From: Pseudomonas sp. B21-028
GTDB lineage: Bacteria > Pseudomonadota > Gammaproteobacteria > Pseudomonadales > Pseudomonadaceae
Direction of reading: 5' to 3'
Length of the DNA: 64,000 bases
NCBI RefSeq assembly: GCF_024749045.1
Contig: NZ_CP087184.1
Location: forward strand, 6,200,001 to 6,264,000
Position numbers and translations under genes: made by a program. Numbering within the stretch: the first letter of the stretch is position 1; each line of letters begins with the position of its first letter. The notes below the pieces were generated by a model. The model worked only from the letters and a program-made list of their open reading frames with translations. It did not search any database and was not told the origin of the DNA. Of the stretch, positions 1-64,000 are shown one piece after another.

Positions 1-1619
1 GCACGCTTCAGGGCCAAGTGGCTTTCATGATCAACGGGTACGGCGGGAGGCTCCTTGCCGGCACGCAGGGCCGTGTCTTCCTCCCGTTGTCGCCGGTGTA
101 GCGCGGCGAAGGCCGAACGCTCCTCTTCGCTCATGTCCTTGCCCTGCACATGGGCCCAGGCCGGGGTCGTGCGAAAGAGAAAATTGGCATAACGGCTGAT
201 GCGCCAACCGGTGATCAAGCCGGCCTCCCGGGCCATCACCTGTTCGAGCGGCCCATTGTCCTGGGCGTCGAGCCAGATGTTGAAACGATGGACCAGCGTT
301 GGGGAGATGTCGAACGCGTCGTATGTCCCACCGTCCATGACCAACCACGGCCAGCGCTCTTTCTGCTCATCGCTAAGGGCATCGGCCGGTGCCTGCAAGG
401 GCGCGCCGACCTGATAGGCCTCATGGAACATGTGCTGCAAGGGCAACTGGGACAGCAGTTCGTGATTGCCTCCCAACGCCTTGCCCTGGTCTCCCGGCGG
501 ATACCCCCCACCGACATCCGAATGCACACCCGGGTAGAGGTATTCAAATGTGTCCGTACGATAGGTGGAGGGACAATCGGGATCGTCAGGGTCGGCTTTT
601 CGACGGATCGAATCCAGGGGAAAACTGCCACGCTGCTCATGGGCTGCCACCATATGCACACAGCGCTCCAGGAATACCTGCGACTCGGGCAACCGCAACG
701 AACCGTCCGCCCAGCCCATGTGTCCGCTGACAAAGGGCGCCAGGTACGCCATGCCCACCGACGCCACCGTGTCGAACAGACCGAGGAAACCGATGCTGAT
801 GGGCACGCCGGCAAACAGGTGGCAGGTTTCGCCGTTCGCCTCGACTTCGGTCAGTTGACGCAACCACTGGGTAAACGTCCGGGCCTGAGCGGCGCCACGG
901 GAGAATCCATAGACATACAGGCGCAGGGCCTTGATCCGTGGGATCGCGTGACTGGCGTGCAAACGCTCGACGGTCTCGCGCAAAGCTGTCAATGGCTCCT
1001 CCAGTACGGCGCGCCTACGCGCTTGTCCGGTATTGAGCGCATCACCTAAGCCACTGCTCATCTGCCGGACCCAGGCAAAGGCTTGCGCCGGTTCCAGGTG
1101 CGGCTCCCCACAGTGTCGACGCAAGGCATCGATCAGCCGCGTCAGGCCCCAGTTGATGCGGTTTTCGCCACCACGAGCAGCCACCAACCCCATGGCGTCG
1201 GGTTCAAACTCACCGACCTCCGGGAACCCGGTGCCGACACCCTGCATGTAATAGGCATAGAAACCTGCCTCGTTGGCCCGGCTTTGCCCCGGACCGGTAT
1301 CGCCACCCAGGCTGGCGTGATACAGCCGCGCCACGTTGCTGGTGGTCGGCGGGTGGTTTCGCTTGTCCGTGGGTTCGTGGTTATTGGTGCCGTCAAAACA
1401 CAACGTGATGTGCAACACATCCATGCAGGGTGGGCCGGAATAGGGAACGTTCGCCGCCCTGCAAGCCGTCCTGGAAATGTTCGCAGCCTCAGTCAGGAGT
1501 CTCTGCTGTTCGACCTGATTGCGCGTAACGTCCTTGGGCGTTCGCGGCAACAGGCCCTCGTTCGTAAAGAATGGCGTGACGGCCAGGGCCTGTGACCTGT
1601 TTTTCAATTTGCCGGGCAT
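1..1619 (-). CDS. T6SS phospholipase effector, DUF2235/Tle1-like (3' end beyond window)
   Basis: The minus strand is open from the ATG at 1619 to base 1, giving at least 539 codons and no stop, so the gene continues past the left edge. After about 80 residues there is a DUF2235-type segment: LCFDGTNN, then the nucleophile elbow GFSRGAA (GxSxG, serine hydrolase), a LFDTVASVG strand, and a later HSDVGGGY segment carrying the usual Asp/His partners. This is the architecture of Tle1 type VI lipase effectors, which hydrolyse phospholipids of rival cells. It is the last gene of a vgrG-DUF4123-lipoprotein cassette and overlaps the lipoprotein gene by 16 bases, suggesting translational coupling. Enzyme class is well supported; delivery by the upstream VgrG is inferred from context. 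Confidence 0.88.
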   Translation of the reverse strand, partial: MPGKLKNRSQALAVTPFFTNEGLLPRTPKDVTRNQVEQQRLLTEAANISRTACRAANVPYSGPPCMDVLHITLCFDGTNNHEPTDKRNHPPTTSNVARLYHASLGGDTGPGQSRANEAGFYAYYMQGVGTGFPEVGEFEPDAMGLVAARGGENRINWGLTRLIDALRRHCGEPHLEPAQAFAWVRQMSSGLGDALNTGQARRRAVLEEPLTALRETVERLHASHAIPRIKALRLYVYGFSRGAAQARTFTQWLRQLTEVEANGETCHLFAGVPISIGFLGLFDTVASVGMAYLAPFVSGHMGWADGSLRLPESQVFLERCVHMVAAHEQRGSFPLDSIRRKADPDDPDCPSTYRTDTFEYLYPGVHSDVGGGYPPGDQGKALGGNHELLSQLPLQHMFHEAYQVGAPLQAPADALSDEQKERWPWLVMDGGTYDAFDISPTLVHRFNIWLDAQDNGPLEQVMAREAGLITGWRISRYANFLFRTTPAWAHVQGKDMSEEERSAFAALHRRQREEDTALRAGKEPPAVPVDHESHLALKR

Positions 1620-2125
1620 GGCGACGGCGCCTCCATCCTGCGGGGGAAACCGAAGGGGTAACCGGGCTTGCCTGGCAACATCACTCCCGCGGACACGGCC
1701 ACTTGATCGCAAGGCAGGAAGTGCACGTCAACCACACCGAGCCGCTCGTAGGACGCCACCTCAGCCCAGACGCTGTGCCGGCTGTAGCCGGCCCGATGTG
1801 CGCTCATCCGCGCCCGCCATTCATCGGTGTGTCGACGCTCAGGCCAACGGCCATAAGCGTGGGGCGCCGGATCCTTCTCCCACTCCACCAACACCTTCAG
1901 CCCCGGACGCCATTGGACGGGCATCCCGATGCAACAGTTCTGCTTGCCGCCACCGCCATAAGGCCCGATGTCCGGCCCACCGTTGCGGTTGACACTAAAG
2001 TGATGGATGGCCGCCGACGTGTGGTTATAGCCTTCGATGGGCGTACCGATCAGGCCGGTTTGCGCAGGCATGCAACCGCAAAGAGCACTAAAGAGCGACA
2101 GCCTCCATGTCCCTGGAAACGTCAT
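1604..2125 (-). CDS. DUF3304 family lipoprotein, probable Tle immunity protein
   Basis: This 173-residue protein begins with a short hydrophobic leader ending in a lipobox-like LCGC (cysteine near residue 18). The body resembles DUF3304 proteins: GTPIEGYNH, a glycine-rich GPYGGGGKQNCC stretch and WRPGLKVLVEWE. Such lipoproteins are found beside DUF2235 phospholipase effectors and are thought to neutralise them in the periplasm (family knowledge). Its ATG overlaps the original TGA of the DUF4123 gene (ATGA at 2125-2122), and its 3' end overlaps the effector gene by 16 bases. The IS3 element now sits only 68 bases upstream, so its native transcription from the vgrG side is probably interrupted. 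Confidence 0.8.
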   Translation of the reverse strand: MTFPGTWRLSLFSALCGCMPAQTGLIGTPIEGYNHTSAAIHHFSVNRNGGPDIGPYGGGGKQNCCIGMPVQWRPGLKVLVEWEKDPAPHAYGRWPERRHTDEWRARMSAHRAGYSRHSVWAEVASYERLGVVDVHFLPCDQVAVSAGVMLPGKPGYPFGFPRRMEAPSPCPAN

Positions 2126-2193
2126 TGGCTGATACCTCGTTCACCCTTCGCTTGGGCGGCACACTTGGCGAGCCACCCCTGGAGGAACTGCTC
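2122..2193 (-). pseudogene. Severed 3' end of the DUF4123 adaptor gene
   Basis: Read on the minus strand, GAG (the duplicated target triplet, 2193-2191) is followed by 22 sense codons and TGA at 2124-2122. Joined to the part right of the insertion element with one triplet copy removed, it continues the adaptor frame exactly (..VARE then QFLQGWLAKC..). It ends with a TGA overlapping the lipoprotein start. This shows where the uninterrupted gene ended: a predicted 270 residues against 248 now. Confidence 0.85.
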
Positions 2194-2220
2194 TGAACTG
2201 GCCTAATAATTCCGGACACC
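2194..2220 (+). repeat. Left terminal inverted repeat of the IS3 element
   Basis: This 27-bp end starts TGAACTGG and ends CCGGACACC. It pairs with 3409-3435 with a few mismatches in the middle. CTC precedes it as the target duplication. Confidence 0.9.
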
Positions 2221-2258
2221 TCTTAAGGGCGATATGATTTCGCCAACTTGGAGGTTCC

Positions 2259-2564
2259 ATGAACGAAAGAAAGGTCTACACCCGCGAATTCAAGCTGCAT
2301 GCTGCCAGCATGGTGCTTGATGATAATTGCCCGGTTCCAGATGTCTGTGCTTCGCTGGATATCGGGCCCACCGCTCTACGACGCTGGGTTGATCAGGTTC
2401 GTAAGGAAAGCGAGGGCCAGCCAGTTAAAGGCACCAAGGCAATTACCGAAGATCAGCGCCAGATCCAGGAGTTAAAAGCCAAGATCAAGCGTATGGAGAT
2501 GGAAGCTGAAATCTTAAAAAAGGCTACCGCTCTCTTGATGTCGGATCCCGATCGTTTTCGATGA
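2259..2564 (+). CDS. IS3-family transposase OrfA (DNA-binding subunit)
   Basis: This 101-residue protein begins with an HTH of the transposase_8 type (YTREFKLHAASMVL.., CASLDIGPTALRRWV) and ends in a basic/leucine-rich helix (IQELKAKIKRMEMEAEILKKA) typical of the OrfA multimerisation zipper. It binds the element ends and acts with OrfB. The preceding TTGGAGGTTCC gives a good ribosome site. Its TGA (2562-2564) overlaps the orfB ATG (2561-2563), and a slippery A AAA AAG at 2516-2522 would allow a -1 shift to make the OrfAB transposase. Confidence 0.93.
   Translation: MNERKVYTREFKLHAASMVLDDNCPVPDVCASLDIGPTALRRWVDQVRKESEGQPVKGTKAITEDQRQIQELKAKIKRMEMEAEILKKATALLMSDPDRFR
2516..2522 (+). other. Programmed -1 ribosomal frameshift site (A6G)
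   Basis: The heptamer AAAAAAG is phased A AAA AAG in the orfA frame (codons AAA 2517-2519, AAG 2520-2522), the canonical IS3-family slippery sequence. OrfB lies in the -1 frame relative to orfA, as required for an OrfAB fusion covering 2259-3397. Confidence 0.8.
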
Positions 2565-3397
2565 TTGCGGAATTAAGAGAGTCGTTCCCGACGGCCATTG
2601 TGTGTCGTGTTTTCGATGTGAAACGCAGCAGTTTTTATGAGTGGCTTCAGCGCAGAGCCCAACCGCGGATCAGACGCGAAGAGCTCAAGCTGAAAGTGGT
2701 TGAACTGCACAGCGAAAGCCGGGAGGCCATGGGTTCCAGGATGATCAGCATGGGCCTGAAGTCTCAGAAAATAATTGCTGGAAGGAGCCTTGTCAGAGCG
2801 CTGATGAGGGAGGCTAACATTGTCAGTAAACAACGCCAGCCCCACCCCTTCAGATCCAAAGGTGTAGAAGCATTTGTCGCGCCCAATCGACTTAAGCGCA
2901 ACTTCAAACCGACTGCAATCGATCAGGTTTGGTGTGGCGACGTGACCAGCCTGATGGTGGGTAAACGCTGGGTTCATCTGGCCATCGTGATTGATTTGTA
3001 TGCTCGCCGGGTCATTGGCTGGGCTTTTTCTCTGGTCAACGATGCCAACTTGGTCAGCAAAGCGTTACGCATGGCGACAGCGGTACGAACGTGTCCGTCG
3101 GGACTGATGTTTCACTCAGACCAGGGCTGCCAGTACACCAGTCGCAAGTTTCAAGAAGAACTGATGCGCCATGGCATTCTGCAAAGCATGAGCCATCGCG
3201 GGCAGTGTTGGGACAACGCTCCAACAGAGCGATTTTTCGGCACGCTGAAGTCCGAGTGGGTGCCTCGTGGCGGCTACAGCCTGATCGAGGAAGCCAGAAC
3301 CGATATGGTGCGCTTCTTCATGTACTACAACCGCACGAGGCTCCACAGCTACAACAACTATCTGTCGCCAATAGCCATGGAGCAAAAAGCGGCATAA
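2561..3397 (+). CDS. IS3-family transposase OrfB, DDE integrase core
   Basis: This 278-residue protein has an N-terminal HTH_21 region (SSFYEWLQRR), then an rve integrase core. The DDE triad is visible as D in WCGDVTSL, D in HSDQGCQY and E in NAPTERFFG, with exactly 35 residues between the second D and the E, the IS3 signature. The C-terminus has the usual YYNRTRLHSYNNYLSP motif. It is intact and starts in the -1 frame overlapping the orfA stop. It catalyses strand transfer, most likely as the OrfAB fusion. Confidence 0.94.
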   Translation: MIAELRESFPTAIVCRVFDVKRSSFYEWLQRRAQPRIRREELKLKVVELHSESREAMGSRMISMGLKSQKIIAGRSLVRALMREANIVSKQRQPHPFRSKGVEAFVAPNRLKRNFKPTAIDQVWCGDVTSLMVGKRWVHLAIVIDLYARRVIGWAFSLVNDANLVSKALRMATAVRTCPSGLMFHSDQGCQYTSRKFQEELMRHGILQSMSHRGQCWDNAPTERFFGTLKSEWVPRGGYSLIEEARTDMVRFFMYYNRTRLHSYNNYLSPIAMEQKAA

Positions 3398-3408
3398 ACA
3401 CCGTAACC

Positions 3409-3435
3409 GGTGTCCGGGATTACTTGACCAGTTCA
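3409..3435 (+). repeat. Right terminal inverted repeat of the IS3 element
   Basis: The sequence runs from GGTGTCCGG to CCAGTTCA, matching the left end inverted. It is followed by the second CTC copy at 3436-3438. Its outermost bases (TCA on the plus strand) create the new TGA stop of the adaptor gene. Confidence 0.9.
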
Positions 3436-4179
3436 CTCCCGCGCCACTCCCATCAGATGCTGGCGGTCTGCATCGACATGAACGCGAAAAGCCTGGTAGA
3501 TGAACGTCTCGAACGAATCAAAACCGTAAGTGCCCGGAAGAATTTCCTGCCGGGCACACCATTGCTGCGCGTCGCTGAGAACGCCCACTCCGGTGACTTG
3601 CTCGTCGCTCAACCGCAACACTGGCGCGCCCCGCACCGCCTCCCTTTGCCGGACATCGAACCCCGCCATCCGACAGGCCTTGCCGTCGCGGTCAATCCAC
3701 TGCCAATGGATGACGCCTTCGTGGAGCATCCTGAGCTGATCGGGATCGAGCAGTTCGCACAAGACCCTGAACAAGCGGGTGTCGTAGTAGCGCAGCACGC
3801 CGCTTCTGTGACCCTGGGCCCATTCGGCCTGGGTGCACCGTCCCAGGCGTTCGCCAAGGGCGTCGAACGACCAGCGACTGAACAGCGCCAGCACCCGCGA
3901 ATGGCGATAGCAGCTCTGGATGAAGTCCGTCAGCCAGCGCCGCTGCGCGGTATTGAAAAGCAGAACCCGCACCAGCACCGGCCCCTGGTCAGCGAAGGCT
4001 CGTTCGGGGGAGTCCTGGAGCAGCAGCCGGTAGCGCGGCGACGGCGTGAGCTCGTTCAAACGTCGCAACAGCGGATAATCGAATAGCGCGCAGTTGATCA
4101 GCAGATCCATGTGAGCGAGGCCGCAGGCCTTGGCCTGAACGTACAGATGTTGCAACCATTGCAGGGCAGTTGGAGACAT
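3433..4179 (-). CDS. DUF4123 T6SS effector adaptor, C-terminally truncated by IS insertion
   Basis: The reading frame encodes a DUF4123 (Tap/TEC type) adaptor, which loads an effector encoded by the same cassette onto its cognate VgrG in the cytoplasm. Recognisable parts are the N-terminal HMDLLINCALFDYPLL segment and the central LYYDTRLF-like block (VLRYYDTRLFRVLCELLDP). The start at 4179 is preferred because AAGGA lies 5 bases upstream; an ATG at 4185 would abut it. The gene begins 24 bases after the vgrG stop. The last three bases (3435-3433, TGA) belong to the insertion element, so the protein is 248 residues instead of about 270. Whether the missing 22-residue tail is needed is unknown. 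Confidence 0.85.
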   Translation of the reverse strand: MSPTALQWLQHLYVQAKACGLAHMDLLINCALFDYPLLRRLNELTPSPRYRLLLQDSPERAFADQGPVLVRVLLFNTAQRRWLTDFIQSCYRHSRVLALFSRWSFDALGERLGRCTQAEWAQGHRSGVLRYYDTRLFRVLCELLDPDQLRMLHEGVIHWQWIDRDGKACRMAGFDVRQREAVRGAPVLRLSDEQVTGVGVLSDAQQWCARQEILPGTYGFDSFETFIYQAFRVHVDADRQHLMGVARE

Positions 4180-4203
4180 GATCATCCTTGAAAGTTGACC
4201 CGC

Positions 4204-6300
4204 TCAGAGACGGGTGGCCAAGCCTCTGGCCTGGGCTTGGGCTTGTTGAAAGCAACGCTTGCACAGCACGCCGATCGATGAGGGCGAGTTACCTGCCGGG
4301 GGCCCGGTCGCGCCTTCGCTTATCGCGACGACGCCAGTCGAAAGGCCTGCGCGTCCGACCACTGGCTCATCGGTTTCACCCGGCCGGCGGGCAGGTTTGT
4401 ACCGCAGCGCCGCTCCGGGACCCGGACCACCTCCCTGCTCGATGGGGGTGCTGCTGAAAATGCCGTCGGCCCCAATGCGCAGGAAATGCCCACCGCCCTC
4501 CAGAGTCAGCTGCGATCCGGACTTGACTGTCAGCGCCCCCGCGCATTCGAGCTGCAGGACCTGCCCGGCGCGAATCACCAGCGTCTCGCCGGCCTGTGCA
4601 TGGAGGCTGCCGTTGATGTTGAGAAAGTCGTCGGCATCCAGTTGCGTCACGCGATGCCCTCCAACGGTGTGGTGCTCCTCGCCCCGCACTTCGCTGTAAC
4701 GCTGACCCGCCAGGGTAATGCGCTGATCGCGGCCAATCTCCAGCGTGTGGTCATTGCGCACTTTGGCGAACAGATCGCGTTCGGCCCGCAGATAGATCCG
4801 TTCAGCCCCCTTTCGGTCTTCGATGTGCAATTCATTGCTGCCGCCCCCGCCCGGAGAGCTCCGACTCTTGAAGACACTGCGGGTGTCGTTGAGGGGTAAC
4901 CCATGGGGAACGGGGTTGACCTGGTTCGGCACGCAACCGGTGATCAGCGGTTGATCGGGATCGCCCGCCAGGAAGGTGACCACGACTTCCATGCCAACCC
5001 GGGGGATCAACTGGGTGCCAAACCCATCCCCCGCCCACCCCGTGGCGACCCGCACCCAGCAACTGCTCCGCTCCGGGTTGCCTTCGGCACGGTCCCAATG
5101 GAAACGGACTTTGACCCGGCCATACTCGTCGCAATAAATCTCGCTGCCTTGCGGGCCGCTGACCGTGGCCGTTTCACTGACCAGCAACGGTCGCCGATGC
5201 CTTACGGACGGGCGATAGAACACGTCCCACGGAACCGCCTTGAACCGGTTGCCATAGCCCTGCTCCGGTACCCCCTCCGCCACATTGCCAATGGCTTCTT
5301 CAAGAACCTGGGGTTGCGCGCCTTCATGCCTGAGCCAGGTGAGCAGCCAGCGCTGGTTCCAGCAAGCCCGAGCATGATTCTCCAGCCTCATGAAATGCCC
5401 GCTCACCAAGACCGGTTGATTGCTGCTGCCTTCGGCAACGCAGCTGTCCTTTTGCCGCCGCTGCAGGGCCCGCAGGGCAGTCCGTCGGCCCTGGGCCAAC
5501 GTCAGGAAACGCCCTGGCGCATAGGCATAGTCCTCGCGGTCCGGTTGCGCTCCCTCTTCAGCCAACGGTTTGTGGCGAGCGGCACCTTCCAGGATCAGGC
5601 GAGGCTGTTTGAAATCATGGTCCCGCCAGGTTACGCGGCTGGTGGCGCCTCGCACCCGAACGGAAAAGGTCCGGATCGTGGGTCCGTCGGCGACCATCGC
5701 ACCGTCGGGCACGAACGGCGTGGGGGGCAGACTCCTGAACCGGGACTGGTCATCACCCACGACCAGGACATGCTGCTGCGGTCCATGTTCGAAGTGGTAA
5801 TGCCAACCCTCCTCTTCGCACAGGCGCTGGATAAAGGCCAGGTCGCTTTCTTCGTACTGGGTGCAATAGTCCCGGGGAGGATATTTCGTGGGGCCCAGTT
5901 GAAAACGAAAGGCATCTTCCAGCAGACCATGCAGCTTGAGCACCTCGGTGATGATCTGGCGAACGGTCTGCCGCTGGAAGATTCGCCGATTGAAAGCCAG
6001 GTCGAGGCTCCTGAGGCGCGGCACCAGCGTCGCGTGATAGTGGGTCAGCCTTCGCCCGGACTCGCCCACGGCGAAGTCCGCGATTTGTCCATGGATGCCA
6101 TTGCCCTGCGCGTCGAAAGCCAGGAAGGCGGAGCGGTGCAGAAACCGTTCAAGCGCCAGGCCGGCATGTTCGCTGACGAGCCTGATCCTGAACTCAAAAG
6201 GCCGACTGATTGCCTCCGTACCCTCGAAGGCGAGAACACCGAACTCATCGGGCAGGTTGTCGATCGTCAATCTGAACTGGGCTGTGGAGGAAACGGGCAT
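4204..6300 (-). CDS. vgrG: Type VI secretion spike protein VgrG
   Basis: This 698-residue VgrG/TssI protein has an N-terminal gp27-like region (FRLTIDNLPDEFGVLAFEGTEAIS; the hallmark DYCTQYEESDLAFIQRLCEEEGWHYHFEH near residue 150), an OB-fold gp5 region (GRVKVRFHWDR, CWVRVATGWAG, PRVGMEVVVTFLAGDPDQPLI) and a beta-helix of short repeats. It forms the trimeric tip of the T6SS tube. No enzymatic toxin domain is evident; the C-terminal tail is Gly/Pro-rich and ends in a small segment with a CxxC (LCKRC). That fits an evolved tail binding a DUF4123-loaded effector. It heads the minus-strand cassette with adaptor, immunity and lipase genes. No core T6SS apparatus genes are in this window. Confidence 0.93.
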   Translation of the reverse strand: MPVSSTAQFRLTIDNLPDEFGVLAFEGTEAISRPFEFRIRLVSEHAGLALERFLHRSAFLAFDAQGNGIHGQIADFAVGESGRRLTHYHATLVPRLRSLDLAFNRRIFQRQTVRQIITEVLKLHGLLEDAFRFQLGPTKYPPRDYCTQYEESDLAFIQRLCEEEGWHYHFEHGPQQHVLVVGDDQSRFRSLPPTPFVPDGAMVADGPTIRTFSVRVRGATSRVTWRDHDFKQPRLILEGAARHKPLAEEGAQPDREDYAYAPGRFLTLAQGRRTALRALQRRQKDSCVAEGSSNQPVLVSGHFMRLENHARACWNQRWLLTWLRHEGAQPQVLEEAIGNVAEGVPEQGYGNRFKAVPWDVFYRPSVRHRRPLLVSETATVSGPQGSEIYCDEYGRVKVRFHWDRAEGNPERSSCWVRVATGWAGDGFGTQLIPRVGMEVVVTFLAGDPDQPLITGCVPNQVNPVPHGLPLNDTRSVFKSRSSPGGGGSNELHIEDRKGAERIYLRAERDLFAKVRNDHTLEIGRDQRITLAGQRYSEVRGEEHHTVGGHRVTQLDADDFLNINGSLHAQAGETLVIRAGQVLQLECAGALTVKSGSQLTLEGGGHFLRIGADGIFSSTPIEQGGGPGPGAALRYKPARRPGETDEPVVGRAGLSTGVVAISEGATGPPAGNSPSSIGVLCKRCFQQAQAQARGLATRL

Positions 6301-6465
6301 CTGCGGTCACCGGATGGACGAGAGAGCTCCATGATCGAAAAATCGACGCAGGTCGTATGCCGCCCCAATCCGAACACCACATAGGCAAATTCCCTGCTTA
6401 CCCCCAGTTTGGTCTGTCAGAAAAGGCGGATTTGTAGGCTGATGCCTACCGCAAGACACAAAAAA

Positions 6466-6552
6466 GTGGGAGCGGGCTTGCCCGCGAATACGATTCATCA
6501 GTCAAAAACACGTTCACTGACAAACCATATTCGCGAGCAAGCCCGCTCCCAC
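6466..6552. repeat. REP palindrome pair (inverted)
   Basis: Two REP units face each other: GTGGGAGCGGGCTTGCCCGC at the left and its complement ending GCCCGCTCCCAC at the right, about 40 bases apart. The pair lies downstream of the lysE-type gene, in a 279-base gap where I see nothing else except the vgrG promoter region. Confidence 0.85.
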
Positions 6553-6579
6553 ACTGATTTCCTTATGCAGTACCAGCGT

Positions 6580-7212
6580 TTACACGGCGGCTTTGCGAAT
6601 CGTCGCCAGCAGTCCCGCCGCGCCAATGAACAAGCCGGCGAAGGTCCGGTTCATCCGCCGTTGCTGCTTCGGGGTGCGCAACAGGCGCAAGACTTTGGCG
6701 GCGAGCCCGGTGTAGCCGGCCATGACGATGAGATCGACACAGATCATGGTCACGCCCAGGATCAGGTACTGCTTGACCAGGGGAGCATGGGGGTCGATGA
6801 ACTGCGGCAGCACCGCCAGCATGAACACCAATGCCTTGGGGTTGCTGATGTTCACCAGAAAGCCACGGAACATCAGCGCCAAAGGCTTGCCGATGGGCCG
6901 AGGGGCGGCATCGTCGTTGATTTCGCCAGGGATGGCTCGCCACTGCTTGATGCCCAGGTACACCAGATAGGCGACCCCGAACCATTTGATCGCATAGAAC
7001 GCCGTGGCCGAGGCGGTGAGGATCGCGCCGACGCCCGCGGCGACAATCACGATCTGCAATGCCAGGCCCCATTGCAGGCCCAGGGCATTCCAGTAGCCAC
7101 GCCAGAAACCGTACTGCAGACCGCTGGACATCGATGCGATGGCACCGGCACCCGGAGAAAGACTGATTACCCAACAAGCGGCGAAAAACGCAAGCCATGT
7201 TTCCAGCACCAT
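6580..7212 (-). CDS. LysE/RhtB family amino-acid exporter
   Basis: This 210-residue polytopic inner-membrane protein has the LysE family pattern: an N-terminal helix, then SPGAGAIASMSSGLQYG (the family's SPGP-like motif, here with Ala), GVAYLVYLGIKQWR, and GFLVNISNPKALVFMLAVLPQF (the conserved NP.. motif). About six membrane segments are apparent. The family exports amino acids or homoserine lactone-like compounds; the substrate cannot be told from sequence. It is a single gene next to conserved neighbours on the same strand and forms the border between the accessory T6SS cassette and core genes. Confidence 0.88.
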   Translation of the reverse strand: MVLETWLAFFAACWVISLSPGAGAIASMSSGLQYGFWRGYWNALGLQWGLALQIVIVAAGVGAILTASATAFYAIKWFGVAYLVYLGIKQWRAIPGEINDDAAPRPIGKPLALMFRGFLVNISNPKALVFMLAVLPQFIDPHAPLVKQYLILGVTMICVDLIVMAGYTGLAAKVLRLLRTPKQQRRMNRTFAGLFIGAAGLLATIRKAAV

Positions 7213-7309
7213 TGCACACCTCGGCCAAGATTCGTCCAGACGACTAAGCTAATGCGCCGTCGAGCGGCTGACCATCGTTTTTTTCAAAACCGTGACGGGC
7301 CAGGGCTGG

Positions 7310-7891
7310 CTATTCGACGAATCCACCCACCGGAAAAGCCTCGCTGCCGCGCCAACGTCGGACCGAACGCTGGAAGAACAGGCTGTTGGGCACTTGCACC
7401 ATGGAGCTGCCGGTGCCGAGCTCCTCAGGCTCGATCAAGGTGGTGTAAAGCAGATTGATCGCGACCACCCGTCCTTTGATGCCAGGCTTGTCGGTCGCTT
7501 CCACCAGCTCGACCACATCGCCCAGGCGAAATGGCCCGACGGTGTAGATCAGGACGGCGCACAACAGGTTCGACAACACGCTCCAGATGGCGAAAAACGC
7601 CACGGCCGCTACCGCGACGAAGCCGGAAATCGCCGTCCACAATACCGTGGCCGAGACCCCCAGGCGCTCGAGCACTACCAGCACCGCGCTGCCCATGATC
7701 AGCCAGCGCAGCACGCCCCGCAGGACGATCAGCAGGTGGGGCGGAAACGGGTAGCGCTCGCCGAGCCCCGTGAGCCCACGCGCCACGATACGCTGCATCA
7801 CATAACCGGCCAGCAGGATCAACAGGACTTGCACACCGAGCCAGAGTGGCTCGATCCACATGACCGGGATGGGCAAGGTCAACGCTTCCAT
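7310..7891 (-). CDS. Small mechanosensitive ion channel (MscS-type)
   Basis: This 193-residue membrane protein has about four hydrophobic segments, the third a Gly/Ala-rich pore helix (VLWTAISGFVAVAAVAFFAIWSVLSNLLCAVLI) followed by the MscS beta-domain (TVGPFRLGDVVEL, GIKGRVVAINLLYTTL, VQVPNSLFF). It lacks the large C-terminal cage of full MscS. The start is set at 7891 because ATG overlaps the stop of the ABC-F gene (TGATG), a coupling arrangement. Proteins of this type relieve osmotic down-shock, though the function of such short versions is less certain. Confidence 0.85.
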   Translation of the reverse strand: MEALTLPIPVMWIEPLWLGVQVLLILLAGYVMQRIVARGLTGLGERYPFPPHLLIVLRGVLRWLIMGSAVLVVLERLGVSATVLWTAISGFVAVAAVAFFAIWSVLSNLLCAVLIYTVGPFRLGDVVELVEATDKPGIKGRVVAINLLYTTLIEPEELGTGSSMVQVPNSLFFQRSVRRWRGSEAFPVGGFVE

Positions 7892-9801
7892 CAGGACAGC
7901 GCCTCCAGCTCCGCTTGCAGGGTTTCCAGTAATTCCAGGGCTTGCATCCACGCCTCCTCAAGCTCCGCTTCCCGAACCTTCAGCCGGGCCTGTTCGGCCA
8001 GCAGATCGCGCAGTTCATCCTTGCGCGCTGCCTCGTAGAGACCACTGTCCCCGAGGCTGGTTTCGATTTGATGCAGTTTTTCATGCAGCTTGCCCAGCTC
8101 GGACTCGAGCTTGTCAGCCTCGCGCTTGTGCGGCGCCAACTGCTGTCGCAAGGCAGCGGCGGCCTGGCGCTGAGCTTTCTTGTCGGTCTTGTCCGGGTTC
8201 ACGGGTGTAGTGCTGACCGGCGCATTGCGCTGACGGTAGTCCACCAGCCAGCGTGCATAGTCTTCGAGGTCGCCGTCGAACTCTTCGACCTTGCCGTCGG
8301 CCACCAGGAAGAAATTGTCCGTGGTGCTCTTGAGCAGATGTCGATCGTGAGACACCACCAGCACCGCCCCACTGAACTCTTGCAAGGCCATAGTCAAGGC
8401 CAGGCGCATTTCCAGGTCCAGGTGGTTGGTCGGTTCGTCGAGCAAGAGCAGGTTAGGCCTCTCCCAGGCGATCAAGGCCAGGGCCAGCCGTGCCTTCTCG
8501 CCACCGGAGAAATTCAGCACCGGCTCGTCGATGCGCGCGCCCCGGAAGTCGAAACCGCCGAGGAAGTCACGCAAGGTCTGTTCGCGTTCGGTCGGCGCCA
8601 GGCGCTGCAAGTGCAACAACGGACTGGCCTTGGCATCGAGGGAATCCAGCTGGTGCTGGGCGAAATAGCCGACCACGGTGTTCTCGCCACGGGTCAGGCG
8701 CCCGGCCAGGGGCTGGAGTTCACCGGAGAGGTTCTTGATCAGGGTCGATTTACCGGCACCGTTGGGACCCAGCAGACCGATCCGCGCACCGGGCGTCAGC
8801 TGCAGCTTGACCTTCTCCAGCACGGTCTTGTCGCCATAACCCAGTCGCGCATCGGACAGGTCGATCAACGGGCTGGAGATCTTGGTGGACTCGCGGAAGA
8901 CGAAATCGAACGGCGAATCGACATGGGCTGCGGACAGCTCCTCCATCCGTTCCAGCGCCTTGATCCGGCTCTGGGCCTGACGGGCCTTGGTGGCCTGGGC
9001 CTTGAAGCGGGCAATGTAGCTTTCCATGTGCGCACGCTGCGCCTGCTGCTTCTCGTAGGCCTGCTGTTGCTGGGCCAGACGCTCGGCACGGGCACGCTCG
9101 AAAGCCGTATAGCCGCCGCGATACAGGACGAGCTTGCGCTGATCGACGTGAGCCACGTGGTCCACCACCGCGTCGAGGAAATCACGATCGTGGGAGATCA
9201 GCAGCAGCGTGCCCGGGTAACTCTTGAGCCAGTCCTCGAGCCAGATGATGGCGTCGAGGTCCAAGTGGTTGGTCGGCTCGTCGAGCAGCAGTAGATCCGA
9301 CGGGCACATCAAAGCCTGCGCCAGGTTCAGGCGCATCCGCCAGCCGCCGGAGAAATCCCCGACCTGGCGATCCATCTGTTCGTTGGTAAACCCCAGGCCG
9401 GCGAGCAGTTTGCGGGCGCGGGCATCGGCGGTATAACCGTCTGCGCTGTCGAGTTCCGAATGCAATCGGGCCAGAGCGGCGCCGTCGTGAGCCGCTTCGG
9501 CGACAGCCAGGTCGCGTTGAACCTGACGCAGGCGTATATCGCCGTCGAGCACGTAGTCCACCGCCAGGCGTTCGAGGGTATCGACCTCCTGGCGCATATG
9601 GGCAATACGCCAGTCGGCGGGCAGCGAGCAATCGCCGGAGTCCGGGTGAAGCTCGCCCCGCAACAAGGCGAACAGGCTCGATTTACCGGCGCCGTTGGCA
9701 CCGATGAGGCCGGCTTTATGGCCGGCGTGCAGGGTCAGCTCGGCGTCTTCTAGCAGACGTTGCGGGCCACGTTGTAAAGTCAGGTTCTGAAGTCGGATCA
9801 T
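7891..9801 (-). CDS. ABC-F family ATPase (YheS/Uup-like)
   Basis: This 636-residue soluble protein has two ABC ATPase domains and no membrane segments. Domain 1 has Walker A GANGAGKSS (residues 34-42), signature FSGGWRMRLNLAQAL and Walker B LLLLDEPTNHLDL. Domain 2 has GPNGAGKST, FSGGEKARLALAL and the same DEPTNHLDL. A charged ABC-F linker (about 240-310) separates them, and a coiled-coil tail with many Glu/Lys/Gln follows. ABC-F proteins act on the ribosome. The start MIRLQNLTLQRG at 9801 is the family start; an in-frame extension to 10062 has no family resemblance. It is followed by the channel gene with overlapping stop and start. Confidence 0.92.
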   Translation of the reverse strand: MIRLQNLTLQRGPQRLLEDAELTLHAGHKAGLIGANGAGKSSLFALLRGELHPDSGDCSLPADWRIAHMRQEVDTLERLAVDYVLDGDIRLRQVQRDLAVAEAAHDGAALARLHSELDSADGYTADARARKLLAGLGFTNEQMDRQVGDFSGGWRMRLNLAQALMCPSDLLLLDEPTNHLDLDAIIWLEDWLKSYPGTLLLISHDRDFLDAVVDHVAHVDQRKLVLYRGGYTAFERARAERLAQQQQAYEKQQAQRAHMESYIARFKAQATKARQAQSRIKALERMEELSAAHVDSPFDFVFRESTKISSPLIDLSDARLGYGDKTVLEKVKLQLTPGARIGLLGPNGAGKSTLIKNLSGELQPLAGRLTRGENTVVGYFAQHQLDSLDAKASPLLHLQRLAPTEREQTLRDFLGGFDFRGARIDEPVLNFSGGEKARLALALIAWERPNLLLLDEPTNHLDLEMRLALTMALQEFSGAVLVVSHDRHLLKSTTDNFFLVADGKVEEFDGDLEDYARWLVDYRQRNAPVSTTPVNPDKTDKKAQRQAAAALRQQLAPHKREADKLESELGKLHEKLHQIETSLGDSGLYEAARKDELRDLLAEQARLKVREAELEEAWMQALELLETLQAELEALS

Positions 9802-9851
9802 AATGGCGGCGGAGTCTACCAGCTTCGCTCGCAACTGGCGCGAGTAGCACG

Positions 9852-10316
9852 ATGTCCTCTGACCTGTGGAATTTCTCTCTCGACCTCTATGCCCGGCCCG
9901 GCGTGGAGCAAAGCTGCCTGGCATTGCAAGAGGCCGGCGCGAGCGTCTGCCTGCTGCTTTGCGGCCTGTGGCTGGAACAGCGCGGCGTGGCCTGCGATGA
10001 ACAACGACTGCAACAACTCCGGCAGTTGGCAGAGCCTTGGGACAAAGAGGTGGTACAGCCATTACGAACGCTTCGCACCCAATGGAAAGCGGATGCCGTT
10101 CAAGACCCGGACCTCACGCACCTGCGCGAGCAGGTCAAGAAACTGGAGCTTGAAGCCGAACAGTGTTTGTTGGAGCGATTGGAGGCAGTGGCTGCACGTT
10201 GGCCTGAGGGCCAACAGAGCGATTCAGCGCAATGGCTGCAAGAACTGGCGGCGAGTGCCGGACCAGCGAACCGCGACGCGCTGCATCAACTGCGCGTCGC
10301 GGTCTCCAGCACTTAG
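9852..10316 (+). CDS. TIGR02444 family protein (DUF2390)
   Basis: This 154-residue, mostly helical protein opens MSSDLWNFSLDLYARPGVEQSCLALQ.., the TIGR02444/DUF2390 pattern found next to the ABC-F gene in pseudomonads. No catalytic motif is evident and the function is unknown. It is divergent from the ABC-F gene (50-base gap) and convergent with algP, whose stop codon overlaps its own by 4 bases (10313-10316). Confidence 0.85.
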   Translation: MSSDLWNFSLDLYARPGVEQSCLALQEAGASVCLLLCGLWLEQRGVACDEQRLQQLRQLAEPWDKEVVQPLRTLRTQWKADAVQDPDLTHLREQVKKLELEAEQCLLERLEAVAARWPEGQQSDSAQWLQELAASAGPANRDALHQLRVAVSST

Positions 10317-11491
10317 GAAGCGCTGGTTGGGGTGCTGGTGCTCGGCGCAACGGAGGCGGATGGGCTGACCGTCGAAGCCGGAGTGCTGGCGGCTGGAGCA
10401 GGGGTCGCTGTCGAGGCCGACGAAGCAGGCTTGGCGGCAGGCGCAGTCGCGGGTTTGGCAGCGGCTGGCTTTTTCACAGCGGGTTTGGCTGCTGGCTTGG
10501 CAGCGGGTTTGGCAGCAGCAGGTTTCGCTGCCGGTTTTGCAGCAGCAGGTTTTGCAGCGGCAGGCTTGGCGGCAGCAGGCTTGGCGGCGGATTTGGCCGC
10601 GGCGGGTTTAGTTGCAGCCTTGGCGGGCGCTTTGGCAGCGGCTGGCTTGGCAGTTACAGCAGGTTTAGCGGCAGCGGTTTTCGTCGCTGCGGGCTTGGCC
10701 GCAGCCGCTTTTGTCGCCGCTGGCTTGGCCGCTGGCTTCGCTGCGACAGCTTTTGCAGGGGCTTTGACAGGGGCTTTGGCAGCAGGCTTGGCAGCCGCAG
10801 TTTTCGACGCGGCGGGTTTGGCGGCGGCTGCTTTTTTAGCGACCGGTTTCACAGCAGCTTTCGCAGCAGGCTTGGCGGCCGCTGTTTTTGCAACAGGCTT
10901 GGCGACAGCTTTGACAGCCGGTTTTTTGGCCGCTGGTTTAGCAGCGCTGGCAGCGACTGGTTTAGCCGCAGGCTTGCTCGCCGCTTTGGCCGGTGCTTTC
11001 GCGGCAGGCTTGGCAGTTGCCTTGGCCGGTGCTTTTGCCACAACGGGTTTAGCTAGCGGTTTTTTGGCCGATACAGCGGCAGGCTTGGCAGCACGAAGCG
11101 TCAGCGCCTTGCCGGCAGCTTCTTGCACGCGACCCACACCCTGGGCCAGCTTCAGGCTTTCCTGGGCATCACGCTTGAGTTGCAGAATGTAGGCGCGGGT
11201 TTCGGATTGACGATCCTTCAAGGCATCGAGCAGGTCTTCGAGTTCTTTCACGACGTCCTTGGCCTTGGCTTGTGCCTTGGCCTTGCCGGCGGTAGCCGCG
11301 TCTTGCAGTTTGGTGCGCGACTTGTGCAGTTTTTCCTGCGCCTTGCCGCGTTGTTTTTCCAGTTTGGCGAGCAGTTTTTCAGCATCAGCCAGGGCTTGGG
11401 AGCAGGCGTTTTCCAAATGCTCGAGCAAGGCGCCCGAGAGTTGTTGGAGCAAGTGCAACGGAGTGTTTACAGGCTTCTTGGTGGCCGACAT
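10313..11491 (-). CDS. algP: AlgP (AlgR3), histone H1-like alginate regulatory protein
   Basis: This 392-residue protein has two parts. Residues 1 to about 135 are helical and charged (LLQQLSGALLEHLENACSQALADAEKLLAKLEKQR..). The remainder is an extremely Ala/Lys/Pro-rich tail of KPAA-like tetrads ending in a Ser/Thr/Pro/Ala stretch. This is the AlgP architecture, in which the tail resembles eukaryotic histone H1, binds DNA and influences algD expression in P. aeruginosa. GGAGG lies 5 bases before the ATG. The gene is flanked by the FKBP and algQ genes as in P. aeruginosa. The repeat region is a likely hot spot for length variation. Confidence 0.93.
   Translation of the reverse strand: MSATKKPVNTPLHLLQQLSGALLEHLENACSQALADAEKLLAKLEKQRGKAQEKLHKSRTKLQDAATAGKAKAQAKAKDVVKELEDLLDALKDRQSETRAYILQLKRDAQESLKLAQGVGRVQEAAGKALTLRAAKPAAVSAKKPLAKPVVAKAPAKATAKPAAKAPAKAASKPAAKPVAASAAKPAAKKPAVKAVAKPVAKTAAAKPAAKAAVKPVAKKAAAAKPAASKTAAAKPAAKAPVKAPAKAVAAKPAAKPAATKAAAAKPAATKTAAAKPAVTAKPAAAKAPAKAATKPAAAKSAAKPAAAKPAAAKPAAAKPAAKPAAAKPAAKPAAKPAVKKPAAAKPATAPAAKPASSASTATPAPAASTPASTVSPSASVAPSTSTPTSAS
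10332..11092 (-). repeat. Degenerate KPAA-coding tandem repeat of algP
   Basis: This stretch is dominated by 12-bp units coding Lys-Pro-Ala-Ala and variants, visible on the plus strand as repeated ggcttggcagc/gcaggtttggc words. Low complexity leaves long open frames on the opposite strand that are not genes. Confidence 0.85.
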
Positions 11492-11682
11492 GGTTTACCT
11501 CCTGACTGACGTGAGTGCGGCTCATACTAGACCTCTGCTACAACCGCCGCTAGGGCATGTTGACAGTACACAGGACGTTGCGTTGCAAGAGACAAAAAAT
11601 CTTCTGCGCCATTGCCGGAGCAATCTCACTTCGCGGCAATCGGCGCAGGCATAATTCCTCCATTCGAGCCCGGAGAGCACAC

Positions 11683-12348
11683 ATGTCGCGTCACCTGTTT
11701 TTCCTCCTGTGCATGGTTTGCTCCATGGTCCAGGCCGTAGAAAAAACCGGCGCAAACGATGCCCACGACCTGGCCTACAGCCTGGGCGCGAGCCTGGGTG
11801 AGCGCCTGCGCCAGGACGTACCCGACCTGCAGATCCAGGCATTGGTGGAAGGGCTGCAACAGGCCTATCAGGGCAAGCCACTGGCGCTCAAGGATGAACG
11901 CATCGAGCAGATCCTGGCCAAGCATCAGGCACAGCTGAGCGCGCAATCGACGACACCACAGATAGAAGTGGCGCTGAAGAGTGAGCAGAAGTTTCTCAAC
12001 GAAGAAAGAAACCGGCCAGGTGTGAAACAGTTGGAAGACGGCATCCTGCTGACGGAGCTCAAACCTGGTAATGGGGTGAAAGCCGGACCCCACGGTAAGG
12101 TGCAGGTGCTGTACACCGGTCGCTTGCCCGACGGCACCGTGTTCGACGCCAACCACCAGGCGCAATGGTTCAGTCTCGACAGCGTGATCGATGGCTGGCG
12201 CAGCGCGTTACCGCAAATGCCCGTAGGCGCGAAATGGCGACTGGTGATTCCTTCGACCCAGGCCTATGGCGCCGAAGGGGCCGGGGATGTGATTCCGCCG
12301 TTCACGCCACTGGTGTTCGAGATCGAGTTGCTGGGTGCGACGAGCTGA
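11683..12348 (+). CDS. FKBP-type peptidyl-prolyl cis-trans isomerase (FkpA/Mip-like), periplasmic
   Basis: This 221-residue protein has a signal peptide (MSRHLFFLLCMVCSMVQAV..), an N-terminal dimerisation region (DLAYSLGASLGERLRQDVPDLQIQALVEGLQQAYQGK) and a C-terminal FKBP domain (GKVQVLYTGRLPDGTVFDA, LPQMPVGAKWRLVIPSTQAYG, PPFTPLVFEIELLG). It should catalyse prolyl isomerisation and chaperone envelope proteins. The start at 11683 is chosen because it gives the signal peptide and has a GGAGA-type site upstream; an upstream in-frame ATG at 11557 has no signal sequence. It sits between algP and algQ as in P. aeruginosa and is followed by a strong bidirectional terminator. Confidence 0.9.
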   Translation: MSRHLFFLLCMVCSMVQAVEKTGANDAHDLAYSLGASLGERLRQDVPDLQIQALVEGLQQAYQGKPLALKDERIEQILAKHQAQLSAQSTTPQIEVALKSEQKFLNEERNRPGVKQLEDGILLTELKPGNGVKAGPHGKVQVLYTGRLPDGTVFDANHQAQWFSLDSVIDGWRSALPQMPVGAKWRLVIPSTQAYGAEGAGDVIPPFTPLVFEIELLGATS

Positions 12349-12365
12349 CATCGCCCAAACGAAAA

Positions 12366-12394
12366 ACGGTGCGCAATGCGCACCGTTTTTTTTT
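12366..12394. terminator. Bidirectional Rho-independent terminator
   Basis: A nine-base-pair stem ACGGTGCGC / GCGCACCGT with an AAT loop is followed by nine T on the plus strand and preceded by five A, so it can stop both the FKBP gene (+) and algQ (-). Confidence 0.92.
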
Positions 12395-12404
12395 AGCGAA
12401 ACCA

Positions 12405-12863
12405 TCAAGCCTGAACGGCCGCCTCTTCCTTATGGGCGTTGTGCAGCACCTCGATCAGACAGTCCTCCAGCTCGAAGCGCTCGTGCAGCAGGCCACCCAG
12501 CTCCTTGAATTTTTCCGCTACGCATTTGCCTTCATCGCACAGGTCATTGAATGCCAGCAGCTTCTCGGTGATGACGTCGATGCGCGGGTAGATCTGTTCG
12601 GCAAGCTCCAGGCCACGCTTGTCGTTGAAAGCCTTGGCCTCGCCGGTGAGTTGCTCGTAGATCTCGAAATGCCCGGCAGAGACATAGTCCACCAGCACAC
12701 CGCAGAATTCCTGCAACGGCTTACGGCTTTCACCTAACGCTTCAGGTTTGTCACCGAGAGCATCATAGGCCCGAACCAGTTCGTGACGCTCCTGCAACCA
12801 GCGATCGATCAGCAGATGCACCCCACCCCATCGTTCCTGAGCATTCTGACAACTTTCGAGCAT
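12405..12863 (-). CDS. algQ: Anti-sigma-70 factor AlgQ (Rsd family)
   Basis: This 152-residue helical protein has the Rsd/AlgQ pattern ([62 protein letters not shown] end). The family binds region 4 of sigma-70 and shifts RNA polymerase toward alternative sigma factors; in P. aeruginosa AlgQ affects alginate and siderophore genes. It converges with the FKBP gene on a shared terminator. The upstream 174-base gap to dsbB presumably holds its promoter. Confidence 0.92.
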
Positions 12864-13037
12864 GGCGATTTCTTCCCTTGTGAGTCATGCCCCTCGCAGC
12901 CTGCATATACCTTGATGATTCATGGCAAGCCGGACACAACATATCGAGCGGCATAATTCCAATGATACGTGCGGGCCAGATTATGCCCGCACGACAGCCG
13001 CTTCAAGGTACGCAGGCGACAAAGTTCATACAAGTGT

Positions 13038-13568
13038 TTAATCCGCTACCCGGACGAATTGCGACGCCTTGTCGCCCAGCGGTCGGATCAGAGCGGTCCA
13101 GACAAGGCGAAGCAGCAGGTAGGTCATGGCAATGGATACGGCGAGAAAAAACAGCAGGCTCCATTCGGGGATGCTCAGGTCGAACAATGTCCAGGTGACA
13201 CCCTCACAATCGACCGCGCCGTCGAGGACGTGCTGCATGGCACTCCACCATGAGCTTGCGCCCTTCATTTGGGTCAGGCAATCGGGCGAATGGCTTTGCA
13301 ACAGAACCTGACGCCAGGCCAGAGCCATTCCTCCCGACACGAAAACCAGTCCCGTCACACCGTAGAGGATGCTGCCCTTTCGACCCGGGCCATGTATGCA
13401 GGCCGCGAGACCGTTCACCAGGAACAGCACCAGGCACAAACGCTGCAAGACACATAGGCTGCAAGGCGTCAGACCGACTGCGTACTCCAGATAGCTGGCG
13501 ATGCCCAAAGCCAGGGCCGCGGCGGCGGAAGCCATGAAAAACAAGAAGCGAGAGCAAGCCAAAGACAT
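13038..13568 (-). CDS. dsbB: Disulfide bond formation protein B (DsbB/DsbH)
   Basis: This 176-residue inner-membrane protein has four transmembrane helices. The quinone-linked CxxC is visible as TPCSLC (Cys36, Cys39), and the second periplasmic pair is Cys97 (SPDC) and Cys121 (AVDCEG). It reoxidises DsbA and passes electrons to ubiquinone. It lies between algQ and the hem genes, matching PA5256 (dsbH) of P. aeruginosa. It is monocistronic in appearance, with a 290-base gap to hemY upstream. Confidence 0.92.
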   Translation of the reverse strand: MSLACSRFLFFMASAAAALALGIASYLEYAVGLTPCSLCVLQRLCLVLFLVNGLAACIHGPGRKGSILYGVTGLVFVSGGMALAWRQVLLQSHSPDCLTQMKGASSWWSAMQHVLDGAVDCEGVTWTLFDLSIPEWSLLFFLAVSIAMTYLLLRLVWTALIRPLGDKASQFVRVAD

Positions 13569-13815
13569 GGCGGTTCCGTAACAGAAGAGACAAGCAGTTA
13601 CGGTAGAGGAAAGCCCTCGGGGCTTTCAAGGCAGGCCCGCGCAGACACTTCACCAAGGGTGTAGGGAATTCCCGACAGAGGCGAGGGGATTCAGCGCAAT
13701 CCCCTGTAGGACTTTCCCGAAGACATCATTCGAGTCCGGAGTTACGCAGCAATCGGCAGTCGTCCGCCTGGCAAAACCGACTGGAACCGCCGACCGCCAT
13801 CAGTGTTCCTGGTGA

Positions 13816-13855
13816 CCTGTACGGTTAATTCGAGTACACGAATTAGCCACACAGG
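13816..13855. other. Long near-perfect palindrome downstream of hemY
   Basis: Arms CCTGT..GGTTAATTCG and CGAATTAGCC..ACAGG pair with only a symmetric two-base internal loop around a six-base AGTACA loop. It begins 4 bases past the hemY stop in the direction of transcription. There is no T tract, so it may be an mRNA 3' stabiliser or a protein site rather than a classical terminator. Together with a short GAAAGCCC/GGGCTTTC hairpin at 13609-13627 it is the only structure I see in the 13569-13858 gap. Confidence 0.5.
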
Positions 13856-13858
13856 CCA

Positions 13859-15106
13859 CTAGCTGGACAGCGCCTGGGCCGGAACCGGCAACGGCGCAGC
13901 AAGCAAGCGTTCGTCCAACAGCCCCAAGCCCTCCTGGAACAACTGGTTGCTGCGCTCGGCATCGCCCAGTTGTGCCAGTAGTCTCGCCAGTTCGGCACAG
14001 GCTTCGGGATTGCGCTGGATCCGCAGGCTGCCCTCCAGATAATCCCGCGCCTTGCCCCAGAGGCTGTTCTGCAAACACAGGCGGCCCAACGTCAACAGCA
14101 GGCTGGAATCGGCCGGATGATCCTTGAGCCAGCCTTCGGCCGCTTGCAGCTGTCGAGCCGGATCATTGCCGCGGACCAGCCCGTACAGGCGCGCCAAGTG
14201 GCTGTCGTAGTGACGCTTGAGCGCGGTGCGCAATACTTCCTCGGCCTCGCCCTGTGCCCCCAGCTGTCGCAGCTGTTCGGCATAGGCCAGCACCAGCGCC
14301 GGCTCCTGGCGCTGTGCAGAGGTCAACTGTTGCCAGGCGCGGTTGAGCGACTGCAAACCGACGCTGCCGTCTTCTTCGCGATGGGCCGCCAGGGAGAGGT
14401 TTTCACCCCAGGCCCGGCGTTCCAGTTCCGCCAGCTCCGCCGCAGGCAATACTTTGTCCTTGCGCAGTTCCGGCAACAGGCGAATCACCGCCGACCAATC
14501 ACCGCGCTGCTGATGCAACCGTTGCAACTGGCGCAGGACCTGGACGTTATGGGGATGACGATCATGCATGGCTTGCAGCGTGACCAAGGCGCCATCGGTG
14601 TCACCCCGGTCCACCTGCAACTGCGCGTGGCTCAGCGCAATGGCCAGCTCCGCCTGGGGCTGGCGTTCCAGGGCGCGCTCCAGCAGGTTGTCGCTCTGCT
14701 CGTAAAGACCTTGTTCGTTGGCCGCACGGGCCGCGCCGAGGTAATACAGCAACGGCTGGCGCTCGGCTTCCGCGGCACGATGCAAATGCCGCTGGGCACT
14801 GGCCCAACGACCTTCGGCAAGGTCCAGTTGACCGTGTTCGATAGCCACTTGCACGCGTCGGCTGCGATTGCGCCGCGACCACGGGTTGACCACGCCGCCG
14901 GAGGTGGTCACCAGGCCGATCAGGGCGCGCACGCCCCGCCACAACAGCCAGAGTACCGCCACCAACGCCAGGGTGACCCACAGGCCGGCTTCGTAGCGGA
15001 AGTTCTTGTACGCCACCAGCACGTAACCCGAATGCTCGGAAATCGCCACGCCCAACAGGGCGGCGGCAGCGATGACCACGAACAGAATCACGTAGAGACG
15101 CTTCAT
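13859..15106 (-). CDS. hemY: HemY, heme-biosynthesis-associated TPR membrane protein
   Basis: This 415-residue protein begins with two membrane helices (MKRLYVILFVVIAAAALLGVAIS; LWVTLALVAVLWLLWRGVRALIGL) followed by a long TPR-type helical domain (SAQRHLHRAAEAERQPLLYYLGAARAANEQGLYEQSDNLLERAL.. and later repeats). This is the proteobacterial HemY_N family, located with hemCDX but not the protoporphyrinogen oxidase of the same name. It is an inner-membrane protein with a probable scaffolding role. Its ATG overlaps the hemX stop (ATGA, 15106-15103). Confidence 0.92.
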   Translation of the reverse strand: MKRLYVILFVVIAAAALLGVAISEHSGYVLVAYKNFRYEAGLWVTLALVAVLWLLWRGVRALIGLVTTSGGVVNPWSRRNRSRRVQVAIEHGQLDLAEGRWASAQRHLHRAAEAERQPLLYYLGAARAANEQGLYEQSDNLLERALERQPQAELAIALSHAQLQVDRGDTDGALVTLQAMHDRHPHNVQVLRQLQRLHQQRGDWSAVIRLLPELRKDKVLPAAELAELERRAWGENLSLAAHREEDGSVGLQSLNRAWQQLTSAQRQEPALVLAYAEQLRQLGAQGEAEEVLRTALKRHYDSHLARLYGLVRGNDPARQLQAAEGWLKDHPADSSLLLTLGRLCLQNSLWGKARDYLEGSLRIQRNPEACAELARLLAQLGDAERSNQLFQEGLGLLDERLLAAPLPVPAQALSS

Positions 15107-17013
15107 GGCGTGGCCTCCTGCTCAGCAGGCTTGGCCAGCGGCTTGACCGACTCCTCGGCATTCAGGTTGCGGCGCTCCAGGTAGGCCTGGACGCTGCTCA
15201 GGGTCGCGGTCAGGTCCGGCGTGACCACCGTCACCGGCTGTTTGGCCAGTTCGGCCACTCGCTCGAGCATGACTTTGCTCTGCGGGTTGTCCTGGTTGAA
15301 GTTGTTCTTCAGTACATCGCGGGCCTCGTCCAATGCCTGGGTATACACCGGCGCCTGCCCGTTGAGGGCTGCCCATTGCGCCTGCTCCAGTGCCAGGCTC
15401 AAGGCCAGGCGCACCTGCATCAGGCTCTGCCCGGCCAGAAGCGGACGGACGTTCTCGTCGGCATTGAAGTCGATGCGGATATAGCGCGAGATCTGATCCC
15501 ACCACTGCGCCCAGCGGCTGGTTCCATCGCCATCGGCCGTCAAGCCCAGCAGGGATTCGCCACGATCCTTGTACTCGGGCGCCAGCTCCGTGAGTTGCAG
15601 CACTTGCTCGCGCAAGGCCCCCAATTGCAGGAACAGCCCGGTGCGATCCGGCTGCTCGGTGCTGCGCAACGCCGCGAGGGTCTTGGCCAATTGCTCGCGG
15701 GCAGCGAACGAGCCCGGGTCATTCTGTTCCCGCAGGATTTCGTCGGCACCCTGGACCAGAGCCTGGGCGCTGCTGATGTCCTGCAGGGCGGATAGGCGCA
15801 GGCTGGCAAGGCGCAGCAGATGCTCGGCCTCGGCCAACCGCCAGTCCTTGCGGCTGGCACCGAGTACGGTTTCCAGACGCTGGCTCAGGTGCTGCTGGTC
15901 GCCTTGCAACTGGGCGACCTGACGGCGTCGCTCCTCCAGCTCTTCGGCCGCCGGCATCTGTGCGAGGCGCTCGCTGAGGCGTTGCTCATTAAGCTTGAGG
16001 TTCTGGGCCTGATCATTCAGTGCCTGGACCTGGGCGGACTGTTGCTGGTTGTTGGCCTGCAGGTGACGCACCTGCCAGACACCCCAGCCGCCAACGGCCA
16101 CGCCAGCGGCCCCCAGCAGCAATGCGACAATGGCCAACCCGTTACCGCGACGCGGCGCCACCGGTGCCGGCGTTTCCACCGGTGCATCGATCACGGGTCG
16201 GTCTTGATCTTTTGGCAAGGCTGTTTCGCTCACGTATCCATCCTTTGCATTAGAAAACGGCACGGATTGTTCCCGTAACGCCGCCAGCAAAGCCGCGGCA
16301 CTGGCGCCACGACAATCCACAACTGATCGGGCCCCGGCGGCCCGCGCCATCTCGGCCACCCTGGGGCTTGGAACAAACAACGGCAACCGCGCCAGATCGG
16401 GCCACGCGGCCCCCGCCAGGCGGCGCAGATGCTCGAAGCTCTGCCCACTGCTGACCATCAGTGCGTTCAAGCGTTCCGCTTCGACCTTCGCCAGCAGTTC
16501 GCCTTCGCGATACTCAGGCAGGCCTCGCCGGTACAATTCCAGATAATCGACCCTGGCACCTTGCTCGCGCAAGCGCTCTGCCAGCAAGCCACGACCACCC
16601 TCGCCACGCACGATCAGAACCTGGGGATCGGGCCGGATCAGAGCCTGGCGCAAGGCCGGGAGCTCCAGCAAGGCTTCACTGTCGTCGCCCTCGTCCGGAT
16701 AAAACACCGTGAGGCCCGCATCGGCCAGGATCTGCCCGGTGGCCGCCCCCACACTGAACCAGGGTTGTTCCGGCGGCTCGGGCCAATGCTCGCGCAGTTG
16801 CTCCAGGCACAACCGGGCGGCCGGCTTGCTGACGACGATCACAGCGCAGTACTGGTCAAGCCGCTGCAGCAGCGCCCGGCCGGAATCGGACAAGGGAAGC
16901 GGTTCGATAGTCAGCAACGACAGGCTGCTGCTGAATACCCCTGCCTCGGCCAGGACAGCCGCCAGGGCCGACGACTCATCCTCCGGCCGGGTCAGCAGCA
17001 ACCGCCAGCCCAT
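15103..17013 (-). CDS. hemD: Fused uroporphyrinogen-III synthase HemD / membrane protein HemX
   Basis: One uninterrupted 636-codon frame joins two proteins usually encoded separately. Residues 1 to about 255 are HemD (WRLLLTRPEDES, VVSKPAARLCLEQL, YLELYRRGLP, LNALMVSSGQSFEHL), which cyclises hydroxymethylbilane to uroporphyrinogen III. From residue 261 (VSETALPKDQ..) comes HemX: an Asp/Pro-rich cytoplasmic stretch, a membrane helix (GLAIVALLLGAAGVAVGGWG), a coiled coil and the DUF513 domain. The junction contains a good ribosome site and a GTG at 16233, so HemX may also be made alone. The start is set at the ATG 17013, coupled to the hemC TGA (TGATG); a GTG at 17016 is an alternative. Confidence 0.88.
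   Translation of the reverse strand: MGWRLLLTRPEDESSALAAVLAEAGVFSSSLSLLTIEPLPLSDSGRALLQRLDQYCAVIVVSKPAARLCLEQLREHWPEPPEQPWFSVGAATGQILADAGLTVFYPDEGDDSEALLELPALRQALIRPDPQVLIVRGEGGRGLLAERLREQGARVDYLELYRRGLPEYREGELLAKVEAERLNALMVSSGQSFEHLRRLAGAAWPDLARLPLFVPSPRVAEMARAAGARSVVDCRGASAAALLAALREQSVPFSNAKDGYVSETALPKDQDRPVIDAPVETPAPVAPRRGNGLAIVALLLGAAGVAVGGWGVWQVRHLQANNQQQSAQVQALNDQAQNLKLNEQRLSERLAQMPAAEELEERRRQVAQLQGDQQHLSQRLETVLGASRKDWRLAEAEHLLRLASLRLSALQDISSAQALVQGADEILREQNDPGSFAAREQLAKTLAALRSTEQPDRTGLFLQLGALREQVLQLTELAPEYKDRGESLLGLTADGDGTSRWAQWWDQISRYIRIDFNADENVRPLLAGQSLMQVRLALSLALEQAQWAALNGQAPVYTQALDEARDVLKNNFNQDNPQSKVMLERVAELAKQPVTVVTPDLTATLSSVQAYLERRNLNAEESVKPLAKPAEQEATP
16231..16245 (-). promoter_or_regulatory. 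hemX: Internal ribosome site and GTG start for HemX
   Basis: On the minus strand AAGGA (16245-16241) stands 7 bases before GTG (16233-16231), the usual HemX start (VSETALP). A separate 376-residue HemX (15103-16233) could therefore be translated from the same message as the fusion. Confidence 0.6.
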
Positions 17014-17954
17014 CACGCGTGGCCAGCCTCGCCGTAGACCTTCTTGAGGATGGCCCCAGCGCCCTGGCTCAGCAGGTCTTCAGCGACCCGCACCCCCAGC
17101 GCTTCGGCATCGCCACGGGGCGCCCGGGCTTCGGAACTGAGCAGCGTGCCGCCGTCCGGATCACCCACCAGGCCACGCAACCAGACCTGCTCGCCTTCGA
17201 GCACGGCGTAGCAGGCAATCGGTACCTGGCAGCCGCCATTGAGGTGCTTGTTGAGGGCGCGCTCGGCAAAGACCCGGGTCGCGGTATCTTCATGATGCAG
17301 GGGAGCGAGCAACCCGTGGATCTCGCTGTCGGCGCTGCGGCATTCGATGCCCACCGCTCCTTGCCCACCCGCCGGCAGGCTGTCGTCGACGCTGATGGCC
17401 GAGGTGATGCGGTCCTCGAAGCCCAGGCGGATCAGGCCGGCGGCGGCAAGGATGATCGCGTCGTACTCGCCAGCGTCGAGCTTGGCCAGGCGAGTGTTGA
17501 CGTTGCCGCGCAGAAAGCGGATCTGCAGGTCGGGGCGACGGGTCAACAGTTGCGCCTGGCGACGCAGGCTGGACGTGCCAACCACGCTCCCGGCAGGCAG
17601 CGCTTCAAGGCTGGCAAAGGTGTTGGAGACGAACGCATCGCGCGGGTCTTCCCGCTCGCAGATGCAAAAAAGGCCCAGGCCTTCGGGGAAGTCCATGGGC
17701 ACGTCTTTCATCGAATGCACGGCGATATCGGCTTCGTTGTCCAGCAGCGCGGTTTCCAGTTCCTTGACGAACAAACCCTTGCCGCCGATTTTCGACAGCG
17801 GCGAATCCAGCAGCTTGTCACCGCGACTGACCATGGGCACCAGCGTCACGATCAGGCCGGGATGGGCGGCTTCCAGACGGGCTTTGACGTATTCGGCCTG
17901 CCAGAGGGCCAGGGCACTTTTACGGGTGGCGATGCGGATCTCGCGAGGGGACAT
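17013..17954 (-). CDS. hemC: Porphobilinogen deaminase (hydroxymethylbilane synthase)
   Basis: This 313-residue enzyme polymerises four porphobilinogens into hydroxymethylbilane. Family motifs are [65 protein letters not shown] and [12 protein letters not shown], where Cys242 binds the dipyrromethane cofactor. It heads the hemC-hemDX-hemY operon: its TGA overlaps the next ATG by one base, and the substrate chain passes directly to HemD. The 139 bases to algR upstream are noncoding. Confidence 0.96.
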
Positions 17955-18093
17955 GGATCAATCCGTACTTAAAAGATACGACGGATAATAACAGCTCAGC
18001 CAAATCCGCTTTGACTTGAATCACGACCCCAAGGCCTCCCTGGCCGTCAAATGTCCTGGAAATTCGAAAGTGCAATGCCGTTGGGGCGTTGCA

Positions 18094-18840
18094 CTAGAGC
18101 TGCTGCATCATCTTGCGTACGCCGGCCACATGTCGTCGGCTGACAATCAGCGCGTCGCCATTGAGGCCTTTCAGAAACAGCTGGAAGTGCCCAAGGGGCG
18201 TACGTTGCAGACGTTCGATGCGCTCGCGGGCCACCAGGGCATTGCGGTGGATGCGCACGAACCGCTCGCCGAATTCGTCTTCAAGGGCCTTGAGGGGCTC
18301 GTCCAGCAGCACCTCGCCACTCTCATGGCGCAAGGTCACGTACTTATGGTCGGCGATGAAATAGACCACCTGGTTCAACGGGATCAGCTCGATGCCCTTG
18401 CGGGTTCGCGCACTGATGTGGCTGCGCGGGCCGCTGCCACTTTCCGCTGCCGGGCGGGTCAGCGCCGCCAGCTGCACGCGGTTGGGCCGCTCAGCCTTGC
18501 GCAAGGCGTCGAGCAACGCCTCGGATGCCACCGGTTTGACCAGATAGCCCACGGCACCGGCCTGCAACACCTCGGGCGGAAAGTCGTCCCGGGTGGTGCA
18601 AAACACCACGGCGGGGGGCGACTCTCGTTCGCACAGCTTCGCCGCCACCTGCAGACCATCCAGGCCAGGCATGCGAATGTCGAGCAGCACGATATCCGGC
18701 TTGTGGCTGTCGATAAGGGCCAACGCCTCTTCGCCATTAGTGGCGCTCGGCTCCAGGACACTGTAACCCTCGAGCTCGCCAACCATTCGGCTCAGGCGCT
18801 CGCGGGCCAGTGGTTCGTCATCAACGATCAGGACATTCAT
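18094..18840 (-). CDS. algR: Response regulator AlgR (LytTR family)
   Basis: This 248-residue regulator has an N-terminal receiver domain (acidic pair in LIVDDEP, phosphoacceptor Asp54 in IVLLDIRMPG, Lys in YLVKPVAS) and a C-terminal LytTR DNA-binding domain (RKGIELIPLNQVVYFIADHKYVTLRHESGE; RFVRIHRNALVARERIERL). AlgR controls alginate, motility and virulence genes in P. aeruginosa. The start MNVLIVDDEPLARERL at 18840 gives the full-length family protein; a GTG-type upstream extension adds only unrelated residues. Its usual partner kinase gene algZ/fimS is not next to it here; argH follows directly after a gap. Confidence 0.95.
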   Translation of the reverse strand: MNVLIVDDEPLARERLSRMVGELEGYSVLEPSATNGEEALALIDSHKPDIVLLDIRMPGLDGLQVAAKLCERESPPAVVFCTTRDDFPPEVLQAGAVGYLVKPVASEALLDALRKAERPNRVQLAALTRPAAESGSGPRSHISARTRKGIELIPLNQVVYFIADHKYVTLRHESGEVLLDEPLKALEDEFGERFVRIHRNALVARERIERLQRTPLGHFQLFLKGLNGDALIVSRRHVAGVRKMMQQL

Positions 18841-19300
18841 ATTGCGCTGGATTCCTGCGTGAGTCTCGCACAAGGATAGCGTAGACAGGGGAAGTGACAT
18901 CCGTCACCGCGATCCACGCTAAGACTCGCCCGAGGGCCAAAAAGTGCCGCGAGGCGGTTGCCTATCTTTACCAGCGCTTGCCGACCGATGCTCGAGGCCC
19001 GTTGTCGCACGGCGTCGCCGTAGGGATGGTTCATTTTCAATCTGATCAATATTGAGCACCCCCTGGTTGATTCGACCCATGCCCATGATGGAAAAGCAAA
19101 ACTCCTATCGTCCACTGTAGACGGTTGCCAAGACGATATTGCTCAATCGGAAAATATCGTTGTGCGCAAAACCCGCCTGAATGCCCGGCTCATGCGTAAA
19201 AAACCTGCCGACCAGTGCCAGCGCTGGCCCCGGCAACCCTGCTATCATCCGCCGCAGCCTTTAACCGCTACTTTCTCCACAGCCGATCACGAGCGAATTC
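18841..19300. other. algR-argH divergent intergenic region (460 bp)
   Basis: This region holds no convincing gene. An open minus-strand frame at 18837-19115 has no recognisable family sequence and no kinase motif. The gap must contain the divergent promoters of algR and argH. The only clear structure is the inverted repeat at 19133-19160. Confidence 0.6.
19133..19160. promoter_or_regulatory. Inverted repeat ACGATATT-N12-AATATCGT, candidate operator
   Basis: The repeat is a perfect 8-bp inversion with a 12-base spacer, AT-rich within a GC-rich region, about 140 bases upstream of argH and about 290 upstream of algR. It could be a regulator site or a hairpin. No T tract follows. Confidence 0.35.
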
Positions 19301-20695
<1,395 letters not shown>

Positions 20696-20707
20696 AAGCT
20701 AAAAGCA

Positions 20708-20798
20708 TCGCGAGCAGGCTCGCTCCCCCAATGGATCTTCAGTGAACACAAAGTTGTGAACATATGGAGATCCCCTGTGGGAGCGAGCCTGCTCGCGA
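20708..20798. repeat. REP palindrome pair
   Basis: TCGCGAGCAGGCTCGCTCCC at the left and GTGGGAGCGAGCCTGCTCGC at the right lie between the convergent argH and GST genes. The units are oriented the opposite way round from the pair at 6466. Confidence 0.85.
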
Positions 20799-20824
20799 AA
20801 GCAATCGCTAGAGCAGTATAAAAT

Positions 20825-21484
20825 TCACTTCTTGGCAGCGATCATCGCCAAAAACTCTGGCATCCCCGCTTCCCTGTCCGCCGCGATCCGCTGCACATTC
20901 GGATTCGCCCCCAACCGCTCCATCAGCGCCTTGGCGGCCGGCATGTCTGCGAACAGATCGATATCGAACAACTTCTTGCCCACCTGTAAGGCGGGCGAAA
21001 CACCGTAGAGAAAGTACAAGTCGGCAATGCTCAGGCTATCGCCCGCCACATAGGGCGCGAACTTGCCGTGCCTGCCCAGCGAAGCGAACCCCAGCAGCAG
21101 TTCAGCCTTGCTCTTTTCCTTGACGACATCGGGTACAGACATGCCGAAAAATGCCTCGGCGTAGCAAGCACGCCCTGGCAGTTCGATGTACAACTCGATC
21201 TCCCGGCACAGGGCCAGGACCTGGGCTCGCTCGTACGGATCGGCGGGCAGCAGGGCCTTGCCGGGCTGGGTTTGCTCGATGTATTCGAGGATCACGCTGG
21301 TTTCGTTGATGAAGCCCTGGTCGGTTTTCAGTACCGGCACTTTGCCCCGTGGGCTGATGGCGAGTATTTCCGCAGTCTGGCTGCCATAGAATGGTACTTC
21401 TTGGAAGGGCACGCCCTTCTCCAGCAACGCCAGCTTGACCATGTTGTAATAATTACTGGCGCAGAAACCATAAAGCTCGAGCAT
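20825..21484 (-). CDS. Glutathione S-transferase family protein
   Basis: This 219-residue protein has an N-terminal thioredoxin fold (MLELYGFCASNYYNMVKLALLEKGVPFQEV; SPRGKVPVLKTDQGFINETSVILEYIEQ with the glutathione-binding ES-like motif) and a helical C-terminal domain (SLSIADLYFLYG, the conserved Asp cap). The start at 21484 has an excellent GGAGG seven bases upstream. The substrate is unknown. It is convergent with argH and divergent from the small gene at 21609. Confidence 0.9.
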   Translation of the reverse strand: MLELYGFCASNYYNMVKLALLEKGVPFQEVPFYGSQTAEILAISPRGKVPVLKTDQGFINETSVILEYIEQTQPGKALLPADPYERAQVLALCREIELYIELPGRACYAEAFFGMSVPDVVKEKSKAELLLGFASLGRHGKFAPYVAGDSLSIADLYFLYGVSPALQVGKKLFDIDLFADMPAAKALMERLGANPNVQRIAADREAGMPEFLAMIAAKK

Positions 21485-21608
21485 CGCAAGTACCTCCGGT
21501 CCGTGTGGGTTGGGCAGCCTTGGGTTATAGACTGTCGGGAGCTTTCGCGCCAGACGCATCACGCCGCTGAATGCAGGTAAACTGGCGCCTTTACCACAGG
21601 AGCCTGTC

Positions 21609-21893
21609 ATGAGCGAGCCAACCGACATCGACAACGACGAAGAAGAGTTCGTCGAGTCGACCCTGATCGAAGCCATTGAAAACCAGATCGAAAGCGGCAA
21701 CCCGCCAGCAGCCAAGGCCACCTTCAACAAACTGACCCTGGTCAATTACGAGCGCGAAGACATCCTGAACCTCATGGCCCATGTGTTGGCCTTCGAGATC
21801 GACGCCATGCTGGAGGAAGACCGCCCTTTTGATACCCAATGGTACGAAGAGGCGTTGCGCAAGCTGCCTGAGCTGCCACCGGAAAAGAACTGA
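21609..21893 (+). CDS. Small acidic conserved hypothetical protein
   Basis: This 94-residue protein is strongly acidic at the N-terminus (EPTDIDNDEEEFVESTLIEAIENQIESGNPP) and otherwise helical, with no membrane segment or catalytic motif. An AGGAG-type site (CACAGGAGCC) precedes the ATG. I do not recognise a named family; it sits between argH and cyaA, where pseudomonads carry short conserved genes. The continuous sensible frame and strong ribosome site support a real gene. Confidence 0.75.
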   Translation: MSEPTDIDNDEEEFVESTLIEAIENQIESGNPPAAKATFNKLTLVNYEREDILNLMAHVLAFEIDAMLEEDRPFDTQWYEEALRKLPELPPEKN

Positions 21894-21926
21894 ACCCGCT
21901 GTGGCGGGAGGACTGCTTCAAATACT

Positions 21927-22011
21927 GTGGGAGCAAGGCTTGCCCGCGATGAAAGCGATGCGATCGCTCATGAATCGAGGCGCCTGCGTCGCGAGCAAGC
22001 TTTGCTCCCAC
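21927..22011. repeat. REP palindrome pair (diverged)
   Basis: GTGGGAGCAAGGCTTGCCCGC at the left and GCGAGCAAGCTTTGCTCCCAC at the right form a variant REP pair, with CAAGG in place of CGAGC in the stem. It lies between two plus-strand genes. Confidence 0.8.
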
Positions 22012-22125
22012 TAACGCTCCGTCGCACAAAAACAAAAAAGCCTGCCTCCGGCACTGGACAGCTCGGCCGAGTGCGCTCACCTTAGTGACGCTATCGACCA
22101 TATTCCTAGAAAGTCTGGAGTCCTT

Positions 22126-22371
22126 ATGTCGCTTACCCCTGAGCTGGTTGCCGAACTGGAAATCCTTGCGCTCTTCAACCTGGACAGTTCCCAGGAAGGC
22201 CTGAAAATCCATCAGACCGCTGCCCCAAAAGCTGTTGCCGCCGCCCAACGCCTGTACGACAAGGAACTGATCACCCAACCCGACGGTGGTTACCTGACCA
22301 GCCTGGGTCGTGACGCCGCGCAAAACGTACAAACCGTCCTGACGATACTCAGCGTTCAAGAAGCCGCCTGA
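22126..22371 (+). CDS. TIGR02647 family small protein
   Basis: This 81-residue protein begins MSLTPELVAELEILALFNLDSSQEGLKIH and ends with LTSLGRDAAQNVQTVLTIL, the TIGR02647 pattern. The fold looks like a small winged-helix or helical protein, and DNA binding has been suggested for the family, but nothing here proves it. It is preceded by GGAGTCC seven bases before the ATG and lies just upstream of cyaA on the same strand, 176 bases away. Confidence 0.82.
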   Translation: MSLTPELVAELEILALFNLDSSQEGLKIHQTAAPKAVAAAQRLYDKELITQPDGGYLTSLGRDAAQNVQTVLTILSVQEAA

Positions 22372-22547
22372 CTCCCCCTGTCGCCCACGGAAATCTGCCT
22401 CGCCGGATTTCCGCAGGCGCGGGCGCATTGCATGAAAAATCTGACGTCCACGTCTTACTTTCAGCTTAAGAATTCCCCAACCCGGACGCTAAACTTCCAT
22501 CACTTCTGATTTCCCACGTTCGACGCCGCGAGCCGGTTTGAGCCGAC

Positions 22548-25391
22548 ATGACCCGCAATCACGAAATACGCCCCGATCTGGACGAAGGAATCGACCGTAA
22601 GGTTCTCGGCCAACTGCGTGCACGCTTTCTCAAGCTCAACACCGTCCGGATGAATCGCGCCATGGAAGGCTTGTCGCCTCGCCAGCAAGGCGTGCTGACG
22701 CTGCTTCCGCTGTTTTTCCACGTCAACCATCCCCTGCTGCCAGGCTACGTCTCCGGCAGTACACCGGCCGGGCTGTCGAACTACGAGCCCGACGCCAGCG
22801 TCCTCGCCGACGCCCAGCGACTGACCCGTTCGTTTTCCTACAAGCCACGCCATGGCAACAATCCGCCGCGCCCCATCCTGGGCTTGTACCTGATGGGCAG
22901 CCTGGGCACGCTCGCCCAGGCGGATCAGAGCGACATGGATGTCTGGGTCTGCCATGGTCCAGACCTGAGCGACAACGAACTGGCCGAGCTGCGCAAGAAA
23001 TGCCAACTGCTCGAAATCTGGGCCGCGACCCAGGGCGCGGAAGCGCATTTCTTCTTGATCGACCCGGCCCGGTTCGTGCGGGGTGAGCGGGACAATCAAC
23101 TCAGTTCCGACGATTGCGGCACGACCCAGCACTACCTGTTGCTGGACGAGTTCTACCGCACGGCGATCTGGCTGGCCGGGCGTACACCGATCTGGTGGCT
23201 GGTGCCGGTGTACGAGGAAGACAATTATGAGGCGTACACCCATACGCTGCTTTCCAAGCGCTTCATCCGCGCCGATGAGACCCTGGACCTCGGACACCTG
23301 GCCTACATTCCGCCGGGCGAGTTCATTGGCGCCGGGCTCTGGCAGTTGTTCAAGGGCATCGAGTCGCCCTACAAGTCCGTGCTCAAGCTGCTGTTGACGG
23401 AGGTCTACGCCAGCGAACACCCCGATGTCCGCTGTCTGAGCCTGCGCTTCAAGCAAGCTGTGTTCGCCAACCGCTTGGACTTGGAGGAGCTGGACCCATA
23501 CATGCTGGTGTATCGCCGTATCGAGGAATACCTCAACGCTCGCGGCGAACCCGAGCGCCTGGAGTTGATCCGGCGCGCGCTGTACCTGAAGGTCAACCGC
23601 AAGCTCACCGGTCAAGGGCGCAGCAACAGTTGGCAGCGAACGCTGCTCGAGCGCCTGGCCGGAGAATGGGGCTGGGACCCGCGCCAGCTCACGTTACTGG
23701 ACAGCCGCAGCCAGTGGAAAGTGCGCCAGGTCAGCAACGAACGTCGCGCGCTGGTCAACGAACTGACCTACAGCTACCGCTTCCTGACCCAGTTCGCCCG
23801 CACCGAAAAAACCGTCAGCCTGATCAACAAGCGCGACCTCAACGTCCTTGGCCGACGGCTGTATGCAGCCTTCGAACGCAAGGCCGACAAGGTCGAGTTC
23901 ATCAACCCCGGCATCGCCCCGGACCTGGCCGAGGACACCCTCACGCTGGTCCAGTCGCCCAACAAAAAAGAACCCGGGCAGAACCAGTGGGGCCTCTACA
24001 ACGGCAGCCTCAACGCCCTGGAGTGGGAGAACTTCGCGCCGATCAAGCGCAGCCGCGAACTGCTGGAGCTGCTGACCTGGTGCCATCGCAACGGCGTGAT
24101 CGACAGCAGCACACGCCTGGCGCTGCACCCGGGCGACAGCGATCTGAGCGAGTTCGAACTGTTCAACCTGCTGGGCAGCCTGCAACAGTCCATTGCCCTG
24201 CCCCTGGTCACGGTCGGCGAAGAACAGCTGCTGCACGCCAGCGTTCCCAGTGAAGTGCTGATCCTGGTGAACGTCGGCGTCGACCCGCTCAAGCATCACC
24301 GCGATCTGAACATCCTGATGACCACCGAGCGCACCGACTCCCTGAGCTATGCCGGGGTCAGGGAAAACCTGGTGCTGACGCTCGACCAGGTCACGCTCAA
24401 CAGCTGGAATGAAGTGCTGGTCAACCGCTTCGATGGCGAACACGCGCTGCTTGATTGCCTGCGCGACTACCTCAACGACCTGCCCGCCACTGCGCGCCAG
24501 CCGCGCTTGCAGGTACGCTGTTTCTGCCACAACCGGGCGCAGTTCATCGCACGACGGGTCGAAGAAGTCATCGAAACGGCCCAGACCCTGCTGCTGAGCA
24601 GGCTCAATCACCGCTACTTGCTGCAGGTGCAACAGTATTATCACGTGCTGGAGCTGGTCCCCGGCCAAGTCAGGCACGTGGCGCTGGGCAGCCTGTCGGC
24701 GCTGCTGGATTACCTGGGCGAAGAACTGAATGCCTACAGCCCGCTGCACCTGGACCCGATGGCTCTGGAAGACCACGATCTGGCGCTGATCCTGCCGATG
24801 GGTCAGCCGGAATGCGTCCAGGTGTTCTACCGGGTCAATGAGGACGAAGCCGAGCTGTATGTGCTCGATGAGCTCAATGCCCTGTGGCAACAGCGCCTGC
24901 CCTATCACGACGAACACAGCCTGCTGGTACCGCTGCAGCGCTTCCTGCAATCGGTGCTGTACCGTCAGGACGCCTTGCTGTCGATGGAAACCGACCAGCC
25001 GTTGAGCCTGGACACCCTTTACTACCAGCTCCTGCCCTCGGGTAACGGACGCGCACGCCGGGTCGAAATGCGCCCGGCGCCGCAGACACCCGAGAACAAG
25101 CCGTTCTACGACGTTCAGGCCATCATCGGCAAAGCGACCCATGGTCAGGTCAACGTCACGCTGTACTGCAATCAACAGGAGTTTTCGGAACTGGAACATG
25201 GCGACCAACTGTTCCGTGTGGTCGCCAGCGAGATCGTCGAGCAGCGCCGCGAGGCCGAACGCTATCGCTGCTACATCACCGACCTGGACCTCTCGGGCCT
25301 GGTGGGTGACAGCGCTTGCTCAAGCAATCTGTACCTGCGCTACAAGGCCGATCTGGAACGCGCCCTGAACGAAGCGCTGGCCCTGGTCTGA
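22548..25391 (+). CDS. cyaA: Class I adenylate cyclase
   Basis: This 947-residue protein of the enterobacterial-type class I cyclases converts ATP to cAMP, the Vfr/CRP ligand. The N-terminal half is catalytic: YLMGSLGTLAQADQSDMDVWVC contains the nucleotidyltransferase GS..D-x-D metal site, followed by WLAGRTPIWWLVP and IPPGEFIGAGLWQLFKGIESPYKSVLKLLL. The C-terminal half is the regulatory region. Length and order match PA5272. A reading frame on the opposite strand across its 5' part is a shadow. Confidence 0.95.
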   Translation: MTRNHEIRPDLDEGIDRKVLGQLRARFLKLNTVRMNRAMEGLSPRQQGVLTLLPLFFHVNHPLLPGYVSGSTPAGLSNYEPDASVLADAQRLTRSFSYKPRHGNNPPRPILGLYLMGSLGTLAQADQSDMDVWVCHGPDLSDNELAELRKKCQLLEIWAATQGAEAHFFLIDPARFVRGERDNQLSSDDCGTTQHYLLLDEFYRTAIWLAGRTPIWWLVPVYEEDNYEAYTHTLLSKRFIRADETLDLGHLAYIPPGEFIGAGLWQLFKGIESPYKSVLKLLLTEVYASEHPDVRCLSLRFKQAVFANRLDLEELDPYMLVYRRIEEYLNARGEPERLELIRRALYLKVNRKLTGQGRSNSWQRTLLERLAGEWGWDPRQLTLLDSRSQWKVRQVSNERRALVNELTYSYRFLTQFARTEKTVSLINKRDLNVLGRRLYAAFERKADKVEFINPGIAPDLAEDTLTLVQSPNKKEPGQNQWGLYNGSLNALEWENFAPIKRSRELLELLTWCHRNGVIDSSTRLALHPGDSDLSEFELFNLLGSLQQSIALPLVTVGEEQLLHASVPSEVLILVNVGVDPLKHHRDLNILMTTERTDSLSYAGVRENLVLTLDQVTLNSWNEVLVNRFDGEHALLDCLRDYLNDLPATARQPRLQVRCFCHNRAQFIARRVEEVIETAQTLLLSRLNHRYLLQVQQYYHVLELVPGQVRHVALGSLSALLDYLGEELNAYSPLHLDPMALEDHDLALILPMGQPECVQVFYRVNEDEAELYVLDELNALWQQRLPYHDEHSLLVPLQRFLQSVLYRQDALLSMETDQPLSLDTLYYQLLPSGNGRARRVEMRPAPQTPENKPFYDVQAIIGKATHGQVNVTLYCNQQEFSELEHGDQLFRVVASEIVEQRREAERYRCYITDLDLSGLVGDSACSSNLYLRYKADLERALNEALALV

Positions 25392-25396
25392 AGCCC

Positions 25397-25807
25397 TCAG
25401 AGGTGGAAGTCGCCGCCCGCTTCGGGCTGATATTCCACCGCCAGCAGCGTCAGCTTCAGCGTCTTGCCGCCCGGTGCCGGCCAATCGATGTGCTGGCCAA
25501 CCTTCAGTCCCAGCAAGGCGCTGCCCACCGGCGCGAGGATCGAGACCTTGCCTTCGTCGGCATTCGCGTCCTGCGGATAGACCAGCGTCAGGTGGTAGTC
25601 CTTGCCGCTACCCTCCTCGCGGCAATGCACGCGCGCGTTCATGGTCACGACATCGGCGGGCACGTCTTCATGACCCACCAGGGTCTCGGCGCGATCCAGT
25701 TCGGTTTGCAACGCAATCACGCCCGGCAGCGTTTCGTCGAGACTGTCGATCAGGCGCTCCAGACGTTGTACGTCCAGGCGGGTAAGAGTGATGGAAGGTG
25801 CGGTCAT
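25397..25807 (-). CDS. rnk: Nucleoside diphosphate kinase regulator Rnk
   Basis: This 136-residue GreA-like protein has an N-terminal short helical region and a C-terminal FKBP-like GreA/GreB_C domain (VSILAPVGSALLGLKVGQHIDWPAPGGKTLKLTLLAVEYQPEAGG). The short coiled coil is typical of Rnk, which binds RNA polymerase without transcript-cleavage activity and influences nucleoside diphosphate kinase levels. The start MTAPSITLTRLD at 25807 has AGGAGTC upstream; the longer frame to 25846 runs into a terminator. Its stop is 5 bases from the convergent cyaA stop. Confidence 0.92.
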   Translation of the reverse strand: MTAPSITLTRLDVQRLERLIDSLDETLPGVIALQTELDRAETLVGHEDVPADVVTMNARVHCREEGSGKDYHLTLVYPQDANADEGKVSILAPVGSALLGLKVGQHIDWPAPGGKTLKLTLLAVEYQPEAGGDFHL

Positions 25808-25844
25808 GATCCAGGCAGACTCCTTTCTTCTGCACGAAAAAAGC

Positions 25845-25874
25845 AAAACCCCGCCACAAAAAGACGGGGTTTTT
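25845..25874 (-). terminator. Rho-independent terminator of the cyaY-DUF1289 operon
   Basis: Stem AAAACCCCG / CGGGGTTTT with an eleven-base loop has A/T runs at both ends. It lies between the DUF1289 gene end and the rnk start, so on the minus strand it would stop transcripts entering rnk. Confidence 0.82.
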
Positions 25875-25972
25875 CACAAGCCTCGATAAGTTGAGGCGTA
25901 GCCGGACACTATCACAGCTCAAAAAATATACAACCCACAGGTGGTCGCACTCATTGCATGAGATGTAGAACT

Positions 25973-26107
25973 GTGGCGAGGGGATTTATCCCCGCTGGGC
26001 TGCAAAGCAGCCCCAAAGCAATCTATCTGACAAATCGAGGCGTCAGGTTTAGGGCCGCTTCGCGCCCCAGCGGGGCGGTGCGACGTTTCGCTAAATCCCC
26101 TCGCCAC
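25973..26107. repeat. Second-family interspersed inverted repeat
   Basis: The outer arms GTGGCGAGGGGATTTA and AAATCCCCTCGCCAC enclose inner stem blocks (CCCCGCTGGG..CCCAGCGGGG type). The family differs from the GTGGGAGCGAGC REPs but uses the same 3'-end location. The arm recurs at 57733-57758. Confidence 0.75.
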
Positions 26108-26110
26108 AAA

Positions 26111-26329
26111 CTACACCAAAGACCGACGCTTGAGCGCCTCGGCACAGATCACCCGCCGGCGCGCATCATCGGCCGAGCGCCACTCACGGATATCTTCCAC
26201 ATGGCGGAAACAGCCGAGGCAGACCTTCTGCTCATCCAGCTTGCACACGCTGGTGCACGGCGACGGCACGGCAGGACTGACGTTGCTGTAGAGCGGCTTG
26301 GGCGGCCGCGCCGGGACGGTCTGGCTCAC
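26111..26329 (-). CDS. DUF1289 domain protein
   Basis: This 72-residue protein carries the DUF1289 cysteine pattern SPCTSVCKLDEQKVCLGCFRHVEDIREW (four cysteines in CxxxC-x8-CxxC form), possibly binding metal or an Fe-S cluster. The start is taken as GTG at 26329 (VSQTVPARPP), which begins 4 bases after the cyaY stop; frames extending further up overlap cyaY and show no family similarity. It follows cyaY in an apparent two-gene operon ending at a REP-like repeat and a terminator. Confidence 0.8.
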   Translation of the reverse strand: MSQTVPARPPKPLYSNVSPAVPSPCTSVCKLDEQKVCLGCFRHVEDIREWRSADDARRRVICAEALKRRSLV

Positions 26330-26333
26330 GTTG

Positions 26334-26666
26334 TCACAGGCCTTCGAACTCAAGTTCCACACCGGCTTGCTGCTTGACGATGCGCTCGAGCATCTCGCCC
26401 AACTGCTCCTCGCTCTTGTCGCACATCCAGCGCTCGCTTTCCTCGTCGTAGTCGAAGTGGAAACCACCGGACACCGCTGCCAGCCACAACTGCCGCAGCG
26501 GCTCCTGGCGACTGAAGATCAACTGGCTGCCGTTTTCGAACTTGACGGTGAGCACACCGGCGGAGCTTTCCAGATCGATGTCCAGTTCGCTGTCATCGAA
26601 AATATCCTCCAGCACTTGCTGGGCAGTATCGACCAGATCGTGAAAACGGGCTTCAGTCAAACTCAT
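26334..26666 (-). CDS. cyaY: Frataxin-like iron donor CyaY
   Basis: This 110-residue frataxin fold protein opens MSLTEARFHDLVDTAQQVLEDIFDD, with the acidic first helix that binds iron and IscS, then SAGVLTVKFENGSQLIFSRQEPLRQLWLAAVSGGFHFDYDEESERW, the conserved beta-sheet core. It modulates Fe-S cluster assembly. It is divergent from lptM with a 225-base gap, and co-oriented with DUF1289 downstream. Confidence 0.95.
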   Translation of the reverse strand: MSLTEARFHDLVDTAQQVLEDIFDDSELDIDLESSAGVLTVKFENGSQLIFSRQEPLRQLWLAAVSGGFHFDYDEESERWMCDKSEEQLGEMLERIVKQQAGVELEFEGL

Positions 26667-26891
26667 TGCGGCAACCTCGAAAATATCTGCTCATGCTCAA
26701 GCGCCGCAAGATACGGGCGCTTCCCGATGATTGCAAAGGATAACCGACAACCACTGCCGGGGGCCGTGAAATGTCCACGGAACCGGCCATATCGGCCAAC
26801 AGCCCCGCCGGACGGGAGCCCCGTTGCATAGGCAAGCCGCCGGGTGGCCGGTATACTCCGGCGCAATTAACGCATTTTCAAGGATTTCGCC

Positions 26892-27059
26892 ATGAAGCGC
26901 CTGATCTCTTCCCTTGCTGCGCTCGTCGCGGTTGCCTGCCTTGTGACAGCCTGTGGTCAAAAAGGTCCGCTGTACCTGCCTGATGACAGCAAGTCCCCTG
27001 AAGAGCAGGCCAAGTCGTCGCAATCCAAAGCCCACGCGCACGACACCACCACTTACTAA
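26892..27059 (+). CDS. lptM: LptM-family small lipoprotein (LppL/YifL)
   Basis: This 55-residue lipoprotein has a signal peptide MKRLISSLAALVAVACLVTAC with lipobox VTAC and a mature start CGQKGPLYLPDD, the exact LptM motif. In enterobacteria LptM helps oxidative maturation of the LptD/E LPS translocon. P. aeruginosa carries the same gene as lppL upstream of lysA. AAGGA lies upstream of the ATG. The gene ends 9 bases before lysA, so it opens the lysA operon. Confidence 0.93.
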   Translation: MKRLISSLAALVAVACLVTACGQKGPLYLPDDSKSPEEQAKSSQSKAHAHDTTTY

Positions 27060-27068
27060 GGGAACGCC

Positions 27069-28316
27069 ATGGACGCTTTTAACTACCGTGGCGGAGAGCT
27101 GTTCGCGGAGGGTGTTGCCTTGTCCGCCATTGCCGAACGTTTCGGCACGCCGACCTACGTCTACTCCCGTGCTCACATCGAAGCCCAATACCGGACCTTC
27201 GCCGACGCCCTCACCGGCATGCCACATCTGGTGTGCTTCGCCGTGAAAGCCAACTCCAACCTGGGTGTGCTCAATCTCCTGGCGCGCCTGGGTGCCGGTT
27301 TCGATATCGTCTCCGGCGGCGAGCTCGAACGTGTACTGGCGGCTGGCGGCAGCCCGGACAAAATCGTCTTCTCCGGCGTCGGCAAGACCCGCGAAGACAT
27401 GCGCCGTGCCCTGGAAGTCGGCGTGCATTGCTTCAACATCGAATCCACCGACGAACTGGAGCGCCTCCAGGTCGTCGCCGCCGAGCTGGGCGTGCGCGCG
27501 CCGGTTTCCCTGCGCGTGAACCCGGACGTCGATGCTGGCACCCACCCGTACATTTCCACCGGTCTGAAGGAAAACAAGTTCGGCATCGCCATCGCCGACG
27601 CCGAAGACGTCTATGTGCGTGCCGCCCAACTGCCGAACCTGGAAGTATTGGGCGTCGATTGCCACATCGGCTCGCAACTGACCACCCTGGAGCCGTTCCT
27701 CGATGCCCTCGACCGCCTGCTGGCGCTGGTCGACCGCCTCGGCGATTGCGGCATCTACCTGCGTCATATCGACCTGGGTGGCGGTGTCGGCGTGCGTTAC
27801 CGCGATGAAGAGCCGCCACTGGTGGCCGACTACGTCAAGACCGTTCGGGAGCGCCTGGCCGGTCGCGACCTGGCGCTGATGTTCGAACCGGGCCGCTACA
27901 TCGTGGCCAATGCCGGCGTGCTGCTGACCCAGGTCGAGTACCTCAAACACACCGAGCACAAGGACTTCGCCATCGTCGACGCGGCCATGAACGACCTGAT
28001 CCGCCCGGCGCTGTACCAGGCGTGGATGGATGTGACCGCCGTGCGCCCCCGCGATACCGCCGCCCGCGACTACGACATCGTCGGCCCGATCTGCGAAACC
28101 GGTGACTTCCTGGCCAAGGGCCGGGAGCTGGCACTGGAAGAAGGCGACCTGCTGGCGGTGCATTCCGCCGGTGCCTACGGGTTTGTCATGAGCTCCAACT
28201 ACAACACCCGCGGCCGCTGCGCCGAGGTGCTGGTGGACGGTGATCAAGCGTTCGAAGTGCGTCGCCGCGAGACGGTAGCCGAGTTGTTTGCCGGCGAAAG
28301 CCTGCTACCGGAGTAA
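27069..28316 (+). CDS. lysA: Diaminopimelate decarboxylase
   Basis: This 415-residue PLP enzyme makes lysine from meso-diaminopimelate. The PLP lysine is Lys60 in CFAVKANSN. Other landmarks are [47 protein letters not shown] and [14 protein letters not shown] with the catalytic Cys. Length is typical for group IV decarboxylases. It is followed four bases later by dapF, which makes its substrate, in the lptM-lysA-dapF-DUF484-xerC-HAD run. Confidence 0.97.
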
Positions 28317-28320
28317 AACC

Positions 28321-29151
28321 ATGCTGCTGCGTTTTACCAAGATGCACGGCCTGGGCAATGACTTCATGGTTCTCGACCTGGTCAGCCAGCACGCGCACAT
28401 CCTGCCCAAACATGCCAAGCAATGGGGCGATCGGCACACCGGCATCGGTTTCGACCAGTTGCTGATCGTCGAGGCGCCCAATAACCCGGACGTGGACTTC
28501 CGGTATCGGATCTTCAACGCCGACGGTTCGGAAGTGGAACAATGCGGCAACGGCGCGCGCTGCTTCGCCCGCTTCGTGCTGGACAAGCGCCTGACGGCCA
28601 AGCGCAAAATTCGCGTCGAGACCAAAAGCGGCATCATCGAGCTGGACGTGCGCAGCGACGGCCAGATCGGCGTCAACATGGGCGCCCCGCGCCTGGTGCC
28701 GGCGGATATTCCGTTTGAAGCAGCGGCCCAGGCCCTGAGCTATCAGCTGGACGTCGATGGCACCACGGCGGAACTGGCGGCAGTGTCCATGGGTAATCCC
28801 CATGCCGTGCTTCGGGTCAGCGACATCAATAGCGCGCCGGTGCATGAACTGGGGCCGAAGATCGAGCACCATCCGCGCTTTCCGGCACGGGTGAATGTGG
28901 GCTTCCTGCAGGTTATCGACCGTCACCGCGCGCAATTGCGGGTCTGGGAACGCGGTGCCGGGGAGACCCAGGCCTGCGGCACCGGCGCCTGTGCCGCTGC
29001 AGTCGCTGCGATCAGCCAGGGGTGGATGGATTCGCCCCTGCTGATCGACCTGCCCGGCGGGCGTCTGTCCATCGAATGGGCAGGCCCCGGCCAACCGGTG
29101 ATGATGACCGGCCCGGCAGTACGCGTATACGAAGGACAAGTCCGTCTTTGA
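28321..29151 (+). CDS. dapF: Diaminopimelate epimerase
   Basis: This 276-residue enzyme converts LL- to meso-diaminopimelate for lysine and peptidoglycan. The two catalytic cysteines are present: Cys75 in [13 protein letters not shown] and the second in [14 protein letters not shown] (about residue 219). The N-terminal [13 protein letters not shown] is the family hallmark. The start at 28321 immediately follows the lysA stop and gives the family N-terminus; a 28288 start would overlap lysA. Confidence 0.97.
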
Positions 29152-29164
29152 ATGAGCCAAACCC

Positions 29165-29890
29165 ATGACCGACAAGCCACAGGTTCCAGCGCCACAGCCC
29201 GATGAATCCTCGAGCCCGCTTCCGGAGGCCGCGGCGGTGGCCGCTTACCTGGAGGCTCATCCGGATTTCTTCGTCGAACGTGAAGACTTGCTTGCATTGA
29301 TGCGCATCCCCCACCGGCGCGGCGACACCGTGTCGCTGGTGGAGCACCAGATGAAAATCCTGCGTGAGCGCAACATCGAGATGCGCCACCGCCTTTCGCA
29401 CCTGATGGACGTCGCCCGGGACAACGACCGGCTCTTCGACAAGACCCGTCGCCTGATCCTGGCCCTGATGGACGCCAGCACCCTCGAAGACCTGGTCATG
29501 AGCGTCGAAGACAGCCTGCGCCAGGATTTCCAGGTGCCCTTTGTCAGCCTGATCCTGTTCGGCGATAACGCCATGCCGGTGGGGCGCTGGGTGACTCACG
29601 CCGAAGCGCAGACCGCCATTGGCGGCCTGCTCACCGAGAACAAAAGCGTCAGTGGCAGCTTGCGCGAACATGAGCTGGACTTTCTGTTCGGTGAAGAACA
29701 ACGCAAGCAGATCGGCTCTACCGCCGTCGTCGCCATCGCCCACCAAGGCGTCCATGGCGTGCTGGCCATCGCCAGCCGAGACCCCCAGCACTACAAGAGC
29801 TCGGTGGGCACGTTGTTCCTGAGCTACATCGCCGAAGTCACCGGCCGGGTACTGCCACGGGTTGCCGGTTCGCTGCGCTCGGTACGCTGA
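29165..29890 (+). CDS. DUF484 family protein (GAF-like)
   Basis: This 241-residue soluble protein has the DUF484 N-terminus ([46 protein letters not shown]), a coiled segment, and a GAF-like C-terminal domain ([12 protein letters not shown].., [24 protein letters not shown]). Its function is unknown, but it is almost always found between dapF and xerC in gammaproteobacteria. The TGA overlaps the xerC ATG (TGATG), implying coupled translation. Confidence 0.92.
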
Positions 29891-30792
29891 TGATGGAACG
29901 ACAGCTGGACGCCTACTGCGAACATCTGCGCAGTGAGCGCCAGGTGTCACCCCACACGTTATCGGCCTATCGCCGCGACCTGGAAAAAGTGCTGGGCTGG
30001 TGCCAGAAGCAGAACGTCGGCAGTTGGCAGGCGCTGGACATTCAGCGCCTGCGCAGCCTGGTGGCGCGCCTGCATCAGCAGGGACAGTCTTCCCGTAGCC
30101 TGGCGCGCCTGCTCTCGGCGGTACGCGGGCTGTATCACTACCTCAACCGCGAAGGCCTGTGCGATCACGATCCGGCCACCGGCCTGGCACCGCCCAAGGG
30201 CGAGCGCCGCCTGCCGAAAACCCTCGACACCGACCGCGCCCTGCAATTACTTGAAGGCGCGGTCGAAGATGATTTCCTGGCGCGACGGGACCAGGCGATT
30301 CTCGAACTGTTCTATTCCTCCGGCCTGCGGCTTTCCGAACTGACAGGGTTGAATCTGGATCAACTGGACCTGGCCGACGGCATGGTCCAGGTACTCGGCA
30401 AGGGCAGCAAGACCCGCCTGCTGCCCATTGGCCGCAAGGCCCGGGAAGCCCTGGAACTGTGGCTGCCGCTACGCGCCCTGAGCAATCCCGCCGATGACGC
30501 GGTGTTCGTCAGCCAGCAGGGGCGGCGCCTCGGTCCACGGGCGATCCAGGTGCGGGTCAAGGCCGCCGGCGCACGCGAGCTGGGGCAGAACCTGCACCCG
30601 CACATGCTCAGGCACTCCTTCGCCAGCCATGTGCTGGAGTCCTCCCAGGACCTGCGCGCCGTGCAAGAGTTGCTGGGCCACTCGGACATCAAGACCACTC
30701 AGATCTATACCCACCTGGACTTCCAGCACCTGGCGACGGTCTATGACAATGCCCATCCCAGGGCCAAACGCATCAAGGGCGACGAATCATGA
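29890..30792 (+). CDS. xerC: Site-specific tyrosine recombinase XerC
   Basis: This 300-residue recombinase works with XerD at dif to resolve chromosome dimers. The N-terminal SAM-like core-binding domain ([26 protein letters not shown]) is followed by the catalytic domain with Arg in [11 protein letters not shown], His-x-x-Arg in [12 protein letters not shown], His in [17 protein letters not shown] and the nucleophilic Tyr in that last motif. ATG at 29890 overlaps the DUF484 stop; ATG 29893 is an alternative. It is coupled downstream to the HAD gene (ATGA overlap). Confidence 0.96.
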
Positions 30793-31493
30793 CCATCGAG
30801 CTCATCACTTTCGACCTCGACGACACCTTGTGGGATACCGCCCCGGTGATCGCCACGGCCGAAGCCGTTCTCCGCCAGTGGCTGACCGACAACGCACCGA
30901 ACCTGGGCGGCTTGCCGGTCGAGCATCTTTTTTCGATTCGCGAGCAGGTGTTGCGCGAAGAACCCGGCCTGAAGCACCGCATCAGCGCATTGCGGCGGCG
31001 GGTGCTGTTCCGTGCGCTGCAGGAAGCCGGATATGACCAATGGCAAGCGTCCGAACTGGCGGACCAGGGCTTCGAAACGTTCCTGCATGCTCGCCATCAA
31101 CTAGAGGTCTTTCCCGAGGTGCAGCCCACCCTGGAAATCCTCGCCAACCACTTCGCCCTCGGCGTGGTCACCAATGGCAACGCCGATGTGCGTCGCCTCG
31201 GGCTGGCGGACTACTTCAAGTTCGCGCTGTGCGCCGAGGACATCGGCATCGCCAAACCTGATGCGCGATTGTTCCACGAAGCCTTGCAACGCGGCGGCGC
31301 CACGGCGCAGACCGCCGTGCATGTTGGCGACCATCCCGGCGACGACATCGCCGGCGCTCAACAGGCTGGCCTGCGGGCGGTGTGGTTCAACCCGACAGGC
31401 AAAGCCTGGGACGCCGACCATGTACCGGATGCAGAGATTCGCAGCCTGACCGAATTGCCGGGGTTGTTGGCGGGGTGGCACAGCCAGGGCTGA
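30789..31493 (+). CDS. HAD family hydrolase (YigB-like)
   Basis: This 234-residue HAD phosphatase has motif [11 protein letters not shown], motif II VVTNGN, and motifs [14 protein letters not shown] and [14 protein letters not shown] helical C1 cap lies between motifs I and II. Enterobacterial YigB in the same dapF-xerC neighbourhood dephosphorylates FMN, so an FMN phosphatase role is plausible but not proven. Its ATG overlaps the xerC stop by four bases, and it ends the operon before a REP pair and a terminator. Confidence 0.9.
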
Positions 31494-31515
31494 ATCTGGA
31501 AAGACTGTCACCCCT

Positions 31516-31601
31516 GTGGGAGCGAGCCTGCTCGCGATGAGGGAGTGCCAGTGACATTCATTTAACAGACACACCGCCATCGCGAGCAGGCTCGCTCCCA
31601 C
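31516..31601. repeat. REP palindrome pair
   Basis: GTGGGAGCGAGCCTGCTCGC and its complement lie 40 bases apart at the convergent ends of the HAD gene and sutA. Confidence 0.88.
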
Positions 31602-31631
31602 AAGGGACTGTGTAACAGTCCTATGCCCATG

Positions 31632-31660
31632 AAAAAGCCCGCGACGACGGCGGGCTTTTT
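31632..31660. terminator. Bidirectional Rho-independent terminator
   Basis: Stem AAAAAGCCCGC / GCGGGCTTTTT with a seven-base loop is placed between the convergent HAD gene and sutA, with A and T runs on the two sides. Confidence 0.9.
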
Positions 31661-31680
31661 CAGCAAGCAGGGAGCAGAAC

Positions 31681-32004
31681 TCAGATAGGGCGGCTGCCGT
31701 ACTTGTTGTCAGGCTTCTTGGGCGGATCAGCGACCACATTGGCCTCCACTTCCTGCACCTTTCCACCCCTGGCCAGGAATTCTTCCATGGCCTTGGCGAG
31801 CGCGTCACGCTCCTTGTTCTTGGCCTCTACGCTCGGCAACTCGTCGACCGACACCGCAGCCTTGGCCTTACCCTTGGCGGTCGGGGCCGGAATATCGGCG
31901 CTATCATCGTCGGCAACGTCTTCAGCCGCCGCTTCCAGGCCGTCTTCGGCCTCGTCTTCTTCACCGACTTCGAGGTCGTCGTTTTCCAGATCATCGTCGC
32001 TCAT
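31681..32004 (-). CDS. sutA: SutA, RNA-polymerase-binding slow-growth regulator
   Basis: This 107-residue protein is highly acidic and probably disordered at the N-terminus (MSDDDLENDDLEVGEEDEAEDGLEAAAEDVADDDSAD), with a central helix (EAKNKERDALAKAMEEFLARGGKVQEV) and a C-terminal tail DPPKKPDNKYGSRPI. This matches SutA, which in P. aeruginosa binds RNA polymerase and promotes transcription during slow growth. It has its own terminator. Confidence 0.92.
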   Translation of the reverse strand: MSDDDLENDDLEVGEEDEAEDGLEAAAEDVADDDSADIPAPTAKGKAKAAVSVDELPSVEAKNKERDALAKAMEEFLARGGKVQEVEANVVADPPKKPDNKYGSRPI

Positions 32005-32105
32005 GTTCTACCTCATGACTTGCGAAAAGCAGATTAGTTATAGCCCAGCTACGCCATCTGTCGAAGGCTGCCAGAAAAAATTCAACATCCACCGGCAATC
32101 GGCGG

Positions 32106-32531
32106 TCATGCCCCTTCACCGTACAAGGTGGCGAGGACTTTACGAGCACCGCCATGATCACGGTGCTCGCCCAGATAAACACCTTGCCAGGTACCCAATG
32201 CCAGTCGCCCGTCCGTTACCGGAAGGCTGAGCTGACATCCCAGCACGCTGGCCTTGAAGTGCGCCGGGAGGTCGTCCAGGCCTTCGTCGTTGTGCTCATA
32301 GTCGGCGGTTCCTTGTGGGATCAGCCGATTGAAAAATCGTTCGAAGTCTCGACGTACCGCCGGATCGGCGTTCTCGTTGATGGTCAACGAGGCCGAGGTA
32401 TGCTGCAGCCACAGATGCAACAGACCGACGCGACACGCCCGGAGTTCAGGCAGGCCGGCGAGCAACTCGTCCGTCACCAGATGAAAGCCCCGGGGCCTTG
32501 CCCGCAGGGTTATCAGCGTCTGTTGCCACAT
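32106..32531 (-). CDS. YjbQ family (UPF0047) protein
   Basis: This 141-residue protein has the UPF0047 landmarks [27 protein letters not shown], the [19 protein letters not shown] block and [12 protein letters not shown]. The family has a conserved His/Glu set and weak thiamine-phosphate-synthase-like activity reported for some members. The start [13 protein letters not shown] at 32531 gives the family N-terminus; the ATG at 32558 adds an unrelated leader. It is monocistronic. Confidence 0.9.
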
Positions 32532-32701
32532 ACAGTTCTCCGCACGCTCGGCGCGCATTCTAGCGCGCTCAGGAAAAAAACAAAGAGCCTAATATTCCAC
32601 CTTCGATGTAAGCCTTTGGCGCTGGAAAAGCCGTGTCGCTCACCAGACAAAAAGGCTTCGGAAAAACCGGCTCCTCCTGTGAGCGTTGACAAATCCCAGG
32701 C

Positions 32702-32735
32702 AAAAAAATGCCCGGCGAACCGGGCATATTTTTTT
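32702..32735 (-). terminator. Rho-independent terminator of glnK-amtB
   Basis: Stem ATGCCCGG / CCGGGCAT with a CGAA tetraloop has seven A on one side and seven T on the other, just past the amtB stop. Confidence 0.9.
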
Positions 32736-32743
32736 GCCTGGGT

Positions 32744-34078
32744 TTACAGGTTGTAGCCACGCTCGTTGTGCTGGGCCAGATCCAGGCCAACAGCCTCTTC
32801 TTCCTCGGAGACACGCAGACCCATGACGGCGTCCAGGACCTTGAGGATGATGAAGGTAACGATCGCGGTGTAGATCACCGTGAAGCCCACGCCTTTGACT
32901 TGAATCCACACTTGCGCGGCAATGTCAGTCACGGTGCCGAAGCCACCCAGGGCCGGCGCGGCGAACACGCCGGTGAGGATCGCGCCGAGGATACCGCCGA
33001 TGCCGTGCACGCCGAAGGCATCCAGGGAGTCGTCATAGCCGAGCTTGCGTTTGAGGGTGGTTGCGCAGAAGAAGCACACCACGCCTGCGGCCAGACCGAT
33101 GACCAGGGCACCCATCGGGCCCACGGTGCCGGCAGCCGGAGTGATCGCAACCAGACCCGCCACCACGCCCGAGGCGATGCCCAGTGCACTTGGTTTACCG
33201 TGGGTGATCCACTCGGCAAACATCCAGCCCAATGCAGCGGCGGCGGTAGCAATCTGGGTCACCAGCATCGCCATGCCGGCGGTGCCGTTGGCAGCGACGG
33301 CGGAACCGGCGTTGAAGCCGAACCAGCCGACCCACAGCATCGCGGCGCCCATCAGGGTGTAACCCAGGTTATGCGGCGCCATTGGCGTGGTCGGGAAGCC
33401 TTTGCGCTTGCCCAGTACCAGGCACGCCACCAGGCCTGCGATACCGGCGTTGATGTGCACCACGGTGCCGCCAGCGAAATCCAGCACTCCCCAGTCCCAC
33501 AGCAGGCCACCGTTACCAGACCAGACCATGTGCGCAATCGGTGCATACACCAGGGTGAACCACACGCCCATGAAGATGAGCATGGCGGAGAACTTCATTC
33601 GCTCGGCAAAGGCGCCGACGATCAGGGCCGGGGTGATGATGGCGAACGTCATCTGGAAGGTGACGAACACCGCTTCAGGGAACAGCGCCGCCGGGCCGGT
33701 GATGCTCGCCGGGGTCACGCCCGCCAGGAACGCCTTGCCCAGGCCGCCGATGAAGGAATTTAAATTGACGACGCCCTGCTCCATGCCGGTGGTGTCGAAC
33801 GCAATGCTGTAGCCATAAATGACCCACAGGACGCTGATCAGACCGGTAATGGCAAAGCACTGCATCATCACGGAAAGAAGGTTTTTCGACCGAACCATGC
33901 CGCCGTAGAACAGCGCCAGGCCAGGAATGGTCATGAACAGTACAAGAATCGTGGCAGTCAGCATCCAGGCGGTATCGCCGGAGTTGAGGACAGGGGCTGC
34001 CGCTTCTTCCGCCATGGCCAGGCCAGGCATTACGAAGGACAACAGGGCTCCTAGCCCTGCGAATTTACGCAGAGTCAT
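32744..34078 (-). CDS. amtB: Ammonium transporter AmtB
   Basis: This 444-residue protein begins with a signal peptide (MTLRKFAGLGALLSFVMPGLAMAEE) followed by 11 membrane helices. Family landmarks are DTAWMLTATILVLFMTIPGLALFYGGMVRSKN, GGTVVHINAG with the pore His, and DDSLDAFGVHGIGGILG with the second His of the twin-His pore. It conducts ammonium/ammonia across the inner membrane and is gated by GlnK from the gene 33 bases upstream. Confidence 0.96.
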   Translation of the reverse strand: MTLRKFAGLGALLSFVMPGLAMAEEAAAPVLNSGDTAWMLTATILVLFMTIPGLALFYGGMVRSKNLLSVMMQCFAITGLISVLWVIYGYSIAFDTTGMEQGVVNLNSFIGGLGKAFLAGVTPASITGPAALFPEAVFVTFQMTFAIITPALIVGAFAERMKFSAMLIFMGVWFTLVYAPIAHMVWSGNGGLLWDWGVLDFAGGTVVHINAGIAGLVACLVLGKRKGFPTTPMAPHNLGYTLMGAAMLWVGWFGFNAGSAVAANGTAGMAMLVTQIATAAAALGWMFAEWITHGKPSALGIASGVVAGLVAITPAAGTVGPMGALVIGLAAGVVCFFCATTLKRKLGYDDSLDAFGVHGIGGILGAILTGVFAAPALGGFGTVTDIAAQVWIQVKGVGFTVIYTAIVTFIILKVLDAVMGLRVSEEEEAVGLDLAQHNERGYNL

Positions 34079-34111
34079 ATTGTTTTCTCCTGGGGCGTTG
34101 GGTTTGGCGGC

Positions 34112-34615
<504 letters not shown>

Positions 34616-34864
34616 TCACAACGACTGCATCAGTGCATGGGTCATGAGCCTCTAAGCAGAAACCTTGCCATCTGTGCCAAAGTCCCCTGATTTCAGTGAC
34701 TTACCTGCCGCATCAACGTGCGCCGCCCCACGAACCGCAGCGATACGCACAACAACAGTGCGACATCGCTCGACCCTGTGCGCGAAAAACGTGCATCCGG
34801 TGCACGCGGATTGACTATAGACACTGCGTGATACACTGCCGCCATCGTTTTCAGGATTGCTGCC

Positions 34865-35125
34865 ATGCTTGCCCCCAAAGACCTGCTCGACGCCCTCAGC
34901 GGCCACGCTTCCCGCCTCTTGAGCGGCGACACTCCGCTGCCCAAAAGCGAAATCGAAAGCCAGTTCAAGGCGCTGCTGCAAAGCGGCTTCAGCAAGCTGG
35001 ACCTGGTGAGCCGGGAAGAATTCGACAGTCAGATGGTCGTGCTGACCCGTACCCGGGCGCGGCTGGAAAGTCTGGAGGCGAAGGTGGCGGAGTTGGAGGC
35101 TCGGCTGGCTCCAGCGCAGGAGTAA
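34865..35125 (+). CDS. ubiK: Ubiquinone biosynthesis accessory factor UbiK
   Basis: This 86-residue protein is of the UbiK/YqiC (BMFP) family: an amphipathic N-terminal helix (MLAPKDLLDALSGHASRLLSG) and a long coiled coil (LDLVSREEFDSQMVVLTRTRARLESLEAKVAELEARL). It forms a complex with UbiJ and supports aerobic ubiquinone synthesis at the membrane. Between glnK and comM it occupies the usual pseudomonad position. Its 3' end is 20 bases from the convergent kinase gene. Confidence 0.93.
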   Translation: MLAPKDLLDALSGHASRLLSGDTPLPKSEIESQFKALLQSGFSKLDLVSREEFDSQMVVLTRTRARLESLEAKVAELEARLAPAQE

Positions 35126-35145
35126 ACAGCGGCGAGAAAGCCTGC

Positions 35146-36423
35146 TCAACCACCCGCTGCGTGCAGGGATTGCTCCTGATCAACGGCTATCGGCAGTTCC
35201 AACGCAAACAAGGCTCCCTGCCCAGGCCCGGCACTCTGTACGGTCAGTTCACCGCCCATTTCATGGGCCGCCAGGATGCAGCTGTGCAGGCCGAAACCGT
35301 GGCCGTCGACGCGTGTCGTGAAGCCGTGCTCGAACAGGCGGGGAAGATTGTCCATGGAGATGCCCTCGCCGTTGTCCTCGACCTCGATCCGTACGCGCTT
35401 GTCGTCAACGGCCCTCAGACGCAGGGTGATCCGGGACGGGCGATCCGTGACCGGATCGAGCGCCTGTTTGGCGTTGTTGATCAGGTTGATCAATATCTGC
35501 AGCACCTTGTGCTTATCCAGCGCCATGATCGGGATGTCGTTGAGCTCCTTGACCAGCGTCACCTGATGGCGGGACAGGGACACATGGCAGATGCGCACCA
35601 CATCCTCGATCAACTCTCGCAACGAGCCCGACTCCAACACGCTGGAGTTGCCGGCATAGGACTGCTGGGTGGCGACGATTTCCTTGATATGGTCGATGCT
35701 CCTGGTCAACTGCGCCAACTCGTTGATCATGCTCTGCTGCTCGATGGCCAGTGACTCGGCCAGCTTGCCGAGATAGTTCGGCAATGCGCGACCTTTTGGG
35801 TTGCTGCTGAAAAAATCGCCGAGATCATCGGAATGCTCCTTCATCAATTGAACAACCTTGGCGACCCCCTGCCCTTTGGATGTGTGCACTTTGTCGTACA
35901 GGACCTGGGCCGACACATTGACGCTATTGAGCACGTTGCCCACATTATGCAGCACATTCGTGGCGATTTCCGCCATGCCGGCCCGGCGTGCCGTAGTGAC
36001 CAGTTCGGCCTGAGCCTCGCGCAACTCATCGTTGACCCGGGCCATTTGCTGCGGGCTGGGGATCTTCAGGGCTGCGGGCACCAGCCGGACCAGCAGGATG
36101 GCGGTAATCACCGAAGCAACCGCGGTGATCACCTTAACCAGCGCCGACAGCCAGTAGTAGGGTTGCCAGATGGTCAGGATTTCCATCACATGGCTGGTCC
36201 CACAGGCCAGGATGAAGACGCCGAAGGCCGCCAACATCCAGTCGAAAGGCACGTCCTTGCGCTTGTGGATAAAGTAGATGAGCGTAAAGGGAATGGTGAC
36301 GTAGGAGAAAGTGATCAGCCCGTCCGCAATCACGTTGGTCCAGAGCAGATCCGGGCGCCACAGATAGCAATGCCCGTGGGGCATGAAGCGGTTATCGGTC
36401 AACAGCGCCAGCAGATCGTTCAT
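35146..36423 (-). CDS. Sensor histidine kinase with ethylene-receptor-type membrane domain
   Basis: This 425-residue kinase has three N-terminal membrane helices (about residues 30-115) matching the ethylene-binding domain of plant ETR1. Asp34, Tyr41, Pro45, Ile71, Cys74 and His78 sit at exactly the spacing of ETR1 Asp25, Tyr32, Pro36, Ile62, Cys65 and His69, of which Cys and His bind Cu(I). It is preceded by PHGHCYLW, a motif I associate with bacterial members. A coiled linker leads to a DHp helix with His159 in ATNVLHNVGNVLNSV, then an HATPase domain (LINNAKQAL, EDNGEGIS, GHGFGLH). No response regulator lies next to it. The ligand may be ethylene, copper or another small molecule; only the binding-site chemistry is supported here. 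Confidence 0.85.
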   Translation of the reverse strand: MNDLLALLTDNRFMPHGHCYLWRPDLLWTNVIADGLITFSYVTIPFTLIYFIHKRKDVPFDWMLAAFGVFILACGTSHVMEILTIWQPYYWLSALVKVITAVASVITAILLVRLVPAALKIPSPQQMARVNDELREAQAELVTTARRAGMAEIATNVLHNVGNVLNSVNVSAQVLYDKVHTSKGQGVAKVVQLMKEHSDDLGDFFSSNPKGRALPNYLGKLAESLAIEQQSMINELAQLTRSIDHIKEIVATQQSYAGNSSVLESGSLRELIEDVVRICHVSLSRHQVTLVKELNDIPIMALDKHKVLQILINLINNAKQALDPVTDRPSRITLRLRAVDDKRVRIEVEDNGEGISMDNLPRLFEHGFTTRVDGHGFGLHSCILAAHEMGGELTVQSAGPGQGALFALELPIAVDQEQSLHAAGG

Positions 36424-36623
36424 GGCCGCGTCCTCCCTGTGCTATTGAATTGCCACAGATTGCAGTCTAGCAGAGGCCGATTTGCTCATTCCCCAGGCCG
36501 CCATCGTACCCCGCAACATCCTGCCAAAATTTCGCTCATCAGTTGCCACGCCGAAGCACTCCCCTCTGACTAACCTTCAAGCACCGCAGGACGCGGTCTT
36601 TCATCTCTTTCAAGGAACGATTC

Positions 36624-38117
36624 ATGTCGCTCGCCATTGTCCATAGCCGCGCCCAGGTGGGGGTGGAGGCTCCCGCCGTTACCGTAGAGGTCCATCTTGC
36701 CAATGGCTTGCCGTCGCTGACGATGGTCGGTCTGCCAGAAGCGGCGGTGAAGGAAAGCAAGGACCGGGTGCGCAGCGCGATCATCAATTCGGGGCTGAAC
36801 TTCCCGGCGCGCCGCATCACCCTGAACCTGGCGCCGGCGGATCTGCCAAAGGACGGCGGGCGGTTCGACCTGGCCATTGCCTTGGGGATCCTGGCGGCCA
36901 GCGTGCAGGTGCCGACCCTGACGCTTGACGACGTGGAATGCCTCGGTGAACTGGCATTATCCGGCGCCGTAAGACCTGTGCGCGGGGTATTGCCCGCAGC
37001 ACTGGCCGCACGCAAGGCCGGACGCATGCTGGTGGTACCGCGGGCGAATGCCGAGGAAGCTTGCCTGGCGTCGGGCCTGAGAGTGATCGCCGTGGACCAT
37101 CTGCTTGAAGTGGTGGCGCACTTCAACGGCCACGCTCCGGTCCAGCCTTTCGTTTCGAACGGGCTGCTCTCGGCCAGCAAGCCCTACCCCGACCTGAATG
37201 AAGTGCAAGGCCAGGTCGGTGCCAAGCGTGCCTTGCTGATCGCTGCCGCCGGCGCGCACAACCTGCTGTTCAGCGGACCACCGGGTACCGGCAAGACACT
37301 GCTGGCCAGTCGTCTGCCGGGACTGCTGCCGCCATTGGCCGAGAGCGAGGCCCTGGAGGTCGCGGCGATCCAGTCGGTTGCCAGTTGCGTGCCCTTGAGC
37401 CATTGGCCGCAACGCCCTTTTCGCCAGCCCCATCACTCGGCATCCGGTCCGGCGCTGGTCGGTGGAGGATCCAAACCCCAGCCGGGCGAGATCACCCTGG
37501 CCCATCATGGCGTGTTGTTTCTGGATGAATTGCCGGAGTTCGACCGCAAGGTACTGGAGGTCCTGCGGGAGCCATTGGAGTCAGGCTACATCGTCGTGTC
37601 TCGCGCCCGCGACCGCGTGCGCTTCCCGGCGCGCTTCCAACTGGTGGCAGCGATGAATCCTTGCCCTTGTGGATACCTTGGCGAGCCCAGCGGCCGTTGC
37701 TCCTGCACGCCCGACATGGTGCAGCGTTATCGCAACAAGCTCTCGGGCCCCTTGCTGGACCGCATTGACCTGCACCTGACAGTCGCACGGGAAGCCACGG
37801 CACTGAACCCCAGGGGCGAATCGGGAGAGGACACGGCCACCGTGGCCGAACAGGTGGCCGAAGCCCGTGAACGCCAGCAAACGCGCCAGGGGTGTGCCAA
37901 CGCTTTTCTGGATCTGCCCGGTTTGCGTCGGCACTGCACGTTATCCACCGCCGATGAAACGTGGCTGGAAACGGCTTGCGAACGGTTGACCTTGTCGCTG
38001 CGGGCCGCCCATCGTCTGCTCAAGGTCGCCCGGACGCTGGCGGACCTTGAGCAAGCGGGCCGTATCAGCCGGGAGCATCTGGCTGAAGCCTTGCAATACC
38101 GACCTGCTACGGCCTGA
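36624..38117 (+). CDS. comM: Mg-chelatase-like AAA+ helicase ComM (YifB)
   Basis: This 497-residue protein has an N-terminal ChlI/Lon-protease-like domain (VEVHLANGLPSLTMVGLPEAAVKESKDRVRSA), a central AAA+ domain with Walker A GPPGTGKTLLASRLPGLLPPL and Walker B GVLFLDELPEF, sensor AAMNPCPCGYLG, zinc-type cysteines, and a C-terminal YifB domain (RAAHRLLKVARTLADLEQAGRIS..). ComM is a hexameric helicase promoting branch migration during natural transformation and recombination. It is preceded by TTTCAAGGAACG. Length is typical. Confidence 0.94.
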   Translation: MSLAIVHSRAQVGVEAPAVTVEVHLANGLPSLTMVGLPEAAVKESKDRVRSAIINSGLNFPARRITLNLAPADLPKDGGRFDLAIALGILAASVQVPTLTLDDVECLGELALSGAVRPVRGVLPAALAARKAGRMLVVPRANAEEACLASGLRVIAVDHLLEVVAHFNGHAPVQPFVSNGLLSASKPYPDLNEVQGQVGAKRALLIAAAGAHNLLFSGPPGTGKTLLASRLPGLLPPLAESEALEVAAIQSVASCVPLSHWPQRPFRQPHHSASGPALVGGGSKPQPGEITLAHHGVLFLDELPEFDRKVLEVLREPLESGYIVVSRARDRVRFPARFQLVAAMNPCPCGYLGEPSGRCSCTPDMVQRYRNKLSGPLLDRIDLHLTVAREATALNPRGESGEDTATVAEQVAEARERQQTRQGCANAFLDLPGLRRHCTLSTADETWLETACERLTLSLRAAHRLLKVARTLADLEQAGRISREHLAEALQYRPATA

Positions 38118-38123
38118 ACCGTG

Positions 38124-39338
38124 TCACGGCTTGGTCAGGTCCACCAACGGCGTGTTTCGCACCTCGGTTTTGCGATCGCCCTGGATCTCACCGATGTGTT
38201 TGAGCGCTTTGTCCACAGCGCCCTTGTCCGCCAGCAGGCTGTAGTGGATCTGGAAGTGCTTCTGCTCTTTCGGCGCGATGGTGGGCACCAGGCCCAGCGG
38301 CCGCTGGTAATGGCGGTTATAGGAAAAACTGGTGCCCGGTTCCAGCCCGGTCACGTAACCCTGGCCTTGGGTATCGGTGTTTTTCCACAAGGAGAACACG
38401 GGGAGCGTTGCGGTGTTGAAGCCCACCGATACACCGAGACTACCGGCCTTGTTGTGCAGTACGGTGAGGGTGTCGCCCTTGGCGTCGGCGTAGGGCACCA
38501 CGTTATAGACGGTTTCGTCGTAATCCTTGGTGGGCGCGCGGTAGGTTTGCCAGTCGGCCAGATCGCCCTTGGCCTTGTCATTGAATGGCGAGACCTGCTT
38601 GACCGGCGCAGCGAAGCGGGCGCCCTGCTCCAGGAACGGCGTGCTGAAGTTGCTGTGATAGAGCGCCTGGTACTCCTTCGGATAATCGCCGTTGTTGGTC
38701 AACGTGTCGTTGAGGGCGAAGGTTACGCTGCCAGGTTCGGTGACCAGTTCGGTCTGCACCGAAAAATCGACCTTTTTGAACGCCTGCTCTTTCAACTCGC
38801 CCCTCAGGGTAATGGCATAAGGCGCTTTTTCATCGATGTGCAGGGTGACCTTGTTGGCCGGGATATTGGCGGCGCGACCGTGCAGCGTCAGCAGTTCACC
38901 ATTGTCCATGCCTGGGTGCCCCACCCACTCGTAACCGCAGCGGGTGACCAACTCGTTGAAACCTTCGAGCCATCCCAGGCCGCCACGACCGTTGAGTTCG
39001 ATAAAGGCCGGATTGACCACTTCCTTGACTGGCGAGTCCCACCCCATCCGCGCATTCCCGACCGACGCTTGCAGCACATTCATGCCCCGGGTCGGGACGA
39101 CCGAAAGCTTCATGGTGCCGTTGTCGATGTCGACGATGCTGACGCCTTCCTGACGACCGCCGTGCAGGGTGCGCATCGTCACGGAAAAGGGTTTGTCGGT
39201 TTTCACACCGAGCTGCTGGCTGGTGATCTGCCAGGGCTGCGCGGCTTTATCGGTATCGAGCAGGACATAGTCCCAGGCCATGGCGTGGGAGGCAGCGCCC
39301 AGGGCGCCGAGGGTGACAAGGAGTTTGAGCGGAGTCAT
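38124..39338 (-). CDS. Periplasmic DUF4432 / aldose-epimerase-like protein
   Basis: This 404-residue protein has a Sec signal peptide (MTPLKLLVTLGALGAASHAMA, cleavage after AMA). The body resembles DUF4432 galactose-mutarotase-like proteins (VVPTRGMNVLQASVGNARMGWDSPVKEVVNP, GGLGWLEGFNELVTRCGYEWVG, EYQALYHSNFSTPFL with the conserved His, GLEPGTSFSYNRHYQRPLG). It probably binds or epimerises a sugar in the periplasm; the substrate is not known. A perfect GAAACGTTTC palindrome lies 46 bases upstream of the start, suggesting LacI/FruR-type regulation. Convergent with comM, stop codons 6 bases apart. Confidence 0.86.
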   Translation of the reverse strand: MTPLKLLVTLGALGAASHAMAWDYVLLDTDKAAQPWQITSQQLGVKTDKPFSVTMRTLHGGRQEGVSIVDIDNGTMKLSVVPTRGMNVLQASVGNARMGWDSPVKEVVNPAFIELNGRGGLGWLEGFNELVTRCGYEWVGHPGMDNGELLTLHGRAANIPANKVTLHIDEKAPYAITLRGELKEQAFKKVDFSVQTELVTEPGSVTFALNDTLTNNGDYPKEYQALYHSNFSTPFLEQGARFAAPVKQVSPFNDKAKGDLADWQTYRAPTKDYDETVYNVVPYADAKGDTLTVLHNKAGSLGVSVGFNTATLPVFSLWKNTDTQGQGYVTGLEPGTSFSYNRHYQRPLGLVPTIAPKEQKHFQIHYSLLADKGAVDKALKHIGEIQGDRKTEVRNTPLVDLTKP

Positions 39339-39383
39339 GGACTTGGCCTTTTATTGGAGTTGTGCGGTTTTTATAGACTTGAA

Positions 39384-39393
39384 GAAACGTTTC
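39384..39393. promoter_or_regulatory. GAAACGTTTC palindrome, candidate LacI/Cra-type operator
   Basis: A perfect 10-bp palindrome, extendable to TGAAACGTTTC on the minus strand, resembles the FruR/Cra and GalR/LacI half-site. It is placed where a promoter of the DUF4432 gene would be. No such regulator gene is adjacent. Confidence 0.4.
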
Positions 39394-39483
39394 AGCAAGC
39401 TTAAAAACAGCAATAACCTTAAAAAGCACGCTGAGGAAAATAGTCGGGGAGGTTGGAGTCTTGGCGGTTGAAACCGGAAACCT

Positions 39484-39567
39484 GTGGGAGCCTGCTCGCG
39501 ATTCCGGTAGCTCAGGTCGTACAGATGTCGCCTGTGTCGACGCCATCGCGAGCAGGCTCGCTCCCAC
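39484..39567. repeat. REP palindrome pair (left unit shortened)
   Basis: The left unit GTGGGAGCCTGCTCGCGAT lacks the internal CGAG of a full unit, while the right unit GCGAGCAGGCTCGCTCCCAC is complete. The pair lies at the 3' end of the chemoreceptor gene. Confidence 0.82.
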
Positions 39568-39607
39568 AGTGGTCTGGGGTGAGCCTGCTGGCGGCGGTTA
39601 TTGGGTC

Positions 39608-41584
39608 TTAGCGGAACCGATCAACTTCCTGGCGCAGGTCCTGCGCCAGTTTTTCCAGTTCCTTGGCAGTGATTGCCAGGTTCGAGACCACTTGGCGCTG
39701 TTCGCTGTTGGCCATGGCGATACTCTGCAGATTGCTGCTGAGCAGGGTCGCCGTGCTGCTTTGTTCCTGGGTGGCGGTGGTGATCGCCGCGAACTGCTGG
39801 CCGGCCGAACGGCTTTGCTCGTCGATGCGCGCCAGGGCCGAAGCCACGTTGGCATTGCGCGACAGGCCTTCCTGCATCAACAGGTTGCCCTGCTCCATCG
39901 TGCTGATGGCGTTGCCGGTTTCCTGCTGGATGCTGGTGATCATGCTGGAGATCTCGTCAGTGGCCTGACGGGTGCGGGAGGCCAGGCTGCGGACCTCATC
40001 CGCCACCACGGCGAAACCACGCCCCTGCTCGCCTGCACGGGCGGCTTCGATGGCAGCGTTCAGGGCCAGCAGGTTGGTCTGCTCGGCGATCGAGGTGATC
40101 ACGCCAACAATTCCGCCGATTTCCTGGGAACGCTGGCCCAAGGTGTTGATGACCGTGGCGGTGCTGTTCAACGCCCCGGCAATCTGCTCCAGGGAGGAAG
40201 ACGCTTCATCCATCGATGTCCGACCGATACGCGTCTGCTGGGTGTTTTCCTGAGCCAGCCGCTCGGTATTGCCCATGTTGTCGGCAATGTTCAACGAAGT
40301 AGCGCTGAACTCTTCCACCGCGCCGGCCATGCTGGTGATTTCGCCGGACTGCTGCTCCATCCCCTCATAGGCACCGCTGGACAGCCCCGACAAGGTCTGG
40401 GCACGGCTGTTGACCTCCTGGGAGGCCTTGCGGATGTGCTCGACCATGGTCGACAACGCCTGGCTCATCTGATTGAAAGCACGGGACAGTTGGCCGATTT
40501 CGTCATGGCTCGACACGCTCAGGCGTACGCTCAGGTCGCCGGCGCCCAGCGCTTCGGCCTGACGCACCAGATCGCCCAGGGGGGCCAGCTTGCTGCGCAG
40601 CAGCCACATCGCCGCACCGACCGCCAGCAGCATTGCCAACAGGCTGCCAATGGCCAGCTGCGTACCGACGCTCCAGGTCACCTCGCGAATCTCGGCCTTT
40701 GGCATGCTCGCCACCACCGCCCATGGTCCCCCCTCGAACGGTACGGCAACGCTGTAGAAATCTTCCGCGGTATCGCTCCAGAACGCGCCCTTGCCCGGTT
40801 CTTTTACCAAACCTGCGACGGTGGTGACGGCGGCATCAAGGGCCTGGACCCTGGCCGGCGGCACCAGCCATTTGTTTTGCTCATCCAGCAGGGCCAACGA
40901 GCCGGTCTTGCCTATATGGAAGCGCTTGAGGTTCTCGAACTGCGCATTTTGCGCGTCGGTGTAGTCGAAACCGACATATAGCGCAGCGATGATCTTGCCA
41001 CTGCTGTCCTGCACCGGGCTGTACTGGGTCATGTAGTAACGGCCAAAGAGCAAGACACGGCCAATATAGCTCTGCCCACTGGTCAAGCGGGCGTAGGCCG
41101 GGCTGGCATGGTCAAGCACGGTACCAATGGCTCGCGAACCGTCCTGCTTGGCCACCGACGTACTGACGCGGATGAAATCGTCGCCGCTGCGCACGAACAC
41201 GGTGGCGGTCCCGGCGGTCATCTGCTTGAACTCGTCAACTTCCTTGAAGTTGTTGTTCAGCACTTCGCTGCCCAGGCTCAGGCTCGGCGTCTGCACGCCT
41301 GCCACCGCAACCGGTTGGTCCGGGTGCACTTGCAGGCCCGCGCTGAAGCGCTTCTCGAACAGGCCAGCCAAGCGCTGCGTGCTTTCGCGCAAGGTGCCAT
41401 GGAAGGTATTGAGCTGATCGGCCATCAGGCGCGCTTCGCTGGCCAGATGTTCTTCACGGGTGGCGAGGTTGGCGGCGTCCAGCGAACGCAAGGCGAAGAC
41501 GGTACTGCCGGAGATCACGATCGCCAGTATCACGGCAAGGGCAAGGCCTAGCTGTGAGGCAATCCGGGCACGGGGTTGAGACAT
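39608..41584 (-). CDS. Methyl-accepting chemotaxis protein with Cache-type sensor
   Basis: This 658-residue inner-membrane receptor has a membrane helix near residues 12-32 ([21 protein letters not shown]) and a large periplasmic Cache (single Cache / Cache_3-Cache_2) domain ([51 protein letters not shown]). A second helix near 330-350 is followed by HAMP ([17 protein letters not shown]) and the signalling hairpin tip [34 protein letters not shown]. This class often senses organic acids; the ligand here is unknown. Start at 41584 ([10 protein letters not shown]); an ATG at 41692 has no membrane-protein-like extension. No che genes nearby. Confidence 0.93.
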
Positions 41585-41770
41585 GACGGCTCCTGGCCGA
41601 GACACCGGATCATCCTGATCACGTCGCACGCTCGGCATTTTATTCAAGGTAGGTATATGTTTTGCCCTTTCTGAACGAGGGTTCCATGTCACGGGTTCGG
41701 CCGCAAAGCCAGATACTTGAGCGGCCAGGAAGGATTAATGTCAGGATGCCACTAATCGTACTGCAACGTT

Positions 41771-42691
41771 TCAGCCAAGACGCTCCACCACAGGCATTTG
41801 CATGGCCTTGACTTCGCCTTGCAGAAAGTCGCTGAGCCGACGCAAACGTTCACCTCCCGGGCGGGTTTTCGGCCAGACCAGATAATAGTGCTCGCCACTG
41901 GCGACGGCGGTCGGCCACGGCAGGCTCAAGCGCCCTTGGGCCACATCCTCGGCCACCATCAACAGATCACCCATGGAAACACCGTAACCGCGTGCCGCCG
42001 CAATCATGCCCAACTCCAGCGTATCGAACACCTGCCCGCCCTTGAGCGAGACCTTGTCGGACAAACCCATGCGCGCCAGCCAGCTGCGCCAGTCGCGACG
42101 GTCCGGCGTGGGATGGAGCAGTTCGGCGTTGGCCAGCCGCTGCACATCCCACGGTTGATCGTCCAACAGATTCGGCGCGCCCACCGGGATCAGTTCCTCG
42201 GGGAACAGAAAACTGGCCTCCCAATCCGCCGGAAAATGTCCGTTGCCCAGCAACACCGCACAATCGAAAGGTTCGGTATTGAAGTCCACCGAATCGACGT
42301 CCATCCAGGCGCTGGTCAGCTGTACCTCATTGCCCGGCTGCAGATGTCGGAAGCGACTCAGGCGCGCCAGCAGCCAGCGCATGGTCAGGGTCGAGGGAGC
42401 CTTCATGCGCAAGATGCCGTCCTCACCCGACAGCGTATGGCAGGCCCGTTCCAACGCCATGAAGCCATCGCGGATGCCTGGCAGCAGCAACCGCGCCGCT
42501 TCGGTCAATTGCAGATTGCGACCGCTGCGCTGGAACAGCCGGCAGGCAAAATGCTCCTCGAGCGTGCGGATGTGGCGGCTGACCGCACTCTGGGTAATCG
42601 ACAACTCTTCCGCGGCCCGGGTGAACGAACTGTAGCGCGCCGCCGCTTCGAATGCCCGCAGCGCATAAAGAGGTGGAAGACGACGCGACAT
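41771..42691 (-). CDS. LysR family transcriptional regulator (GcvA-like)
   Basis: This 306-residue regulator has an N-terminal winged HTH (PPLYALRAFEAAARYSSFTRAAEELSITQSAVSRHIRTLEEHFACRLFQR) and a periplasmic-binding-like effector domain resembling the GcvA/AmpR subclass. The start MSRRLPPLYALRAF at 42691 is the usual GcvA-type start; 13 extra residues to 42730 are possible. It is transcribed divergently from the MATE transporter gene (138 bases between), as in P. aeruginosa PA5293/PA5294, so it may control that gene; not shown. Confidence 0.92.
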   Translation of the reverse strand: MSRRLPPLYALRAFEAAARYSSFTRAAEELSITQSAVSRHIRTLEEHFACRLFQRSGRNLQLTEAARLLLPGIRDGFMALERACHTLSGEDGILRMKAPSTLTMRWLLARLSRFRHLQPGNEVQLTSAWMDVDSVDFNTEPFDCAVLLGNGHFPADWEASFLFPEELIPVGAPNLLDDQPWDVQRLANAELLHPTPDRRDWRSWLARMGLSDKVSLKGGQVFDTLELGMIAAARGYGVSMGDLLMVAEDVAQGRLSLPWPTAVASGEHYYLVWPKTRPGGERLRRLSDFLQGEVKAMQMPVVERLG

Positions 42692-42829
42692 CGGGAAACG
42701 CTCCAGTCCTGGCAAAAAGATCCTATACATGAGTTTTAATCATATCTGCCATCGCTTTTATCCTTTTGTGCAAAGCATCGCAAGCGCCGAGAATCGTTGC
42801 TCTACAGCCTTGTTTGAACATGGAGCGTG

Positions 42830-44230
42830 ATGATCATGCAGCATCCCGTGCGTACCGAACTCCGGGCCATCCTGCGGCTGGCGGGGCCGTTGATTGCCTC
42901 GCAGCTGGCGCACATGTTGATGGTCCTCACCGACACCTTGATGATGGCGCGCCTGAGCCCCGAAGCCCTGGCCGGCGGCGGACTGGGGGCGGCGAGTTAT
43001 TCATTCGTGTCGATTTTCTGCATCGGCGTGATCGCGGCGGTGGGCACGCTGGTGGCGATCCGTCACGGCGCTGGCGACATCGAGGGGGCCACCCGACTGA
43101 CCCAGGCCGGGTTGTGGCTGGCCTGGCTGATGGCGCTGGTCGCAGGGTTGCTGCTGTGGAACCTCAAGCCGGTGCTGCTGATGTTCGGCCAGACCGAAAC
43201 CAACGTGCTGTCCGCCGGACAATTCCTGCTGGTGCTGCCGTTTGCCTTGCCCGGCTATCTGAGCTTCATGGCCTTGCGCGGCTTTACCAGCGCCATCGGC
43301 CGGGCCACGCCGGTCATGGTGATCAGCCTCGGCGGCACGGTGGCCAACTTCCTGCTCAACTACGCGCTTATCACCGGTATGTTCGGGCTGCCGAAACTGG
43401 GCTTGATGGGCATCGGCCTGGTCACGGCCATCGTTGCCAGCTGCATGGCCCTGGCGCTGGCCTGGCATATTCACCGGCATCCGGCATACCGCGGATACCC
43501 ACTGCTTGAGGGGCTGTTCCGACCGAATCGCCAGTACCTCAAGGAGCTGTGGCGCCTGGGCCTGCCGATTGGCGGCACCTATGCCGTGGAAGTCGGGCTG
43601 TTCGCGTTCGCCGCGCTGTGCATGGGCACCATGGGCAGCACGCCGTTGGCGGCCCATCAGATCGCCCTGCAGATCGTTTCAGTGGCGTTCATGGTTCCGG
43701 CAGGTATGTCGTACGCAATCACCATGCGCATCGGCCAGCACTACGGCGCCGGTCAACTGCTGATGGCGCGACTGGCCGGACGGGTCGGCATTGGCTTCGG
43801 CGCCGCGGTGATGCTGACCTTCGCCATGGTGTTCTGGCTGTTGCCGAATCAGTTGATCGGCTTGTTCCTGGACCACAACGACCCGGCGTTCCGTCCGGTG
43901 ATCGACTTGGCGGTGAGCCTGCTGGCCGTGGCGGCGTGGTTCGAACTGTTCGACGGCACCCAGACCATCGCCATGGGCTGCATCCGCGGGCTCAAGGACG
44001 CCAAGACCACGTTCCTCGTGGGCCTGGGCTGTTATTGGCTGATTGGCGCGCCGGCGGCCTGGTGGATGGCGTTTCACCTGAACTGGGGGCCGACCGGTGT
44101 CTGGTGGGGACTGGCCCTGGGGCTGGCCTGCGCAGCGGTGAGCCTGACGCTGGCATTCGAAGAGAAGATGAAGCGGATGATCAGGAGTGAGTCGGGACAA
44201 CAGGGTTTCGAGATCATCCAGACTGAATGA
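42830..44230 (+). CDS. MATE family efflux transporter (NorM-type)
   Basis: This 466-residue protein has 12 membrane helices of the MatE fold in two homologous halves (ILRLAGPLIASQLAHMLMVLTDTLMMARLSPEALAGGGLG; LWRLGLPIGGTYAVEVGLFAFAALCMGTMG). It would use an ion gradient to export cationic drugs or metabolites. GGAG lies at 42822-42825; starts at 42827 (GTG), 42830 and 42836 are all possible, and 42830 is used here. Divergent from the LysR gene, and convergent with the ProE-like gene across a REP pair. Confidence 0.92.
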   Translation: MIMQHPVRTELRAILRLAGPLIASQLAHMLMVLTDTLMMARLSPEALAGGGLGAASYSFVSIFCIGVIAAVGTLVAIRHGAGDIEGATRLTQAGLWLAWLMALVAGLLLWNLKPVLLMFGQTETNVLSAGQFLLVLPFALPGYLSFMALRGFTSAIGRATPVMVISLGGTVANFLLNYALITGMFGLPKLGLMGIGLVTAIVASCMALALAWHIHRHPAYRGYPLLEGLFRPNRQYLKELWRLGLPIGGTYAVEVGLFAFAALCMGTMGSTPLAAHQIALQIVSVAFMVPAGMSYAITMRIGQHYGAGQLLMARLAGRVGIGFGAAVMLTFAMVFWLLPNQLIGLFLDHNDPAFRPVIDLAVSLLAVAAWFELFDGTQTIAMGCIRGLKDAKTTFLVGLGCYWLIGAPAAWWMAFHLNWGPTGVWWGLALGLACAAVSLTLAFEEKMKRMIRSESGQQGFEIIQTE

Positions 44231-44239
44231 ACCTCCGGT

Positions 44240-44326
44240 GTGGGAGCGAGCCTGCTCGCGATAGCGGTGTGCCTGATACATCGATCTAGACTGATCGACT
44301 GCCATCGCGAGCAGGCTCGCTCCCAC
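44240..44326. repeat. REP palindrome pair
   Basis: Two full REP units (GTGGGAGCGAGCCTGCTCGC and complement) lie between the convergent MATE and GGDEF/EAL genes. Confidence 0.88.
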
Positions 44327-44356
44327 AGGGGATTTTGCCAGCCCGCCGGCTTGGGG

Positions 44357-46027
44357 TCAGACCACCAAGTCCCGCGTTGCCTGATGCTCATCGAACGTCA
44401 GATATTCCACCAACTCAGGCAACGGCAACGGTTTGCTGATCAGGAACCCCTGCACCTGATCGCAACCGAAGCCGCGCAACAGGTCCAGTTGCTCACGGGT
44501 TTCCACACCCTCGGCCACCACCTCCAGGTTGAGGTTGTGGGCCAGGTTGATCATCGCGTGCACCAGCTTGCGGTTCTCCTCGCGTTGCTCCATGCCGCCG
44601 ACGAAACTCTTGTCGATCTTGAGCAGGGCGATGGGGAGGCTGTTGAGGTGCACGAACGAAGAAAAGCCGGTGCCGAAGTCGTCCAGGGAAAAACGCACCC
44701 CCAGACGGCCGAGGGCATCCATGGTCTGCTTGACCAGTTCGCTGCGGCGCATGACCGCGGTTTCGGTGAGTTCGAACTCCAGCCACTGGGCTTCAACGCC
44801 CCGTTCGGCGATCAGCCGGCTCAAGGTCGGCAGCAACTGGCTGTCCTGGAACTGCCGGAACGACAGGTTGACCGCCATGTGCAGCGGCGCCAGACCGCGT
44901 TCGCGCAAGGCCTGCATATCCCGCAGGGCGCGGGAAATCACCCAGTAACCCAGTGGGACGATCAGGCCGCTCTGTTCGGCCAGTGGCACGAATTCACTCG
45001 GTGGCAGCAGCCCGCGCTCGCCGTGACGCCAGCGCACCAGCGCTTCGAGGCCGACGATGTGGCCGCCCTCGAGGTCGAGGCGGGGCTGGTAGTGCAGCTC
45101 CAGCTCGTCACGACGCAGCGCCCGGCGCAGTTCGCTTTCCAGGTCGGCGAGGCTGCGGGCGTTGCGGTTGATGCGCTCGTTGAAGACATGGAAGGTGCAC
45201 CCCTGGGTGCTCTTGGCCTGTTGCATGGCGATGTGGGCGTGCCACATCAGCGGATCGGCACCCGCCTGGGCCCGAGCGTGGGCGATGCCCAGGCTGCAGC
45301 CGATCAGCAGGCTTTCGCCGTCCACCCAATAGGGCTCGGCCATGGCCTGGGTAATGCGCTCGGCCATCCATTCGGCCCGCAGAGGCGCCCGGCGGGTGTC
45401 GATCAGCAAGGCGAACTCGTCGCTGCCCAGCCGCGCCAGTTGATCGCCGGCTTCGAGCGCCCCCTTGAGACGCGAGACCACCTGCAGGATCAAGCGATCG
45501 CCGGCCTGATGCCCGAGGGCGTCGTTGGCGTGACGGAAGTTGTCCAGGTCCAGGTGACCGAGCGCCAGGCCCCGGCCTTCGCTTTCAGCCAGGCGCGCCG
45601 CCAGCAGGGTCTGGAACCCCTGGCGGTTCGCAATGCCGGTCAGCGGGTCCTGTTCGGCGAGACGCTGCAAGGTGCTTTCCAGTACGCCGCGCTCACGCAC
45701 ATGACGCAGGCAACGGCGCAGGGTCGCGGTATCGAGCAGGTCACGCACCAGCCAGTCGCTGGCGCCATCGGGCAGTGTCGCGGGCTCGTGTTCCAGCAGC
45801 AGGATGGTCGGCAGAGGACAACGGCCGGGAGCCGGTTGCAAGGCTGCGACCGTCAACAGCACCGCGTTGCGATTGTCTTCGAACAGGCTGCTGACCGACT
45901 CCCAGCTCGGGGCAATGATCAACACGACCGAACCCGCCATGGGTGCCAGGCACTCGCGTAATATCGCTGACCACTCAGGCTCTTCGGCCAATAACAGCAA
46001 ACGCAAGGGTTCGACAGGCGTGGACAA
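44357..46027 (-). CDS. GGDEF/EAL cyclic-di-GMP phosphodiesterase (ProE-like)
   Basis: This 556-residue cytoplasmic protein has an N-terminal receiver-like region (LRLLLLAEEPEWSAILRECLAPM..) without a clear phosphoacceptor, a GGDEF domain whose signature reads GSDEF (RLGSDEFALL), and a C-terminal EAL domain with VGLEALVRW, the metal residues in NLSFRQF / ELTETAVM and DDFGTGFSS, and EGVETREQ. The intact EAL motifs predict c-di-GMP hydrolysis; the altered GGDEF may be regulatory. Position between MATE and rep matches P. aeruginosa PA5295 (ProE), a phosphodiesterase controlling exopolysaccharide. Divergent from rep. Confidence 0.9.
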   Translation of the reverse strand: MSTPVEPLRLLLLAEEPEWSAILRECLAPMAGSVVLIIAPSWESVSSLFEDNRNAVLLTVAALQPAPGRCPLPTILLLEHEPATLPDGASDWLVRDLLDTATLRRCLRHVRERGVLESTLQRLAEQDPLTGIANRQGFQTLLAARLAESEGRGLALGHLDLDNFRHANDALGHQAGDRLILQVVSRLKGALEAGDQLARLGSDEFALLIDTRRAPLRAEWMAERITQAMAEPYWVDGESLLIGCSLGIAHARAQAGADPLMWHAHIAMQQAKSTQGCTFHVFNERINRNARSLADLESELRRALRRDELELHYQPRLDLEGGHIVGLEALVRWRHGERGLLPPSEFVPLAEQSGLIVPLGYWVISRALRDMQALRERGLAPLHMAVNLSFRQFQDSQLLPTLSRLIAERGVEAQWLEFELTETAVMRRSELVKQTMDALGRLGVRFSLDDFGTGFSSFVHLNSLPIALLKIDKSFVGGMEQREENRKLVHAMINLAHNLNLEVVAEGVETREQLDLLRGFGCDQVQGFLISKPLPLPELVEYLTFDEHQATRDLVV

Positions 46028-46274
46028 GCTGACTCCGTAGACTCTGGTAGGCGCTGGGCATTATGACTTGCCGACCGACAATGACCAGTGCCAATAGTTC
46101 TCAAAAACCGGCTTCTGCCGATTTTTTTCCATTCCGGGCCGAACATCAGCGCCAATTCACCCCAAATCCCTGCGGCAAGGCGGCGAAACGGCCTGATGTC
46201 GGACAGGGCAGCACAATTCTCCAAGCCTGTTAAAATGCCGACCCATTTTTCGCAAACGACTCCCTGACCCTGTC

Positions 46275-48284
46275 ATGTCCCGACTCAATCCCCGGCAGCA
46301 AGAAGCCGTGAACTATGTCGGCGGCCCTCTTTTGGTGCTCGCCGGTGCAGGCTCCGGCAAGACCAGCGTGATTACCCGCAAGATCGCGCACCTGATCCAG
46401 AACTGTGGCATCCGCGCCCAGTACATCGTCGCCATGACCTTTACCAACAAGGCCGCCCGGGAAATGAAAGAACGGGTCGGCGGCCTGCTGCGCGCCGGCG
46501 AAGGCCGTGGCCTGACGGTCTGCACCTTCCACAACCTGGGCCTGAACATCATCCGCAAGGAACACGTGCGACTGGGCTACAAGCCGGGCTTCTCGATTTT
46601 CGACGAGACCGACGTCAAGGCCCTGATGACCGACATCATGCAGAAGGAGTACGCGGGCGACGACGGCGTCGACGAGATCAAGAACATGATCGGCGCCTGG
46701 AAAAACGACCTGGTGCTGCCTGCCGAAGCCCTGGAAAACGCCCGCAACCCCAAGGAGCAGACCGCTGCCATCGTCTACACCCATTACCAGCGCACGCTCA
46801 AGGCGTTCAATGCGGTGGACTTCGACGACCTGATCCTGCTGCCGGTCAAGCTGTTCCAGGAACACGCCGACATCCTCGAAAAATGGCAGAACAAGGTTCG
46901 CTACCTGCTGGTGGACGAATACCAGGACACCAACGCCAGCCAGTACCTGCTGGTGAAACTGCTCATTGGCAAGCGCAACCAGTTCACCGTGGTGGGCGAC
47001 GACGACCAGTCGATCTACGCCTGGCGTGGCGCGCGTCCGGAAAACCTGATGCTGCTCAAGGAAGACTATCCGTCGCTCAAAGTGGTGATGCTGGAGCAGA
47101 ACTACCGCTCCACCAGCCGCATCCTACGCTGCGCCAACGTGCTGATTTCCAACAACCCCCACGAGTTCGAAAAGCAGCTCTGGAGCGAGATGGGCCACGG
47201 CGACGAGATCCGTGTGATCCGCTGCCGCAACGAAGACGCCGAAGCCGAGCGCGTGGCCATGGAAATCCTCAGCCTGCACCTGCGCACCGACCGGCCGTAC
47301 AGCGATTTTGCAATCCTGTACCGCGGCAACTACCAGGCCAAGCTGATCGAGTTGAAGTTGCAGCATCACCAGATTCCCTATCGTCTGTCGGGGGGCAACA
47401 GCTTCTTCGGCCGTCAGGAAGTGAAGGACCTGATGGCCTATTTCCGCCTGATCGTGAACCCGGACGATGACAACGCCTTCCTGCGGGTGATCAACGTTCC
47501 GCGTCGGGAAATCGGCTCGACCACGCTGGAGAAACTCGGCAACTACGCCACCGAGCGCAAGATCTCGATGTACGCCGCCACCGACGAAATCGGCCTGGGC
47601 GAACACCTGGACAGCCGTTTCACCGACCGCCTGGCGCGCTTCAAGCGCTTCATGGACCGCGTCCGCGAGCAGTGCGCCGGGGAAGACCCGATCGCGGCCC
47701 TGCGCAGCATGGTCATGGACATCGACTACGAGAACTGGCTGCGCACCAACAGCTCCAGCGACAAGGCCGCCGACTACCGCATGGGCAACGTCTGGTTCCT
47801 GATCGAAGCCTTGAAGAACACCCTGGAAAAAGACGAAGACGGTGAGATGACCGTCGAGGACGCCATCGGCAAACTCGTGCTGCGGGACATGCTCGAGCGT
47901 CAGCAAGAAGAGGAAGACGGTGCCGAAGGCGTGCAGATGATGACGCTGCACGCGTCCAAAGGCCTGGAATTCCCTTACGTGTTCATCATGGGCATGGAAG
48001 AAGAAATCCTGCCGCACCGTTCCAGCATCGAGGCCGACACCATCGAAGAAGAACGGCGCCTGGCTTACGTGGGTATTACCCGGGCCCGCCAGACGCTGGC
48101 CTTCACCTTTGCCGCCAAGCGCAAGCAATACGGCGAAGTGATCGACTGCGCGCCGAGCCGCTTTCTCGATGAGCTACCGCCGGACGACTTGGCCTGGGAA
48201 GGCAACGACGACACCCCGACTGAAGTAAAAGCCGTTCGCGGCAACAGCGCTTTGGCCGATATACGAGCGATGCTAAAGCGCTAG
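46275..48284 (+). CDS. rep: ATP-dependent DNA helicase Rep
   Basis: This 669-residue SF1A helicase opens MSRLNPRQQEAVNYVGGPLLVLAGAGSGKTSVITRKIAHL with the Q-motif and Walker A. Also visible are AMTFTNKAAREMKERVG (Ia), LVDEYQDTNASQYLL (II), VVGDDDQSIYAWRGA (III), LEQNYRSTSRIL (IV), VQMMTLHASKGLEFPYVF (V) and RRLAYVGITRARQTL (VI). Rep unwinds 3'-5' and clears protein obstacles ahead of replication forks. Length and motifs are standard. It is followed by xpt after 56 bases. Confidence 0.96.
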   Translation: MSRLNPRQQEAVNYVGGPLLVLAGAGSGKTSVITRKIAHLIQNCGIRAQYIVAMTFTNKAAREMKERVGGLLRAGEGRGLTVCTFHNLGLNIIRKEHVRLGYKPGFSIFDETDVKALMTDIMQKEYAGDDGVDEIKNMIGAWKNDLVLPAEALENARNPKEQTAAIVYTHYQRTLKAFNAVDFDDLILLPVKLFQEHADILEKWQNKVRYLLVDEYQDTNASQYLLVKLLIGKRNQFTVVGDDDQSIYAWRGARPENLMLLKEDYPSLKVVMLEQNYRSTSRILRCANVLISNNPHEFEKQLWSEMGHGDEIRVIRCRNEDAEAERVAMEILSLHLRTDRPYSDFAILYRGNYQAKLIELKLQHHQIPYRLSGGNSFFGRQEVKDLMAYFRLIVNPDDDNAFLRVINVPRREIGSTTLEKLGNYATERKISMYAATDEIGLGEHLDSRFTDRLARFKRFMDRVREQCAGEDPIAALRSMVMDIDYENWLRTNSSSDKAADYRMGNVWFLIEALKNTLEKDEDGEMTVEDAIGKLVLRDMLERQQEEEDGAEGVQMMTLHASKGLEFPYVFIMGMEEEILPHRSSIEADTIEEERRLAYVGITRARQTLAFTFAAKRKQYGEVIDCAPSRFLDELPPDDLAWEGNDDTPTEVKAVRGNSALADIRAMLKR

Positions 48285-48319
48285 AATCGACTACTTTTCC
48301 CCGCCTTCAGAGCCCTTGA

Positions 48320-48913
<594 letters not shown>

Positions 48914-48931
48914 CCGCCACGAATCCCCCTC

Positions 48932-48959
48932 TGTGGGAGCGAGCCTGCTCGCTCCCACA
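48932..48959. repeat. Single compact REP hairpin
   Basis: A perfect 12-bp stem TGTGGGAGCGAG / CTCGCTCCCACA has only CCTG between the arms, as if a REP pair had collapsed by internal deletion. It lies between the convergent xpt and hydrolase genes and may act as a transcript end structure. Confidence 0.8.
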
Positions 48960-48976
48960 AGGTTTCGGGTCGGCCG

Positions 48977-50899
48977 CTATTGCGCAGTGGCCTTGAGGCC
49001 CGCGAGCAACAAGCGCTGGAACAGGTCTTCCTTCAGCCCATCGGTGCTCGCCAGTTGCATCCGCTCCAGATGCTCGGGGTATAACGAAGGCTCCGGGGCA
49101 TCCAGCGCGGCCTTGCCCAATTCGAGCATTTCAGTGAGCTTGAATTTGCTCTTGAGCCAGTTCAGCGCCCGCAACAGGTCCCGCTCCACCCCATCGAAGT
49201 CAGCGCCCAGCGGATACTCCGGAAACAGATTCGGATGCCGCGCCTGGATCGCCCGCAAGCGCTCCGACGTGTTGTCGGCGAACCGCGGGTCGAGACGGAA
49301 ATCCTTCGGTAATTTGCCCGCATTCTGCGCGTGCTCGATCAGCCCCGGCTGGAAGCGTGAATCGCTGATGTTCAGCAACGCTTCGATCACCGCGGCATCG
49401 GTCTTGCCCCGCAGGTCGGCGATACCGTATTCGGTCACCACGATGTCCCGCAGGTGCCGGGGAATCGTGCAATGGCCGTATTCCCAGACAATGTTCGAAC
49501 TGATCTCGCCCCCGGACTCCCGCCAACTGCGCAAGAGCAAAATGGAACGCGCGCCTTCCAGCGCATGCCCCTGGGCGACGAAGTTGTACTGCCCGCCCAC
49601 ACCGCTGAGCACCCGTCCGTCTTCCAACTGATCGGCCACCCCGGCGCCCAGCAGGGTCATGGTGAACACGGTATTGATGAAGCGGGCATCAAGACGCTGC
49701 AAACGCTTGAGGCGTTCCTGGCCATACAACTCGTTGATGTAGCTGATGCGGGTCATGTTGAATTCGAGCCGGCGGCTCTGCGGCAACTCGTGCAAGCGCT
49801 GGTAGAAACTGCACGGGCCAAGAAAGAAACCGCCATGGACACAGATGCCATCGGGCTGGGCCGCCTCGTCGAGCGTACCCGCATTGGCCCGCTCCTGGGT
49901 CGACTCGTCGGGGTAAACCTTGCGCCGGATGATCCCGGCCTCCGCCAGTACCAGCAAACCGTTGACGAACATCTCACTGCAACCGTACAGCCCCTTGGCA
50001 AACGGCTCGACCCCACCCTCGCGTTCGATCAGTTGCGCCCACTGGCTGAGGTTCAGGTCATCCAGTAACTCCCGATACCCGGCGTTATCCGCCTGACGCG
50101 CCAGCAGCGCCGCCGTCAGCGCATCGCCCATCGAGCCAATACCGATCTGCAGCGTGCCGCCATCACGCACCAGGCTGCTTGCGTGCAGGCCGATGAAATG
50201 GTCCTGGAACCCCACCGGCATGTTCGGCGTGGAAAACAGCGTGTGGCTGTCCTTCTCGTCGATCAACAGATCGAAAGCGTCGATGCCGATTTCCGCATCC
50301 CCCGGCATGTAGGGCAGATCGCTATGGACCTGACCGACCATGAGGATGGTCTCCCCTGCCGCCCGCCGCTTCTCGATCATTGGCAGCAGGTCGAGGGTGA
50401 TGTCGGGGTTGCAACTCAGGCTCAGGCGATCCGGATGCTGCGGATCGCTCGCCACCAGTTGCGCGATCAGGTTCAAGCCGGCGGCGTTGATGTCCCGGGC
50501 GGCGTGACTGTAGTTGCTGCTGACGTAGTTCTGCTGGGCCGAAGCGCTGTCCAGCAGGCTCCCGGGTTGCAGAAAGAACTGCTCGACCCGGATGTTGGGC
50601 GGCAGGCTGTCCCGTTGCAGATCGGCCAGGTAATCAAGCTCTGGATAATCGCCGAAAACCCGTTCGATGAAGGGCTCGAGAAAACGCTTCTGCAAACCAT
50701 CGCCCAGGTTCGGCCGGCCCAGGCTCAGGGCCGTGTAGATAATCAGTTGTCGTTCGGGCAGTTGGGCGATGCGCCGGTACAGCGCGTTGGCGAACAGGTT
50801 GGGTTTGCCCAACCCCAGGGGCATGCCGAGATGGATATGCGCTGGCAGGCGTTCCAGGACGTCATCCACTGCCTGCTCGATTGAACACAATTGCACCAT
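48977..50899 (-). CDS. Acetyl-CoA hydrolase/transferase family protein
   Basis: This 640-residue protein is related to 4-hydroxybutyrate CoA-transferase/acetyl-CoA hydrolase enzymes: GMPLGLGKPNLFANALYRR near the N-terminus, GTLQIGIGSMGDALTAALLAR in the middle, and a C-terminal AcetylCoA_hyd_C domain (GVGGQYNFVAQGHALEGARSILLLRS, VVTEYGIADLRGKTDAAVIEALL). The two domains are separated by an insert and a long tail, making it larger than the roughly 500-residue family norm. It moves CoA between acyl groups or hydrolyses acyl-CoA; the substrate is unknown. The start at 50899 has GGAGGG seven bases upstream. Confidence 0.87.
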   Translation of the reverse strand: MVQLCSIEQAVDDVLERLPAHIHLGMPLGLGKPNLFANALYRRIAQLPERQLIIYTALSLGRPNLGDGLQKRFLEPFIERVFGDYPELDYLADLQRDSLPPNIRVEQFFLQPGSLLDSASAQQNYVSSNYSHAARDINAAGLNLIAQLVASDPQHPDRLSLSCNPDITLDLLPMIEKRRAAGETILMVGQVHSDLPYMPGDAEIGIDAFDLLIDEKDSHTLFSTPNMPVGFQDHFIGLHASSLVRDGGTLQIGIGSMGDALTAALLARQADNAGYRELLDDLNLSQWAQLIEREGGVEPFAKGLYGCSEMFVNGLLVLAEAGIIRRKVYPDESTQERANAGTLDEAAQPDGICVHGGFFLGPCSFYQRLHELPQSRRLEFNMTRISYINELYGQERLKRLQRLDARFINTVFTMTLLGAGVADQLEDGRVLSGVGGQYNFVAQGHALEGARSILLLRSWRESGGEISSNIVWEYGHCTIPRHLRDIVVTEYGIADLRGKTDAAVIEALLNISDSRFQPGLIEHAQNAGKLPKDFRLDPRFADNTSERLRAIQARHPNLFPEYPLGADFDGVERDLLRALNWLKSKFKLTEMLELGKAALDAPEPSLYPEHLERMQLASTDGLKEDLFQRLLLAGLKATAQ

Positions 50900-50993
50900 C
50901 CTACCCTCCGGGTCATTCCGTGAATGTGGGTTGGACCGAGCTTGCCGGGTCTTGGTTGCGATGAATAGTCCTGAGTGGTCGTTTCCAAGGCGC

Positions 50994-51020
50994 AAAAAAG
51001 CCGCTCGAAAGCGGCTTTTT
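50994..51020 (-). terminator. Rho-independent terminator of the cytochrome c5 gene
   Basis: Stem AAAAAAGCCGCT / AGCGGCTTTTT with a CGAA-type loop lies 15 bases past the cytochrome stop in its direction of transcription. Confidence 0.88.
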
Positions 51021-51034
51021 CGAAGGATGCTGGC

Positions 51035-51460
51035 TTATTTCAGGCCGGACATCTTTTGGATGGCGCCTTTGAGTTCTTCATCCGAGCAATCGGCGCAGGT
51101 ACCTTTAGGCGGCATGGAATTGATACCGGAGATGGCTTTAGCCAGCAGACCGTCAACGCCGCCTTCTTTCTTGGCTCGTTCGCCCCAAGCTCCGCTGTCA
51201 CCGATTTTGGGAGCGCCCAGCACGCCTGCAGTGTGGCAAGCCCCGCAATGTTTAGCGATTACGTCATCCGGCGTCTTCTTGCCGCCGCCACCCGCCGCAA
51301 CAGCCACTTCCATGCCCTTGCATTCCTGTCCCGCAACGCAAACCTGGCCGACCGGCTCGAGGCGCTTGGCGATTTCGTCGTTGGTTGCCGCTTGGGCACT
51401 GACTGCCCAAAGGGCCAATACGGTTGCTGGTGCAGCCAGCATTTTCATAATTAGGTTCAC
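51035..51460 (-). CDS. cycB: Cytochrome c5 (periplasmic monoheme c-type cytochrome)
   Basis: This 141-residue precursor has a signal peptide ending ALWAVSAQA and the heme-attachment motif HCGACH (Cys72, Cys75, His76). The axial Met probably lies in INSMPPKG, and the C-terminal GTCADCSDEEL carries the extra cysteine pair characteristic of c5. It transfers electrons in the periplasm. GTG at 51460 is preferred because GAGGG lies about 8 bases upstream; ATG at 51448 would also leave a working signal peptide. The position before pauR and dadX matches P. aeruginosa cycB. Confidence 0.9.
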   Translation of the reverse strand: MNLIMKMLAAPATVLALWAVSAQAATNDEIAKRLEPVGQVCVAGQECKGMEVAVAAGGGGKKTPDDVIAKHCGACHTAGVLGAPKIGDSGAWGERAKKEGGVDGLLAKAISGINSMPPKGTCADCSDEELKGAIQKMSGLK

Positions 51461-51629
51461 GCGTACACCCTCATGGTGGCTAGTCACGCCTGCGGCCACG
51501 GTTGCAGGCGGGCGCAAGTATAGCGGTAAGCCTGTCACACTGAAACAACCCTAAAGTCACAAGGGTCTTGTTCGTCGTGACCGCCTTCCCCTTGGGCGCC
51601 ATTGCCGCATGGGCCTGGCGCCTCCTTCC

Positions 51630-52178
51630 TTAGAAATTGGCCGGTGTGGCTGCGCTGATCAGTCGCGCCGGCACATCGAACGGATTACGGAAACGGTGCG
51701 GCTTGGTGCTTTCGAAATAGTAGCTGTCTCCGGCCTCGAGCACGAACGTCTCGGCACCGACGACCAACTCCAGGCGCCCTTCCACCAGAATCCCGGTTTC
51801 CTCGCCTTCATGGGTGAGCATTTCGTCACCGGTATCGGCGCCAGGCGGGTAGATTTCATTCAGGAAGGCAATCGCCCGGCTCGGGTGTGCCCTGCCCACC
51901 AGCTTCATGGTCACGGCGCCGTCGGAGATATCGATCAGTTCGTTGGCTTTGTAGACGATCTGGGTCGGCTTCTCCTGGAGGATTTCTTCGGAGAAAAACT
52001 CGACCATGGACATGGGGATGCCGCCAAGGACCTTGCGCAGCGAGCTGATCGAGGGACTGACGCTGTTTTTCTCGATCATCGAAATGGTGCTGTTGGTGAC
52101 GCCCGCACGTTTGGCGAGTTCACGCTGGGAAAGGCCTTTGAGTTTACGAATGGCTTGCAGTCGTTCACCGACGTCCAA
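51630..52178 (-). CDS. pauR: XRE-cupin transcriptional regulator PauR (PuuR-like)
   Basis: This 182-residue regulator has an N-terminal HTH_3 domain (GERLQAIRKLKGLSQRELAKRAGVTNSTISMIEKNSVSPSISSLRKVL) and a C-terminal cupin (EMLTHEGEETGILVEGRLELVVGAETFVLEAGDSYYFESTKPHRFRN). PauR represses polyamine catabolism genes in P. aeruginosa and PuuR does so in E. coli. PauB-type oxidase and aldehyde dehydrogenase genes lie within 12 kb, which fits. It is downstream of dadX on the same strand with a 128-base gap. Confidence 0.9.
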   Translation of the reverse strand: MDVGERLQAIRKLKGLSQRELAKRAGVTNSTISMIEKNSVSPSISSLRKVLGGIPMSMVEFFSEEILQEKPTQIVYKANELIDISDGAVTMKLVGRAHPSRAIAFLNEIYPPGADTGDEMLTHEGEETGILVEGRLELVVGAETFVLEAGDSYYFESTKPHRFRNPFDVPARLISAATPANF

Positions 52179-52306
52179 TGCTGGAACCTCCAGGGGATCA
52201 GGTTGTGTGGAAAGTGAGCGTTATCATGGCGACAGCGTTCAGTATTTACAACACCTTGACCCGAATCCTGTGCGGTGAAGCGACCTTCGGTCGATCCGGT
52301 TGCGCG

Positions 52307-53380
52307 TCAGCCCCCGAAATAGAGCCGTGGCACCCGTCGCAGGTTACAGAAAATCTGATAGGGAATGGTACCGGCAGCCTTCGCCACATCGCTGGCGAGC
52401 ACATGTTTACCCCATAGTTCCACGGTCGAGCCGAGACCAGCATGGGGGATGTTCGTCAGGTCGACACACAGCATGTCCATCGACACACGCCCGACCAACT
52501 GGCTGCGCTGGCCGTCCACCAGTACTGGAGTTCCGCTCGGGGCCTGGCGCGGGTAGCCGTCGGCATAGCCCATGGCGACCACCCCGACCCGGGTCGTCTG
52601 CGCGGTGACGAAATGGGCGCCGTACCCCACCGGCTCGCCGGCCGGCAGTTCGCGTACGCAGATGATTTTCGACTCCAGGGTCATCACCGGCTGCAGGCGC
52701 GAGGCGGTGGCGTTGGCTTCATCGAAAGGCGTCGCGCCATACAGCATGATGCCCGGACGGACCCAGTCGCTCGGCATCTGCGGCCAACCCAGTACCGCCG
52801 GGGAGTTGCGCAGGCTGGTCTCGGCCGTCAATCCCTGGCAGGCGGCTTCGAACACTTCCAGTTGCCGGGTGCTGGAGGGGTCGTGCAGCTCATCGGCACG
52901 GGCAAAGTGGCTCATCAGCACGACTTTCGCGACTTTGCCACTGGCCAGCAGTCGACGATAGGCGGCCTGATAGTCTCGCGGGTGCAGGCCGACCCGGTGC
53001 ATTCCCGAATCCAGCTTGAGCCAGACCGTGATCGGTTTGCCCAGCGCCGCCTTTTCAATCGCTTCGAGTTGCCACAACGAATGCACGACACACCAGAAAT
53101 CGTGCTCAACGATCAACGACAGCTCATCGGCTTCGAAAAACCCTTCCAGTAGCAACACCGGCGCACGAATACCGCCGGCCCGCAGCTCCAGGGCCTCTTC
53201 GATGCACGCCACGGCAAAGCCGTCCGCGGTGTCCTGCAAAGCCTCGGCGCAACGTACCGCGCCATGCCCGTAGGCATCGGCCTTGATCACCGCAAGGGCC
53301 TTGGCCCCCGTGACTTCGCGAGCCAGTTGGTAGTTATGGCGCAGGGCTTGAAGATCGATAAGGGCACGAGCAGGACGCAT
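52307..53380 (-). CDS. dadX: Catabolic alanine racemase DadX
   Basis: This 357-residue fold-type III PLP enzyme interconverts L- and D-alanine. The PLP lysine is Lys33 ([11 protein letters not shown]) and the second catalytic Tyr is in PVGYGAHFV, with MGYADGYPR and [11 protein letters not shown] also present. The start [17 protein letters not shown] at 53380 gives the exact DadX length; ATG 53395 and further upstream frames are less likely. It is the third gene of dadA-ridA-dadX, supplying D-alanine to DadA. Confidence 0.95.
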
Positions 53381-53474
53381 GACGGCAGGCTTCATAGGCA
53401 AACATGAAAAAAACCGGCGCCGGCTGATGGTCGTGACCACCAACAGCGCCGGGAGAGGGATCGTTTCGACAGCT

Positions 53475-53828
53475 TTAAGGCAGCGCGGCCACGACGGACA
53501 GTTCCACCAGGATTTCTGGCTCGCACAGCTTGGCTTCTACCGTAGCGCGGGCCGGGGCCACCCCATTGGGCAGCCATTTGTCCCAGACCGCGTTCATGCC
53601 GGCAAAATCGGCCTCGATGTCTTTCAGGTAGATCGTGACCGACAGCAACCGGCTCTTGTCGGTCCCGGCCAAGTCCAGCAAACGCTCGATATTGGCCAGG
53701 GTTTCGCGGGTCTGCTGCTCGATACCGGCGCTCATGTCGTCGCCGACTTGTCCGGCCAGATAGACGGTGCCGTTGTGCACGACCACCTGGCTCATGCGGT
53801 CATTGGTGAGCTGGCGCTGGATTGACAT
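53475..53828 (-). CDS. RidA family enamine/imine deaminase
   Basis: This 117-residue RidA/YER057c protein has [17 protein letters not shown], the conserved Arg in [24 protein letters not shown], and [16 protein letters not shown]. RidA hydrolyses reactive 2-aminoacrylate and imine products, fitting its place between dadA (which makes imino acids) and dadX (a PLP enzyme). The start [12 protein letters not shown] at 53828 lies inside the 3' end of dadA (29-base overlap), implying coupled expression. Confidence 0.93.
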
Positions 53829-55104
53829 GTTTTGCAGACTCCTGATGTTTGCTGCCATAACGGGAAATATCGAGACCTTCGGCGCTGATCTGCGGCTTTT
53901 TCTTCGCCATCAGGTCCGCCAGCAAGCGGCCGGAACCGCAGGCCATCGTCCAGCCGAGGGTGCCATGGCCGGTGTTCAGGAACAGATTCTTGAACGGGGT
54001 GGCGCCGACGATCGGCGTGCCATCCGGCGTGGTCGGACGCAAACCGGTCCAGAAACTGGCCTGGGCCAGATCACCGCCCTGAGGATAAAGGTCGTTGACA
54101 ATCATCTCCAGGGTTTCACGGCGACGTGGATTGAGCGACAGGTCAAAACCGGCGATTTCCGCCATGCCGCCGACACGGATGCGGTTATCGAAACGGGTGA
54201 TGGCGACCTTGTAGGTTTCGTCGAGAATGGTCGAGGTCGGCGCCATGGCCGGGTTGGTGATCGGCACGGTCAGGGAATAGCCCTTGAGTGGGTACACCGG
54301 GGCACGGATCCCCAGGGGCTTGAGCAGTTGCGGCGAATAGCTGCCCAGGGCCAGGACGTAGCGGTCGGCGGTTTCCAGCTTGCCATCGATCCAGACGCCG
54401 TTGATGCGGTCGCCGGCCTGCTCCAGGCGCTGGATATCCTGGCCGAAGCGGAACTCCACACCCAGCTTCACGGCCATTTCCGCCAAGCGCGTAGTAAACA
54501 TCTGACAGTCGCCGGTCTGGTCATTGGGCAGACGCAAGGCACCGGCCAGGATGTCGGTGACATTCGCCAGGGCCGGCTCGACCCGCGCGATGCCTTCGCG
54601 ATCGAGCACTTCGAACGGCACACCGGACTCTTTCAGCACGGCGATGTCCTTGGCCGCGCCATCGAGCTGTGCCTGGGTACGGAACAACTGTGTAGTTCCC
54701 AGGCTACGGCCTTCATAGGCAATGCCGGTTTCGGCGCGCAGCTCGTCGAGGCAGTCGCGGCTGTACTCGGACAGGCGCACCATGCGTTCCTTGTTGATGG
54801 CATAGCGGCTGGCAGTGCAGTTGCGCAGCATCTGTGCCATCCACAGGTATTGGTCGATATCGGCGGTCGCCTTGATGGCCAGCGGTGCGTGGCGCTGCAA
54901 CAGCCATTTGATGGCCTTCAGCGGCACGCCCGGCGCGGCCCAAGGCGAGGCATAACCCGGCGACACCTGGCCGGCGTTGGCGAAACTGGTTTCCATGGCA
55001 GGCGCCGGCTGACGGTCGACCACCACCACTTCGAACCCGGCCCGCGCCAGGTAGTAAGCACTGACGGTACCGATGACGCCGCTACCCAAGACCAGAACTC
55101 GCAT
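53800..55104 (-). CDS. dadA: D-amino acid dehydrogenase small subunit DadA
   Basis: This 434-residue FAD enzyme has an N-terminal [32 protein letters not shown]ossmann dinucleotide fold, the DAO signature [13 protein letters not shown], and a C-terminal [45 protein letters not shown]. It oxidises D-alanine and other D-amino acids to keto acids with electrons passed to the respiratory chain. It leads dadA-ridA-dadX. The divergent lrp/dadR gene 156 bases away is the expected activator. Confidence 0.96.
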
Positions 55105-55177
55105 GTTGTCGCCCTCATCGCGGATGAACCGCTGACGTTTGTTGTACAGAACTGTAATGAGCGCAGTGTAAAAAAGA

Positions 55178-55210
55178 ATAGGCAGTGCTTTTCACTATAT
55201 AAATGCCTAT
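55178..55210. promoter_or_regulatory. Inverted repeat ATAGGCA-N19-TGCCTAT in the dadA-dadR gap
   Basis: A perfect 7-bp inversion flanks an AT-rich core (TATATAAA-like), within the dadA promoter region. It is a candidate regulator site or overlaps divergent promoters. Confidence 0.4.
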
Positions 55211-55211
55211 A

Positions 55212-55233
55212 TTTGGCGAGAATTCTCGGCAAA
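55212..55233. promoter_or_regulatory. 22-bp near-perfect palindrome, candidate DadR (Lrp-type) operator
   Basis: Centred on GAGAATTCTC with flanks TTTGGC and GGCAAA, one mismatched pair in the whole 22 bp. It lies about 27 bases upstream of the lrp start and about 107 upstream of dadA, the location expected for an Lrp-family autoregulator that also activates dadA. Confidence 0.5.
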
Positions 55234-55260
55234 AACCCTTTTCACGGAGGCGCATCCCCT

Positions 55261-55749
55261 GTGCGTACCAATACCCAGACCAAGCGCGAGCTGGACAAGA
55301 TCGACCGCAACATCCTGCGTATCCTCCAGGCAGACGGGCGGATCTCCTTCACCGAACTGGGGGAAAAGGTCGGCCTCTCCACAACGCCCTGCACCGAGCG
55401 GGTACGGCGTCTGGAGCGCGAAGGGATCATCATGGGCTACAACGCCCGGCTCAACCCGCAGCACTTGAAGGGCAGCCTGCTGGTGTTTGTCGAGATCAGC
55501 CTCGATTACAAATCCGGCGACACCTTCGAAGAGTTCCGACGTGCCGTGCTGAAACTGCCTCACGTGCTGGAGTGCCACCTGGTGTCGGGGGATTTCGACT
55601 ACCTGGTGAAGGCGCGGATTTCCGAGATGGCCTCATACCGCAAACTGTTGGGCGATATCCTGCTCAAACTGCCCCATGTGCGGGAGTCCAAGAGTTATAT
55701 CGTGATGGAAGAGGTGAAGGAGAGCCTGAACCTGCCGATTCCAGATTGA
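55261..55749 (+). CDS. lrp: Lrp/AsnC family regulator (DadR-type leucine-responsive protein)
   Basis: This 162-residue regulator has an HTH_AsnC N-terminus (KRELDKIDRNILRILQADGRISFTELGEKVGLSTTPCTERVRRLEREGIIMGYNARL) and a C-terminal RAM ligand domain (LPHVLECHLVSGDFDYLVKARISEMASYRKLLG). The GTG start at 55261 (VRTNTQTKREL) matches the family N-terminus and has GGAGG about 11 bases upstream. In P. aeruginosa the equivalent gene (dadR) activates dadAX on L-alanine. Divergent from dadA; a REP pair follows its stop. Confidence 0.94.
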   Translation: MRTNTQTKRELDKIDRNILRILQADGRISFTELGEKVGLSTTPCTERVRRLEREGIIMGYNARLNPQHLKGSLLVFVEISLDYKSGDTFEEFRRAVLKLPHVLECHLVSGDFDYLVKARISEMASYRKLLGDILLKLPHVRESKSYIVMEEVKESLNLPIPD

Positions 55750-55755
55750 ACCGCC

Positions 55756-55850
55756 ATCGCGAGCAGGCTCGCTCCCACAGGGGTCCATAGATGAACGGGA
55801 TATCTGCGTTCACCTCAGATCAAATGTGGGAGCGAGCCTGCTCGCGATGG
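55756..55850. repeat. REP palindrome pair
   Basis: ATCGCGAGCAGGCTCGCTCC at the left and GTGGGAGCGAGCCTGCTCGC at the right lie between the convergent lrp and YkgJ genes. Confidence 0.88.
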
Positions 55851-55882
55851 GGTCGGCCCGAAGAGCCTGCTTCAGGCAACTT

Positions 55883-56236
55883 TCAAACCAACACCTGCCG
55901 ATTGGCAGCCATGTACTCATGAATCTGCTGCTCGACCCGGGGATGGATCAACTCCACCGGTCGCCGCCCATTGGGGCATGGCAACGTCGCCGTGGTACCG
56001 AACAACCGGCAGATCAGCGGCCGCTCGTCATACACGGTGCAACCGTTCGGCCCCAGGTGCACGCAATCGAGTGCTTCCAGAGCGGCGTCCTGTTCGGCGC
56101 GGGTCTTGCGCGGCAGGCGGGCCATTTCCTCGGGTGAGGTGGTTACCGGCCCGCAGCAGTCGTGGCAACCGGGTACGCATTCGAACGAAGGAATCTGCTG
56201 GCGCAGCGTACGGATTTTCTGACTGTTGCAACTCAT
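55883..56236 (-). CDS. YkgJ family cysteine cluster protein
   Basis: This 117-residue protein has the CxxCC..C..C arrangement of the zinc- or iron-chelating YkgJ family: FECVPGCHDCCGPV, then LDCVHLGPNGCTVYDERPLICRLFG and a final LPCPNG. At least eight cysteines are present. Metal binding is likely but the role is unknown. It is convergent with lrp and divergent from the PauB-type gene. Confidence 0.87.
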   Translation of the reverse strand: MSCNSQKIRTLRQQIPSFECVPGCHDCCGPVTTSPEEMARLPRKTRAEQDAALEALDCVHLGPNGCTVYDERPLICRLFGTTATLPCPNGRRPVELIHPRVEQQIHEYMAANRQVLV

Positions 56237-56382
56237 CGAGGCGGTTACCTGGTCGGGACTGACCCGGATTCTGCCCTAAAAGCCTTGGACCAGACAGCGC
56301 CAGCCGACCACTGTTGCCCGAGGAGGAATCCGCGGCTTATGCTCCGTAAAATTTCTCAAACACAATAATCAGGATTACGCAC

Positions 56383-57696
56383 ATGAACGCCCGTGTTCAG
56401 CAACCTGTCCCGAGCCACGCGCACGCCGCCTCCTACTATGCCGCCAGCAGCCTGCCGCAACCGGACCATCCGTTGCTGCAAGGCGAGCTGCTGGCGGACG
56501 TCTGCGTGGTCGGCGGCGGGTTCTCGGGGCTGAACACGGCCATCGAACTGGCCGAGCGCGGCATGAGCGTCGTGTTGCTCGAAGCGCACAAGATCGGCTG
56601 GGGAGCCAGTGGGCGTAACGGCGGCCAATTGATCCGCGGGGTCGGTCATGGCCTGGATCAGTTCGCTCCGGTGATCGGTACCGAGGGCGTCCGCCAGATG
56701 AAACTCATGGGCCTCGAGGCAGTGGAAATCGTCCGGCAGCGCGTCGAGCGTTTCCAGATCGCCTGCGACCTCACCTGGGGTTACTGCGACCTCGCCAACA
56801 AACCCTCCGAGCTGGAAGGCTTCGCCGAGGACGCCGAAGAGCTGCGCAGCCTGGGCTATCGTCACCCGACCCGGCTGCTGCAAGCCCATGAGATGCACAG
56901 CGTGGTGGGCTCGGACCGCTATGTCGGCGGCCTGATCGACATGGGTTCCGGCCACCTGCACCCACTGAACCTGGCTCTGGGCGAAGCCGACGCCGCGCAG
57001 CGGCTGGGGGTCAAGCTGTTCGAACAATCGGCGGTGACCCGGATCGACTATGGTCCTGAAGTAAAGGTATATACCCAGCACGGCTCGGTTCGCGCCAAGA
57101 CCCTGGTACTCGGTTGCAATGCCTATCTCAATGGCCTCAACAAGGAATTGAGCGGCAAGGTACTGCCGGCCGGCAGCTACATCATCGCCACCGAGCCTCT
57201 GAGCCAGGCTCAGGCCCAAGCGCTGTTGCCACAGAACATGGCGGTCTGCGACCAGAGAGTGGCCGTGGATTACTACCGGATTTCGGCAGATCGACGCTTG
57301 CTGTTCGGCGGGGCTTGTCACTATTCGGGACGCGATCCGCAGGACATTGCCGCTTATATGCGTCCGAAGATGCTCAAGGTCTTCCCGCAGCTGGCGGAGG
57401 TGAAGATCGACTATCAATGGGGCGGGATGATCGGTATCGGCGCCAACCGACTGCCGCAGATCGGCCGGCTCAAGGACCAGCCCAACGTGTACTTCGCCCA
57501 GGCTTATTCCGGCCATGGCGTGAACGCCACACACCTGGCCGGCAAGCTATTGGCCGAGGCCATCAGTGGCCAGCAAGGCGGTGGGTTCGATCTGTTCGCC
57601 CAGGTCCCGCACATCACCTTTCCCGGCGGCCAGCACCTGCGTTCGCCGCTGCTGGCGCTGGGGATGTTGTGGCACAAGTTGAAAGAGCTGGTTTGA
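56383..57696 (+). CDS. FAD-dependent gamma-glutamylputrescine oxidase-like enzyme (PauB/PuuB)
   Basis: This 437-residue DAO-family flavoenzyme has an FAD fold VCVVGGGFSGLNTAIELAERGMSVVLLEAHKIGWGASGRNGGQ and a C-terminal QWGGMIGIGANRLPQIGRL.. VYFAQAYSGHGVNATHLAGKLLAEAI. It matches the PauB group that oxidises gamma-glutamylated polyamines in P. aeruginosa (PA5309 position). It would act before the KauB/PauC-type aldehyde dehydrogenase encoded at 62597. Probably controlled by PauR. Confidence 0.88.
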   Translation: MNARVQQPVPSHAHAASYYAASSLPQPDHPLLQGELLADVCVVGGGFSGLNTAIELAERGMSVVLLEAHKIGWGASGRNGGQLIRGVGHGLDQFAPVIGTEGVRQMKLMGLEAVEIVRQRVERFQIACDLTWGYCDLANKPSELEGFAEDAEELRSLGYRHPTRLLQAHEMHSVVGSDRYVGGLIDMGSGHLHPLNLALGEADAAQRLGVKLFEQSAVTRIDYGPEVKVYTQHGSVRAKTLVLGCNAYLNGLNKELSGKVLPAGSYIIATEPLSQAQAQALLPQNMAVCDQRVAVDYYRISADRRLLFGGACHYSGRDPQDIAAYMRPKMLKVFPQLAEVKIDYQWGGMIGIGANRLPQIGRLKDQPNVYFAQAYSGHGVNATHLAGKLLAEAISGQQGGGFDLFAQVPHITFPGGQHLRSPLLALGMLWHKLKELV

Positions 57697-57732
57697 TTCG
57701 AATGGCCCTATAGGTAAGCCTGGTGCTGTTTT

Positions 57733-57758
57733 GTGGCGAGGGGATTTATCCCCTCGCC
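57733..57758. repeat. GTGGCGAGGGG hairpin (second repeat family, compact form)
   Basis: A perfect 9-bp stem GGCGAGGGG / CCCCTCGCC encloses ATTTAT. The arm is the same as the ends of the repeat at 25973-26107. It lies between the convergent PauB-type and DUF1127 genes and could end both transcripts. Confidence 0.75.
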
Positions 57759-57763
57759 CCGGA

Positions 57764-58009
57764 TCAGCTACGCCAGAACGGCTTTAAGCCCTCCTCCCGC
57801 GCCTGCTGCCGACTTATCCCGATATCACGCAACTGTTCGGGTGTCAGCTCCAGCAAGACTCGGCGTGTATGCAGACGATGCCAGAACAAGTCCCAGCGGC
57901 TCAGGCAGGCTGGGGCAGTTCGAAAGCTTGCGCCGCGAAGTCCCTTTTCCTGTCCAGCCTCCAGTTCCTGACTGTGTAGCGTCAGCCGCACATCGCTCAA
58001 GCCGTTCAT
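57764..58009 (-). CDS. DUF1127 small protein
   Basis: This 81-residue basic protein has the DUF1127 core in its C-terminal half (RWDLFWHRLHTRRVLLELTPEQLRDIGISRQQAREEGLKPFW), including the LxxL..LxDIGISR signature. Small DUF1127 proteins in other bacteria bind RNA or influence phosphate and carbon metabolism; nothing is known for this one. The N-terminal 35 residues are variable. Confidence 0.83.
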   Translation of the reverse strand: MNGLSDVRLTLHSQELEAGQEKGLRGASFRTAPACLSRWDLFWHRLHTRRVLLELTPEQLRDIGISRQQAREEGLKPFWRS

Positions 58010-58084
58010 TTTCGTCGCTCCTGTTTACTTGGGTAGCCAGAGGTTTCATGATGCGCGGACGGCCAGGATCAATACAGATTCAAC

Positions 58085-58109
58085 ATCTGTATTTTATTTA
58101 CATACAGAT
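58085..58109. promoter_or_regulatory. ATCTGTAT-N9-ATACAGAT inverted repeat, candidate MocR operator
   Basis: A perfect 8-bp inverted repeat with an AT-rich 9-base spacer lies 82-106 bases before the MocR-type start. A further CTGTAT lies at about 58149-58154. MocR regulators commonly bind such repeated half-sites in their own promoter. Confidence 0.5.
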
Positions 58110-58190
58110 AAGGCATTTTTGCCACTGAATGCTGTTTTTAGCGGCCAACTGTATTGGTTACCTGTTGCCCCAACCTATCGAGAGCACGCC

Positions 58191-59624
58191 ATGACCCTCT
58201 ACGTGAACCTCGCCGAATTGCTCGGCACCCGCATCGAACAGGGTTTCTATCGCCCCGGCGACCGGCTGCCGTCGGTGCGGGCTTTGAGTACGGAACATGG
58301 CGTCAGCCTGAGTACGGTGCAGCAGGCCTATCGCGTGCTGGAGGACAACGGACTGGCAATGCCGAAACCCAAGTCCGGCTATTTCGTCCCGGTCAGCCGC
58401 GAACTGCCGGACTTGCCGGCGATAGGCCGTCCGGCCCAGCGTCCCGTGGACATTTCACAGTGGGACCAAGTGCTGGAACTGATACGCGCCGTACCACGCA
58501 AAGATGTGGTGCAACTGGGGCGCGGCATGCCGGACATCCATTCGCCGACCATGAAGCCGTTGCTGCGCAGCCTTGCGCAGATCAGCCGTCGGCAGGACAT
58601 GCCCGGCCTGTATTACGACAACATCTACGGCAACCTCGCGTTGCGCGAACAGATTGCCCGTCTGTTGCTGGATTCGGGCTGTCAGTTGGACGCCAACGAT
58701 CTGATTGTCACCACCGGCTGCCACGAGGCGCTATCGGTCAGCATTCGCGCCACCTGCGAACCAGGCGATATCGTCGCGGTGGATTCGCCCAGCTTCCACG
58801 GTGCCATGCAAACCCTCAAGGGCCTGGGCATGAAGGCCATGGAGATCCCCACCGACCCGCTTACCGGCATCAGCCTGGAGGCATTGGAACTGGCGCTGGA
58901 GCAATGGCCGATCAAGGCCATACAGTTGACGCCCAGTTGCAACAACCCGCTGGGCTACATCATGCCGGAAGCGAATAAACGCGCGTTGTTGACCCTGGCA
59001 CAGCGCTTCGACGTGGCGATCATCGAAGACGATGTGTATGGGGATCTGGCTTACACCTACCCACGACCACGCACGATCAAGTCCTTCGATGAAGATGGCC
59101 GCGTCCTGCTCTGCAGTTCTTTTTCCAAAACCCTGGCGCCGGGCCTGCGAGTGGGTTGGGTCGCACCGGGGCGGTATCTGGAACGGGTGCTGCACATGAA
59201 GTACATCAGCACCGGCTCTACCGCACCGCAGCCGCAGATCGCCATCGCCGAATTCCTCAAGAACGGGCATTTCGAACCCCATTTGCGCCGGATGCGCACG
59301 CAATACCAGCGTAATCGCGACGTGATGATCGATTGGGTCAGCCGCTACTTTCCCTCGGGCACCCGTGCCAGTCGCCCCCGGGGCAGCTTCATGCTGTGGG
59401 TCGAATTGCCCGAGGGTTTCGATACGTTGAAGCTCAACCGGGTCTTGCATGATCGAGGGGTGCAGGTTGCGGTCGGCAGCATTTTTTCGGCATCGGGCAA
59501 GTACCGCAATTGCCTGCGCATGAACTACGCTGCCAAGCCAACGGCACAGATCGAGGAGGCCGTGCGCAAGGTAGGGGCCGCCGCCATTGCGCTGTTGAAC
59601 GAAACCCAGGGCGACGGCGTCTGA
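58191..59624 (+). CDS. MocR-type GntR/aminotransferase transcriptional regulator
   Basis: This 477-residue protein has an N-terminal GntR winged HTH (LLGTRIEQGFYRPGDRLPSVRALSTEHGVSLSTVQQAYRVLEDNGL, SGYFV) and a fold-type I aminotransferase domain (YYDNIYGNLALREQIARLLLDSG; TPSCNNPLGYIMP; IIEDDVYGDL; CSSFSKTLAPGLRVGW with the PLP lysine). MocR regulators sense amino acids or vitamins through PLP. ATG at 58191 follows GAGAGCACGCC; frames upstream have no homology. The inverted repeat ahead suggests autoregulation. The target genes are unknown. Confidence 0.92.
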   Translation: MTLYVNLAELLGTRIEQGFYRPGDRLPSVRALSTEHGVSLSTVQQAYRVLEDNGLAMPKPKSGYFVPVSRELPDLPAIGRPAQRPVDISQWDQVLELIRAVPRKDVVQLGRGMPDIHSPTMKPLLRSLAQISRRQDMPGLYYDNIYGNLALREQIARLLLDSGCQLDANDLIVTTGCHEALSVSIRATCEPGDIVAVDSPSFHGAMQTLKGLGMKAMEIPTDPLTGISLEALELALEQWPIKAIQLTPSCNNPLGYIMPEANKRALLTLAQRFDVAIIEDDVYGDLAYTYPRPRTIKSFDEDGRVLLCSSFSKTLAPGLRVGWVAPGRYLERVLHMKYISTGSTAPQPQIAIAEFLKNGHFEPHLRRMRTQYQRNRDVMIDWVSRYFPSGTRASRPRGSFMLWVELPEGFDTLKLNRVLHDRGVQVAVGSIFSASGKYRNCLRMNYAAKPTAQIEEAVRKVGAAAIALLNETQGDGV

Positions 59625-59685
59625 ATTCTACTGGGATAAGCAGCACCCGACAGTCAATCAACGCCAACAAGCGGAACGATCCGAC

Positions 59686-61254
59686 GTGAGATCCAAACCG
59701 ATCCTGCCTGCGCTACTGCTTGTCGCCTCACTGTTGGGAGGCTGTGCCAGCGTTGATATCACCCGCGAGCCTTCCCAGGCACTGCCGGCCTCCGAATCTT
59801 CATTCGGACGCTCCGTCCAGGCCCAGGCCGCCCCCCACGAAGGACGCTCGGGGTTTCGCCTGCTCTCCAACAGCACCGATGCCTTTACCGCCCGGGCCGA
59901 GCTGATTCGCAACGCGCAAAGCAGCCTGGACCTGCAGTATTACATCGTTCACGACGGCATCAGCACCCGGATGCTGGTGGATGAGGTGCTCAAGGCCGCC
60001 GACCGGGGCGTGCGCGTGCGGATCCTGCTGGACGACACCACCAGCGATGGCCAGGAACAGGTCATTTCGACCCTCGGCGCCCACCCGCAGATCCAGATCC
60101 GCCTGTTCAACCCGTTGCACCTGGGGCGCGCCACCGGCGTGACCCGCAGCCTCGGCCGGCTGTTCAACCTGTCGCTGCAACACCGGCGGATGCACAACAA
60201 GCTTTGGCTGGCGGACAACAGCATGGCCATCGTCGGCGGGCGTAACCTTGGGGATGAGTACTTCGATGCCGAACCTCATCTGAACTTCACGGATATCGAC
60301 CTGCTCAGCGTCGGCCCGGTGGCCGAACAGTTGGGGCACAGCTTCGACCAGTACTGGAACAGCGCCCTGAGCAAGCCCATTGAACAATTCCTGTCCCATC
60401 GACCCACCGCCAAGGACTTGGCCAACAGCCGCCTGCGCCTGCAAGAGTCCCTGGAACAGACGCAAAAGGAAAACCACGCGCTGTACCAGCAGTTGACCAC
60501 CTACCGGACCCAGCCGCGGCTGGATATCTGGCGCAACGAGTTGGTCTGGGCCTGGAACCAGGCGCTGTGGGATGCGCCCAGCAAAGTCCTGGCCAAGGAC
60601 GAGCCGGATCCGCACCTGTTGTTGACCACGCAATTGGGCCCTGAACTGGCGGGCGTCAGCAAAGAACTGATCATGATCTCGGCTTACTTCGTGCCGGGCC
60701 AGCCGGGCTTGGTGTACCTGACCAGCCGCGCCGATGCCGGCGTGTCGGTCAGCCTGCTGACCAACTCCCTGGAGGCCACCGACGTGCCGGCGGTGCACGG
60801 CGGTTACGCGCCCTATCGCAAGGCGCTGCTGCAACACGGTGTGCGGCTGTTCGAGTTGCGGCGCCAACCCGGGGATACGGGAGGCAGCAGCCCTCACCTG
60901 TTCTACAGCAAGTCCTATGGTGAATCGGACTCGAGCCTACACAGCAAGGCGATCATTTTTGACCGACAGAAATCGTTCATCGGCTCATTCAATTTCGACC
61001 CACGCTCAGTGCTGTGGAACACCGAGGTTGGCGTGTTGGTGGACAGCCCCGAACTCGCCGACCAGGTCCGTGAACTGGCCTTGCAGGGCATGGCACCGGC
61101 TCTGAGCTACCAGGCGCGACTGGAAGATGGAAAGCTCGTCTGGACCACCGAAGACAACGGCAAACTCCATGACCTGGACCGCGAACCCGGTAGCTGGTGG
61201 CGCCGGTTCAATGCCTGGTTTGCGACGACTGTGGGGTTGGAAAAAATGTTGTAA
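59686..61254 (+). CDS. Phospholipase D family lipoprotein (cardiolipin-synthase-like)
   Basis: This 522-residue protein has a lipoprotein signal (RSKPILPALLLVASLLGGC, lipobox LGGC) and two HKD motifs: HNKLWLADNSMAIVGGRN (first) and HSKAIIFDRQKSFIGSFNFD (second). Both carry His and Lys for a phosphatidyl-enzyme mechanism. Related proteins make or remodel phospholipids in the envelope. The start is GTG at 59686; no strong ribosome site precedes it (GCGGAACG, weak). It is co-oriented with and 61 bases after the MocR gene, so co-transcription is possible. Confidence 0.88.
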   Translation: MRSKPILPALLLVASLLGGCASVDITREPSQALPASESSFGRSVQAQAAPHEGRSGFRLLSNSTDAFTARAELIRNAQSSLDLQYYIVHDGISTRMLVDEVLKAADRGVRVRILLDDTTSDGQEQVISTLGAHPQIQIRLFNPLHLGRATGVTRSLGRLFNLSLQHRRMHNKLWLADNSMAIVGGRNLGDEYFDAEPHLNFTDIDLLSVGPVAEQLGHSFDQYWNSALSKPIEQFLSHRPTAKDLANSRLRLQESLEQTQKENHALYQQLTTYRTQPRLDIWRNELVWAWNQALWDAPSKVLAKDEPDPHLLLTTQLGPELAGVSKELIMISAYFVPGQPGLVYLTSRADAGVSVSLLTNSLEATDVPAVHGGYAPYRKALLQHGVRLFELRRQPGDTGGSSPHLFYSKSYGESDSSLHSKAIIFDRQKSFIGSFNFDPRSVLWNTEVGVLVDSPELADQVRELALQGMAPALSYQARLEDGKLVWTTEDNGKLHDLDREPGSWWRRFNAWFATTVGLEKML

Positions 61255-61295
61255 GGCTGCCCCTCGCCACAAGAAGCTCCCTCGCCATAGGGTTT

Positions 61296-62438
61296 TCAGG
61301 CAGGCTGCGTAGCCCCGAACGCACCTTGGCGCAACAACAGAATCACCAGTCCAAACGCCCCAGCCGCCATGAACAACGGCAGCGCATGCCCGCTGATCCA
61401 CTGACTGCCAGCTCCCGCCACCAAGGGACCGATCAGGCAACCGATTCCCCACAGCTGGGCAATATGGGCGTTGGCCCGCACCAACGCATCGTCGCGGTAA
61501 CGCTCACCAATCAGGATCAACGACAAGGTGAACAAGCCACCCGCGCTGGCACCGAACAGCACCCATAGCGGCCAGATCAGTACGGTATCGATCAACAACG
61601 GAACCGCCAGGCTCGACAAGGTCAGCGCCACCGCGCAGCCCGTGAGCAAGGCTCGCCGGGACACATGATCGGCCAGGGCGCCAATGGGCAGTTGCAGCAA
61701 GGCATCACCGACCACCACGGTGCTGACCATCGCAAGCGCGATGTCGGCACTGAAGCCCTGGCGCAGGCAATACACCGGCAACAACGTCAGGATCATCGCC
61801 TCGAAAGCCGCGAACAACGACACCGCCCAGGCGATCGCCGGCAGACCTCGGCAAAATGCCCATAGATCGCCAAAAGTAACGCTACCCGCTTCACTGGTAG
61901 GCGCGCCGCTGCGACCGAGCAACAACAAGGGCGCCACCAGCAGCAAGCCGACGCCCACCCAGAATCCATAGTCGTGAACGGTACCCAGCGCACCGAGCAA
62001 CAGCGGGCCGGACAGTTGGCTGAGGGCATAACTGGCGCCATACAGCGCTACCAGCCGCCCGCGCCATTGTTCGACCACCAGTTGATTGATCCAGCTCTCG
62101 CCGAGGATGAACACCAGGGTCAGGACCACCCCGATCACCAGCCGCAGCACCAGCCAGACCGGGTAACTGGGCAACAGCGCCAACAATCCGATGGACACCG
62201 CCCCGCCCCACAGGCACAGGCGCATCAACGTCGCCGTCCCAAACCGCGCCGCCAGACGACTCGACACCTTGGCCCCGAGCAACACCCCAACGGCGGGCAT
62301 GGCCGCCATCACGCCAATGGCGAACGAACCATAACCCCAGCCTTCCAGGCGCAGCGACACCAGCGGCATGCTTACCCCCAGGGCAAGGCCGACGCTCAGG
62401 ACAGAGGCCAACACGGCGAAATAAGTCGCCCAACGCAT
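61296..62438 (-). CDS. MFS transporter (YcaD-like)
   Basis: This 380-residue protein has 12 membrane helices of the major facilitator superfamily (MRWATYFAVLASVLSVGLALGVSMPLVSLRLEGWGYGSF.., ARFGTATLMRLCLWGG, VVGDALLQLPIGALADHVSRRALL). The GESWINQLV and ERYRDD-like segments recall YcaD/sugar-type transporters; the substrate is unknown. The start at 62438 is chosen for AGGAG seven bases upstream; the ATG at 62444 sits almost on it and 62462 has no ribosome site. Confidence 0.87.
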   Translation of the reverse strand: MRWATYFAVLASVLSVGLALGVSMPLVSLRLEGWGYGSFAIGVMAAMPAVGVLLGAKVSSRLAARFGTATLMRLCLWGGAVSIGLLALLPSYPVWLVLRLVIGVVLTLVFILGESWINQLVVEQWRGRLVALYGASYALSQLSGPLLLGALGTVHDYGFWVGVGLLLVAPLLLLGRSGAPTSEAGSVTFGDLWAFCRGLPAIAWAVSLFAAFEAMILTLLPVYCLRQGFSADIALAMVSTVVVGDALLQLPIGALADHVSRRALLTGCAVALTLSSLAVPLLIDTVLIWPLWVLFGASAGGLFTLSLILIGERYRDDALVRANAHIAQLWGIGCLIGPLVAGAGSQWISGHALPLFMAAGAFGLVILLLRQGAFGATQPA

Positions 62439-62489
62439 TTCCATGCTCCTGTGGGTAGTCATCGATTCCGGGCATTCCTCAAAAACAAT

Positions 62490-62576
62490 GTGGGAGCGAG
62501 CCTGCTCGCGAAGCGGCGCAACATTCAACAAAGCTGTCGACTGTCATACCGCTATCGCGAGCAGGCTCGCTCCCAC
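62490..62576. repeat. REP palindrome pair
   Basis: Two full units, GTGGGAGCGAGCCTGCTCGC and complement, lie downstream of the aldehyde dehydrogenase gene, between it and the MFS gene on the same strand. Confidence 0.88.
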
Positions 62577-62596
62577 AGGGGACCAGCGTTGTGCTG

Positions 62597-64000
62597 TTAC
62601 AGCTTGATCCAGGTCGACTTCAGCTCGGTGTATTTGTCAAAAGCGTGCAGCGACTTGTCGCGGCCGTTACCCGACTGCTTGAAGCCACCGAACGGCGCGG
62701 TCATATCGCCGCCGTCGTACTGGTTCACCCACACGCTGCCGGCGCGCAAGGCCTTGGCGGTCAGGTGGGCCTTGGAGATATCCCGAGTCCATACCGCCGC
62801 CGCTAGGCCATACGGCGTGTCGTTGGCAATCTGGATGGCTTCTTCGGCGGTATCAAAGGCGATCACCGACAACACCGGACCGAAAATCTCTTCCTGGGCA
62901 ATTTTCATCGCGTTGCTCACGCCATCGAAAATCGTCGGCTCGACATACGTACCACCGCTCTCCTCAAGAATCCGCTTGCCACCGGCCACCAGCTTGGCGC
63001 CGTCGCTGTGCCCGGCTTCGATGTAGGACAACACGGTATTCATCTGCTGGGTATCGACCAAGGCACCGACAGTCGTCGCCGGGTCCAGCGGGTTGCCCGG
63101 CTTCCAGCCCTTGAGGGCCTCGATCACCAGCGGCAGGAAGGTGTCCTTGATGGAGCGATCCACCAGCAGTCGCGAGCCGGCGGTGCAGACTTCGCCCTGG
63201 TTGAACGCAATGGCGCTGGCCGCGGCTTCGGCGGCGGCCTGAAGGTCCGGCGCGTCGGCGAACACGATATTCGGGCTCTTGCCGCCGGCCTCCAGCCAGA
63301 TGCGCTTCATGTTGGATTCGCCGGAGTAGATCATCAGTTGCTTGGCGATCTTGGTGGAGCCGGTGAACACCAGCGTGTCGACATCCATATGCAGGGCCAG
63401 GGCCTTGCCGACCGTGTGGCCGTAGCCTGGCAGCACATTGAGCACGCCTTTCGGAATCCCGGCTTCGACGGCCAGTGCGGCGATGCGGATGGCAGTCAAC
63501 GGGGACTTTTCCGACGGCTTGAGTACCACCGAGTTACCGGTGGACAAGGCCGGACCGAGCTTCCAGCAGGCCATCAACAGCGGAAAGTTCCACGGTACTA
63601 TAGCGCCCACCACACCGACGGGCTCGCGGGTGACCAAGCCCAGCTGGTCGTGCGGGGTCGACGCCACTTCGTCGTAGAGCTTGTCGATGGCTTCACCGCT
63701 CCAGCTCAACGCTTGTGCCGCGCCGGGCACATCGATGTTCAGGGAGTCGCTGATCGGTTTGCCCATGTCCAGGGTTTCGAGCAGGGCCAGCTCTTCGACG
63801 TGCTGCTTGAGCAGGCCGGCGAAACGAATCATGGTGGCTTTGCGTTTGCTCGGCGCCAGGCGCGACCAGACGCCGGAATTGAACACCGCACGAGCGTTTT
63901 CGACGGCACGCTGGGCGTCGGCAGCATCGCAGCTGGCGACTTTGCCCAACAAGCGGCCGTCAACCGGGCTAAGGCAATCGAAGGTTTCGCCGGACACCGC
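62597..64000 (-). CDS. NAD(P)-dependent aldehyde dehydrogenase, KauB/PauC/PuuC-type (5' end beyond window)
   Basis: The window holds 467 sense codons and the stop of an ALDH. Catalytic Cys in NQGEVCTAGSRLL, catalytic Glu in LEAGGKSPN, the NWNFPLL-type region VPWNFPLLMACWKLGPAL and TGSTKIAKQ are all present. The frame is open through the right edge; the GTG at 63997 is probably internal (preceded in frame by Ala), so the start lies outside. Similarity and placement suggest 4-guanidinobutyraldehyde / gamma-glutamyl-aminobutyraldehyde dehydrogenase, oxidising aldehydes from the PauB-type step. The exact substrate is inferred. Confidence 0.9.
   Translation of the reverse strand, partial: AVSGETFDCLSPVDGRLLGKVASCDAADAQRAVENARAVFNSGVWSRLAPSKRKATMIRFAGLLKQHVEELALLETLDMGKPISDSLNIDVPGAAQALSWSGEAIDKLYDEVASTPHDQLGLVTREPVGVVGAIVPWNFPLLMACWKLGPALSTGNSVVLKPSEKSPLTAIRIAALAVEAGIPKGVLNVLPGYGHTVGKALALHMDVDTLVFTGSTKIAKQLMIYSGESNMKRIWLEAGGKSPNIVFADAPDLQAAAEAAASAIAFNQGEVCTAGSRLLVDRSIKDTFLPLVIEALKGWKPGNPLDPATTVGALVDTQQMNTVLSYIEAGHSDGAKLVAGGKRILEESGGTYVEPTIFDGVSNAMKIAQEEIFGPVLSVIAFDTAEEAIQIANDTPYGLAAAVWTRDISKAHLTAKALRAGSVWVNQYDGGDMTAPFGGFKQSGNGRDKSLHAFDKYTELKSTWIKL

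Follow-up and report, generated by a model that had tools for sequence, protein, structure and literature searches.

RESULTS

A histidine kinase gene with an ethylene-binding domain

The window, a stretch of 64,000 nucleotides from Pseudomonas sp. B21-028, contains at positions 35146 to 36423 an ORF that a first-pass annotation had called a histidine kinase with a complete ethylene-receptor site. The ORF is present, begins with ATG, and encodes 425 amino acids on the minus strand, a detail that the annotation had not given. The gene, its domains, and the neighboring ubiK- and yifB-like genes are as follows.

35146..36423, minus strand: ethylene-binding-domain histidine kinase, 425 aa (ATG-start ORF; Pfam ETR1_N and HATPase_c)
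36061..36348, minus strand: ETR1_N ethylene-binding domain, residues 26-121 (Pfam), carrying Asp34, Tyr41, Ile44, Pro45, Ile71, Cys74, His78, and Lys97
35653..36006, minus strand: signaling helix and long DHp-like dimerization hairpin, about residues 140-257 (helices 124-181 and 209-257 in a moderate-confidence model; no HisKA match)
35923..35958, minus strand: His box NVLHNVGNVLNS, residues 156-167, with the predicted phosphoacceptor His159 (from the sequence; LHN[VI]GN in 45/45 kinase loci)
35188..35517, minus strand: HATPase_c catalytic domain, residues 303-412 (Pfam)
34865..35125, plus strand: ubiK-like gene, 86 aa, convergent with the kinase gene (from its translation); a neighbor outside the system
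36624..38117, plus strand: yifB-like gene, divergent from the kinase gene; a marker of the conserved site, on the opposite side from glnK in 16 further genomes

A profile search for the ethylene-binding domain, which the first-pass annotation had proposed as a check, placed the N-terminal part of the protein in ETR1_N (PF25487) and not in an unrelated family. The match covered profile positions 2 to 97 of 97 (125.5 bits against a cut-off of 27; E = 1e-36), and the kinase gene was the only one in the window's genome to give such a match. Because of this score, a chance match of the six residues on which the annotation had relied was ruled out. GAF and PAS domains, which had been described as missing, gave no Pfam match at E <= 1, nor did HisKA. 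A structure model of moderate confidence (mean pLDDT 71, pTM 0.44), from which we took helix positions only, put three N-terminal transmembrane helices at residues 24-54, 60-86, and 90-119, in agreement with the hydrophobic peaks, followed by a long helix at 124-181 that bears His159. A sequence search matched the ethylene domain to no solved structure.

The six residues of the annotation (Asp34, Tyr41, Pro45, Ile71, Cys74, and His78) stood where it had placed them, and Ile44 fits the seventh residue of the ETR1 site, which we take to be ETR1 Ile35; the ETR1 numbers beyond D25, C65, H69, and K91 are likewise presumed. The spaced pattern of all seven was found in 1 of the 191 window ORFs of at least 100 amino acids, namely, the kinase ORF. 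Ethylene binding requires seven residues according to the available text of PMC11819568, which also aligns D35, C75, H79, and K98 of AzoEtr1, from Azospirillum brasilense, with ETR1 D25, C65, H69, and K91. The spacing of D34, C74, H78, and K97 in the window protein is that of AzoEtr1 shifted by one, and Lys97 thereby matches the output lysine (ETR1 K91). The seven site residues and Lys97, and likewise His159, Asn160, and Asn163 of the kinase, are invariant in the window protein and 16 relatives.

Purifying selection acts on the kinase gene: when the 16 relatives were compared with it, dN/dS was 0.06 to 0.18 in 15 comparisons, the 16th (Duganella) being saturated at synonymous sites. Decay of the gene was ruled out by these values. 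In one strain, Pseudomonas corrugata DSM 7228 (L039, the same as L143), the frame of the ethylene kinase is broken by an in-frame stop, but full-length versions occur in other sequences of this species (P0001). Judged by its sequence, the 425-aa protein is a genuine ethylene-binding-domain protein. The profile match, the site residues, the selection on the gene, and the relatives all support its identification as a sensor of the ethylene-receptor type, the binding of the ligand itself being predicted. To that extent the earlier interpretation stands; what it said of architecture and of partners needed revision, as described below.

Distribution and genomic site

The closest protein cluster among the 8000 best candidates scored was from P. 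corrugata (96% identity). Named carriers at 83 to 97% identity were P. mediterranea, P. thivervalensis, P. kilonensis, P. brassicacearum, and P. frederiksbergensis, and one close full-length relative outside Pseudomonas, from Duganella sp. BJB480, stood at 65% (both among the best 80 of 341 matches). The ETR1_N domain was found in 20 of 298 sampled Pseudomonas genomes. In 17 of these carriers, the window's genome counted, the gene lies between glnK-like and yifB-like genes, and in the other three (L021, L022, and L023), at 62 to 70% identity, it lies at other sites.

In the window, the flanks hold ubiK-, glnK-, and amtB-like genes on one side and a yifB-like gene on the other, labels that are presumed from characteristic features of these genes and not from a profile search. 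Inspection of both flanks revealed no regulator gene adjoining the kinase gene, as the annotation had claimed. A functional link to glnK-amtB through proximity was rejected as unsupported, because the opposite-strand ubiK-like gene intervenes and the carriers at other sites (L021 to L023) lack these neighbors. Some carriers have additional genes that are absent from the window: an MCP gene adjoins the ethylene kinase in L031 (1645-7347), L037 (2709-8412), and L038 (6251-7912), and L031 and L037 also have a cytochrome c/FAD-SLDH/GMC-oxidoreductase set (Pfam on L031 only). Similar gaps beside the kinase are present in L033 and L035.

Among 369 gammaproteobacterial genomes, 16 had an ETR1_N match at E <= 0.001, 12 of them above the cut-off, the window's genome included. 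The annotation had held the short architecture to be unlike that of many bacterial ethylene-binding-domain (EBD) proteins. Shortness by itself does not set an EBD kinase apart, however: EBD kinases of 411 to 424 aa, with an ordinary HEINTP box, exist in other proteobacteria (L159, L160, L162, and L214, judged by length). Legionella anisa (L197:7965-10472) has the ethylene domain on a hybrid protein that combines a HisKA kinase and a receiver with a further kinase core, of the HNVGN type, at the C terminus.

A kinase family with an HN[VI]GN box and its receivers

The His box, which the annotation had singled out as unusual, is indeed so: NVLHNVGNVLNS at residues 156-167 reads H-N-V-G-N in place of the H-[DE]-x-x-[TN] of HisKA-class kinases, and the protein has no HisKA match. 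Its core (residues 125-425) has three paralogs in the window's genome at 53 to 56% identity, the next match falling to 34 to 37% over part of the core. An LHN[VI]GN box was present in 45/45 kinase loci fetched, these being the stored part of 65 Pseudomonas and 20 gammaproteobacterial kinase matches. With both the box and the core similarity, the ethylene kinase belongs to this HN[VI]GN family. A tree of 52 cores placed the Pseudomonas and Duganella ethylene kinases in one clade with the other Pseudomonas members (support 97/98); the branch order at the base of that clade was unsupported, and the L. anisa core lay outside it on a long branch. Judged by titles, we found no paper on kinases that prints an HNVGN, HNIGN, or HNxGN box.

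The sensors of family members differ. Two of the three paralogs have DAHL sensors. In the third (L067:6339-8255), the N-terminal sensor looks, by eye, like the sensor of a GGDEF-EAL protein encoded nearby in the opposite orientation (L067:10114-12534). Two genomes (G266:C1, ~6843.7-6846.3 kb; G280:C1, ~518.8-521.5 kb) have HNVGN kinases with frames of about 1250 aa at a distance of roughly 0.8 kb from acdS, the gene for ACC deaminase, an arrangement unseen in most other carriers. In Legionella tucsonensis, an HNIGN kinase with 42% core identity to the ethylene kinase has a PAS sensor, no ethylene domain, and, 48 bases away, a receiver protein that carries GGDEF and EAL motifs. In Legionella pneumophila, Lpl0330 is reportedly an atypical sensor kinase that controls a bifunctional cyclase-phosphodiesterase (Lpl0329); compared by description only, that pair of an atypical kinase and a GGDEF-EAL regulator is like the L. 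tucsonensis pair.

One of the three paralogs is directly followed by a gene whose receiver starts NRRILLVDDTPAIHEDFRKIL, and the family of such receivers has the motif NRRIL..DD...IH.DF.KIL (the IHxDF family). The window's genome contains exactly three of them at E <= 1e-8, all within G000:C1:5211722-5219179 and 1 Mb from the ethylene kinase; none stands beside the ethylene kinase here or beside two of its three paralogs. Across 99 Pseudomonas genomes (cut-offs of E <= 1e-50 for the kinase and 1e-8 for the receiver), the kinase core occurred in 38 and the receiver in 39, with both in all 38. The single receiver genome among the 61 without the kinase was G017, where no kinase appeared even at 1e-30. 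With one receiver row per genome (39 rows), a script found a kinase followed by the receiver at a distance of at most 200 bases in 37 of the 38; in the 38th, G092, a second receiver row, read by eye, lies 29 bases from a kinase. These 38 genomes hold 65 kinases, and therefore many of the kinases stand away from any receiver, as here.

A similar association was seen in 274 gammaproteobacterial genomes (E <= 1e-40 for the kinase and 1e-12 for the receiver), of which 11 had the kinase and 19 the receiver; every kinase genome had both, and 8 genomes had the receiver only. The distance between the two was at most 100 bases in 10 of the 11 genomes and 2.3 kb in G515. Fisher p-values were 1e-26 for Pseudomonas and 6e-15 for the gammaproteobacteria, and they overstate the case because they ignore phylogeny. 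At least one such receiver was found in each of the 20 ethylene-kinase genomes, 5 of them covered by the search of the 99 genomes and 15 by a further search. On the strength of these sequence comparisons, the odd His box is the mark of a kinase family with an identifiable receiver family.

A conserved receiver cluster with predicted c-di-GMP enzymes

The three receivers of the window's genome belong to a single cluster.

L068:1702-10062 (G000:C1, ~5211.7-5220.1 kb): five-gene receiver cluster encoding, in order, an RR-PAS-GGDEF-EAL protein, an RR-GGDEF-EAL protein, a cytochrome c peroxidase-like protein, a DAHL-HNVGN kinase, and an RR-HisKA kinase

This order is kept in 19 of 21 Pseudomonas clusters (20 further ones and that of the window's genome), the last gene encoding a HEINNP or HEVNNP kinase; the PAS domain was scanned for in the window's genome only. 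Two clusters, L233 and L234, were each one member short in the output of the motif script, though the receiver search lists receivers there. The script left unreported the RR-PAS-GGDEF-EAL protein of L233 and the RR-kinase of L234 and, in the EAL reading, the RR-PAS-GGDEF-EAL protein of L226. The first 33 residues around the box are nearly identical in the ethylene kinase and in the cluster's own HNVGN kinase.

Of the two GGDEF-EAL proteins, the first keeps GGDEF in all 20 clusters reporting it; its EAL domain has DDFGTE or DDFGTD in 19/19 read, and of these, 8 have an altered EAL triplet (GVQ replaces it in the window's genome), 2 keep the triplet, and in 9 it was not located. The second keeps EAL and DDFGTG but has GSDEF, GADEF, or RSDEF in 21/21, the window's genome having an intact EAL and GSDEF in place of GGDEF. 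These motifs suggest that the cluster combines one predicted cyclase and one predicted phosphodiesterase under the same receiver type. The cluster as a whole has the look of a hub that several HNVGN kinases share.

Ethylene kinases beside IHxDF receivers in two relatives

In Duganella (L157), the ethylene kinase gene (8001-9272) is followed, with an overlap of 4 bases, by a gene for a receiver-PAS-GGDEF-EAL-receiver protein (9269-11971), which keeps GGDEF, EAL, and DDFGTG. A third gene (11992-13401) encodes a receiver-kinase with HEINNP, and both N-terminal receivers belong to the IHxDF family. G148 (L023, one contig) has a single core match at E <= 1e-30, which is the ethylene kinase, and a single receiver match at E <= 1e-12, which is a receiver-PAS-GGDEF-EAL gene whose product keeps GGDEF and EAL and has DDFGTD. 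These genes are convergent, with their 3' ends overlapping by 14 bases, and are therefore neighbors, not an operon. The first-pass annotation had called the window's kinase an orphan. That description holds for its immediate neighborhood but not for its family, which has a receiver family co-occurring with it in 38/38 genomes and, in these two relatives, a receiver-family gene that overlaps the receptor gene itself.

Coupling of this kind is not general among ethylene domains. Of 61 non-Pseudomonas EBD loci (from the best 80 of 341 matches, leaving out 18 Pseudomonas loci and 1 of the 62 others without an EBD frame), 7 had a GGDEF/EAL protein fused or within 300 bases: fused in L210, L212, and L219, adjacent in L157, L159, and L160, and doubtful in L208, because the frames there overlap by 117 bases. 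Such motifs occurred in 13 of the 446 picked ORFs of at least 200 aa at these loci, the seven included. The fused cases, in Paucimonas, a Methylophilaceae genome, and Novimethylophilus, join an ethylene domain to PAS-GGDEF-EAL in one protein. A general rule that ethylene domains drive c-di-GMP was rejected, since only 7/61 loci fit it. We also read 12 further gammaproteobacterial EBD loci and found no HNVGN kinase. Because of these two counts, the pairing of receptor and receiver is particular to this Pseudomonas lineage and Duganella.

DISCUSSION

The reading toward which we lean, with the balance somewhat in its favor, is that the window encodes an ethylene receptor acting on c-di-GMP in trans. 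Three membrane helices would hold a Cu(I) site made up of Cys74 and His78, positioned by Asp34, at which ethylene would bind. Bound ethylene may alter the link from helix 3 (Lys97) to the signaling helix, and the altered link would set the kinase/phosphatase balance at His159 of the HN[VI]GN-type dimerization domain, from which phosphate would be exchanged with IHxDF-family receivers. The partners in the window's genome would be the three receivers of the one cluster at ~5.21 Mb, paired with the kinase in trans. Given the enzyme activities predicted there, ethylene would change c-di-GMP, in one direction or the other, and through it attachment and motility on plants. The wider picture, in which the protein is the sensor arm of an ethylene-to-c-di-GMP circuit and several HN[VI]GN kinases with differing sensors converge on one conserved receiver cluster, may equally well hold or fail.

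Outside support for this mechanism comes from the effect of ethylene on c-di-GMP in Azospirillum, from the Legionella kinases and their regulators, and from the fusions of ethylene domains to PAS-GGDEF-EAL. Several observations count against the favored reading: an Asn, not an acidic residue, adjoins His159; G017 and 8 gammaproteobacterial genomes have the receiver and lack the kinase at the thresholds used; the neighbors of the kinase in carriers L021 and L022 are chemotaxis genes (cheA and an MCP gene), not IHxDF receivers; at the glnK-yifB site no receiver gene stands beside the kinase in any of 17 genomes (the window's and 16 others); a GGDEF/EAL partner was seen at only 7/61 non-Pseudomonas EBD loci, with one doubtful case, and an HNVGN kinase at none of the 12 gammaproteobacterial ones; the G148 genes are convergent; and the co-occurrence statistics take no account of phylogeny.

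The same pathway might serve a signal other than ethylene: the conserved copper site would report copper, redox state, or some other small ligand, and any binding of ethylene would be incidental. Ethylene-domain proteins do occur in metagenome-assembled genomes from groundwater and elsewhere with no evident plant link (among the best 80 of 341 matches), and no match to ACC deaminase in the window's own genome exceeds the family cut-off. We nevertheless regard this alternative as unlikely, because all seven site residues are kept in the 16 relatives, many of the named carriers are plant-associated species, and ACC deaminase exceeds its cut-off in 11/20 ethylene-kinase genomes versus 27/278 genomes without the kinase, a comparison that ignores phylogeny. 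AzoEtr1, with the same spacing, binds ethylene (PMC11819568, in the text available).

Another possibility is that the ethylene kinase works chiefly or exclusively as a phosphatase or a scaffold, acting on receivers phosphorylated by its paralogs. The possibility arises because the Asn beside His159 replaces the acidic residue of HisKA kinases, where, in the published accounts as far as available, that residue activates the His for autophosphorylation and a Thr/Asn within HD/E-x-x-T/N is used for the phosphatase step; in H-N-V-G-N the Asn at +4 is kept. We consider this reading quite improbable. The HN box is found in 45/45 kinase loci and the ethylene kinase is the sole family member found in G148, so that the whole family would lack a kinase. 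Its ATP-binding motifs are, as read from the translation, complete, and in L. tucsonensis the genes for an HNIGN kinase and a GGDEF-EAL receiver protein stand side by side, an arrangement like that of Lpl0330/Lpl0329, where the atypical kinase reportedly controls the regulator. An output to chemotaxis or another pathway instead of c-di-GMP, to which the neighbors in L021 and L022 and the MCP gene at the window's site in L031, L037, and L038 would point, is highly unlikely in view of the kinase-receiver association in 20/20 carriers, the IHxDF-family receivers beside the kinase in Duganella and G148, and the fact that MCPs signal through CheA and not through a separate histidine kinase. Pseudomonads are reported to respond to ethylene by chemotaxis through TlpQ (available text of PMC8515041 and PMC5827301), a likeness that speaks for this output, but TlpQ is a methyl-accepting chemotaxis protein, whereas the window protein is an ETR1_N histidine kinase.

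An ethylene receptor acting on c-di-GMP through HN[VI]GN-type phosphotransfer would differ from the systems known. AzoEtr1, from another plant-associated proteobacterium, resembles the window protein in its ethylene-binding domain and in the residues and their spacing, but according to the available text of PMC11819568 it carries a PAS domain, and its gene is immediately followed by one for a single-domain response regulator; the window kinase has neither, and its core is of the HN[VI]GN type. SynEtr1 of Synechocystis (same source) is likewise a bacterial ethylene receptor with a kinase and a response regulator, but it is also a light receptor and works with a transcriptional response regulator and a small RNA, parts that the window system lacks. 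Plant ETR1 shares the N-terminal domain (Pfam ETR1_N) and the site residues, but its kinase core is of a different family, and it signals mainly without His kinase activity, via a Ser/Thr kinase (PMC11819568).

Putative ethylene receptors in plant-associated proteobacteria are already in print (PMC11819568, in the part available). By title or abstract, we found no printed ETR1-type receptor from a pseudomonad, although supplementary lists or subscription papers may hold an earlier mention, and no work describing the combination of this sensor, an HN[VI]GN kinase, and c-di-GMP; the term "ethylene receptor" is absent from the available text of the P. thivervalensis genome paper (PMC8515041). Bacterial ethylene receptors are thus known, and what is new is the joining of such a sensor to an unusual kinase family whose predicted output is c-di-GMP.

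Few bacterial species have a proven ethylene receptor, and how such a receptor acts on biofilm is an open question: in Azospirillum, both c-di-GMP and biofilm are reduced by ethylene, through a pathway from receptor to response that is unknown according to the authors (PMC11819568, in the text available). The Duganella pair and the single kinase and receiver of G148 offer concrete proteins with which a direct path from ethylene to c-di-GMP can be tested. With a non-HisKA kinase family and its receiver family marked out, orphan members become assignable to a partner. If the favored reading is true, ethylene would join other inputs in setting c-di-GMP in this plant-associated group of pseudomonads.
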